A model generated the notes under the pieces. It did not search any database. It had not been told where the DNA came from and saw only the letters and a list, made by a program, of their open reading frames with translations. From Gammaproteobacteria bacterium (lineage in GTDB: Bacteria; Pseudomonadota; Gammaproteobacteria; Chromatiales; Chromatiaceae), in contig JALORY010000007.1 in the NCBI GenBank assembly GCA_025458675.1, positions 1 through 38,601 of the forward strand: a stretch of 38,601 bases of DNA, in the 5' to 3' direction. A program made the position numbers and the translations under genes. Below, one piece after another: positions 1-38,601 of this stretch (positions are counted from its first letter, which is position 1; every line of letters starts with the position of its first letter).

Positions 1-944
1 GCCAGGCGCACCGGCGGCTTGCCGTCGGCCTTGCGCACCAGCGGGCGGCCGCGGGCCGCCGCCACGATCAGCGTGGCGTCGGCTTCGAAGTCGCGCCGCA
101 GCCAGATGCCCCAGGCCCAGCCGATCGCCAGCAGCAGGGCGATGCCCGGCGCGGCGACGGTGGCAGTGAAGAGGTAGTCGATCGCCGACTTGGTCTCGGG
201 CCACACTGCGACACGCCAGATCGTTCCCGGCACGTCGATCTCGGCCGCGGGGCGTCCGGTGACCGGCGGTGCGGCGGCGTTCGCGGCGAGGCTCACCGTG
301 CGGTCTCCGATCGTCTGCAGGAGCTCGAACCGGCCGCCCTGCATGCCGAGCGCGTCCATCGCCTGCTGCAGCGCGGACGCGGGGAGCGCGGCGATCAGCA
401 GGCCGCGCACCTTGCCGTCCAGGGCGCCGGTCACGGGGGTCGCGACCGCCGCGTGCATGTCGGGGGTGCCGACCTGGTGCATCTCCGTGGGAAGGTTGAC
501 TGCGCCGCGCTCGGCGCGGCGCAGCAGCTCGATCGTCGAGAAGCTGACCGGCAGCGGGGCGCGGGTGTCCGTGTCCGCGGTGCCCACGGGCACCAGCCGC
601 AGGCGTATCCGGTCGCCGACGATCGGCCGCAGCTGGTCGAGCGTGGCGCGGGCGTCGTCCGCCGCCGGCGTGTCGCGCAACGTCGTCGCGGCGAGCGACT
701 GCAGCAGGCGCTTCAGACCCTGAACGTCCGACCCGAGGCGGCCGGCGACGGCGATCGCAGCCGCCCGCGCCCGCTCCTTGGCGCGCATCCCTTCGCGCTC
801 CGCTGCCATCAGCTGGACCGCGACGGCGACGACGAACAGCACGACCGACGACAGGATGGCCGCGCCCAGCAGCCGGCTCGCGAGCGTGGAGCGGGGACGG
901 GTCGGCTTTGCCGTGGGAGCGCCGGTTTTCGGTTTCGATGGCAT
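1..944 (-). CDS. N-terminal part of a membrane-anchored protein in the algC position (phosphomannomutase/phosphoglucomutase, long form); 3' end outside window
   Basis: This minus-strand frame opens at an ATG at 944-942 and runs off the left edge, giving about 314 residues. It starts MPSKPKTGAP, has a first membrane segment at about residues 30-47 (LLGAAILSSVVLFVVAVAV), then an extracytoplasmic-looking region of about 200 residues. A second membrane segment (GIALLLAIGWAWGIWL) comes shortly before the edge. No catalytic domain is visible. It begins 22 bases after the dut stop on the same strand. In Pseudomonas the order coaBC-dut-algC is conserved, and the long form of AlgC carries a membrane/periplasmic N-terminal extension of this architecture. 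I therefore infer the sugar-phosphate mutase domain follows outside the window. A different two-membrane-segment sensory protein cannot be excluded from the visible part. Confidence 0.6.
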   Translation of the reverse strand, partial: MPSKPKTGAPTAKPTRPRSTLASRLLGAAILSSVVLFVVAVAVQLMAAEREGMRAKERARAAAIAVAGRLGSDVQGLKRLLQSLAATTLRDTPAADDARATLDQLRPIVGDRIRLRLVPVGTADTDTRAPLPVSFSTIELLRRAERGAVNLPTEMHQVGTPDMHAAVATPVTGALDGKVRGLLIAALPASALQQAMDALGMQGGRFELLQTIGDRTVSLAANAAAPPVTGRPAAEIDVPGTIWRVAVWPETKSAIDYLFTATVAAPGIALLLAIGWAWGIWLRRDFEADATLIVAAARGRPLVRKADGKPPVRL

Positions 945-966
945 GGCAGTCCAGTCGCGATGCGGG

Positions 967-1422
967 CTAGTGGCGCCCGGAGTGGCCGAATCCCCCGTCG
1001 CCACGCGGGCTGGCCGTGAACTCGTCGACGATCTCGAACCGGGCGCGCACCACGGGCACGAGCACGAGCTGGGCGATGCGCTCGCCCACCTCGAGGCGGA
1101 ACGCAGCCTGGCCGCGATTCCAGCAGGACACGAACAGCTGGCCCTGGTAGTCGGAGTCGATGAGGCCGACCAAATTCCCCAGAACGATACCGTGTTTGTG
1201 CCCCAGACCGGAACGGGGAAGGATCACGGCGGCGAGGCCCGGGTCGCCGATGTGAATCGCCATGCCGGTGGGAACGAGGTGGGTCTCGCCCGGTGCCACG
1301 ACGAGGGGCGCGGACAGCATCGCCCGCAGGTCGAGCCCCGCCGAGCCCGCCGTCGCGTAGGCGGGGAGCTCGAACTCGGTGCCGAGCCGCTCATCGAGGA
1401 TCTTGAGCTGCAGTGCGTGCAT
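967..1422 (-). CDS. dut: deoxyuridine 5'-triphosphate nucleotidohydrolase (dUTPase)
   Basis: Hydrolyses dUTP to dUMP and pyrophosphate, keeping uracil out of DNA and supplying dUMP for thymidylate synthesis. The 151-residue product has all five trimeric dUTPase motifs: [10 protein letters not shown] (25-34), PRSGLG (69-74), [14 protein letters not shown] (82-95, with the catalytic Asp), [10 protein letters not shown] (115-124) and the C-terminal Gly-rich arm [13 protein letters not shown] chose the ATG at 1422 ([10 protein letters not shown]), which gives the usual family length; the frame stays open further upstream, but that stretch lies inside coaBC. The gene overlaps the end of coaBC by 32 bases, so the two are very likely co-transcribed and perhaps translationally coupled. 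The same pairing is found in Pseudomonas and E. coli. Confidence 0.97.
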
Positions 1423-2617
1423 GAAAGCGCTCCGCGATGACGGCGGCGAGACGTCGCGCGAGCACCGGCTTGGGTGCACGCTCGAGCACGGCGCTGCCCC
1501 CGTCCCAGAGCACCGTGAGCGCGTTGTCGTCGTGCTCGAAGCCGGTGTCGGCCGCGCCGACGAGGTTGGCGGCGACGAGGTGCAGACCCTTAGCCCGCCG
1601 CTTGGCGTCGGCCTGTTCGACGAGACGCTCGGTCTCCGCGGCGAACCCGACGGTGAACGGCGGCGCGGCCCGTGCCGCGACCGAGGCGACGATGTCCGGG
1701 TTGCGGACCAGTTCGAGCGCGAGGCGCTCGGCCGTCTTCTTGATCTTGCCCGGCGCAGGCGCCGCCGGGCGATAGTCCGCCACCGCCGCGCACCCGACGA
1801 ACAGGTCGCAGTCCGCGACGCGGGACGCGACGGCGCCCTGCATCTCCAGCGCGGTCTCGACGTCGACCCGGGCGACGCCGGCCGGCGTCGGCAGCGCGGT
1901 CGGGCCGCTCACGAGCACGACGTCCGCTCCGAGCGCGCGCAGCGCCTGGGCGAGCGCGTAGCCCATCTTGCCGGAGCTGCGGTTGCCGACGTAGCGCACC
2001 GGGTCGATCGGCTCGCGCGTCGGCCCCGCCGTCACGAGCACGCGCACCCCCGCGAGCGGGCCGCGGCACAGGGCGCCCGCGATGCGCTCGAGCAGGTCGG
2101 CCGGCTCGAGGAGGCGGCCCGGGCCGGTGTCGCCGCAGGCCTGCGCGCCCTCGGCCGGGCCCCAGACGAGGGTCCCGCGCCCGGCGAGCCGCGCGACGTT
2201 CTCCTGCGTCGCGGCGTGGCGCCACATCCCCTGGTTCATGGCCGGGGCGACCGCGAGCGGACAGGCGGCGGCCAGGCACAGGGTGGTGAGCAGATCGTCC
2301 GCGAGGCCGTGCGCGAGCCGCGCCACGACGTTCGCGCTCGCGGGCGCGATCAGGACGAGGTCGGCCCAGCGCGCCAGCTCGATGTGTCCCATCGCCGCCT
2401 CGTGGGCGGGGTCGAAGAGCTCGCTGCGCACGGGGTTGCCGGACAGGGCCTGGAAGGTCAGGGGGGACACGAACTCGCGGGCGGCGGCGGTCATCACCAC
2501 GCGGACCTCGGCGCCCTCGCCGCGCAGCAGGCGGGTGAGCTCCGCCGCCTTGTATGCGGCGATGCCACCGCTCACGCCGAGCAGGATCTTGCGGCCGGAC
2601 AGGCGCCCTGCGGTCAT
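1391..2617 (-). CDS. coaBC: bifunctional phosphopantothenoylcysteine decarboxylase / phosphopantothenate-cysteine ligase
   Basis: Carries out two consecutive steps of coenzyme A synthesis: CTP-dependent coupling of 4'-phosphopantothenate to cysteine, then FMN-dependent decarboxylation to 4'-phosphopantetheine. The product is 408 residues, normal for the fusion. The N-terminal CoaC flavoprotein part has [11 protein letters not shown] (14-24), the catalytic His of MGHIE (H78), the PAMNQGMW motif (125-132) and the conserved Cys in [10 protein letters not shown] (C161). The CoaB part begins near residue 190 with [17 protein letters not shown] and SSGKMG, and keeps the [15 protein letters not shown] segment with the catalytic lysine (about K291). 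The start ATG at 2617 is followed by [17 protein letters not shown]. The gene is divergent from radC across 97 bases in which I find no convincing promoter. Confidence 0.97.
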
Positions 2618-2714
2618 CGCGTTCCCAACACCCCCAAAAACGCGGCAAGATTAGCGGAACGGGCCCGGCGCCGAAAGGCAATGGGGCCCGAGCCGACGCC
2701 ACAGGGAGGTGGAC

Positions 2715-3389
2715 ATGGCCATACGAGACTGGCCCGCGGCCGAGCGTCCGCGGGAGAAGCTGCTGGAACGCGGTGCGGACGCCCTCACGGACGCCGAGCT
2801 CCTCGCGATCTTCCTGCGCACGGGCATCGCCGGCCGGTCGGCGGTGGACCTCGCGCGCGACCTCCTCGACGACTTCGGCGGCCTTGCGCCGCTGCTCGGG
2901 GCCGAGCGCTCCCGCTTCTGCACGGCCCGGGGACTCGGCGACGCCAAGTACGCTCAGCTCAAGGCCGTCCTGGAGATGAGCCGGCGCTATCTCGCCGCCA
3001 ACCTGCGCCGCGGCGAGGCCCTGAGCTGCCCGGCCGACACCTTCGCCTATCTGCGCGCCCGGCTCGCGAGCTACCCGTACGAGGTTTTCGCCTGCCTCTT
3101 CCTCGACAACCGTCACCGGGTGATGGCCTACGAGGAGCTGTTCCGCGGGACGATCGACGGCGCGAGCGTCCACCCGCGCGAGGTCGTCCGCCGGGCGCTC
3201 GGCCACAATGCCGCCGCCGTCATCCTCGCCCACAACCACCCGTCAGGCATCGCCGAGCCGAGCCAGTCGGACGAGCACATCACCCGGCGGCTGCGCGAGG
3301 CGCTGGGGCTGATCGACGTGCGGGTGCTCGACCACGTGGTGGTCGGCGACGGGGCGTGCGTGTCCTTCGCGGAGCGGGGGCTGCTTTAG
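2715..3389 (+). CDS. radC: RadC family JAB/MPN-domain protein
   Basis: RadC proteins (UPF0758) carry an N-terminal helix-hairpin-helix-like region and a C-terminal MPN/JAMM metalloprotease-like domain. The cellular role is unsettled and the original DNA-repair claim is doubtful. The product is 224 residues, the standard length. It starts [15 protein letters not shown], which is nearly invariant in the family. The JAMM site is intact: E140/E141, then HNHPSG (H173, H175) and PSQSD (D186). I chose the ATG at 2715 over the in-frame GTG six bases upstream because it matches the family N-terminus and sits behind a good ribosome binding site (AGGGAGGT at 2703-2710). In Pseudomonas radC also lies between coaBC and rpmB-rpmG; here a PEP-CTERM gene is inserted in between. 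Confidence 0.95.
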
Positions 3390-3435
3390 GGGTGGGGGGC
3401 AGGGCGCGATCCGCACGGCACGAGCGTCGCGGTTT

Positions 3436-3440
3436 TTTAC
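3436..3440 (+). promoter_or_regulatory. candidate upstream activator element of the first PEP-CTERM gene
   Basis: TTTAC begins exactly 71 bases before the first G of the sigma-54-like -24 element. The same TTTAC occurs at exactly the same distance upstream of the second PEP-CTERM gene (34947). The surrounding TTnTTTACRA is also shared. An inverted copy (GTAAA at 3473-3477) lies 37 bases downstream here but is poor at the second locus. Enhancer-dependent sigma-54 promoters need such a site for their activator; in PEP-CTERM systems that is typically PrsR. The element is short and rests on two examples. Confidence 0.35.
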
Positions 3441-3505
3441 AATCCACGTCCTGGCGGCCGGCCGGCAGTTTCGTAAACGGTTGTTTTTATATGCAATCGA
3501 CCGAA

Positions 3506-3521
3506 TGACACGACAATTGCA
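3506..3521 (+). promoter_or_regulatory. sigma-54 (-24/-12) promoter of the first PEP-CTERM gene
   Basis: The sequence TGACACG-N4-TTGCA matches the RpoN consensus TGGCACG-N4-TTGCA at all positions but one: the second G of the -24 pair is A. The G(A)-N10-GC spacing is exact. The C of TTGC lies 47 bases before the start codon, compared with 46 at the other PEP-CTERM gene of this window. The surrounding 177-base gap is conspicuously AT-rich for this genome. RpoN control through PrsK/PrsR is known for PEP-CTERM regulons in floc-forming bacteria, which supports the assignment. Confidence 0.65.
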
Positions 3522-3566
3522 TGGATATGTCCGTTCACGTCGACTGTCACGACACAGGTAAGCCCG

Positions 3567-4577
3567 ATGAACCGCAACACGAAAGGAAGACCTCTCTCTC
3601 TCCTGGCTGCGATGTCGCTGGCGTGGTCCGGGGCGATCTCGGCCGCCACCGTCGCGAGTCCCCCGGTTCTGCTCCTGCCGAACGATGCGGCGAACCCGAC
3701 GTTCACGTTCGCGAGTTACCGGACCTTGCAGGACGGCTACGGCCTGAGCGCGTTCTATTTCGACGACGAGGGCAACAGCGTCTCGCGGGCCACCGGCGCG
3801 GTGTATTCGAACACGCCCGGGTCCTTCACGTGGACGAAGGACGCGGGCAACACCGCCGGCGTTTACGGTGCCGCGCCGGACCTCGACGGCAGGACCTACC
3901 ACAAGGCGACGACGGACGGCTCGATCAACAACTACACCTACGGCTCGTCGCAGGTCTGGAAGTGGTTCGTGGTCTCGGGCGCGCCTGGGACGGTGGATCT
4001 CGCGATGGACGTCGTCGTCCAGGGCCATGCCTTCGCCAACAATGGTCCTGGTGGCAATGCGGGCACGATCTTCGCGACGAAGCTCGGGTTCCTCGACAGC
4101 CCGACCGATCTCGTCCAGGACACCGTGACGGCGCTCGCCGGCGCGGTGAACTGGTCTGGCGGGTTCTCCGAGATCAACACGGTCGATGTGGACGTCCTCT
4201 GGGACGCCGGGCCCGATACCCAGGAGATCAACTACATCCTGCGCTCGCAGGCCTTCACCGTGACCGTCGGTGTGCCCTTCCGTCTGATTCTGGCGACGAG
4301 CACCCAGGGGTTTGCCGGTCCCGGGGCCTGGGGCGAAGCCTGGTCCGATTTCTTCGACCCGAGCCTGGTCACCAGCCTCGACTTTCCTGGCATCGCCGGA
4401 CTGACGCCGGATGGCTTCTCGGTGGTGGGCGACGGCGGGTACCTCGCTCTGGCCGACGCGGGCTACGGCATCAGCGGCTACGTACCGCCGGCGCTGCCGG
4501 AGCCCGGTACGCTGGCGCTGGCCGCCCTGGGGCTCGCCGGCCTCGGCGTCGCGAGGCGGAGGAAGGCACGCGTCTGA
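3567..4577 (+). CDS. PEP-CTERM sorting-domain protein, otherwise unrecognised
   Basis: A 336-residue exported protein. It has a Sec signal peptide with a hydrophobic core (PLSLLAAMSLAWSGAI) and likely cleavage after A26/A27. The mature part is rich in Gly, Ser, Thr, Asp and aromatic residues, contains no cysteine and looks beta-rich. A classical PEP-CTERM tail follows: LPEPGT at 310-315, a hydrophobic helix (LALAALGLAGLGVA), then RRRKARV. By family knowledge this tail is recognised by an exosortase (EpsH/XrtA type), which cleaves near PEP and delivers the protein to the surface or the exopolysaccharide matrix. I recognise no catalytic domain. It stands alone between radC and rpmB on the same strand, with its own probable sigma-54 promoter, and the exosortase is not in the window. 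A start further upstream is unlikely because the signal peptide begins here. The ribosome binding site (AGGTAAG) is weak. Confidence 0.9.
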   Translation: MNRNTKGRPLSLLAAMSLAWSGAISAATVASPPVLLLPNDAANPTFTFASYRTLQDGYGLSAFYFDDEGNSVSRATGAVYSNTPGSFTWTKDAGNTAGVYGAAPDLDGRTYHKATTDGSINNYTYGSSQVWKWFVVSGAPGTVDLAMDVVVQGHAFANNGPGGNAGTIFATKLGFLDSPTDLVQDTVTALAGAVNWSGGFSEINTVDVDVLWDAGPDTQEINYILRSQAFTVTVGVPFRLILATSTQGFAGPGAWGEAWSDFFDPSLVTSLDFPGIAGLTPDGFSVVGDGGYLALADAGYGISGYVPPALPEPGTLALAALGLAGLGVARRRKARV

Positions 4578-4598
4578 AATGCGGCGGCCGGAAGCGGC

Positions 4599-4628
4599 TT
4601 GCGACCGGCCGCTGGCCTCTGGTATAAA
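4599..4628 (+). promoter_or_regulatory. sigma-70 promoter of rpmB-rpmG
   Basis: TTGCGA (4599-4604), an 18-base spacer, then TATAAA (4623-4628). This lies 54 bases upstream of the rpmB start, directly after the PEP-CTERM gene. It is the best sigma-70-like box pair in the neighbourhood and makes the ribosomal genes independent of the PEP-CTERM transcript. Confidence 0.6.
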
Positions 4629-4639
4629 GCCGCCTCTTT

Positions 4640-4655
4640 GCCGCCCCGGGGCGGC
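4640..4655. other. perfect 16-base GC palindrome in the rpmB leader
   Basis: GCCGCCCC is followed immediately by its reverse complement GGGGCGGC, inside the presumed 5' untranslated leader of rpmB. A TTTTT run begins at 4663. It could be a weak attenuator or terminator hairpin, or a leader structure used in ribosomal-protein autoregulation. There is no loop beyond the palindrome itself, so the RNA fold would need to open the central pairs. Confidence 0.35.
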
Positions 4656-4682
4656 CGCAGGCGTTTTTCGAGGTTCCGTGTC

Positions 4683-4919
4683 ATGTCCAGAGTCTGCCAG
4701 GTGACGGGCAAGCGCCCGATCGTGGGGAACAACGTCTCCCACGCGAACAACAAGACGAAGCGCCGGTTCCTGCCGAACCTGCACTACCACCGCTTCTGGG
4801 TCGAGAGCGAGCAGCGCTTCGTGCGGCTGCGCCTGACCTCGAGCGGCATGCGCATCATCGACAAGAAGGGCATCGACGCCGTTCTGGCCGAGATGCGGGC
4901 CCGCGGCGAGAAGGTCTGA
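4683..4919 (+). CDS. rpmB: 50S ribosomal protein L28
   Basis: A 78-residue structural protein of the large ribosomal subunit. The start is ATG at 4683 with the family N-terminus [17 protein letters not shown]. The body carries the typical [14 protein letters not shown] and HYHRFW segments and ends in MRARGEKV. Only one cysteine is present (C5), so this is the zinc-free form. The frame is open upstream, but those residues are not L28-like. It is followed after 17 bases by rpmG, the universal pairing in gammaproteobacteria, and preceded by a sigma-70-like promoter. Confidence 0.98.
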
Positions 4920-4936
4920 GGCAGGAGGAACGGACG

Positions 4937-5104
4937 ATGGCCAAGGCGATCCGCGAGAAGATCAAGCTGGTGTCCACCGCGGGCACCGGGCACTTCTACA
5001 CGACCACCAAGAACAAGCGGAACACCCCGAACAAGCTCGAGTTCAAGAAGTACGACCCGAAGGCCCGCAAGCACGTCGCCTACAAGGAAGCGAAGATCAA
5101 GTAG
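4937..5104 (+). CDS. rpmG: 50S ribosomal protein L33
   Basis: A 55-residue protein of the large ribosomal subunit: [18 protein letters not shown] at the start, [19 protein letters not shown] at the end. It contains no cysteines, so it is the zinc-independent (C-minus) form. The ribosome binding site AGGAGGAA (4923-4930) is strong and well placed. It is the second gene of the rpmB-rpmG operon and is closed by an intrinsic terminator 28 bases after its stop. Confidence 0.98.
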
Positions 5105-5131
5105 GCGCGAGTCCCCGGTCGCACGGACGAG

Positions 5132-5155
5132 AAACCCGCCGCCGGCGGGTTTTTT
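5132..5155 (+). terminator. rho-independent terminator of rpmB-rpmG
   Basis: A perfect 9-base-pair stem (AAACCCGCC / GGCGGGTTT) with a 3-base loop, followed by more T residues (TTT to 5155). It stands between rpmG and the convergent desaturase gene. On the minus strand the stem ends in GGGTTTCTCG, so it may work weakly in both directions. Confidence 0.9.
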
Positions 5156-5185
5156 GTTGGGCGCGCGATCGCGCGGCCGGTGCCG

Positions 5186-6367
5186 TCAGTGCGGCTGCAG
5201 CGTGTAGCTGCGAAGGCTCTGTGCGAACTCGGCGAGGGCGCGGATGCCCGTCGCCTCGGCCTGCCGGCACCAGTCCTGTAGCGACTGCAGCAGCGCGTCC
5301 TGGCTCGCGGCGGTCCGCTCCCAGACGTCCTGGAGGCGCCGCCGGTAGTCGACGACCGTCGCCAGCGTCGGGCTGCGCTCGAGCAGTTGCGCCAGGCGCT
5401 CGCGGCCGCGCGCGTCCAGCCGGCCCTCGGCGCGGGTGAGCAGGCGCCGCGCCTGCCGGTAGGCCCTGCGGCAGGCGGCGTCCTCGCCGCACAGCTCCTT
5501 GCGGCTCACCGGCCGGATCACGTCGTGCGCATACTGCGCCAGCACGTGCATGCGGTTGGCGATCACGGCCTTGACGGTGTCGAGATCGACGGTCGTCTTG
5601 CCGGCCGCGCGGTGCGGCGTGGGCGCCACGCGCCGCACGGTCGCGAGCCCGAGCCCGGCGAGGAGGCGGATGTACAGCCAGCCGATGTCGAACTCCCACT
5701 TCCGGCTCGACAGTCTCGCCGAGCTCGGGAACGCGTGGTGGTTGTTGTGGAGCTCCTCGCCGCCGATGAGGATGCCCCAGGGCGAGATGTTCGTCGCGGC
5801 GTCCGGCGACTCGAAGTTGCGGTAGCCCCAGTAGTGGCCGATGCCGTTGATCACGCCGGCGGCCCAGAACGGGATCCAGATCATCTGCACGGCCCAGATC
5901 GCGACACCGGGAATGCCGAACAGGGCGAAGTCGATCAGCAGCATCAGGGCGGGGCCCTGCCAGCGCAGTGCGCCGTAGACGTGACGCTCCAGCCAGTCGT
6001 CGGGAGTGCCGTGGCTGTAACGCGCGACGAGCGCCGCGTCGCCCGCGGCCTGGCGGTACAGCTCCGCGCCTTCCCACAGCACCTTGCGCAGCCCGAGCAC
6101 CTGCGGGCTGTGGGGGTCCTCTGGCGTCTCGCAGCGCGCGTGGTGCCGGCGATGGATCGCTACCCACTCGGCCGTCACCATCCCGGTCGTCAGCCACAGC
6201 CAGAGCCGGAAGAAGTGCGACACCGCCGGGTGCAGGTCGAGTGCGCGGTGCGCCTGCGCGCGGTGCAGGAAGATCGTGACCGCCGCGATGGTGACGTGGG
6301 TGAGCGCCAGAGTGACGAGCACGAGCTGCCACCACGAGAGATCGAGGAGACCGTCGACGAGGAACAT
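5186..6367 (-). CDS. delta-9 type fatty acid desaturase, long form with C-terminal extension
   Basis: A membrane di-iron desaturase that introduces a cis double bond into acyl chains (acyl-CoA or phospholipid-bound, by analogy with Pseudomonas DesA/DesB), adjusting membrane fluidity. The product is 393 residues. The three histidine boxes are intact: HRAQAH (35-40), HRRHH (72-76) and HNNHH (207-211). Hydrophobic segments lie at about 13-34, 52-70 and 139-165. I chose the ATG at 6367 (MFLVDGLLDLSWW); the frame runs further upstream but there it overlaps the divergent ABC gene. Residues from about 240 on form a soluble, arginine-rich extension, and its end (LQDVWERTAAS and LQDWCRQAEATGIRAL) recalls the C-terminus of ISL3-type transposases. 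Similar long desaturases are common in gammaproteobacteria, so this is probably not a recent fusion. Confidence 0.9.
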   Translation of the reverse strand: MFLVDGLLDLSWWQLVLVTLALTHVTIAAVTIFLHRAQAHRALDLHPAVSHFFRLWLWLTTGMVTAEWVAIHRRHHARCETPEDPHSPQVLGLRKVLWEGAELYRQAAGDAALVARYSHGTPDDWLERHVYGALRWQGPALMLLIDFALFGIPGVAIWAVQMIWIPFWAAGVINGIGHYWGYRNFESPDAATNISPWGILIGGEELHNNHHAFPSSARLSSRKWEFDIGWLYIRLLAGLGLATVRRVAPTPHRAAGKTTVDLDTVKAVIANRMHVLAQYAHDVIRPVSRKELCGEDAACRRAYRQARRLLTRAEGRLDARGRERLAQLLERSPTLATVVDYRRRLQDVWERTAASQDALLQSLQDWCRQAEATGIRALAEFAQSLRSYTLQPH

Positions 6368-6479
6368 GGGGTGCCGGGAGAAGCCGCGTGGGATCGCCGG
6401 TCCACTATACCCGCGGCCCCGTGATGCGGCCATCGCGGCCGGCTTGAGGCCCCCGGGCGCCGCCGGTATCGTCGTCGCC

Positions 6480-7199
6480 ATGCCGCCCCTGCTCGAAGTC
6501 AGCCAGCTTGAGCGCCGTGACGCGGGCCGGGTGCGCCTCGCCGGCGTCAGTTTCACGGTGGCGCAGGGCGAGGTCGTCGGCCTGCTCGGTCTCAACGGCG
6601 CGGGCAAGTCCACGACGCTTGCGCTGATCGCGGGCGCGCTGGCCCCATCGGCCGGCAGGGTGCTGCTGGACGGGCGGGACCTCGCCACCGCGCCGCACGC
6701 CCTGCGCGCCTGCATCGGCTTCCTGCCCGAGCCGCCGCCGCTCTACCCCGACTTCACCGTGGACGAATTCCTGCGCTTCGCGGCGCGGCTCCGGGGCATG
6801 GACCGTGCTGCGGCCCGGACGGCGGCGACCCGCGTGCGCGAGCGCTGCGGTCTGGCGCAGGTCGGCCGCCGGCTGATCGGACAGCTGTCGAAGGGGTACC
6901 GCCAGCGCGTCGGCCTCGCGCAGGCGATCGTTCACGACCCGCCCCTCGTTCTGCTCGACGAGCCGACGGCCGGTCTCGATCCCGCGCAGTGCCGCGAGGC
7001 CCGCGAGCTCATCGCGGAGCTCGGGCGCGAGCGGGCGGTCCTGTTCTCCAGCCACCTGCTCGACGAAGTGGAGCGCGTCTGCACGCGTGTCGAGGTGCTG
7101 CACGAGGGCCGGCCCGCCGGCGGCTTCGCGCTGCGCGCCGACGGGGACAGTGCGGGCCTCGAGGCGCGATTCCACGCGCTGACCGGGGGCGCCGGATGA
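6480..7199 (+). CDS. ABC transporter ATP-binding protein, GldA-like
   Basis: The 239-residue ATPase subunit of an ABC-2 type transporter. Visible motifs are Walker A GLNGAGKST (37-45), signature LSKGYRQR (136-143), Walker B LVLLDE (156-161), D-loop following EPTAGLDP, and the switch His in SSHLLDE (H192). The start is the ATG at 6480 (MPPLLEVSQL). The gene lies 112 bases from the divergent desaturase. Its stop overlaps the next start (ATGA), so it is translationally coupled to the fused permease/GldG gene. The order ATPase, permease, GldG, DUF4340 is typical of uncharacterised Gld-like transporters widespread outside gliding bacteria. The substrate is unknown. Confidence 0.93.
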   Translation: MPPLLEVSQLERRDAGRVRLAGVSFTVAQGEVVGLLGLNGAGKSTTLALIAGALAPSAGRVLLDGRDLATAPHALRACIGFLPEPPPLYPDFTVDEFLRFAARLRGMDRAAARTAATRVRERCGLAQVGRRLIGQLSKGYRQRVGLAQAIVHDPPLVLLDEPTAGLDPAQCREARELIAELGRERAVLFSSHLLDEVERVCTRVEVLHEGRPAGGFALRADGDSAGLEARFHALTGGAG

Positions 7200-9262
7200 T
7201 CGCGGTGGTCGCGGCCCGCGAGCTGCGGGCGTTGTTCGTCTCCACGGTCGCGTGGGCCTGGCTGGCGGCAGGCGCGGGACTGGTCGCCTGGATGGTCTAC
7301 GCTCAGCTCGAGAGCTACCAGCGCCTCGCGCCACGGCTCGGTCTCGCCGACGGCGCCCCGGGCGTGACGGATCTGGTGGCGCTGCCGGGCGTGCAGGCCG
7401 CGGGCCTCGTCGGCCTGCTGCTCGCCCCGCTCGTCGGCATGCGGCTGTTCAGCGACGAGCTGCGGACCGGGCGCATCGCGCTGCTGCTGTCGGCGCCCGT
7501 GTCCGTGACCCGCCTCGTGCTCGGCAAGTTCCTCGGCGCGATGGGGCTGTTCGTCGCGCTCTGGGCGGGGGTCGCTCTCCTCGTCGCCAGCCTCGCGCTA
7601 GGGACGCCGCTCGATGCGGGCAAGCTCGCCGTCGCGCTCGGCGGACTCCTGCTCCTCTACGCGGCCTGCGTGGCCGCGGCGCTTTGGCTGTCGACGATGA
7701 GCAGCCAGCCGGCTGCCGTGGCCGCTGCCACCTACGGGCTCCTGCTGCTGCTCTGGGTGATCGGCCAGACTGCCGACGCCGACAGCGTCCTGCGCGCGAT
7801 CTCACTGGGGTTCCGCTTCGAGCGCCTGCTGTCGGGCGTCCTCCACGCGGAGGACGTCGCCTACTTCGTCGTCCTCGTCGCGACCTTCCTCGGCCTCGCC
7901 GTGGTGCGGCTCGAGGTGCTGCGCGCCGGCACCGGCGTCGGCAGCGCCCGTTGGCTGCCCTGGACGCTGGCGCTGCTGATCTTGGCCGCGGCGGGCCTCG
8001 GCCTGCGCCTGGCGCACCGCTACGGCGGCGCCTGGGACATGAGCGCCGGCGCCCGCCACTCGCTCTCGCCGCAGAGCCAGGCGGTGGCCGACCGCCTCCG
8101 CGCCCCCCTGCGCTTCACCGTGGTCGCGCCCGACTACGGCGGCCTGCGAGCCCCGGTCGACCAGCTCCTGCAGCGCTATCTGCGCGCCGGGCTCGACGCG
8201 GCCGTCGAGCTCGTCGACCCGGACATCCACCCCGAGCGGGCGCGGCAGCTGGGCGCGCGTGGGCCGGTCGAGCTCGTCGTCGAGTACGACGGGCGGACCG
8301 AGCGGGTGAGCGCGCCGTCGGAGCGGTCAGTGACGGCGGCCCTGCAACGTCTCGCGCTCGCCGGCGAACGCTGGGTGGTGGCCGTCGCGGGCCATGGCGA
8401 GGCCGACCTCATCGGCCAGGCGAACTTCGACCTCGGCGAGCTCGGCGCCGCGCTCACCCGTGCCGGGTTCAGGCCCCAGCCGGTGGAGATTGCGACCGCG
8501 GGCGGCATCCCGGACAACGCGGCGATGGTCGTACTCGCCGCGCCGCAGGCCGCGCTGCTGTCCGGCGAGGAGGCGGCGCTCGTCGCGCACCTCGAGCGGG
8601 GCGGCAGCCTGCTCTGGCTGCTGTCGAGCGACCCGGCGATGGATCCGCCCGCGCTGGCCCGGGCGCTGGGGGTGCAGCGTCTGCCCGGCGTCGTGGTGGA
8701 CGCGGCCGCGGCGGCGGTGGGTGCCGACGACCCGACCGTCGCCGTGGTGTCGCGCTACCCGGACGAGCCCGCGGTGCGCAACCTGAGCGTGCTCGCCGTG
8801 TTCCCCAGGGCCGCGGCGCTCGACGTCACCCCTCCCGCGGGCTGGCGGGGCGCATCGCTGCTGCAGACCGGTGCGCAGAGCTGGAACGAGACCGGGCCCC
8901 TGCGTGGCGAGCTGCGCGTCGATGCCGCCGCGGGGGAACGTCGCGGACCGCTCAGCCTCGGCTGGGCCCTCTCCCGGTCGCGGGCGCAGGCCGGCGAGCA
9001 GCGGGTCGTGGTGGTCGGCGACGTCGACTTCCTCAGCAACGCGGTGGTGGGCAACGCCGGCAACCTCGACCTCGGCCTCAACCTCGTCCGCTGGTTGACG
9101 GAGAACGACGCGCTGCTGGACATCCCGCCCCGCGCCGCCCCCGACCTGCGCTTCGATCCGCCGCGCTGGGCCCGCCTGTTGCCGGCCGTGTTCCTGTTCG
9201 GCGTGCCCGTCGGCTGTCTCGCCGCCGGCCTCGGGATCCGCTACGTGCGGAGGCGGCGGTGA
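7196..9262 (+). CDS. fused ABC-2 permease (GldF-like) and GldG-like auxiliary protein
   Basis: One 688-residue frame combines two proteins that are often separate. Residues 1-240 are an ABC-2 permease with about six hydrophobic segments (for example LAAGAGLVAWMVYA, LLAPLVGMRLFSDELRTG, LYAACVAAALWLS). After a further membrane helix (about 255-272), residues 290-640 form the extracytoplasmic GldG/ABC_transp_aux domain, starting with SLSPQSQAVADRL and including VAVAGHGEADL and VVVGDVDFLSN. A final helix (about 660-683) is followed by RYVRRRR. The start is the ATG at 7196, overlapping the ATPase stop. The DUF4340 gene overlaps the end. I see no frameshift scar between the halves. The cargo is unknown; roles in envelope biogenesis or secretion are only suggested by the family. 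Confidence 0.85.
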   Translation: MIAVVAARELRALFVSTVAWAWLAAGAGLVAWMVYAQLESYQRLAPRLGLADGAPGVTDLVALPGVQAAGLVGLLLAPLVGMRLFSDELRTGRIALLLSAPVSVTRLVLGKFLGAMGLFVALWAGVALLVASLALGTPLDAGKLAVALGGLLLLYAACVAAALWLSTMSSQPAAVAAATYGLLLLLWVIGQTADADSVLRAISLGFRFERLLSGVLHAEDVAYFVVLVATFLGLAVVRLEVLRAGTGVGSARWLPWTLALLILAAAGLGLRLAHRYGGAWDMSAGARHSLSPQSQAVADRLRAPLRFTVVAPDYGGLRAPVDQLLQRYLRAGLDAAVELVDPDIHPERARQLGARGPVELVVEYDGRTERVSAPSERSVTAALQRLALAGERWVVAVAGHGEADLIGQANFDLGELGAALTRAGFRPQPVEIATAGGIPDNAAMVVLAAPQAALLSGEEAALVAHLERGGSLLWLLSSDPAMDPPALARALGVQRLPGVVVDAAAAAVGADDPTVAVVSRYPDEPAVRNLSVLAVFPRAAALDVTPPAGWRGASLLQTGAQSWNETGPLRGELRVDAAAGERRGPLSLGWALSRSRAQAGEQRVVVVGDVDFLSNAVVGNAGNLDLGLNLVRWLTENDALLDIPPRAAPDLRFDPPRWARLLPAVFLFGVPVGCLAAGLGIRYVRRRR

Positions 9263-9756
9263 CCCGCCTCGCGCGCGCCAACGTCGCGATGGCCGCGGCG
9301 GTGCTGCTGCTCGCCCTGATCGCCCGGCTGGAGCCCGGGCGCGAGCCTGCGCCCACGCTGGCCGCCCTCACCGACGTGCCGGCCCAGTCCGTGCGCGGGG
9401 TTCGGCTGTTCGACGGCAACGGGCTCGTGCTCGCGCTCGAGCGGGTCGGCGCGCACTGGGAGCTGACGGCGCCGGCCCCGGGGCCGGCGGACGGGGCGCG
9501 GGTCGAGCGCCTGCTCGGTCTCCTCGGCACGCCCAGCCTGCGGAACATCGGCAGGGTGGAGGGCCGGCTCGCGGAGTTCGGCCTCGATCCGCCGGAGCTC
9601 ATCGCCGAGTTCGACGGCATTCCGGTCGCGTTCGGCGGCCTCGATCCGGTCAGCAGGCAGCGCTACGTGAGCTACGGCGGGGAAGTGCACCTGATCGGCG
9701 ACGGGTACCGCCACCACCTGCTCGCGGGCCCCGAGGGGTTCCGCGCGGCCCGCTGA
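9259..9756 (+). CDS. DUF4340-type membrane-anchored protein
   Basis: A 165-residue product starting at GTG 9259, overlapping the stop of the permease/GldG gene by four bases. It has one N-terminal membrane anchor (VAMAAAVLLLALIARL, 9-24). An extracytoplasmic domain follows with the usual DUF4340 pattern: LTDVPAQSVRGVRL, a WELTAPAPGPAD segment and a LAEFGLDPPE segment. DUF4340 proteins regularly accompany GldF/GldG-like transporters, so this is probably the third component. No catalytic residues are apparent. mutM begins seven bases later, probably on the same transcript. Confidence 0.75.
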   Translation: MTRLARANVAMAAAVLLLALIARLEPGREPAPTLAALTDVPAQSVRGVRLFDGNGLVLALERVGAHWELTAPAPGPADGARVERLLGLLGTPSLRNIGRVEGRLAEFGLDPPELIAEFDGIPVAFGGLDPVSRQRYVSYGGEVHLIGDGYRHHLLAGPEGFRAAR

Positions 9757-9763
9757 GGCGCCG

Positions 9764-10576
9764 GTGCCGGAACTGCCCGAGGTCGAGACCACCCGTCGCG
9801 GTGTCGCCCCGCACCTCGTCGGGCGTTCGGTCAGCGGCGTCACCGTGCGCGACCCGCGCCTGCGCTGGCCGGTGCCCGCCGGCCTCGCAGCCCTTCTCGC
9901 CGGGCAGCAACTGCTCGCGGTCGACCGCCGCGCCAAGTACCTGCTGTTCCGCTTCGGGGCCGGGACGATGCTGGTGCACCTCGGCATGTCGGGCAGCCTG
10001 CGCCTCGTGGACGCCGGCGCGTCGCCCGGTCCGCACGACCACGTCGACATCGCGTTCGGCGACCGGGTGCTGCGGCTGCGCGACCCGCGCCGTTTCGGCT
10101 CGGTGCACTGGGTGGGCGGGGACGCGGGCGCGCACCCGCTTCTCGCCAGGCTCGGTCCGGAGCCGCTCCACGCGGCGTTCGGGACCGAGTGGCTGCACGC
10201 ACAGGCCCGCCGGCGCCGGGTCACCGCGAAGGCGCTGCTGATGGACGGTCACGTGGTCGTCGGCGTCGGCAACATCTACGCGAACGAGGCGCTGTTCCGC
10301 GCGGGGGTGCGGCCGACGCGCCGCTCGAACCGCCTCACCCGGGCCGACTGCGAGCGGCTGGTGACGGCGGTCAAGGCCGTCCTGACCGAGGCGATCCGGC
10401 ACGGCGGGACGACGCTGCGCGACTTCGTGCGCGAGGACGGGCAGCCCGGCTACTTCCGCATCGAGCTGATGGCCTACGGCCGGGGCGGTGAGCCGTGCCC
10501 GCGCTGCGGCACGGCGATGAAGGCCTCGCGGTTGGGGCAACGCGCCACCGTCTACTGCCCGCGCTGCCAGCGCTAG
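9764..10576 (+). CDS. mutM: formamidopyrimidine-DNA glycosylase / AP lyase
   Basis: Removes oxidised purines such as 8-oxoguanine and FapyG from DNA and cleaves the resulting abasic site by beta,delta-elimination. The product is 270 residues. The N-terminus PELPEVET gives the catalytic Pro1 and Glu2 after Met removal. K58 (in RRAKYLLF) is the conserved lysine. The helix-two-turn-helix contains VGVGNIYANEALFRAG. The C-terminal zinc finger is complete: C245-x2-C248 and C265-x2-C268. The start is GTG at 9764, fixed by the obligatory PELPE. It follows the transporter genes by seven bases and converges on the mepK-like gene across a hairpin. Confidence 0.97.
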   Translation: MPELPEVETTRRGVAPHLVGRSVSGVTVRDPRLRWPVPAGLAALLAGQQLLAVDRRAKYLLFRFGAGTMLVHLGMSGSLRLVDAGASPGPHDHVDIAFGDRVLRLRDPRRFGSVHWVGGDAGAHPLLARLGPEPLHAAFGTEWLHAQARRRRVTAKALLMDGHVVVGVGNIYANEALFRAGVRPTRRSNRLTRADCERLVTAVKAVLTEAIRHGGTTLRDFVREDGQPGYFRIELMAYGRGGEPCPRCGTAMKASRLGQRATVYCPRCQR

Positions 10577-10592
10577 CGGGGGATCAAGAAAA

Positions 10593-10618
10593 CGGCGGCC
10601 GGGTCGCCCCGGCCGCCG
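10593..10618 (-). terminator. terminator between mutM and the mepK-like gene
   Basis: A perfect 11-base-pair stem (CGGCGGCCGGG / CCCGGCCGCCG) with a 4-base loop. Read on the minus strand it is followed by TTTTCTTG, so it is a proper intrinsic terminator for the mepK-like transcript. On the plus strand, after mutM, there is no T run, but the hairpin probably still helps end that transcript. Confidence 0.8.
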
Positions 10619-10645
10619 CCTGAATCGAAACGCTTCGCCCCGGCC

Positions 10646-11491
10646 CTACGCGGACCAGTTGCGCACGTCGCCGGAGTCGAGGTGCACGAAGCCCGACCCC
10701 GGGTAGTAGCCGACGCCGCCCCGCGCCAGGTGATTCGCGGCCTTGCTGACGTAGGAGAGGGACACCCCCGGCAGCTTGATGTCCACCGCCCGGCCGTCCA
10801 TGTGCAGGCTGCGCCTGGCCACGCCGTAGCCGTAGTCGCTCATCGCGAACAGCGAGGCGTTGGTGAGCGGCGAGCGATAGGCCGACACGATCTCGAACGG
10901 GCGGTAGGCGCCGGTCAGCCGATTCACCATGAACAGGGTGTCGAGCAGCTCCGGGTCGATGATCTTGACCTTGTCCATGCGCCAGTCGCGCAGCAGCAGG
11001 TTGATCTCGAACAGGGCGTCCGCCTGGTACTGGCCGTTCACGAAATACGGAATGTCGCGGCCCTTCTCCCCGGTGTTGAGGATGTCGAAGGACAGGCTGC
11101 GGACCGCTTGCGACGCCAGATCGACGTCCCGCGGCACGAAGCCGCGGTCGGGCATGGCGTAGCCCCGGTTCCGGCCGGCGATGCGCGTGTGCACCCGCGA
11201 GTGCGCGTACCGGTTCTGCTTGCCCGACGCGCCGAGCTGCTTCGCGTACTTGGCGTTTGCCCCCGACTTGGAGCCCTTGGCCGCCGCGCCGGCCGACGCG
11301 GTCTTGGCTGCGCGGGTGCTCTTGGAAGTGGCTGCGGTCCGGGTGCCGGAGCCGCCCGTCTTGATCGACTTCACGGCCTTTGCGGACTTGTCCGCCTTGG
11401 TGCCGTTCTTGGTGGCTGCGAGCAGGGGGAGAGAGGCCCCGGCGAGAGAAAGACCCGCCAGAAGGGCCTTCAGCAGGTATCGTCTTTCCAC
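10646..11491 (-). CDS. MepK-like (YcbK/DUF882) peptidoglycan endopeptidase with basic linker
   Basis: A 281-residue exported protein of the DUF882/peptidase M15-like family. E. coli MepK (YcbK) of this family cleaves 3-3 crosslinks in peptidoglycan. A signal peptide (LLKALLAGLSLAGASLPLLA) ends near residue 26. Residues 27-100 are a low-complexity Lys/Ala/Ser/Thr/Gly segment. The catalytic domain (about 125-281) carries SAYRSPLTN (203-211), the zinc site SLHMDGRAVDI (H230, D237) and GGVGYYPGSGFVHLD (H270). The start is GTG at 11491 with GGAGG upstream. E. coli MepK lacks the basic linker and is about 180 residues. The gene lies 63 bases after the ldtD-like gene that makes 3-3 crosslinks, the same pairing as ycbB-ycbK in E. 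coli. Confidence 0.88.
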   Translation of the reverse strand: MERRYLLKALLAGLSLAGASLPLLAATKNGTKADKSAKAVKSIKTGGSGTRTAATSKSTRAAKTASAGAAAKGSKSGANAKYAKQLGASGKQNRYAHSRVHTRIAGRNRGYAMPDRGFVPRDVDLASQAVRSLSFDILNTGEKGRDIPYFVNGQYQADALFEINLLLRDWRMDKVKIIDPELLDTLFMVNRLTGAYRPFEIVSAYRSPLTNASLFAMSDYGYGVARRSLHMDGRAVDIKLPGVSLSYVSKAANHLARGGVGYYPGSGFVHLDSGDVRNWSA

Positions 11492-11554
11492 TTGTCCTCC
11501 GCTTCTTCTATCGCTCAGGCACGTTTGCCTGCCCGACGGGGCCCTGCCCCGGCA

Positions 11555-13294
11555 TCAGGCGCCGTGCGCTTCTGTAATCGTCGGCTCCTTCGGCATCTCG
11601 TCCGCAGGCGGGCGGCTGCCGCGAGCGGTCCGGATGCTACCACGAAAAACGGCCGGCTTGCGCATCTCGTTCAGCACCAGCCGGTCCTGGTCGTAGACGT
11701 CGTTCTTGAACGTGACCCGGCCGTGGTCGTCCACGTCGACCGTCCAATAAAGGATCAGCACCGGCACCTGCTTGCGCAGCATCACGGTTCGGGTGCCACC
11801 CTTGGCGATCGCCGCCTCGATCTGCTCGCGCGACCAGTTCTTGGGGTCGTCGAGCAGCAGCTCGGCGAGCTCGAGCGGCTTGTCGATCCGGATGCAGCCG
11901 GAGCTGAAGGCCCGCTCGGCGCGCCCGAAGTAGGCCTTCTTGGGCGTGTCGTGCATGTAGACCGCGTGCCGGTTCGGGAAGTTGAACTTCACCTTGCCCA
12001 GCGAGTTGCCGGCCCCCGAATCCTGCCGCAGCACGTAGGGGAAGTTCTTCCCGCTGTACCGGCTCCAGTCGATCTCGTAGGGGTCGAGCTCGTTGCGGTC
12101 GCGGTCCAGGACGCGCAGGCCCTTCTTCACCACGACCTCGGGGTCGTGCTTCGCGGCGGGGATGATGTCCTGGTCGAGGACGGTCGGCGGCACCGTCCAC
12201 GTCGGATTGAATACGAGGTCGGTGAACCGCGACTGCAGGACGGGGGTCTTGCGCAGCGGCTGGCCGACCTGCGCCCGGCTCTCCCAGACGACCTTGCCGT
12301 CGCGGACGAAGACCGCCGTGTAGCCGGCGATGTCCACGACCACGTAGGTGTCGCGCAGGGCGTGCAGCGCCCAGCGCGCCCGCTCGAGGTTGACGCGGAG
12401 CTGATCGACGCGCTGCGCGGCGCTGACGTTCATGGCGACCACGGTCTTGCGGCCGATCTCGCCGTCGCTGCCGAGGCCGTGCCGTGCCTGGAAGGCCTTG
12501 ACGGCCTCGACGAGGCCGGGGTCGTAGACGTCGCTCGTCGGCGCGCCGGCGGCGAGCTCGCCGGTGACCTTGAGGCGCGCCCGCACCTGCCGAATGCGCG
12601 GGCTCTCCTCGCCGGGCTTGAGGGTGGGTCCGTCGGCGACCGTCGGCCAGCCGCCGCGCGCCGCGAGCTCGCGGTACTGGCCGAGCGCCTTCACGAGGCG
12701 CTGGTACGGGGGGTAGGTCGGGATCGCCCGCTCCACCAGGGCCTTCACCTCGCCGCGCTGCAGCGCGCCCCCGACCTCGGCCACCGGGTCCGGCGTCTGG
12801 GGGCGGACGCTCCAGTCCGCGTAGACCCGCACGGGGTCTATCCGGCCGTAGTGCAGGTGCTCGACCAGCCGCACCAGGCTGTCGCTCAGGGCGATGTCCC
12901 GGTCGGCCTGTTCCTCGACGGTGCCGGGCTGCCCCGCCCGCAGCGCCCGCAGCGCCTGTTCGGCCGTGTCGAGCCGGTAATCCTTGGGGTCGAGGCCGTT
13001 CTGGTCGGCGATCTGCAGGGCCGCGATCAGCTCCTCAATCGGCGCCGCGCTGCTCCACACCGGCGCGTACCCGCGCTGCTCGTACAGGGCGGGCAGCACC
13101 TCCTTCGCGGTGACCGGACCACCGTCCGCCACCAGCGCCGCGCCCGTGGCGAGCTGCGTCATCTTCTGGCGGAGGTTGTCGCGCACGTCCGCGGCCTGGG
13201 CGCCCGCCGCCAGCAGCAGCAGCCCGAGCCACGCGAAGGCGTGTCGGGCGCGGGGCCGACGGGGCGGCGTCGGGGGCGAGGTGACGGAGCTCAT
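11555..13294 (-). CDS. L,D-transpeptidase, YcbB/LdtD type
   Basis: A 579-residue exported enzyme that forms meso-DAP to meso-DAP (3-3) crosslinks in peptidoglycan. The signal peptide has the core FAWLGLLLLAAGAQA, ending near residue 35. A scaffold domain follows, then a peptidoglycan-binding repeat at about 230-290 (RIRQVRARLKV and VKAFQARHGLGSDGEIG). The YkuD catalytic domain spans about 315-500 with H448 (YMHDTP) and the nucleophile C467 in SSGCIRIDKP. The start is ATG at 13294. Homologues in E. coli (LdtD) are about 615 residues. It precedes the mepK-like gene on the same strand, pairing crosslink formation with crosslink cleavage. Confidence 0.93.
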   Translation of the reverse strand: MSSVTSPPTPPRRPRARHAFAWLGLLLLAAGAQAADVRDNLRQKMTQLATGAALVADGGPVTAKEVLPALYEQRGYAPVWSSAAPIEELIAALQIADQNGLDPKDYRLDTAEQALRALRAGQPGTVEEQADRDIALSDSLVRLVEHLHYGRIDPVRVYADWSVRPQTPDPVAEVGGALQRGEVKALVERAIPTYPPYQRLVKALGQYRELAARGGWPTVADGPTLKPGEESPRIRQVRARLKVTGELAAGAPTSDVYDPGLVEAVKAFQARHGLGSDGEIGRKTVVAMNVSAAQRVDQLRVNLERARWALHALRDTYVVVDIAGYTAVFVRDGKVVWESRAQVGQPLRKTPVLQSRFTDLVFNPTWTVPPTVLDQDIIPAAKHDPEVVVKKGLRVLDRDRNELDPYEIDWSRYSGKNFPYVLRQDSGAGNSLGKVKFNFPNRHAVYMHDTPKKAYFGRAERAFSSGCIRIDKPLELAELLLDDPKNWSREQIEAAIAKGGTRTVMLRKQVPVLILYWTVDVDDHGRVTFKNDVYDQDRLVLNEMRKPAVFRGSIRTARGSRPPADEMPKEPTITEAHGA

Positions 13295-13428
13295 GGGCTG
13301 GCGGGGCCCTGCTGGGCAGTCCTGGGCCTTCAGTGTAGTCGGGGACTGGTGCGCAACACCAGAAGAAATTTAGCATTTTTCCGGCGGGTGGGCGGACGAG
13401 GCGTCCTTCGCCCGCCGCGCGCGGGGGC

Positions 13429-14076
13429 TCAGGGGCGCACGCCGTAGCGCGCGCGGTAGGCCTCGATCGCCTGGAGGTGGTCGCCCGCCCCGGCGCGGTC
13501 GGCGAGGAACGCGACGAGGTCGTCGAGGCGCACGATCGCGGCGACCGGCATGCCGTAGGCGGCCTGGACTTCCTGCACCGCGGACAGCGCCGTCTGGCCC
13601 CGCTCCTGGCGGTCGAGCGCGATGACGACCCCGGCGGGCGTCGCACCGAGGGCGCGAATGATCTCCACCGACTCGCGCACGGACGTGCCGGCCGAGATCA
13701 CGTCGTCGATGATCAGCACGCGCCCGGCGAGGGAGTGGCCGACGATGACGCCGCCCTCGCCGTGGTCCTTCGCCTCCTTGCGGTTGAAGGCGTAGCCGAC
13801 GTCGCGGCCGTGGCTGTCCGACAGCGCGGCCGCCGTGACGGCGGCGAGGGGGATCCCCTTGTAGGCAGGGCCGTAGAGGACGTCGAACTCGATCTGCGCG
13901 TCGACGATGGCCTGGGCGTAGTAGCGGCCGAGCCGTGCCAGCGCGGCGCCGGTGTTGAAGAGGCCGGCATTGAAGAAGTAGGGGCTCAGGCGCCCCGACT
14001 TGAGCGTGAACTCGCCGAACCGCAGCACGCCCACGCGCAGGGCGAAGTCGATGAACTCGCGCTGGTAGTCACGCAT
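13429..14076 (-). CDS. pyrE: orotate phosphoribosyltransferase
   Basis: Transfers ribose-5-phosphate from PRPP to orotate, giving OMP in pyrimidine synthesis. The product is 215 residues: [13 protein letters not shown] at the start, the [14 protein letters not shown] segment (23-36), catalytic lysines in [13 protein letters not shown] (K100, K103) and the PRPP loop [13 protein letters not shown] (120-132). I chose the ATG at 14076 because it reproduces the family N-terminus; the frame continues upstream without similarity. It is divergent from the exonuclease III-type gene, exactly as pyrE and crc are arranged in Pseudomonas. Confidence 0.97.
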
Positions 14077-14194
14077 GACGGGGCTCCGGTGAAGGCGCGC
14101 GCATTGTCGTGCGCCCCCCGGCCGGCGCGCAACCGTGCGCGGTCGCCAAAGGGGCGGCGTGACGCTACAGTGCCGCGACCTCTCGGGAGCCCCG

Positions 14195-14974
14195 GTGCGC
14201 CTGATCACGCTCAACGTCAACGGCATCCGCTCGGCCGCGCGCAAGGGGTTCTACGCCTGGCTGGTGCGCCAGCGGGCCGACGTGGTCTGCCTGCAGGAGA
14301 TCCGGGCGGACCACGCCCTGCTCGCGGACCGCGCCTTCCGCCCGCCGTCGCTGCAGGCGCACTTCTTTCCGGCCCGGCGCAAGGGCTACGCCGGCGTCGC
14401 CGTCTATGCCCGGCGCACGCCCGACGACGTGCAGGTCGGTCTCGGCAGCGGGTACGAGGACCTCGACGCCGAAGGTCGCTACCTCGAGCTGCGCTTCGGC
14501 AACCTGTCGGTCGCGTCCGTGTACCTGCCGTCCGGTTCCTCCGGCCCGCACCGCCAGGCCGCCAAATTCGACTTCATGGCCCGGTTCCTGCCGTTCCTCG
14601 AGCGCCTGCGGGCGAGCGGGCGCGAGGTCGCCGTGTGCGGCGACTGGAACATCGCGCACCGTCCCATCGACCTGAGGAACTGGCGGTCGAACCAGAAGAA
14701 CTCGGGGTTCCTGCCGGAGGAGCGGGCCTGGCTGGACGAGGTGCTCGGGCGGGTAGGCTTCGTCGACGCGTTCCGCCGGGTCGACCCGCGGCCGGACCAG
14801 TACACGTGGTGGTCGAATCGTGGCCGGGCGTGGGAGAAGAACGTGGGCTGGCGCATCGACTACCAGGTGGTCACGCCGGACCTCGCGGCGAGGGCGCAGT
14901 CCGCCCGCATCTACAAGGAGCGGCGCTTCTCGGACCACGCACCGCTGGTCATGGACTATGACGGGCCGCTCTGA
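14195..14974 (+). CDS. exonuclease III-type AP endonuclease in the crc position
   Basis: A 259-residue EEP-superfamily nuclease that would cut abasic sites and remove 3' blocked termini. Catalytic residues are all present: N7 (NVNGIRSA), E35 (CLQEIRAD), Y110 (VYLPSGSS), D150 and N152 (GDWNIAH), D222 (RIDYQVVTP), D247 and H248 (SDHAPL). Length and position beside divergent pyrE match Pseudomonas Crc, a nuclease-dead RNA-binding relative acting with Hfq in catabolite repression. Crc has lost the Glu, Asp-Trp-Asn and Ser-Asp-His residues kept here. I therefore call this an active nuclease of the lineage from which Crc derived. The start is GTG at 14195 ([10 protein letters not shown]). The next gene overlaps its end by 17 bases. 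Confidence 0.92.
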
Positions 14975-16226
14975 GGCGCCGGCTGTACGGGCGATCGTCC
15001 GTGCCGCCTTGAGCGGCCGCATGGCCGTGGCCGCCGTCATGGGGTTCGTCAGCGGTCTGCCGCTGCTGCTCACGGGCTCCGTGCTGCAGGCCTGGATGCG
15101 GCAGGAGGGCGTGGACCTGTCGACCATCGGCCTGTTCGCGCTGGTCGGTCTGCCGTACACGCTGAAGTTCGTCTGGGCGCCGCTGTTCGACCGCTATGTT
15201 CCGCTCGCGCTCGGCCGCCGCCGCGGCTGGCTGCTGCTCGTCCAGGGCGCGCTGATCGGCGCCCTGCTGCTGCTCGCCGGCTCGAGCCCCGCCACGGCCC
15301 CGGCAGGCGTCGCCGTGGCCGCCCTGCTCGTGACCTTCTTCTCGGCGAGCCAGGACATCGTGATCGACGCCTACCGGCGCGAGTCCCTCGCCGACGACGA
15401 GCAGGGGCTCGGCGCCGCGCTCTACGTCAACGGCTACCGGGTCGGCATGCTGCTGGCCTCCGGGGGCGGCCTCATCCTGGCCGACCACTGGTCCTTCACC
15501 GCGGTGTACGTCTTCATGGCGGCGTGCATGGGCGTCGGGGTCGTCACGACCCTGCTCGCCCCCGAGCCGGGCTCGGCCGCCGGCCGCCCCGGCACCCTGC
15601 GCGACGCGGTCGTCGAGCCCTTCCTCGACTACTTCCGGCGACCGGACGCGATCGCCATCCTCGCGTTCATCCTGCTCTACAAGATCGGCGACGCGATGGC
15701 CGCGCACATGACCACCCCGTTCTACCTCGACCTCGGGTTCTCGAAGACCGAGATCGGCACCGTGGTCAAGCTGTTCGGCTTCTGGGCGACCGTCCTCGGC
15801 GGCCTCGCCGGCGGGGTCGTGATCCTGCGGATCGGGGTCGTGCGGGCGCTCTGGGGCTTCGGGATCCTTCAGGGGGTCTCGACGGCCGCCTTCGCCGGCC
15901 TCGCGGTGATCGGGCACGACCTGGTCGCCCTGGCCGTGGTCATCGCCTTCGAGAACCTGAGCAGCGGCTTGGGCACCGCGGCCTACGTCGCGTTCATGGC
16001 GCTGTTGACCAACCGACGCTTCACCGCCACCCAGTACGCGCTGCTCTCGAGCCTCATGGGCGTCCCGAGGGTGCTCGCGGCGGCGCCGACCGGCTGGCTC
16101 GCGGATCAGCTGGGCTGGGCGACCTTCTTCGTCTGCTGCGCGTTCGCCGCCCTGCCGGGCCTGTGGGTGCTCGCCCGACTGCAGCGTCGGGGCGCGTTGC
16201 CGCGCCACGCGGAGGCCGTCGCGTGA
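14958..16226 (+). CDS. AmpG-like muropeptide permease (MFS)
   Basis: A 422-residue major facilitator protein with about twelve hydrophobic segments. AmpG imports GlcNAc-anhydroMurNAc peptides released from the cell wall for recycling. Family features include GFVSGLPLLLTGSVLQAW near the N-terminus, LVGLPYTLKFVWAPLFDRY, the A-helix/D-helix loop LGRRRGWLL, the intramembrane SASQDIVIDAYRRE segment and RFTATQYALLSSL in the last third. The start is ATG at 14958, overlapping the exonuclease gene by 17 bases. The GTG start of the following gene overlaps its stop. Substrate specificity is inferred from the family. The peptidoglycan genes ldtD and mepK lie close by on the other strand. Confidence 0.88.
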   Translation: MTGRSEAPAVRAIVRAALSGRMAVAAVMGFVSGLPLLLTGSVLQAWMRQEGVDLSTIGLFALVGLPYTLKFVWAPLFDRYVPLALGRRRGWLLLVQGALIGALLLLAGSSPATAPAGVAVAALLVTFFSASQDIVIDAYRRESLADDEQGLGAALYVNGYRVGMLLASGGGLILADHWSFTAVYVFMAACMGVGVVTTLLAPEPGSAAGRPGTLRDAVVEPFLDYFRRPDAIAILAFILLYKIGDAMAAHMTTPFYLDLGFSKTEIGTVVKLFGFWATVLGGLAGGVVILRIGVVRALWGFGILQGVSTAAFAGLAVIGHDLVALAVVIAFENLSSGLGTAAYVAFMALLTNRRFTATQYALLSSLMGVPRVLAAAPTGWLADQLGWATFFVCCAFAALPGLWVLARLQRRGALPRHAEAVA

Positions 16227-16906
16227 GCCTCGAGCTGATGCTGGCGAGCGTCTTCGTGGTCGGCCTGCTGGGCGGCGTGCACTGCGTCGGGATGTGCGGC
16301 GGCATTGCCGCGGCGCTCACCTTCGGTCTGCCGGCGGAACGGCAACGGCGGCCGGCCGCCCTGCTGCCGTTCCTGCTGGCCTACAACGCCGGCCGCATCG
16401 CGAGCTACGCGGTGGCCGGCGCGCTGATGGGCGGGGCAGGCACGCTGCTCTCGCGGCTCGTGCCCATCCAGCTCGCGCAGCGCGGCCTGCTGGTCCTCGC
16501 CGCCGCGTTCATGGTCCTGATGGGCCTCTATCTCGGCGGGTGGTGGGCGGGCCTCGCGCGGCTCGAGCAGGCGGGGGGTGTCCTCTGGCGTCGCATCGAG
16601 CCGCTCGGCCGCCATCTGCTGCCCGTGCAGCGCCCCGGGCAGGCGCTGGCTCTCGGCCTTCTGTGGGGCTGGCTGCCGTGCGGCCTCGTCTACAGCGTGC
16701 TCGTGTCGGCGGTCTCGGCGGGCGGCGCCTGGCAGGGGGCGCTGGTCATGCTCGCCTTCGGTCTGGGGACGCTCCCGAACCTCGTCGCCATGGGCGCCGC
16801 CGCGGGGGCGATCGCCCGCTTCGCGCGTCGCGAGTGGGTCCGCAGGGCCGCGGGCGCCGCCGTGCTGCTCTTCGGTCTGTGGACCCTCTGGGCCGCGTTC
16901 GCCTGA
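16223..16906 (+). CDS. DsbD_2 / TauE-SafE-like membrane protein
   Basis: A 227-residue protein with six hydrophobic segments. Near the N-terminus is the motif GGVHCVGMCGG (H20, C21, C25), and in the second half GWLPCGLVY (P152-C153). This is the pattern of the cytochrome c biogenesis protein transmembrane region family, often annotated sulfite exporter TauE/SafE. Members frequently accompany cbb3 oxidase or copper-related genes, where they are thought to move metal or reducing equivalents. No such genes are in this window. The start is GTG at 16223, overlapping the AmpG stop by four bases. It converges on the DUF4426 gene with only four bases between the stops and no terminator visible. Confidence 0.8.
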   Translation: MSLELMLASVFVVGLLGGVHCVGMCGGIAAALTFGLPAERQRRPAALLPFLLAYNAGRIASYAVAGALMGGAGTLLSRLVPIQLAQRGLLVLAAAFMVLMGLYLGGWWAGLARLEQAGGVLWRRIEPLGRHLLPVQRPGQALALGLLWGWLPCGLVYSVLVSAVSAGGAWQGALVMLAFGLGTLPNLVAMGAAAGAIARFARREWVRRAAGAAVLLFGLWTLWAAFA

Positions 16907-16910
16907 TCGT

Positions 16911-17348
16911 TCAACGCGTGTAGAAGTCCTGGCTGAGCTCCACGGCATAGGTCGCGTCCGCCCCCTGCGGCCGCACCTTGACGTCGAAGCGCAGCGTCTC
17001 CGCGTGCTCCACGGGGAACTCGCCGAGGTAGTAGATCGCCTGTCCCTCGCGCACTTCGCGCATCGCGATCTCGCGGACCTGGCCCTGCAGGTTGCGCGAC
17101 GTCGCCTGCACCTGTGCCGTCGCGGCCGCGCCCGGGCCGCCGGGCGCGTCGCGGATCACGGTGACGTTGAGCAGGCCCCGGCTCGGACTGCGCTGGATCC
17201 CGTGACTGCGCGCAACCTCGGGGGTCAGCGTGCTGGTGGGCACGGCGTTGTGGTGGATGGTGTAACCGGGGACCCGGGTGCTGTTCTCGGCCAGCGCAGG
17301 CCCGAGCCCCGCCGCGAGCAGCAGCCCCAAGAGAATCCGCTTCGTCAT
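16911..17348 (-). CDS. DUF4426 exported protein
   Basis: A 145-residue periplasmic protein of unknown function with a signal peptide ending near A20 (LLGLLLAAGLGPALA). The body carries the family hallmark HHNAVPTSTLTPEVARSHG followed by RGLLNVTVI, and ends AVELSQDFYTR. In Pseudomonas the DUF4426 gene follows metW-metX downstream of yggT-proC. Here it follows the saccharopine-dehydrogenase-like gene by 90 bases on the same strand. No catalytic residues are evident. Confidence 0.88.
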   Translation of the reverse strand: MTKRILLGLLLAAGLGPALAENSTRVPGYTIHHNAVPTSTLTPEVARSHGIQRSPSRGLLNVTVIRDAPGGPGAAATAQVQATSRNLQGQVREIAMREVREGQAIYYLGEFPVEHAETLRFDVKVRPQGADATYAVELSQDFYTR

Positions 17349-17438
17349 CCGCGTGCTCCTTCGACGTCTTCGCTCGGGCCGAGTGTAGCCGGTCCCCGGC
17401 GGTCGGGTGGCGGGGCCCGGGAGGACGGCGGGCCGGCG

Positions 17439-18791
17439 TCACACGCTTGCGGCGTCGCGGACGCTCTCGAACAGGTCGATGTCCCAGGCCGCCAGGTCGC
17501 GACGCACGGCGTAGACGCGGGCGGGGGACAGGAGACCGGCCAGGTCCTCGCCCGTCAGGACGCCCCGGAGAGACCCGGGGACTTCCCAGCCGTGACCCAG
17601 GGAGTGCCAGGCCAGGATCGCGGCGCCGACTGCCGTGGGGTACGAGATGTACGTGGCGCCGGCGTACGGCGTGTCCAGCAGACCGCGGTAGCGCAGGTAG
17701 CTGAGGCCCACGGTCTCGATGAGGGTCTGACGCTCGTTGCGCACCGACTCGCTGACGCGGATCTCCGCGGCGGCACAGAAGTGGGTGCGGCGGATCACGC
17801 CGGAGCGCAGGTAGTCCTCGATGCGCCGCGGCTTCTTCATGCCGGGCATCACGGCACGCACGACGGCCTCCACGGTCAGCCCGGGCTGACCGTCCACCGT
17901 CGACTTGGACAGCAGGTTGAGCTGGTGCAGGGCTTTGATCAGCTCCACCTCCGAGCCCCCCGTGTAGACGCCGATGGAGCCGATCTCCGGGAAGCTGCGG
18001 TGCAGGGAGAGCAGCTCCTCCTGGTACAGCGGGTACTGACGCGTGGGCTCGACCTCGTGCGGGAAGCGGTAGTCGCGCGCCGCGGTGAAGGGGGGGTGGA
18101 CGACCATCCGCCCGCGCGACAGCTGCAGCGGGTGCTGGGACAGCTCGTCGAGCGCGACGACCGGGGACCAGGAGAAGATCACCGCGTCGGCGTCGATGTC
18201 CTCGAGCAGGTAGAGGTCGATGCTCTCGATCTGCAGGTCCTTCCGCCCTGCCGCCTTGAGGTGGTGGACGTGCTCGCCGACGAGGAAGTTGGTGATGCCC
18301 GGCGAGATGCCCATGTTGATCAGCGCCGCGACGCCCCGCTCGCGCAGCGCGGCGTCGTGGTCGTACTGGGCGAAGGTGAGGGTGCGGGTCGTCCTCTCGT
18401 CGTACATGTCCGAGGCCAGGTCCAGCGTGTGGGCGCCCACGCGCAGGCCGAGCTCGATGATCGGGCCGTTGAAGGTCGGGACGGCCGCGTTGACCAGTAG
18501 GGTGGCCCCCGCCAGCTGCGCGTCGAACGGCGCAGCGAGCGCAAAGATCGGCTCGAAGCCGGCCACGCCGATCAGCTCGACCCGGTCCATGAAGGTCTCG
18601 GCGTGGTAGAGCGCGTCCCGTGCGCCTGCGGGGTCGACGGTGTAGACGCGGAAGCGCACCGGCACCCCGTCGCGCTCCGCGAGCTCGGCGAGGCAGATCA
18701 GCAGGCTCGAGCCGACGGCGCCGAGGCCGAAGAAGACGATGGTGACCGCCGGCGGGTTGACGGTGCCGCCGGGCTCGCGTGGGCTGGTCAT
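17439..18791 (-). CDS. saccharopine dehydrogenase-like NAD(P)-binding protein
   Basis: A 450-residue soluble protein. The N-terminal Rossmann fold begins VTIVFFGLGAVGSSLL, with the dinucleotide glycines in FGLGAVGSS (21-29), and an acidic residue follows the second strand (YTVDPAG). Further family-like segments are ATLLVNAAVPTFNGPIIELG, ALINMGISPGITNFLVGE (a saccharopine dehydrogenase-type pattern) and GATYISYPTAVGA near the C-terminus. It differs from homospermidine synthase and from carboxynorspermidine dehydrogenase as I remember them, so the substrate is left open. The start ATG at 18791 is the first good one; residues 1-14 are probably disordered. It follows the dynamin-like gene by 58 bases on the same strand and is likely co-expressed with it. 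Confidence 0.75.
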   Translation of the reverse strand: MTSPREPGGTVNPPAVTIVFFGLGAVGSSLLICLAELAERDGVPVRFRVYTVDPAGARDALYHAETFMDRVELIGVAGFEPIFALAAPFDAQLAGATLLVNAAVPTFNGPIIELGLRVGAHTLDLASDMYDERTTRTLTFAQYDHDAALRERGVAALINMGISPGITNFLVGEHVHHLKAAGRKDLQIESIDLYLLEDIDADAVIFSWSPVVALDELSQHPLQLSRGRMVVHPPFTAARDYRFPHEVEPTRQYPLYQEELLSLHRSFPEIGSIGVYTGGSEVELIKALHQLNLLSKSTVDGQPGLTVEAVVRAVMPGMKKPRRIEDYLRSGVIRRTHFCAAAEIRVSESVRNERQTLIETVGLSYLRYRGLLDTPYAGATYISYPTAVGAAILAWHSLGHGWEVPGSLRGVLTGEDLAGLLSPARVYAVRRDLAAWDIDLFESVRDAASV

Positions 18792-18849
18792 GGGGCTCCT
18801 TTCACGGGTGACTGATCGCGGGCGCGGCGGTCGGCCCGCGAGGCGTGGG

Positions 18850-20835
18850 TCAGGCCGTGGCGGGCCGGGCGTCGGGCTCGCGGTCCCGCGCGTCGACGAC
18901 CGACGGGGGGGTGCAGAGGCGGTCCAGGCGTCGGCGCACGCGGTCCAGCACGCGGGCCTGGTGCTCGAGGACGCGCACGTCGTAGGCGAGCGTCGCGAGA
19001 CGCTGCTTGAGCTCGCTGCGCGAGCGGCCGGCCTCGCGCAGGTCCTCCACCTGACGCAGCAGCGCCTCGCGCCGGTTGCGCATGGCGTGCTGCAGCGGCT
19101 CGAGCGCGATCTCCAGCCAGCGCGACACCTCGTCGTGGGCGCTGCGGAAGATGTCCCGCGCGCGGCTGAGGATCGTGCGGAAGTAGCGGCGCACGACGAA
19201 GTGCTGCTCCGTGAGGAGCATCTTCGGGCTGCGGCGGAAGGCCTCGGCCTCCTTGTGCAGCAGGTCGAGCTCCACCTGGTGCCGCATCAGCGAGAACATC
19301 GTGGGCAGCGACACCTCGACGCCGTGGTCGACCTGGAAGCGCCGGTACAGGCCGCGCAGCAGCTTGCGGGCCTCGTGCGTCTGGTCGCTCACGGAGCGCA
19401 TCGTGAGGCGCAGCTCCTCGATCAGGGTCCGCATCGAGCTGCTGAGCCCCGGCGTCGTCCAGGCGCCCACCATGGCGCGCCGCGAGCTGTCGAGCAGGTC
19501 GTCGATGCGCTGCGGGTCGAGCGCGGTCGCGAGCTGCGCCGCCCGCTCGCGGAACGCGGCGGACTGCTGCTCGAAGACCGTCGCGTTCGCCTCGTAGGAC
19601 TCCTTGTCGCGCTGCGCCCGCCGGTAGAGCAGGGTGATGGCGTTCTCGCTCTGGTCCTCGAGCTCGGCGAGCTCCGCGTGCTGGCGCCGCGTCGAGGAGA
19701 GCTTCGCGCCCAGGATCGAGCGCACGGTCTCGAGGGCGTCGGTGACCTCGCGCGCCACCTCGTTGTGGATGATCTCGTGCTTCGCGGCGAGCAGTCGCGA
19801 CCCGAGCGCCGTCTCGAGCGCGGGGAGCCCCGCGCGGTGCGCGAGCACGCCGTCGGACGTGCGGTGGGCGAGCAGCCCTTTCTGCGCCGAGGCCGGGAAG
19901 ATGCGGTCGATATCGAGGTTGAGCAGACGCGCGACGTCGCGGCGCTGGCGGGCGATCGTGCGCTCGATCTCGAGCGGCGAGCGCAGCTCGTCCCAGAGCG
20001 TGTCGGTCTTGTTGAGCACGACCATCAGGCCGTTGTCGCCGCGCTTGGGTCCGCGCACGCACTGCTGCCACATCTCGAGGTCGGAGCGCGTGACGCCGGT
20101 GTCCGCGGCGAGGATGAACAGGATCGCCTGGGCCGACGGCAGCAGCTGGTAGGTCAGCTCGGGCTCGTGCCCGACGGCGTTGAGGCCAGGCGTGTCGAGG
20201 ATGGTCAGGCCGCGCTGCAGCAGCGGGTGAGGGACGTTGACCAGCGCGTGGCGCCAGCGCGGGATCTCGACGATGCCGAGCCGGCCGGACAGGTCTTCCT
20301 CGGCGAGGCGCGGGTGGAACAGGCCGAGCTGCACGGCCTCGGCGGGCGAGACGTGCCGCGTCGCGGTGAGCTCGCGCATCACCTCCGCGGCGTGGTCGGG
20401 CTCGGAGAGGTTCAGCTCGAACTCCACCCAGCGCGACGGCGTGCGGCGCAGATCCGCGAGGGAGATCTCGTCGAGCCGGGTCTCGACCGGCAGGAGACGC
20501 AGATAGGGCTTCGCCGCCTTGGGGTCGTGGAAGATCTCGGTGGGGCACATCGTCGTGCGCCCCGCGTCCGTTGGCAGCAGCCGGAAGCCGTAGTCCGGGA
20601 AGAACAGCGCGTTGATGAGCTCGGTCTTGCCGCGCGAGAACTCGCCGACCACGGCGACGGTGATGCGGTCCTTGCCCAGGAGGTCGAGGCTGCGCTGGAT
20701 CGCGCGGTGGGCCTCTGCGGTGTAGAGCCCGAGTTTCTGCAGCCAGGGCTGAAGGCGGGTGATGTAGGCGACGAGCCGCCGCTTCCACTCGTCGTAGGTG
20801 TCGAGCTGCAGTGGGAGCCGGCTAGGCGTCGTCAC
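18850..20835 (-). CDS. bacterial dynamin-like GTPase
   Basis: A 661-residue large GTPase. The G domain is complete: G1 VVGEFSRGKT (62-71), G2 threonines in GRTTMCPTE (94-95), G3 DTPGL (214-218) and G4 NKTD (275-278). After it come long, charged, helix-rich segments (about 340-640), the arrangement expected for the neck and trunk of dynamin-like proteins. There is no clear transmembrane paddle. Bacterial dynamins remodel or protect membranes; several are implicated in membrane repair or phage defence, but nothing here proves that. The start is GTG at 20835 (MTTPSRLPLQ), with a sigma-70-like promoter about 30 bases upstream. It lies in a gap of 52 bases after yggU, with an AT-rich intergenic stretch unlike the rest of the operon. 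No partner dynamin gene is adjacent; most bacterial dynamins come in pairs. Confidence 0.88.
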   Translation of the reverse strand: MTTPSRLPLQLDTYDEWKRRLVAYITRLQPWLQKLGLYTAEAHRAIQRSLDLLGKDRITVAVVGEFSRGKTELINALFFPDYGFRLLPTDAGRTTMCPTEIFHDPKAAKPYLRLLPVETRLDEISLADLRRTPSRWVEFELNLSEPDHAAEVMRELTATRHVSPAEAVQLGLFHPRLAEEDLSGRLGIVEIPRWRHALVNVPHPLLQRGLTILDTPGLNAVGHEPELTYQLLPSAQAILFILAADTGVTRSDLEMWQQCVRGPKRGDNGLMVVLNKTDTLWDELRSPLEIERTIARQRRDVARLLNLDIDRIFPASAQKGLLAHRTSDGVLAHRAGLPALETALGSRLLAAKHEIIHNEVAREVTDALETVRSILGAKLSSTRRQHAELAELEDQSENAITLLYRRAQRDKESYEANATVFEQQSAAFRERAAQLATALDPQRIDDLLDSSRRAMVGAWTTPGLSSSMRTLIEELRLTMRSVSDQTHEARKLLRGLYRRFQVDHGVEVSLPTMFSLMRHQVELDLLHKEAEAFRRSPKMLLTEQHFVVRRYFRTILSRARDIFRSAHDEVSRWLEIALEPLQHAMRNRREALLRQVEDLREAGRSRSELKQRLATLAYDVRVLEHQARVLDRVRRRLDRLCTPPSVVDARDREPDARPATA

Positions 20836-20862
20836 GGTTTGGCGTCTCTTCAGGCTGCGTTA

Positions 20863-20891
20863 TTCATAGAGCAGTTTTTCAAACATTTCAA
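20863..20891 (-). promoter_or_regulatory. sigma-70-like promoter of the dynamin-like gene
   Basis: On the minus strand TTGAAA (20891-20886), a 17-base spacer and TATGAA (20868-20863). This is a good box pair for a GC-rich genome, in one of its few AT-rich stretches (20836-20910). The -35 box overlaps the yggU stop codon (20890-20888), so the dynamin and saccharopine-dehydrogenase-like genes can be transcribed separately from yggS-proC-yggT-yggU. Confidence 0.55.
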
Positions 20892-21208
20892 TCGGTTTTA
20901 AAAAAATGCGCCCAATCCGCATCAGCTTCCGTCAAAGAGCCGGCGCGGCGCCCGGGCCGGCGTACGCGCACCTGCTTGTCCCGGCCCGTCTCGCCACGCT
21001 CGAGGGTCACGTCCGCCGGGGGGACGCCGAAGGCTTCCGCGAGGAATCGGAGCAGGTGGGCGTTGGCCTTGCCGTCGACCGGCGGGGCACTGACCCGCAC
21101 GCGCAGGCGGTCGCCCTGCGGCCCTGCGATCTCGTTGCGGGAGGCGCGAGGCTGGACGCGCAACTGCAGGACGAGGTCCTCGCCGTCGCGCCGCCACCAG
21201 CCGGGCAT
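20888..21208 (-). CDS. yggU: DUF167 family protein YggU
   Basis: A 106-residue small protein of the DUF167/YggU family, function unknown. The body shows the family pattern LQLRVQPRASRNEI (14-27), LRVRVSAPPVDGKANAHLL (35-53) and the C-terminal GETGRDKQVRV (72-82). The start is ATG at 21208, whose A is the last base of the yggT stop (TGATG overlap), so translation is coupled. The last residues (DWAHFFKTD) extend a little beyond the usual fold. In gammaproteobacteria yggU normally follows yggT, as here. Confidence 0.93.
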   Translation of the reverse strand: MPGWWRRDGEDLVLQLRVQPRASRNEIAGPQGDRLRVRVSAPPVDGKANAHLLRFLAEAFGVPPADVTLERGETGRDKQVRVRRPGRRAGSLTEADADWAHFFKTD

Positions 21209-21786
21209 CAGAACGGGCTGCCGGTCAGTCGGGCAAGGGGGGGGACGATCAGCATCTTCGCGAGGACGAGGGCGACCGCGGCGAGCATCGGGGTGAGGTC
21301 GAAGCCGCCCAGGGGCGGGACGAGCCGGCGCAGCGGCTGCAGCACGGGGCGGGTGAGGTCGCGCAGCACGACGGACGCGGGGCTGTACGGGTCCGGGTTC
21401 ACCCAGCTCAGCAGCGCCTGGGCGATCACGGCGAACAGGAAGATGTTGAGCACGAGCGCGAGCAGCTCGGGCACGGCCCAGGCCAGCGGCGCGAGGGCCG
21501 GGAAGCTCGCGCCGAGGATCGCGGCGAGCAGCCCGAGCTCGATTGCGGCGAGGACCCACGCGAGCGCGATCGACGCGACGTCGAGCCCCCAGAGGCCGGG
21601 AATCACCCGCCGCAGGGGCCGCAGCACCGGCGTCGTCAGCTTCACCACGAACTGCGACAGCGGGTTGTAGAAGTCCGCGCGCAGCACCTGCAGCAGGAAC
21701 CGCAGGACCACCACCAGGACGTAGAAGCCGAAGGTGACCTGGACGAGGAAGGCCAGCGGGTCGGTGAAGTAGCTGCTGTCGAACAT
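21208..21786 (-). CDS. yggT: YggT family membrane protein
   Basis: A 192-residue inner-membrane protein with two tandem YggT domains. Each has two hydrophobic helices and a conserved cytoplasmic motif: NPLSQFVVKLTTPVLRPLRR in the first, SPASVVLRDLTRPVLQPLRR in the second. The function is not settled; E. coli YggT has been linked to osmotic stress, and homologues to cell division and chloroplast nucleoid or photosystem biogenesis. The start is ATG at 21786, sharing one base with the proC stop; yggU overlaps its own stop the same way. Confidence 0.95.
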   Translation of the reverse strand: MFDSSYFTDPLAFLVQVTFGFYVLVVVLRFLLQVLRADFYNPLSQFVVKLTTPVLRPLRRVIPGLWGLDVASIALAWVLAAIELGLLAAILGASFPALAPLAWAVPELLALVLNIFLFAVIAQALLSWVNPDPYSPASVVLRDLTRPVLQPLRRLVPPLGGFDLTPMLAAVALVLAKMLIVPPLARLTGSPF

Positions 21787-22613
21787 CAGGACTTCCCGAG
21801 CAGGTCGGACAGCTCCACGGAGCGGTCGCGGGCGGCGGTGAGCGCCTCGGCGAACAGGCGGTGGAGCCCGCCGCGCTCGAAGACGGCGATCGCCCGCTCG
21901 GTCGTGCCGCCGGGGGACGTGACGCGCCGGCGCAGATTGGCCGGCTCCTCGTCGCTCTCGATCGCCATCCGGGCGGTGCCGAGCGCCGTCTGCAGGGTGA
22001 GCAGCCGGGCCGTGTCGACCGGCAGCCCGAGATCGACCGCGGCCTGCTCCATCGCCTCCATGACGAGGAAGAAATAGGCCGGGCCGCTCCCCGAGAGGGC
22101 GGTGACGGCGTCGAGCAGGGCCTCGTCGTCCACCCACCGGGTCAATCCCACGGCGCGCAGGATGGACTCGGCGAGGTCGCGCTGATCGCCGCTCACCTCG
22201 GGCGCCGCGTGCAGGACGGTCGCGCCGGCGCCGATCATGGCCGGCGTGTTCGGCATCGTGCGCACGAGGGCGACGCCGCCGCCCAGCCACTCCTGCAGGG
22301 CGGCCTCGCGGATGCCGGCGGCGACGGAGATGACCAGGGGCCGGCTGGCCTGCACCTGCGGCGCGATGCCGCGCGCGACCGCCTGGAGTACCTGGGGCTT
22401 GACCGCCAGGACCACGACGCCGGCCCCGTCGAGCGCCGCGCCGTTGTCGGCCGTGGTGCGCACGCCGGTGCGGCGGGCGAGCGCGTCGAGCTGCGCCTCG
22501 TTGGGGTCGGCGGCGACGATCCGCGCGGGATCGTGGCCGTCCGTCACGAGTCCACGGATCAGGCTGCCGGCCATGTTGCCGGCGCCGATGAAGGCGAGAG
22601 TCGGTTGGCTCAT
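21786..22613 (-). CDS. proC: pyrroline-5-carboxylate reductase
   Basis: Catalyses the last step of proline synthesis, reducing pyrroline-5-carboxylate with NAD(P)H. The 275-residue product has the N-terminal Rossmann motif FIGAGNMAGSL (8-18), VLAVKPQVL, the MPNTPAMIGAG segment, and the dimerisation/active-site region ALSGSGPAYFFLVMEAM and VTSPGGTTERAI. The start is ATG at 22613. It lies 34 bases downstream of yggS and overlaps yggT by one base, the standard yggS-proC-yggT-yggU cluster. Confidence 0.97.
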   Translation of the reverse strand: MSQPTLAFIGAGNMAGSLIRGLVTDGHDPARIVAADPNEAQLDALARRTGVRTTADNGAALDGAGVVVLAVKPQVLQAVARGIAPQVQASRPLVISVAAGIREAALQEWLGGGVALVRTMPNTPAMIGAGATVLHAAPEVSGDQRDLAESILRAVGLTRWVDDEALLDAVTALSGSGPAYFFLVMEAMEQAAVDLGLPVDTARLLTLQTALGTARMAIESDEEPANLRRRVTSPGGTTERAIAVFERGGLHRLFAEALTAARDRSVELSDLLGKS

Positions 22614-22647
22614 GTGGCGGGAGGAGTCTGCTGTGGCGGCCGCCAGT

Positions 22648-23355
22648 CTACCCCAGTCGGGCGCCCGCGCCGGCGGGTCGGGGGCCGAACAGCGCCGTCC
22701 CCACCCGAACGAGCGTGGCCCCCTCCACGATCGCCGCCTCGAGGTCGTCGGACATGCCCATGGACAGGGTGTCGAGCTCAAGTCCGCCCGCGCCGAGCCG
22801 ATCCCTCAGCTCGCGCAGGGCGCGGTACGGCGCGCGCTGCGCCTCGGGCGTTGCGGCCGGCGCGGGAATCGTCATGAGGCCGCGCAGGCGCAGGCGGGGC
22901 AGGGCGCTCACGGCGCGGGCGAGCTCCGCGACGGCCTCGGGAGACACGCCGCCTTTGGAGCGCTCGCCGCTGACGTTGACCTGGATGCAGACGTGGAGGG
23001 GAGGGAGATCGGGAGGACGCTGCTCGTTGAGGCGCCGGGCGTGGTGCAGGTCGGCGAGGCCGTGCACCCAGTGAAAACGCTCGGCGATGGGGCGCGTCTT
23101 GTTGGTCTGCACCCGCCCGATGTAGTGCCACTCGAGGTCGAGGCCCGCGAGCGCGGCCATCTTCGCCTCGGCCTCCTGGACGTAGTTCTCCCCGAAGGCA
23201 CGCTGGCCGAGCGCGCGCAGCGCGGCGAGGTCCTCGGGCGGTCGGGTCTTGCCCACGGCGAGCAGGCGCACCGAGTCCTCGGCCCTGCCGGCCGCGGCGG
23301 CTGCGGTCGCGATGCGCGCACGCACCGCCTGGAGTCGGTCAAACGGCTCGGACAT
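22648..23355 (-). CDS. yggS: YggS/PLPBP pyridoxal-phosphate homeostasis protein
   Basis: A 235-residue PLP-binding protein with no known enzymatic activity that buffers pyridoxal phosphate and influences amino-acid and keto-acid pools. The PLP lysine is in LLAVGKTRP. Further landmarks are FGENYVQEA, LEWHYIGRVQTNK, VCIQVNVSGERSKGG, LRGLMTIPA, LSMGMSDDLEAAI and TLVRVGTALFG. The start is ATG at 23355. It is the first gene of the yggS-proC-yggT-yggU operon and is divergent from pilT across 100 bases, as in Pseudomonas. Confidence 0.96.
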   Translation of the reverse strand: MSEPFDRLQAVRARIATAAAAAGRAEDSVRLLAVGKTRPPEDLAALRALGQRAFGENYVQEAEAKMAALAGLDLEWHYIGRVQTNKTRPIAERFHWVHGLADLHHARRLNEQRPPDLPPLHVCIQVNVSGERSKGGVSPEAVAELARAVSALPRLRLRGLMTIPAPAATPEAQRAPYRALRELRDRLGAGGLELDTLSMGMSDDLEAAIVEGATLVRVGTALFGPRPAGAGARLG

Positions 23356-23373
23356 GGGCAGCTGAGGACTGGA

Positions 23374-23379
23374 TATACT
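23374..23379 (+). promoter_or_regulatory. possible -10 box upstream of pilT
   Basis: TATACT lies 77 bases before the pilT start in the 100-base yggS-pilT gap. There is no good -35 box at 16-18 bases (GACATG is the nearest), so either an activator or another sigma factor is needed, or the match is chance. Confidence 0.25.
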
Positions 23380-23455
23380 TGAACCGTTTCGGGGGGACCG
23401 GGACCGCCCCGCCGCGGCCAGCGGCGCCGGGCGCTCGAACGAGGGAGGGGAAGTC

Positions 23456-24493
23456 GTGGACATAGCCGAACTGTTGGCCTTCAGCGTAAAGCACAAGGCG
23501 TCTGACCTGCACCTCTCGGCCGGCCTGCCGCCGATGATCCGCGTGGACGGCGACATCCGGCGGATCAACGTGCCGCCGCTCGAGCACAAGGAGGTTCACG
23601 CCCTCGTCTACGACATCATGAACGACAAGCAGCGCCGGGACTACGAGGAGCTGCTCGAGGTCGACTTCTCCTTCGAGATTCCGGGGCTCGCACGCTTCCG
23701 CGTCAACGCGTTCAACCAGGACCGCGGCGCGGCCGGAGTCTTCCGCACCATTCCCTCCAAGGTCCTGACCCTCGACGACCTCGAGGCGCCCCAGGTCTTC
23801 AAGCAGATCGTCGACCAGCCGCGCGGCATCGTGATCGTGACCGGCCCGACGGGCTCCGGCAAGTCGACCACGCTCGCGGCGATGATCGACCACAAGAACG
23901 AGCACGAGTACGCGCACATCCTCACGATCGAGGACCCGATCGAGTTCGTCCACCAGAGCAAGAAGTGCCTCATCAACCAGCGCGAGGTGCACCGCGACAC
24001 CCACGGGTTCGCGGAGGCCCTGCGCTCGGCGCTGCGCGAGGATCCGGACATCATCCTGGTGGGCGAGATGCGCGACCTCGAGACGATCCGCCTCGCCCTG
24101 ACCGCAGCCGAGACCGGCCACCTCGTGTTCGGCACGCTGCACACCAGCTCGGCGGCAAAGACCATCGACCGCATCATCGACGTGTTCCCGGGCGGAGAGA
24201 AGACGATGGTCCGCTCGATGCTCTCGGAGTCGCTGCGCGCGGTCATCTCACAGACGCTGCTCAAGCGCACGTCGGGAGGCCGTATCGCGGCCCACGAGAT
24301 CATGATCGCGACGCCCGCCATCCGTAACCTCATCCGCGAGGACAAGGTCGCCCAGATGTACTCGGCGATCCAGACCGGCCAGGCAGTGGGCATGCAGACG
24401 CTCGACCAGTGCCTGCAGGAGCTCGTGCGCCGGGGTCTGATCTCCAAGGCCGACGCGCGCGTGCGCGCGGTCAACAAGGACCTGTTCCGCTGA
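23456..24493 (+). CDS. pilT: type IV pilus retraction ATPase PilT
   Basis: The hexameric motor that depolymerises type IV pili, powering twitching motility and DNA uptake. The product is 345 residues. It begins MDIAELLAFSVKHKASDLHL, with the PilT N-terminal domain to about residue 110. Walker A is GPTGSGKSTT (130-139). The Asp box contains TIEDPIEFVHQ. Walker B is DIILVGEMRD. The His box contains TGHLVFGTLHT. The C-terminal retraction motif is AIRNLIRED. The start is GTG at 23456, with a GGGAGGGGAAG ribosome binding stretch. pilU follows 25 bases later. The pilus fibre and assembly genes are not in the window. Confidence 0.98.
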   Translation: MDIAELLAFSVKHKASDLHLSAGLPPMIRVDGDIRRINVPPLEHKEVHALVYDIMNDKQRRDYEELLEVDFSFEIPGLARFRVNAFNQDRGAAGVFRTIPSKVLTLDDLEAPQVFKQIVDQPRGIVIVTGPTGSGKSTTLAAMIDHKNEHEYAHILTIEDPIEFVHQSKKCLINQREVHRDTHGFAEALRSALREDPDIILVGEMRDLETIRLALTAAETGHLVFGTLHTSSAAKTIDRIIDVFPGGEKTMVRSMLSESLRAVISQTLLKRTSGGRIAAHEIMIATPAIRNLIREDKVAQMYSAIQTGQAVGMQTLDQCLQELVRRGLISKADARVRAVNKDLFR

Positions 24494-24518
24494 ACCACCA
24501 CCCGACGGGGACCCGCTC

Positions 24519-25682
24519 ATGGAATTCAGCGACCTGCTGAACCTGATGGCGCAGAAGAAGGCGTCCGACCTGTTCATCACGGCGGACATACCGCCCTCCC
24601 TCAAGGTCAACGGCCTCATCACGCCGGTCAGCAAGACGCCGCTCAACAGCCGGCAGACGCGCGAGCTCGTCCTCTCGATCATGAGCCCGGAGCAGCGCCA
24701 GGAGTTCCTCGACACCAAGGAGTGCCAGTTTGCCGTGTCGAGCAAGGAGGCGGGGCGGTTCCGCGTCAGCGCCTTCTTCCAGCGCGACGACATCGGCATG
24801 GTGCTGCGCCGCATCGAGTCGCGGATCCCGAGCTTCGAGGAACTGCACCTGCCGCCGGTCCTGAAGGAGCTGACGGTGGCCAAACGCGGCATCGTGTTCT
24901 TCGTCGGCGCCACGGGCACCGGCAAGTCCACCTCGCTCGCGGCGATGATCGGCTACCGCAACCGCAGCACCTCCGGCCACATCATCACCATCGAGGACCC
25001 GATCGAGTTCGTGCACTCCCACGCTGGCTGCATCGTCACGCAGCGCGAGGTGGGCATGGACACGGAGTCCTACGGCGTCGCGCTCAAGAACACCCTGCGG
25101 CAGGCTCCGGACGTCATCCTCATCGGCGAGGTGCGCACGCGCGAGACGATGGAGTACGCCATCGCCTTTGCCGAGACCGGCCACCTGTGCCTCACCACGT
25201 TGCACGCCAACAACGCCAACCAGGCGCTCGACCGCATCCTGCACTTCTTCCCCGAGGATCAGCGGGATCAGGTCCTGATGGACCTGTCGCTGAACCTGCG
25301 GGCGATCATCGCGCAGCGCCTCGTGCGCAAGGCCGACGGCCAGGGGCGCCGCGCCGCCGTCGAGGTCCTGCTCAACACGCCGCTCGCGTCCGACTACATC
25401 AAGAAGGGCGACATCTACAAGCTCAAGGACCTGATGCAGCGGTCCACCGAGCAGGGGATGATCACCTTCGACCAGTGCCTCTACCAGCTCTACCGGCAGG
25501 GCGAGATCACCTACGAGGAGGCCATCGCGAACGCGGATTCGTCGAACGAGCTGCGCCTCATGGTCAAGCTCGGCAGCGAGGGGGCGGGCCGACCGTCGCG
25601 CGGTGCCGTCGACGGCCAGCAGGTCCTCGAGAAGAGCTCGCTGATCCAGAAGGCCGGACTGGTGAACGACGACGACGTCTGA
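24519..25682 (+). CDS. pilU: PilT-dependent retraction ATPase PilU
   Basis: The accessory retraction ATPase, which acts with PilT when pili pull against load. The product is 387 residues. It begins MEFSDLLNLMAQKKASDLFI. Walker A is GATGTGKST (130-138), the Asp box TIEDPIEFVHS, Walker B VILIGEVRTRE, the His box TGHLCLTTLHA. In place of PilT's AIRNLIRED it has NTPLASDYIKKGD, the usual way to tell the two apart. The start is ATG at 24519. It forms an operon with pilT and converges on the PyrK-like gene with 11 bases between the stops and no visible terminator. Confidence 0.97.
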   Translation: MEFSDLLNLMAQKKASDLFITADIPPSLKVNGLITPVSKTPLNSRQTRELVLSIMSPEQRQEFLDTKECQFAVSSKEAGRFRVSAFFQRDDIGMVLRRIESRIPSFEELHLPPVLKELTVAKRGIVFFVGATGTGKSTSLAAMIGYRNRSTSGHIITIEDPIEFVHSHAGCIVTQREVGMDTESYGVALKNTLRQAPDVILIGEVRTRETMEYAIAFAETGHLCLTTLHANNANQALDRILHFFPEDQRDQVLMDLSLNLRAIIAQRLVRKADGQGRRAAVEVLLNTPLASDYIKKGDIYKLKDLMQRSTEQGMITFDQCLYQLYRQGEITYEEAIANADSSNELRLMVKLGSEGAGRPSRGAVDGQQVLEKSSLIQKAGLVNDDDV

Positions 25683-25693
25683 CGTTCGACCGC

Positions 25694-26572
25694 TCAGCCC
25701 GCTGCCGGGAAGGCCTGGTAGCCGTCGAACACCGGGCCGTCGACGCAGACGCGTTTCATCGCCGGCCCCTCGGGCGTCTCGATCAGCACCGCGCAGCCGG
25801 CACAGCCGCCGACGCCGCACGCCATGTACTCCTCGAGCGACACCTGGCAAGGCAGGCCGTGTCGGCGCGCGAGGCGCACCACCGCCTCGAGCATCGGGTG
25901 CGGGCCGCAGGCCAGGATCTCCACCGCACCGCGCTCGGGCGGGGGCAGTGCACCGAGCCAGACGTCCGCGAGCTCGGTCACGAACCCGTCGAAGCAGCCG
26001 GGATAGCCTTGGCGGCTCGCGAGTCGGCTGGGGACACCCCAATCGTCGAGCAGCGGCATGCAGCCGATGACGCCGTCCGGCAGGCCGGGCACGAGGATCT
26101 GCGACGGCCGGGCGGCGAACGGGAAGGGCACCTCGGAGCCGAGGATCACGAAGGGGCTGCAGCCGGGATCGCGGCGCAGCCGGTCCGCGAGGAAGATCAT
26201 CGGCGGCATCCCGACCCCGCCGCCGATCAGCAGGGGCCGCCGGGCACCGGCCCGGAACGGCCTGCCGATGGGGCCGAGCACCGACACCGCGTCGCCCGCG
26301 ACACGCCGGGACAGGAGGCGCGTGCCCCGGCCGACCGCCTTGTAGAGGAAGTCGACCCAACCTTCCTCGGGTGAGGCCCGCAGGATCGAGATCGGCCGGC
26401 GCATCGGCAGCGCCGGGTCGCAGGCGAGGTGTGCGAACTGGCCGGGCTCGGCGCGCCGGGCGCACTCGGGGCTCGCGAGCCGCAGCACGAACTGCTCGCC
26501 CGGGAAGGCCTCGTGCGCGAGAACCCGCGCGTCCTCGAGGTAGATGGTGTCCCGCTGCGCCACGTAGGCCAT
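25694..26572 (-). CDS. PyrK-like dihydroorotate dehydrogenase electron transfer flavoprotein
   Basis: A 292-residue ferredoxin reductase-like protein. FAD binding is suggested by RRPISIL (58-64) and the NAD-binding fold by IGGGVGMPPM (116-125) and ILACGPHP. The C-terminal [2Fe-2S] cluster has C252, C257, C260 and C276 (C-x4-C-x2-C-x15-C), as in PyrK of class 1B dihydroorotate dehydrogenase. PyrK normally passes electrons from the catalytic subunit PyrD to NAD. No pyrD is in the window, and typical gammaproteobacteria use a quinone-linked enzyme that needs no PyrK. It is the last gene of the pyrR-pyrB-pyrC' run, ten bases after pyrC'. The alternative is a related sulfhydrogenase or glutamate-synthase-type electron transfer subunit. 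Confidence 0.78.
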   Translation of the reverse strand: MAYVAQRDTIYLEDARVLAHEAFPGEQFVLRLASPECARRAEPGQFAHLACDPALPMRRPISILRASPEEGWVDFLYKAVGRGTRLLSRRVAGDAVSVLGPIGRPFRAGARRPLLIGGGVGMPPMIFLADRLRRDPGCSPFVILGSEVPFPFAARPSQILVPGLPDGVIGCMPLLDDWGVPSRLASRQGYPGCFDGFVTELADVWLGALPPPERGAVEILACGPHPMLEAVVRLARRHGLPCQVSLEEYMACGVGGCAGCAVLIETPEGPAMKRVCVDGPVFDGYQAFPAAG

Positions 26573-26582
26573 GCGACGCCCC

Positions 26583-27872
26583 TCAGCTGGCCGACCGGTA
26601 GACGAGCCGGCCCTCGAACAGCGTGTGCGTGACCTGCCCCGTGAACTCCCAGCCGTGGAACGGCGTGTTCCGGCCGGCGCTCGCCATCGTCGCGCGGTCG
26701 AGGCGCCAGACCGACCGCGGGTCGAAGACGCACACGTCCGCGGTGCGGCCGACGTCGAGCCGGCCGTAGGGCAGCGCGAGGATGCGCGCCGGCCCGTAGG
26801 TCAGGCGCTCGATCGCGGTGGGGAGGTCGAGCACGCCTTCCTCGACGAGCCGCAACGCGAGCGGCAGCAGGGTCTCGAGCGCGGAGATGCCCGGCGACGT
26901 CGCGGGGAAGGGCGCGTCCTTGGCGTCGATGTCGTGCGGCTGGTGGTCGGAGCAGATCGCGCCGATGGTGCCCTCGCGCACCGCCAGCCGGAGCATGTCG
27001 CGGTCGGTCGGCGTCCGCAGCGGCGGCGTCACGTGGCACTGCGGGTCGAAGTCCAGCAGGTCGTTGTCGGTCAGGTGGAGCTGGTGCGCGGACACGTCCG
27101 CGCTGACCGGCAGGCGCGCGGCCTGGGCGTCGCGCACCATGCGGACCGCGGTCGCGGTCGACAGCCCGCGGAAGTGGATGGTCGCCCCCGTGTGCTCGGC
27201 GAGCGCCAGGTCGCGCGCCACCGCCACGGTCTCGGCCGCCTCGGGGATGCCGGGCAGACCGAGACGCGCGGCCACCGCGCCTTCGTGCACGCAGCCGTTG
27301 TCCCGCAGGTGGCGGTCCTCGGGCCGCAGGAAGACGGTGATGCCGAAGGTCGCCGCGTACTCGAGGGCGCGGCGCTCGACCAGCGTGTTCACGATGGGCG
27401 CCTGGGCATTGCCCAGGGCCACGCAGCCGGCTGCCTGCAGCGAGGCCATCTCGCTGAGCTGCTCGCCGCGCAGGCCCTGAGTGAGGGCGCCCACCGACAG
27501 GACGCGCGCCTTGCGCGCCTGCTTGGCCCGGCGGCGGACCAGCGTGGCCACGGCGGGCGTGTCGATCACCGGGTCGGTGTCGGGCGGGCAGCACAGCGTC
27601 GTGACGCCCGAGCGCGCGGCTGCGGCCGTCTCGCTTGCGATGGTCGCCTTGTACTCGAACCCGGGCTCGCGCAGCCGCGCGGCGAGATCGACGATGCCAG
27701 GGCAGACGACCTGCCCGCGCGCATCGATGACGGTTGCGGGCGAGAATCCGTCGGGCGGCGCGCCGACCGCGGCCACCTTGCCGTCGAGGAGGTGCAGGTC
27801 GAGCTCGGCGTCGATGCCGTTGGCGGGGTCGACCAGCCGGCCGTTGACGATGCTGGTACCGGCGGCGCTCAT
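26583..27872 (-). CDS. pyrC': catalytically inactive dihydroorotase-like subunit (PyrC'/PyrX)
   Basis: A 429-residue amidohydrolase-fold protein. In active dihydroorotases the first metal ligands are an Asp-x-His-x-His before a conserved Leu-Arg-Glu-Pro-Gly. Here the segment reads [14 protein letters not shown] (58-71), so both histidines are replaced (A64 and R66). SDHQPHD is retained near the C-terminus, as in other PyrC' proteins. In Pseudomonas such a dead subunit is required to assemble the large aspartate transcarbamoylase complex with PyrB. The ATG at 27872 overlaps the pyrB stop by four bases, supporting equimolar production. An active dihydroorotase must be encoded elsewhere; none is in the window. 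Confidence 0.92.
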
Positions 27873-28858
27873 GCGGGCTGCTCCTCCAGGGATGGGGCCT
27901 GCAGGCACATCGACATCACGGCCATGCGTACGGCGATGCCGTAGCTCACCTGCTCGAGGATCACGGAGTGCGGTCCGTCGGCGACGGCGGAGTCCATCTC
28001 GACGCCGCGGTTGATGGGGCCGGGGTGCATCACGATCACGTCCGGCCTGGCCGCGGCCAGGCGCTTCGGCGTGAGGCCCCACAGCTGGAAGTACTCGTGC
28101 TCGCTGGGCAGCAGCGCCCCCTGCATACGCTCCCGCTGCAGGCGCAGCATGATGATCACGTCGACGCCGCGGATGCCTTCCTCGAGGTCGTGGAAGACGT
28201 GCACGCCCAGCGTCCTGGCGGCGGTGGGGATCAGGGTTCGCGGGCCGATCACGCGCAGCTCCGAGACGCCGAGGGTGTTGAGCGCGTGGATCTGCGAGCG
28301 CGCGACGCGCGAGTGCAGGATGTCCCCGACGATCGCGATCCTGAGCGGCGCGAAGTCCCCCTTGTGGCGGCGGATCGTGAACATGTCGAGCATCGCCTGC
28401 GTCGGGTGCGCGTGCCGGCCGTCCCCGGCGTTCACCACGCCCACGCCCGGCGAGACGTGCTGCGCGATGAAGTGCGCCGCGCCGGAGTCCGCGTGCCGCA
28501 CGACGAACAGGTCGACGTGCATTGCCTCGAGGTTCCGCAGCGTGTCGAGCAGCGTCTCGCCCTTGCTGGTCGCGGACGTGCCGATGTTGAAGTTGACGAC
28601 GTCGGCCGACAGCCGCTTCGCGGCCAGCTCGAAGGTCGTGCGCGTGCGGGTGCTGGTCTCGAAGAACAGATTGCAGATCACCTTGCCGCGCAGCACGGGG
28701 ACCTTCTTCACGGTGCGCGCCGACACCCCCGCGAAGGACTCCGCGGCGTTCAGGATGTCCACGAGGGTCTGGCGGCCCAGGCCCTCGATGGTGAGGAAGT
28801 GCCGCAGCCGGCCGTTGGCGTCCAGCTGCAGGTTCTCGCTCGCCGGTCGGGCGTACAC
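27869..28858 (-). CDS. pyrB: aspartate carbamoyltransferase catalytic subunit
   Basis: Condenses carbamoyl phosphate with aspartate, the committed step of pyrimidine synthesis. The product is 329 residues with the carbamoyl-phosphate site [12 protein letters not shown] (65-76), the loop SKGE (98-101), [12 protein letters not shown] (143-154) and [12 protein letters not shown] near the C-terminus. The N-terminus is extended relative to the E. coli enzyme, as in Pseudomonas ATCases that associate with PyrC'. No pyrI regulatory gene is present. It is flanked by pyrR (three bases upstream) and pyrC' (four-base overlap). Confidence 0.97.
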
Positions 28859-28861
28859 GGC

Positions 28862-29401
28862 TCAGCCCCGCTTCCGCTGCCGGCTGGTCGCGATCTGCAG
28901 CGCGAGCGGCTCGGGTCCGGTCAGGATGACGTGCTCGCCCTCGCGCAGCGTGGGCCGCAGGCCCACGACCCGCGCCTCGATCGGCAGCTCACGGCCATCG
29001 CGCTCGATCAGCGCGACCAGCATGACCGAGGCGGGCCGGCCCCAGTCGAAGATCTCGTTGAGGGCGGCGCGCACGGTGCGGCCGGTCTGCAGCACGTCGT
29101 CCACCAGGACGATGTGGCGGCCGTCGACGTCGAACGGAATCTTCGACGGCTTGACCTCCGGGTGCATGCCCACGCGCGTCAGGTCGTCGCGGTAGAACGA
29201 GATGTCGAGCGTGCCGAGGGGGTCGGGAAGATCCAGCAGCCGGTGCAGGCGCTGCGCGACCCACACGCCGCCGGTGTGGATGCCGACCATGGCGGGCTGC
29301 TCGATGCGCGAGGCCGCAAGCTCGTCGCCGATCTCGCGCGCCATGCCGTCGATGAGGTCCAGGATCGCCTCGTGCTGCAGGAAGGGGCTAGTCTCGGTCA
29401 T
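28862..29401 (-). CDS. pyrR: PyrR bifunctional pyrimidine regulator / uracil phosphoribosyltransferase-like
   Basis: A 179-residue phosphoribosyltransferase-fold protein. The PRPP loop is IVLVDDVLQTGRT (97-109), preceded by the PyrR-type segment GTLDISFYRDDLTRVG. In Bacillus PyrR binds pyr mRNA; in Pseudomonas it has been described as a regulator of pyrB expression. I see no obvious anti-terminator structure in the three-base gap to pyrB, so any RNA target would lie further upstream. The start is ATG at 29401; the 14-base overlap with ruvX places both in the same operon. Confidence 0.94.
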   Translation of the reverse strand: MTETSPFLQHEAILDLIDGMAREIGDELAASRIEQPAMVGIHTGGVWVAQRLHRLLDLPDPLGTLDISFYRDDLTRVGMHPEVKPSKIPFDVDGRHIVLVDDVLQTGRTVRAALNEIFDWGRPASVMLVALIERDGRELPIEARVVGLRPTLREGEHVILTGPEPLALQIATSRQRKRG

Positions 29402-29792
29402 TGAGCCAGGTCTCCAGGATGAGGCGCGCCGCCACCGCGTCGACCGCCGCCGCGTCGCGCACGCCGTCGCGGCCGAGCTGGCGCCGCGCCTCGCGGGTCG
29501 TCAGGCGCTCGTCGGCCATGTGGACGGGGAGCCGATAACGCCCTGCCAGCTGACGAGCGAAGCGGCGCGCCCGCACGGCCACCGGGGCCTCGGTGTCGTC
29601 CATCTCGAGGGGCAGGCCCACGACGAACGCCTCCGGCTGCCAGTCCGCCACGAGGCGGCCGATGGCCGTCCAGTCGGGCGACTCGTCGCGCGTCGGAAGC
29701 GTGACGAGCGGCGTCGCCGTACCCGTGACCGTCTGCCCGACCGCGACGCCGATCTTGCGGGTGCCGTAGTCGAAACCGAGCACCGCCCCCAT
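29388..29792 (-). CDS. ruvX: RuvX/YqgF, RNase H-fold Holliday junction resolvase-like protein
   Basis: A 134-residue protein of the YqgF family, with roles proposed in pre-16S rRNA 5' maturation and as a Holliday junction resolvase homologue. The RNase H-fold landmarks are GFDYGTRKIGVAVG (6-19, catalytic Asp D8), VVGLPLEMDDTE and the acidic C-terminal residues around DAVAARLILETWL. I chose the ATG at 29792 (MGAVLGFDYG); the open frame upstream runs into algH. The gap to algH is five bases and the overlap with pyrR 14, the same order as in Pseudomonas. Confidence 0.94.
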   Translation of the reverse strand: MGAVLGFDYGTRKIGVAVGQTVTGTATPLVTLPTRDESPDWTAIGRLVADWQPEAFVVGLPLEMDDTEAPVAVRARRFARQLAGRYRLPVHMADERLTTREARRQLGRDGVRDAAAVDAVAARLILETWLNDRD

Positions 29793-29797
29793 CGGGC

Positions 29798-30361
29798 TCA
29801 GGCGTGCCCAGCGTCGGCGGAGAGCAGCGTGAGGTCGACGCCGAGCAGGCGCGCCGCGGCCGCCCACCGCTCCTCTGCCGGCAGATCGAACAGCACGCGG
29901 ATGTCCGACGGGCCGCTCAGCCAGGCGTTGTCCTGCAGCTCGCTCTCGAGCTGCCCGCTCGCCCAGCCGGCGTAGCCCAGCGCGACCAGCGTCCGCTCGG
30001 GGCCCTCGCCGCGCGCCATCGCCTCGAGGATGTCGCGCGACGTCGTGATGTAGATGCCGGTGGTGACCTTGAGGGTGGAGCTCCAGGGCGTGGTCTTGGT
30101 GTGCAGCACGAAGCCGCGCTCGTTGTCGACGGGGCCGCCCAGGTACACCGGCTGCGCCTCGACCTCGGGGGCGGCGCCCTGGATGTTCATGTGGGCGAGG
30201 ACGTCGCCGAGCGACAGGTCGAGGGGCCGGTTCACCACGATGCCCATCGCCCCCTTCTCGGTGTGCTCGCAGATGTACGTGACCGTGCGCGCGAAGTTGG
30301 GGTCGCGCAGGCCGGGCATGGCAATCAGGAACTGGCTCGTCAGGTTGGCGAACTGGGTCAT
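29798..30361 (-). CDS. algH: AlgH/YqgE family protein (UPF0301)
   Basis: A 187-residue protein of unknown biochemical function, named for an early link to alginate regulation in Pseudomonas. Family segments visible are LTSQFLIAMPGLRDPNF (7-23), VTYICEHTEKGAMGIVVNRP, VYLGGPVDNERGFVLH and ALGYAGWASGQLESEL. The start is ATG at 30361. It lies 55 bases downstream of tonB and five bases upstream of ruvX. The algH-ruvX pairing is near-universal in gammaproteobacteria. Confidence 0.95.
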   Translation of the reverse strand: MTQFANLTSQFLIAMPGLRDPNFARTVTYICEHTEKGAMGIVVNRPLDLSLGDVLAHMNIQGAAPEVEAQPVYLGGPVDNERGFVLHTKTTPWSSTLKVTTGIYITTSRDILEAMARGEGPERTLVALGYAGWASGQLESELQDNAWLSGPSDIRVLFDLPAEERWAAAARLLGVDLTLLSADAGHA

Positions 30362-30416
30362 GCCGCTAGTATCCGGCTGCCGTGCGCCCACCCGCAAGCA
30401 GCGGCCGGACAGCGCC

Positions 30417-31286
30417 TCAGCGCCCCGCGTAGACCCGATCGCCGCTCGTGAACTGCCACGTGCGGGTGATCTCGAGGACGTCGGTGTCCTTGCGGATCTC
30501 GGGGGGAAACGGTGCGTAGGGCGCGGCGAGTCGGACGATCCGTATTGCGGCGTCGTCCAGCACCTTCTGTCCCGACGAGCGCACCAGGCGGACGTTCTCC
30601 AAGCTGCCGTCCGCGCGCACGGAGACGTGCAGGATGAGGTCGCCGTAGAGCTTGCGCCGCTTCGCCTCGTCCGGGTAGTTGAGGTTGCCGACGCGCTCGA
30701 CCTTCTGTCGCCACGTGTCGAGGTACGCGGCGAAGCGGTACTCCCGCGTGCTCGCGTTGATGGAGCGCCGCCGCGAGTCGCCACTGGGAGACTGGCTGCG
30801 CCGGTCGATCTCGGCCGTCAGGCGGTCGATCTCGAGCTGCGTGCTGGCGAGCAGCGAGCCGATGTCGGTGCGGCGTCGCGCCTCGCGGGGAGGTTCCTGC
30901 GGGGCGGCGGGCGTGGCCTCGCGCGGTGCAGACGGCGCGGCCAGTACCTGCGGGACGGGGAGCGGGGGCGGCACCTCGCGCAGGCGTGGCTCGACGAGCT
31001 CGGGCGGAGGCGCGGGAGGCGGTCCCGCGGGCGTCACGACTTCCGGGGCCTTCTGGAGGGCTCCGCCCGCCTGGCTGACCTGGGCGAGGGCCTCCGCGTC
31101 CTTCGGCGCCTCTGTCGTCGGTGCCCGCGGCCGAACGACCGTGACCTCCAGCAGCCGGTCGGGGCTGGAGCGCGGCTCGCGCGGCAGCTCGAAGCCGGCG
31201 CCGAGGAGGATCAGCGCGTGGACCGCGACGGCCGCGAACAGCGCGTAGGTGAGCGGGTCGTGACCCTCGAGCGTGGCGGTGCGCAT
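30417..31286 (-). CDS. TonB-like energy transducer
   Basis: A 289-residue protein with the TonB layout: one N-terminal membrane anchor (LTYALFAAVAVHALILLGAGF, 12-32), a proline-rich periplasmic spacer (about 85-140, such as PPPAPPPE and VPPPLPVPQ), a short coiled stretch, then a C-terminal TonB domain from about 200. The domain contains LNYPDEAKRRKLYGDLILHV and QKVLDDAAIRIVRLAAPY. It matches the position of tonB3 in Pseudomonas (between gshB and algH), which has been linked to twitching motility there. No exbB-exbD is adjacent. The start is ATG at 31286, sharing one base with the gshB stop. Confidence 0.88.
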   Translation of the reverse strand: MRTATLEGHDPLTYALFAAVAVHALILLGAGFELPREPRSSPDRLLEVTVVRPRAPTTEAPKDAEALAQVSQAGGALQKAPEVVTPAGPPPAPPPELVEPRLREVPPPLPVPQVLAAPSAPREATPAAPQEPPREARRRTDIGSLLASTQLEIDRLTAEIDRRSQSPSGDSRRRSINASTREYRFAAYLDTWRQKVERVGNLNYPDEAKRRKLYGDLILHVSVRADGSLENVRLVRSSGQKVLDDAAIRIVRLAAPYAPFPPEIRKDTDVLEITRTWQFTSGDRVYAGR

Positions 31287-32245
31287 CACCGGCCTCGTCG
31301 CGCGAGCTGCGTGCCGACGCACTCGATGAGCTGTCCGGCGATGTCCAGGCCGTAGGCCGCGTCGAGCTCGCGAATGCAGGTCGGGCTCGTGATGTTCACC
31401 TCCGTCAGCCAGTCGCCGATCACGTCGATTCCGGCGAACAGCACGCCGCGCTCGCGCAGCACCGGGCCGACCCGGGCGGCGATCCAGCGGTCGCGCTCGC
31501 TGAGCGCCACCCCGTGCCCGGTGCCGCCGGCCGCGAGGTTGCCGCGGGTCTCGCCCGCCTTGGGCACCCGGGCAAGGGCGTAGGGGACCGCCTCGCCGTC
31601 GATCAGCAGGATGCGCTTGTCGCCCTCGCGGATCTCCGGGATGTAGCGCTGCGCCAGGGCGTAGCGGGTGCCGTCGCCGGTCAGGGTCTCGAAGATCACG
31701 TTGCGGTTGGGGTCGTCGCTGCGTACCCGGAAGATCGACTGGCCGCCCATCGCATCGAGCGGCTTGATCACCACGTCGCCCTGCTCGTCGAGGAACGCGG
31801 CGAGGGCGGCGCAGTCCCGCGTCACCCGCGCCGGCACGCAGCACTCGGGGAACCACGCGGTCGCGAGCTTTTCGTTGAGGTCGCGCAGCGCCGCCGGCCG
31901 GTTGACCACGAGCGTGCCGTGCCGCTCCGCGAGCTCGAGCAGCTGCGTGGCGTGCACGTACTCCATGTCGACCGGCGGGTCCTTGCGCATGAGCACCGCC
32001 GGGAGGGCGTCGAGCGGCGCGACGCGCTCCGGCCCGAGCGTGTACCAGTGCTCCTTCGCGTCGCGCACCTGCACCGGGCGCATGCGCGCGTGGCAGCGGC
32101 CGTCGGCGACGAAGAGGTCCGCCATCTCCATGTACCAGAGCGGCCAGCCACGGGCCTGCGCCGCGAGCATCATGGCGAAGGTGCTATCTTTGTGCGGCTT
32201 GATCGTGGCGATGGGATCCATCACCACGCCGAGATCGAATGGCAT
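31286..32245 (-). CDS. gshB: glutathione synthetase
   Basis: An ATP-grasp enzyme joining gamma-glutamylcysteine and glycine. The product is 319 residues, the family length. It starts MPFDLGVVMDPIATIKPHKD. Substrate and ATP segments include VLMRKDPPVDMEYV, VIKPLDAMGGQSIFR, VPKAGETRGNLAAGGTG and TEVNITSPTCIREL. The ATG at 32245 was chosen because the very long open frame upstream is antisense to the next gene and has no gshB similarity. It is the first gene of the gshB-tonB-algH-ruvX-pyr run and is divergent, across 93 GC-rich bases, from the ChpA-like gene. In Pseudomonas the divergent neighbour is pilG. Confidence 0.97.
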   Translation of the reverse strand: MPFDLGVVMDPIATIKPHKDSTFAMMLAAQARGWPLWYMEMADLFVADGRCHARMRPVQVRDAKEHWYTLGPERVAPLDALPAVLMRKDPPVDMEYVHATQLLELAERHGTLVVNRPAALRDLNEKLATAWFPECCVPARVTRDCAALAAFLDEQGDVVIKPLDAMGGQSIFRVRSDDPNRNVIFETLTGDGTRYALAQRYIPEIREGDKRILLIDGEAVPYALARVPKAGETRGNLAAGGTGHGVALSERDRWIAARVGPVLRERGVLFAGIDVIGDWLTEVNITSPTCIRELDAAYGLDIAGQLIECVGTQLARRGR

Positions 32246-32338
32246 CGCAGGGCCCCGACGCGTGGCGGTTCGCGCGATTGTGGGCGGCGCCCCCGGCAAC
32301 GGCAAGGCGGCCGGCCCGGCCGACACGGAGGACTCGCA

Positions 32339-34930
32339 GTGCAGAACCCGTCCGCTTCCGATTACCTGGACGTGCTCGGCGCCGAGCTGGTGGAGCACCT
32401 GCGTCGCGCCAAGGCCGCCCTCGAGCCGGTCGGCAGCCGCGCAGTGGGAGACCTCGGGGCCGCGGTGTGCGCGGCGGAGGTCGGGCAGGCGCTCGCGGTG
32501 CTTCGCCCGCTGGGACTCGAGCTGCTGGGGATGCTGGCCGAGGACCTCGCGCGCCTGGCGGCGTCCCTCGAGTCGCAGCCCGAGGCGCGCCGGGTGGAGT
32601 TGGTCGGCCTGCTCCGCCACGGCATCGACCAGCTGCGGGACGGCATCGAGCGGCGCGCGCTCGGCCGGCCCGAGGGCGCTTGGGCGGTGATCGCCGTGCT
32701 CAACGAGCTGCGCGCCGCGCTCGGCGGTGCGCTGGTTTCGCAGGCGCGCCTCTTCGCACCCGACCTCGAGGCGGAGCTCGCCGGGCTCGCCGCGCAGCCG
32801 GGCGCGCCGCACCCCGAGTTCGCCGACGTGGCGCGGGGCGAGCGCATCGTCCTGCACCGCGCGATGTATCTCTGGTACAGCAACCGGGAGCCCGAGCGCG
32901 CGCTGCGCAAGCTGCGCCGCGTCGCACAGACGATGCGCCGCGTGGCGGGCAGCGCGCTCCTGCAGCGCCTGTTCCTGGTGCTCGAGGCCGTCGCGGTGGG
33001 CGCGAGCGAGCAGGTCGGTCCGCCCACCCAGGCGCTGCGTCACCTGCTGCTGCAGGTGGACGCGCTGCTCAAGCTCGGCGCCGAGGGCGGCGAGGCGGCG
33101 GTCACCGCCGCGGTGCCCCCGGCGCTGATGCGCAACCTGCTGTTCCAGGTCGGCTCGTGCGGGTCCGTGCACCGCATCGTGCAGTCCGTTCGGCGCGGCG
33201 CCGACCTTCGGCTGCTCAGCATCAGCGGTTTCGACGGGCGCGAGGCGCTCGCGCCGCTGCTGCGCGAGGAGATCGCGCGCGTGCAGCGGCTGCTCGACGA
33301 GCACCTCGGCGGTCAGCCGGGCCCCCTGGGCGGTCTCGCCGAAGCCCTGCAGAACCTCTCCGACGCGCTCGGGCTTGCCCAGACGGGGGAATTGCGCCGG
33401 CAGCTCGAATCGCCGCTCGCCGCGTTGTCGCGGGCGAGGGAGGCGGGCGTGGCGCCGACCGAGGCCCTGGCCGCGCTGCAGGCGGCGCTGGTCACGATCG
33501 ACGGCGAGCTGCGCCAGGGCGTGTTCGCGCCGCCCGAGGATCACGCCCTGCCCGCCGCGCTGCCTCCGCCGGTCGAGCCGTTCGAGGAGGTCGAGGTCGT
33601 CGACCGTCGCGCGGCGCACGACGGCGCGGACTTCGCGATGCCGGCGGAGCTGTCCGCCGCCGAGTCGCCGACCGACGTCGCGGCGGTGACGGCCGATGCG
33701 CTGCCTGCCCCGGTGGAGGCTTTCGACTTCCCCGCGTTGCCCGACCTCGCCGCGACGGATTCGGCGCAGGCGGCCGCTCTCGAGGCGCTGGACGAGGACA
33801 TCCGGGAGGTCTTCCTCGAGGAGGCGTCGGAGCGCGTCGCGGCCCTGCGCGAGGCCTACGTGAGCTGGTCGGCGCAGCCGGAGGACGAGCAGGAGCTCGC
33901 GACGGTCCTGCGCCTTCTCGGGGAGCTCAAGTCGACGGGCCGGCTCGTCGGCGCGCACACCCTGAGCGAGGTCTGCTGGGTCCTGCAGGCGGCGCTCGAG
34001 CGCTGCCGCGACCTCGCGCTGCCGCTCGGCGAGGCGGTCCTCGACGCCCTGGATCAGGGAATCGAGGCGGTGGACAGCCTGGTCGCGGCGCACGTCACGG
34101 GCGCGCCGGTCGCCGACGACCCGCGCGTCGTCGAGCAGCGGCTCTACGCGCTGCTGGCGTCCGACCCCGCAAAGCTCGAGCGCGACGCCGTGGCGCGCCC
34201 GCGCGCCCGCCGCCCCACACCTCCCCGTGGTGCGCCCGACCCCGACGCCGAGGACCTCCTCGCGGCGGCCGACGTGAGCGTCGCGGACATCCTCGCGGAC
34301 GAGGCGGACGACCTGGTCGAGATCCTGGCGGAGGGCCTCGAGGGCCTGGCGCGGCGGCCCGACGGCGTCGGCTGGCTCGTCGAGATGCGCCGGGCCCTGC
34401 GCTCGCTCTCGGCCACTGCGCGCTACGCCCAGTCGCTGCAGCTCGCCGCGCTGAGTGACGCGCTGGAAGGCGTCCTGGCGCGCGCCGCCGACGGCGCCGG
34501 CGCGCTGGGTGCCGAAGCGCGCGCCCTGGCCGACGAGACGCTCGAGGTGCTGCGCGCGGCCGTGGACGCGCTGCGCGGGCGGCGGACCCCGCCGGTCCCG
34601 CTCGACCTCGTCGACCGCCTGAGGCGGGGTGACACGGGGCAGCTCGCGGACGCCGGCGCGGTCGAGGGCGGCGAGTCCGCGTTGCCCACGGGCCAGGAGG
34701 AGCGGGGCGGCCCGTCGGGCCGGGCGCTGCGCGAGCACGTGACGGCCTTGCGCGACTACGTCGGGCAGCTCGAGGGCATCGTGGCACGCCTCGCCCGCGC
34801 ACCCCAGCGCTCGGCGACCGACGTCGCGGACCGGGCCCGGGCCTTGGCCGACCTGGGCCCCTGCGCCGACGGCATCCACGCCGTCAGCCTCGCGATCGAC
34901 GCCCTGGTCGGCGGGGACCGGCTGGACTGA
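32339..34930 (+). CDS. ChpA N-terminal/FimL-like protein with degenerate Hpt domains
   Basis: An 863-residue soluble, almost entirely helical protein. From my memory of the Pseudomonas proteins, residues 1-400 resemble the N-terminus of ChpA and FimL: the APDLEAEL segment, LRKLRRVAQTMRRV, HLLLQVDALLKL, ALMRNLLFQVG and the REEIARVQRLLDEHL segment can be lined up. A Pro/Ala/Glu-rich linker follows (about 395-480). An Hpt-like domain then has LLGELKSTGRLVGA where active Hpt domains read as His-Thr-Leu-Lys-Gly-Ser; the phospho-accepting His is Gly (G528). A second Hpt-like region (about 650-750) has ALRSLSATAR, with Arg (R688) at the His position. There is no CheA kinase, CheW or receiver domain. 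The start is GTG at 32339 behind GGAGGA. It sits where pilG-to-chpA lies in Pseudomonas. It is probably a twitching-signalling scaffold like FimL. Confidence 0.75.
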   Translation: MQNPSASDYLDVLGAELVEHLRRAKAALEPVGSRAVGDLGAAVCAAEVGQALAVLRPLGLELLGMLAEDLARLAASLESQPEARRVELVGLLRHGIDQLRDGIERRALGRPEGAWAVIAVLNELRAALGGALVSQARLFAPDLEAELAGLAAQPGAPHPEFADVARGERIVLHRAMYLWYSNREPERALRKLRRVAQTMRRVAGSALLQRLFLVLEAVAVGASEQVGPPTQALRHLLLQVDALLKLGAEGGEAAVTAAVPPALMRNLLFQVGSCGSVHRIVQSVRRGADLRLLSISGFDGREALAPLLREEIARVQRLLDEHLGGQPGPLGGLAEALQNLSDALGLAQTGELRRQLESPLAALSRAREAGVAPTEALAALQAALVTIDGELRQGVFAPPEDHALPAALPPPVEPFEEVEVVDRRAAHDGADFAMPAELSAAESPTDVAAVTADALPAPVEAFDFPALPDLAATDSAQAAALEALDEDIREVFLEEASERVAALREAYVSWSAQPEDEQELATVLRLLGELKSTGRLVGAHTLSEVCWVLQAALERCRDLALPLGEAVLDALDQGIEAVDSLVAAHVTGAPVADDPRVVEQRLYALLASDPAKLERDAVARPRARRPTPPRGAPDPDAEDLLAAADVSVADILADEADDLVEILAEGLEGLARRPDGVGWLVEMRRALRSLSATARYAQSLQLAALSDALEGVLARAADGAGALGAEARALADETLEVLRAAVDALRGRRTPPVPLDLVDRLRRGDTGQLADAGAVEGGESALPTGQEERGGPSGRALREHVTALRDYVGQLEGIVARLARAPQRSATDVADRARALADLGPCADGIHAVSLAIDALVGGDRLD

Positions 34931-34946
34931 ACGACTGTCAGCTTTC

Positions 34947-34951
34947 TTTAC
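34947..34951 (+). promoter_or_regulatory. candidate upstream activator element of the PEP-CTERM esterase gene
   Basis: TTTAC, within TTnTTTACRA, begins exactly 71 bases before the first G of the -24 element. This is the same sequence at the same distance as upstream of the other PEP-CTERM gene (3436). It could bind the activator of a sigma-54 regulon. Two short matches are the whole evidence. Confidence 0.35.
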
Positions 34952-35016
34952 GAATCGTGGTGAGCCGTGCGCGGCCGGATATCGGAAGACCCTGAATCGC
35001 CGCGGTTTTCCAAGAA

Positions 35017-35031
35017 CGGCATTCCTCTTGC
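35017..35031 (+). promoter_or_regulatory. sigma-54 (-24/-12) promoter of the PEP-CTERM esterase gene
   Basis: CGGCAT-N5-TTGC: the invariant GG and GC pairs are both present with the exact ten-base spacing. The -24 hexamer differs from TGGCAC at its first and last base. TTGC ends 46 bases before the start codon. The leader shares a TCACGnCA-(short)-AGG-(short)-GCCC pattern with that of the other PEP-CTERM gene. Confidence 0.6.
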
Positions 35032-35076
35032 GTCCCGATTCGCTCGGTTAACCTCGTATCACGTCAGGAGACGCCC

Positions 35077-36204
35077 GTGAAGCGCACCACCCGATCTGCC
35101 CTGGCGCTCGGCCTCGCCGCCGCGCTCGCTACCGGCACCGCCTCGGCCTACACGAATCTGTATGCGTTCGGGGACAGCCTCTCCGACAGCGGCAGCGTGT
35201 CCGCGACCGTCGAGTTCCTGACCGGCACCCCGCTGCTCGGTCCGCCCTATGCCGGTCGGGGCTCGAACGGGCCGGTCGCGGTCGAGTACCTCGCCGCGTC
35301 GCTCGGGCTGTCCGCGCTGCCCGCAGGGTCCACGGTCACCCTCCCCCCGCCGCCGCCCGGCGGCACCACGATCACGGTGCCTCTCGGGGGCACGAACTAC
35401 GCCCAGTTCGCCGGCGCCACCGCCAACATAACGACCGTGAGCGGGAACACCTACGACACCTACCTCGCGTCGAACCCGACCTTCGCCGCGGCCGGCGGGG
35501 CGATCTTCAACGGCCACGCCGGCATCGACAAGCAGGTGGCCGCCTTTGCCGCCGCCCTCGGCGTGGGGGGCGCGGACCCGAAGGCGCTTTACTCGGTGTG
35601 GGGCGGGGCGAACGACGCGTACATCGCGCTCGAGGACCCGGCCTTCCTGTTGCTCGCGGCCGGCGACCCGGCGGCCGCGGCGGGGGTGATCTTCGCGACC
35701 GCGACCGAGTCGGCCGGCAACGTCGGCGAGTCGGTGGCCGCCCTGGCCGCCCTCGGCGCCCGGCACTTCCTCGTGCCCAACATTCCGGACCTCGGGCTGA
35801 CCCCGACCGCCGTGAGCCAGGGCCCCGCGGCGGTCGCGGCGCTGTCGCTCTTCACGGACGTGTTCAACGCGACGCTCGCCGGCATCCTCGATGCGCTCGA
35901 GGACACCGGGCTCGACGTGGTGCCATTCGACGTCGAGGCGCTGCTCAACCAGGTCGCCGCCACCCCTGACGCCTTCGGCTTCGTGAACACCACGAGCCAG
36001 TGCATCCTCGAGTTCGAGGCCTGCGCCGCGTCGGGCTTCCGCTACCTCTTCTGGGACGGCGTCCACCCGACGACCTACGCGCACTCGATCCTCGGCGGCC
36101 TGTTTGCCCGCGCGGTTCCCGAGCCGGCGACCGTGCTGGTGTTCCTGCTCGGCCTGGCGCTGATCGCGCGGCGCTTCGCCGGTCGGGCGGTCAGGGCAGC
36201 CTGA
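35077..36204 (+). CDS. PEP-CTERM-anchored GDSL-family esterase/lipase
   Basis: A 375-residue exported SGNH-type hydrolase. The signal peptide (ALALGLAAALATGTASA) ends near residue 24. Block I is AFGDSLSDSGS with nucleophile S34. Block III is WGGANDAY (G177, N179). IPDLGLTPT resembles the segment usual in bacterial GDSL lipases. Block V is DGVHPTTYAH with D327 and H330. The catalytic set is complete, so activity on ester bonds (lipids, or acetyl groups of polysaccharide) is plausible. The C-terminus is a PEP-CTERM signal: PEP at 348-350, a hydrophobic helix (VLVFLLGLALIA), then RRFAGR. By family knowledge it is processed by an exosortase. The start is GTG at 35077 with AGGAG upstream. It converges on rsmE with 45 bases between. 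Confidence 0.92.
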   Translation: MKRTTRSALALGLAAALATGTASAYTNLYAFGDSLSDSGSVSATVEFLTGTPLLGPPYAGRGSNGPVAVEYLAASLGLSALPAGSTVTLPPPPPGGTTITVPLGGTNYAQFAGATANITTVSGNTYDTYLASNPTFAAAGGAIFNGHAGIDKQVAAFAAALGVGGADPKALYSVWGGANDAYIALEDPAFLLLAAGDPAAAAGVIFATATESAGNVGESVAALAALGARHFLVPNIPDLGLTPTAVSQGPAAVAALSLFTDVFNATLAGILDALEDTGLDVVPFDVEALLNQVAATPDAFGFVNTTSQCILEFEACAASGFRYLFWDGVHPTTYAHSILGGLFARAVPEPATVLVFLLGLALIARRFAGRAVRAA

Positions 36205-36249
36205 TGCAGGGGGCTGTCGGCGGGGGCTGCGCGCGGGAGACCTGCAGGG

Positions 36250-36978
36250 TCAGCGCAGATCCCCCCACAACGCCTGGATCGCCGCGAGCGCCGCGAGCGG
36301 GGCGGTCTCGGTCCGCAGGATGCGCGGGCCGAGGCGCACGCCGGCGAAGCCGGCCTGCAGTGCCCGTGCCCGCTCCTCCGGCGACAGTCCGCCCTCCGGG
36401 CCGACCAGCAGCGTGAGGTCGCTGCCCGGGGCAGGGAGGTCGGCCAGCGACCGATCGGCCCCGGGGTCGAGGAGGAGTCCGGCGCCGGACGCTCCCGACA
36501 GCCACGCGACGAGCGGCAGCGGCGGGTGCAGGACGGGCAGGCGCCGCCGCCCCGACTGTTCGCACGCGGCGACGAGCACGCCCCGCCAGTGCGCGGCGCG
36601 GCGCTCGCCGCGCGCCGCGTCGAGGCGCACCACGCTGCGCTCCGCGAACAGCGGCTGGACGCCCGCGACGCCGAGCTCGACCGCCTTCTGGATCGCGAAA
36701 TCCATCCGCTCGCCGCGCGAGACCCCGATCGCGAGGTGCAGGCGCAGTGGCGGCGCAGGCTCCGGCTCCCCCGCGGCCTCGACCACCACCCGGGTTCCCT
36801 GGCGTCCCGCGCCGAGCAGCCGCGCCGCGTAGTCGCGGCCGTCGCCGTTGAACAGGATCACCGCGTCGCCGGCGCCGAGGCGCAGGACGCGCGCGAGGTG
36901 GGCCGCCGCGTCGCCGGGCAGCTCGAGCGTGCGGCCTGCGGCGAGCGGCGAGTCGACGTAGACGCGGGGCGTGCGCAC
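36250..36978 (-). CDS. rsmE: 16S rRNA m3U1498 methyltransferase
   Basis: A SPOUT-class methyltransferase that modifies U1498 of 16S rRNA in the 30S subunit. The 242-residue product has an N-terminal PUA-like part with HLARVLRLGAGD (27-38) and the knotted catalytic domain with GVSRGERMDFAIQKAVELG, FAERSVVRL, LVGPEGGLSPEE and ILRTETAPLAAL. The start is taken as GTG at 36978 (MRTPRVYVDSPL), two bases after the bioA stop; the frame is open through bioA but without similarity. rsmE-bioA is the same order as in Pseudomonas, where it lies just beyond the pil-chp cluster. Confidence 0.96.
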   Translation of the reverse strand: MRTPRVYVDSPLAAGRTLELPGDAAAHLARVLRLGAGDAVILFNGDGRDYAARLLGAGRQGTRVVVEAAGEPEPAPPLRLHLAIGVSRGERMDFAIQKAVELGVAGVQPLFAERSVVRLDAARGERRAAHWRGVLVAACEQSGRRRLPVLHPPLPLVAWLSGASGAGLLLDPGADRSLADLPAPGSDLTLLVGPEGGLSPEERARALQAGFAGVRLGPRILRTETAPLAALAAIQALWGDLR

Positions 36979-36980
36979 GA

Positions 36981-38342
36981 TCAGTCCCGCGTCGCGAGGT
37001 CGATGCCCTCCGCCGCCACGCCGGCGAGCCAGCGGATCTGCTCGGGCGTGATCACGTAGGGCGGCATGAAGTAGACGACGTTGCCGAGCGGGCGCAGCAG
37101 CGCGCCGCGCGCGAGCGCGTGCCGGTAGACGCGCAGGCCGCGCCGCTCCTGCCAAGGGTAGGGAGTGCGCTTCGCGCGGTCCGCGACCATCTCGATCGCG
37201 AGGATCATCCCCGTCTGGCGCACCTCGCCGACGTGCGGGTGGTCCGCGAGCGGCGCCGCGGCCTCGGCCATGGCCCTCGCCAGCGCGGCATTCGCCTCGA
37301 TCACGCGGTCCTGCGCGAAGATGTCCAGCGTCGCCAGCGCGGCCCGGCAGGCGAGCGCGTTGCCGGTGTAGCTGTGCGAGTGCAGGAAGGCGCGCAGGGT
37401 CGCGTAGTCGTCGTAAAAGGCCTGGTAGACCGACTCGCGGGTGACCACCGCCGACAGCGGGAGATAGCCGCCCGTCAGCCCCTTGGACAGGCACAGGAAG
37501 TCCGGCGTGACGCCGGCCTGCTCGCAGGCGAACAGGGTGCCGGTGCGGCCGAAGCCCACCGCGATCTCGTCGGCGATGAGGTGCACGCCGTGGCGGTCGC
37601 AGGCGTCGCGCAGCAGCGAGAGGTACACGGGGTGGTACATGCGCATCGCCCCCGCGCACTGCACGAGCGGCTCGACGATCACGGCGCAGACCTCGTCCGC
37701 GCGGGCCGCGAGCAGCGCCTCCATGTCGGCGAAGACGCGGCGCGAGTGCGCCTCCCACGACTCGCCCGGCTCGCACGCGTGGCAGTCGGGCGAGGGCGCC
37801 GTCAGCACCTCCATCAGCAGCGGCGCGTAGGTCTCCTTGTAGAGCGCCACGTCGCCCACCGCGAGCGCGCCCAGGGTCTCGCCGTGGTAGCTGTTCGCGA
37901 GGGTCACGAACTTCGTCTTCCGCGGCCGGCCGCAGTTGCGCCAGTAGTGGAAGCTCATCTTGAGCGCGACCTCGACCGCGGACGAGCCGTTGTCCGCATA
38001 GAACACGCGGCCGAGGCCCGGGGGGGCGAGTGCCACCAGGCGCTCCGCGAGCTCGAGCGCCGGGCCGTGCGTGAAGCCGGCCAGGATGACGTGCTCGAGC
38101 TGCTCGAGCTGCTCCCGCACCGCGGCGTTGATGCGGGGGTTGGCGTGGCCGAACAGGTTCACCCACCACGAGCTGATCGCGTCGAGGTAGCGCCGGCCGT
38201 CGAAGTCCTCGAGCCACACGCCCTCGCCGCGGCGGATCGGGACCATCGGCAACTGCTCGTGGTCCTTCATCTGGGTGCAGGGGTGCCAGAGCACCGCGAG
38301 GTCGCGGGCGGCGATGGCGGCGTTGAGATCGGGTCGGCTCAT
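36981..38342 (-). CDS. bioA: adenosylmethionine-8-amino-7-oxononanoate aminotransferase (biotin synthesis)
   Basis: Transfers the amino group of S-adenosylmethionine to KAPA, giving DAPA in biotin synthesis. The 453-residue PLP enzyme has LWHPCTQMKDH (18-28), the AISSWWVNLFGHANP signature (55-69), YADNGSSAVEVALKM, ADEIAVGFGRTG with D258, and the PLP lysine K287 in LSKGLTGGYLPL. The start is ATG at 38342. The 208 bases upstream contain no recognisable BirA operator. Other bio genes are not in the window. Confidence 0.97.
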   Translation of the reverse strand: MSRPDLNAAIAARDLAVLWHPCTQMKDHEQLPMVPIRRGEGVWLEDFDGRRYLDAISSWWVNLFGHANPRINAAVREQLEQLEHVILAGFTHGPALELAERLVALAPPGLGRVFYADNGSSAVEVALKMSFHYWRNCGRPRKTKFVTLANSYHGETLGALAVGDVALYKETYAPLLMEVLTAPSPDCHACEPGESWEAHSRRVFADMEALLAARADEVCAVIVEPLVQCAGAMRMYHPVYLSLLRDACDRHGVHLIADEIAVGFGRTGTLFACEQAGVTPDFLCLSKGLTGGYLPLSAVVTRESVYQAFYDDYATLRAFLHSHSYTGNALACRAALATLDIFAQDRVIEANAALARAMAEAAAPLADHPHVGEVRQTGMILAIEMVADRAKRTPYPWQERRGLRVYRHALARGALLRPLGNVVYFMPPYVITPEQIRWLAGVAAEGIDLATRD

Positions 38343-38550
38343 GGCGCGTGGACCGGGGCCTGTCCGCTGCTCGCAGCACGCCGGCTCCGGCCCGTCGCGA
38401 GGCCGCCACCGCGACCGGCAGGCGGCGGGCGCGTCTGCGGCCTGGCAGGGAGCATGGCGCGGGTCCGGCCTGTCTCGGGAACTGGCGGTCGCAGGGCGGC
38501 AGACCCAGGCACGGATCGTGCTCGGTCATATTCATCGACGGTGCGAGCCC

Positions 38551-38601
38551 ATGGACCTCATCCCCCCCGACTACTTCCTGAACGACGCCTACGACGAGCT
38601 G
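38551..38601 (+). CDS. start of an unidentified protein, cut by the window edge
   Basis: A plus-strand frame opens at ATG 38551 and runs 17 codons to the edge (MDLIPPDYFLNDAYDEL), with no stop. Its codons look like those of the neighbouring genes. The Tyr-Asp-Glu near the start recalls circularly permuted ATP-grasp proteins, but 17 residues do not allow an assignment. The ribosome binding site is poor. It would be divergent from bioA. The 208-base gap (38343-38550) is GC-rich; the only structure I see in it is the short inverted repeat GCACGGATCGTGC at 38509-38521. Confidence 0.5.
   Translation, partial: MDLIPPDYFLNDAYDEL

Follow-up and report, generated by a model that had tools for sequence, protein, structure and literature searches.

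ChpA is the CheA kinase of the type IV pilus (Tfp) class. In Pseudomonas aeruginosa, FimL is a homologue of the ChpA N-terminus with Gln at both acceptor sites (PMC3019171) and is likewise incapable of normal phosphotransfer, and FimL and ChpA together bring PilG to the cell poles (PMC10519157). In Acinetobacter, positioning of FimV and the pilus needs both FimL and PilG (PMC9596432). The role of those phosphotransfer (Hpt) domains of ChpA that are not phosphorylated was called unknown in a 2025 review (PMC12632253).

We analysed a gammaproteobacterial stretch of 38,601 nucleotides (the window). In about 35 loci of related genomes, the pil-chp genes occupy a conserved slot with the order gshB (minus strand), pilG, pilH, pilI, pilJ, chpA, chpC, rsmE (minus strand), then bioA and/or metF, with a chpA product of 1500-2400 aa. 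The window was described in a preliminary account as carrying a single ChpA-like gene between the same flanks, and the relatives' loci bear out the identity of the slot. Its order is gshB, 93 bp, the ORF of an 863-residue protein (P0001), a GDSL-lipase gene, rsmE and bioA. Searching the window by tblastn with PilG, PilH, PilI, PilJ, ChpA and ChpC matched ChpA from residue 1 to about 880 and otherwise gave just cross-matches with other Hpt domains. The features of the locus are as follows.

31286..32245, minus strand: gshB, left flank of the pil-chp slot (homology)
32327..32331, plus strand: Shine-Dalgarno sequence GGAGG, 7 nt before the P0001 GTG (sequence)
32339..34930, plus strand: kinase-less ChpA-derived protein P0001, 863 aa, GTG start (Pfam, homology, alignment, tree, tblastn)
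32381..33514, plus strand: ChpA/FimL-type N-domain, residues 15-392, three predicted helical (Hpt-like) bundles (profile E 3e-52; AlphaFold pLDDT mostly 75-98)
33524..33730, plus strand: disordered linker, residues 396-464, at the site of the relatives' fourth N-domain bundle (AlphaFold, profiles)
33791..34099, plus strand: Hpt1, residues 485-587, CheA-P1 fold, Gly528 in place of the acceptor His (Pfam, alignment, AlphaFold, PDB matches)
33920..33922, plus strand: Gly528 codon, Hpt1 phospho-histidine position (alignment)
34268..34573, plus strand: Hpt2, residues 644-745, Arg688 in place of the acceptor His (alignment, AlphaFold, profile)
34400..34402, plus strand: Arg688 codon, Hpt2 phospho-histidine position (alignment)
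34712..34927, plus strand: C-terminal helical tail, residues 792-863, low confidence (AlphaFold)
35077..36204, plus strand: GDSL lipase/esterase gene with PEP-CTERM-like end, within the slot (sequence)
36250..36978, minus strand: rsmE, right flank of the slot (homology)
36981..38342, minus strand: bioA, right flank (homology)

The GDSL lipase/esterase gene, whose product ends in a PEP-CTERM-like C-terminal anchor, fills what was the 3' half of the pil-chp slot and was absent from the preliminary description. Other arrangements beside gshB were also seen. In one genome of the same class (G108, L039:3410-6410) a PilG-like receiver lies between gshB and rsmE together with a 399-aa protein that by eye resembles a CheB-type methylesterase, and the interval has no ChpA-N match. 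In two genomes of genus g39 (L081:4722-9266, L082:2359-6561) ChpA is full-length and the residue at its Hpt1 acceptor site is Gln, and a third (L085:16848-17543) has only a PilG-like gene beside gshB, with no ChpA match.

The P0001 frame is long and clean, as first reported. Its 863 codons contain no stop, and GC at the three codon positions (0.85/0.50/0.94) is coding-like for this genome. The GGAGG motif is correctly placed ahead of the GTG at 32339, and in the alignment this start coincides with that of the relatives' ChpA. A scan for sigma-70 promoters found no candidate. The resemblance to the ChpA N-terminus was readily recovered, with E 7e-34 against ChpA over residues 14-377 and E 3e-52 against a ChpA N-domain profile built without P0001. 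N-domain homology, the slot, and Hpt1 and Hpt2 in collinear order with ChpA up to residue 880 or so all place P0001 in the ChpA lineage. Its position within the ChpA-N tree is weakly resolved (SH-aLRT 50, bootstrap 62). Descent from the resident chpA gene, of which P0001 would be an in-place remnant, is the simplest account.

Domain analysis confirmed that both Hpt domains of P0001 are real but dead. Pfam gave a single Hpt match on the protein (residues 487-579, E 8e-10), while the relatives' Hpt2 profile scored 20.9 bits on residues 644-745, where 200 shuffles reached no more than 6.3. AlphaFold, run on a 42-row alignment, predicted five consecutive helical bundles (mean pLDDT 78, pTM 0.45): three in the N-domain (about 6-107, 161-258 and 300-392) and confident four-helix bundles for Hpt1 (486-587) and Hpt2 (637-746), with the 396-464 linker disordered and the tail of low confidence. 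CheA P1 domains ranked among the best PDB matches, with TM-scores by target of 0.77-0.84 and weak Foldseek E-values (0.04-0.1), as a single domain was matched inside a long chain. The Hpt1 acceptor is His in 22 of 23 full-length ChpAs, the remaining one being gapped, and the Hpt2 acceptor is His in 22 of 23, one having no alignable Hpt2. As the preliminary description had proposed, P0001 carries G528 and R688 at these positions, and the GSG motif that follows the first of them is lost too. With the folds present and no phospho-histidine at either, P0001 does not qualify as a CheA/ChpA kinase. Bundle 4 of the N-domain is absent, the segment measuring 92 aa against mostly 163-251 aa in relatives. 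The previously noted lack of a kinase was upheld by Pfam on the protein and tblastn on the window, which contained no dimerisation, ATPase, CheW or receiver domain. The idea that the tail derives from the CheA dimerisation domain found no support, its score being that of shuffled sequence.

Constraint on P0001 was assessed against its relatives. By sequence comparison its divergence is clearly accelerated, with a terminal branch of 2.1 substitutions per site, longer than any other in the N-domain tree. P0001 is on average 24% identical to its relatives in the N-domain, 29% in Hpt1 and 20% in Hpt2, where most relatives reach 28-39%, 44-53% and 32-38%, respectively. Constraint is graded: P0001 keeps 53-59% of conserved columns and 12% of variable ones. 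Intact ChpAs mostly keep 75-98% of conserved positions, compared with about 55% for P0001. Neutral drift along the P0001 branch would be expected to produce 7-34 stops, depending on mutation bias, and none was observed. Part of that branch predates kinase loss, so the stop-free frame supports maintenance short of proving it.

A profile search for ChpA-N across 210 genomes of the Thiocapsa family, to which the window organism belongs, found it in 168, where the ORF was in almost every case 1500-2700 aa long. Apparent short ChpAs had other causes: in G039 and G055 the gene is full-length but split by frame, and in G009, G073 and many class-level genomes the ORF runs into a contig end. In all eight genomes of Thiocapsa (genus g24, including Thiocapsa marina 5811 and Thiocapsa sp. 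UBA6158) the ChpA-N frames span about 730-950 aa, with products of about 730-850 aa. The locus reads gshB, a PilG-like receiver and a kinase-less ChpA-N, with rsmE next in 7 of 8 loci.

L034, L035, L071-L076, L091, L092, beside gshB: two-gene pil-chp remnant of Thiocapsa

The Thiocapsa Hpt1 acceptor is Ser in six genomes and Ala in one, and the domain is mostly deleted in one species. Pairwise dN/dS of ChpA-N averages about 0.39 (N-domain 0.33, tail 0.31; mean dS 0.43), which indicates purifying selection. The acceptor Asp of the accompanying PilG-like protein is kept by most though not every species, and the protein's acidic pair is gone in one. The Thiocapsa tail gives an in-register but weak hint of a CheA dimerisation domain. 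Shared ancestry of P0001 and the Thiocapsa form was considered and discarded, as a single clade of the two was rejected (AU p = 0.002, from 5000 resamplings only); Thiocapsa ChpA-N clusters with full-ChpA relatives in both trees. As judged from these trees, the two reductions are independent. That a second, much-alike reduction arose independently suggests that the front part of ChpA can work without any kinase. We found no description of the Thiocapsa pair of PilG and kinase-less ChpA-N in the literature searched.

The remainder of the genome was searched for the missing components. The assembly comprises 2.12 Mb in 138 contigs and is 72% complete. It gave no match to the CheA dimerisation domain (PF02895), CheW (PF01584) or the chemoreceptor signalling domain (PF00015). 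The best PilG match (E 1e-18) is about that obtained in relatives without PilG, from unrelated receivers, compared with 2e-28 for Thiocapsa PilG. FimV, present in 8 of 8 compared relatives, was not found in the 72%-complete assembly. Genes for pilT- and pilU-type ATPases lie in the window itself. At this completeness such absences are suggestive, the chance of missing one relocated cluster being roughly 0.28. The preliminary description had allowed for either loss or relocation of the kinase; loss is what the assembled genome indicates. Elsewhere in the window (5186-6715, minus strand), a 509-aa ORF has a fatty-acid desaturase domain (128-331) followed by part of an ISL3-type transposase (384-504); an insertion element has probably fused with the 3' end of the desaturase gene.

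We consider it somewhat probable that P0001 is a maintained, non-phosphorylatable ChpA remnant that serves the type IV pilus machinery as a docking scaffold in the manner of FimL. Under this proposal, the slot would have lost pilG-pilH-pilI-pilJ, the kinase half of chpA, and chpC in place, with P0001 remaining. The protein would have been retained as a stand-alone helical scaffold beyond the reach of phosphorylation, whose N-domain could dock a partner at the pilus machinery without phosphate flow. A switchable signalling node would so become a fixed positioning part. We infer that P0001 is expressed and, by analogy with FimL, that it has a partner and contributes to pilus positioning. The intact ORF, start and Shine-Dalgarno sequence, the absence of stops, the folded Hpt domains, the graded constraint, the Thiocapsa parallel and the existence of the N-domain as a protein of its own in two other families argue for the scaffold. 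Failure to find PilG or FimV, the longest branch, the low share of conserved positions kept, and the loss of a bundle 4 that FimL and split ChpA N-parts keep argue against it. The earlier impression that the gene looks maintained thus gained support from the intact gene start, the shortage of stops relative to drift and purifying selection in Thiocapsa, all of it indirect.

The main rival, given that neither PilG nor FimV turned up in the assembly, is that P0001 lost its function with the operon and is drifting as a decaying relic whose frame happens to be unbroken. The proteins expected to partner P0001 may indeed be gone, along with every chemosensory core domain sought. Decay would also accommodate the long branch and the loss of both acceptors, the GSG motif and bundle 4. 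It is harder to reconcile with Hpt folds that remain recognisable, constraint still graded by column conservation, and a Shine-Dalgarno sequence and start that survive intact. The missing stops point the same way, tempered by the portion of the branch that is older than the loss. On balance we regard a decaying relic as rather doubtful.

Comparison with FimL and with naturally split ChpA bears on whether P0001 is one part of a system encoded elsewhere. Three class-level genomes that also carry ChpA contain 552-579 aa ORFs (L093-L095) that we treat as putative FimL from their length and arrangement, and not from any name. In two other gammaproteobacterial families (f33 and f75), ChpA is split into a 556-606 aa N-part and an adjoining 1059-1255 aa part with the Hpt, kinase and receiver domains.

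L096:4344-9595, L097:4327-9611, L098:5756-11419, L099:7124-12605: split ChpA loci

The FimL candidates and the split N-parts all consist of the N-domain and end before Hpt1. Most of them gave a direct match to bundle 4, and all have a segment of fitting length. P0001 resembles FimL in being a stand-alone ChpA-N-like protein with no kinase, but it lacks bundle 4 and contains Hpt1 and Hpt2, and so by domain content is not FimL. A clade of P0001 with the three FimL candidates was rejected (AU p 0.038), and one of P0001 with a single FimL candidate was not (p 0.10); P0001 falls in the ChpA family. In place of the FimL-type origin floated in the preliminary description, we read P0001 as an in-place ChpA remnant that may function as FimL does.

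These systems give some substance to a relocation reading, in which kinase, CheW, PilJ and PilG lie in the unassembled 28% and P0001 works with them, either as the front piece of a split ChpA or as a FimL alongside a complete one. The assembly is incomplete and fragmented, the ChpA N-part is a separate gene adjoining the rest in L096-L099, and some genomes have a FimL-like gene apart from ChpA. Against this, contig breaks and frame splits aside, the 210 family genomes show no moved kinase half and, by profile search, no separate FimL. CheA, CheW and chemoreceptor domains would all have to be missing together from 2.12 Mb, and P0001 contains both Hpt domains, unlike the split N-parts and FimL. 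We judge relocation unlikely. That the contig is a chimera, with the 5' part of chpA fused to foreign sequence, is very improbable even for a fragmented, 72%-complete draft, as the gshB-ORF-rsmE-bioA order is correct on both sides, the ORF has a tail of its own and closes with a stop codon, assembly error does not explain mutated Hpt acceptors, and the concurrent loss of pilG-pilH-pilI-pilJ would require two separate joins.

If P0001 is a docking scaffold, as we favour, the finding may extend beyond this locus. Tentatively, ChpA-class kinases may have been stripped in place repeatedly to phosphate-free scaffolds whose dead Hpt domains place the pilus machinery, FimL being one outcome of a recurrent process. 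Reduction of ChpA towards a FimL-like product has occurred more than once. Dead Hpt domains persist without a kinase in both Thiocapsa and the window lineage, which makes a phosphate-independent scaffold role directly testable; the two lineages are natural experiments on kinase-free phosphotransfer domains. A stand-alone ChpA-N-like protein is already known in FimL. What is new is a ChpA remnant devoid of kinase domains, to which Thiocapsa has a conserved counterpart of independent origin.

P0001 can finally be set against each known system. It shares with ChpA the slot, the conserved start, the N-domain and the Hpt1-Hpt2 order, but is without the P3 dimerisation, ATPase, CheW and receiver domains, bundle 4 and both Hpt acceptors. 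The Thiocapsa pair has the same slot, a dead Hpt1 and no kinase, CheW or PilJ; unlike the window, Thiocapsa keeps a PilG-like receiver and bundle 4, and has lost the first ~145 residues and Hpt2. Split ChpA of f33 and f75 likewise makes the N-domain its own protein, whereas its kinase part is encoded next door and Hpt1 lies outside the N protein. FimL of Pseudomonas and Acinetobacter is, like P0001, a stand-alone ChpA-N homologue with no acceptor His and no kinase. The putative FimL genes L093-L095 lie outside the pil-chp slot, keep bundle 4 and have no Hpt1, while P0001 shows the reverse on each point.
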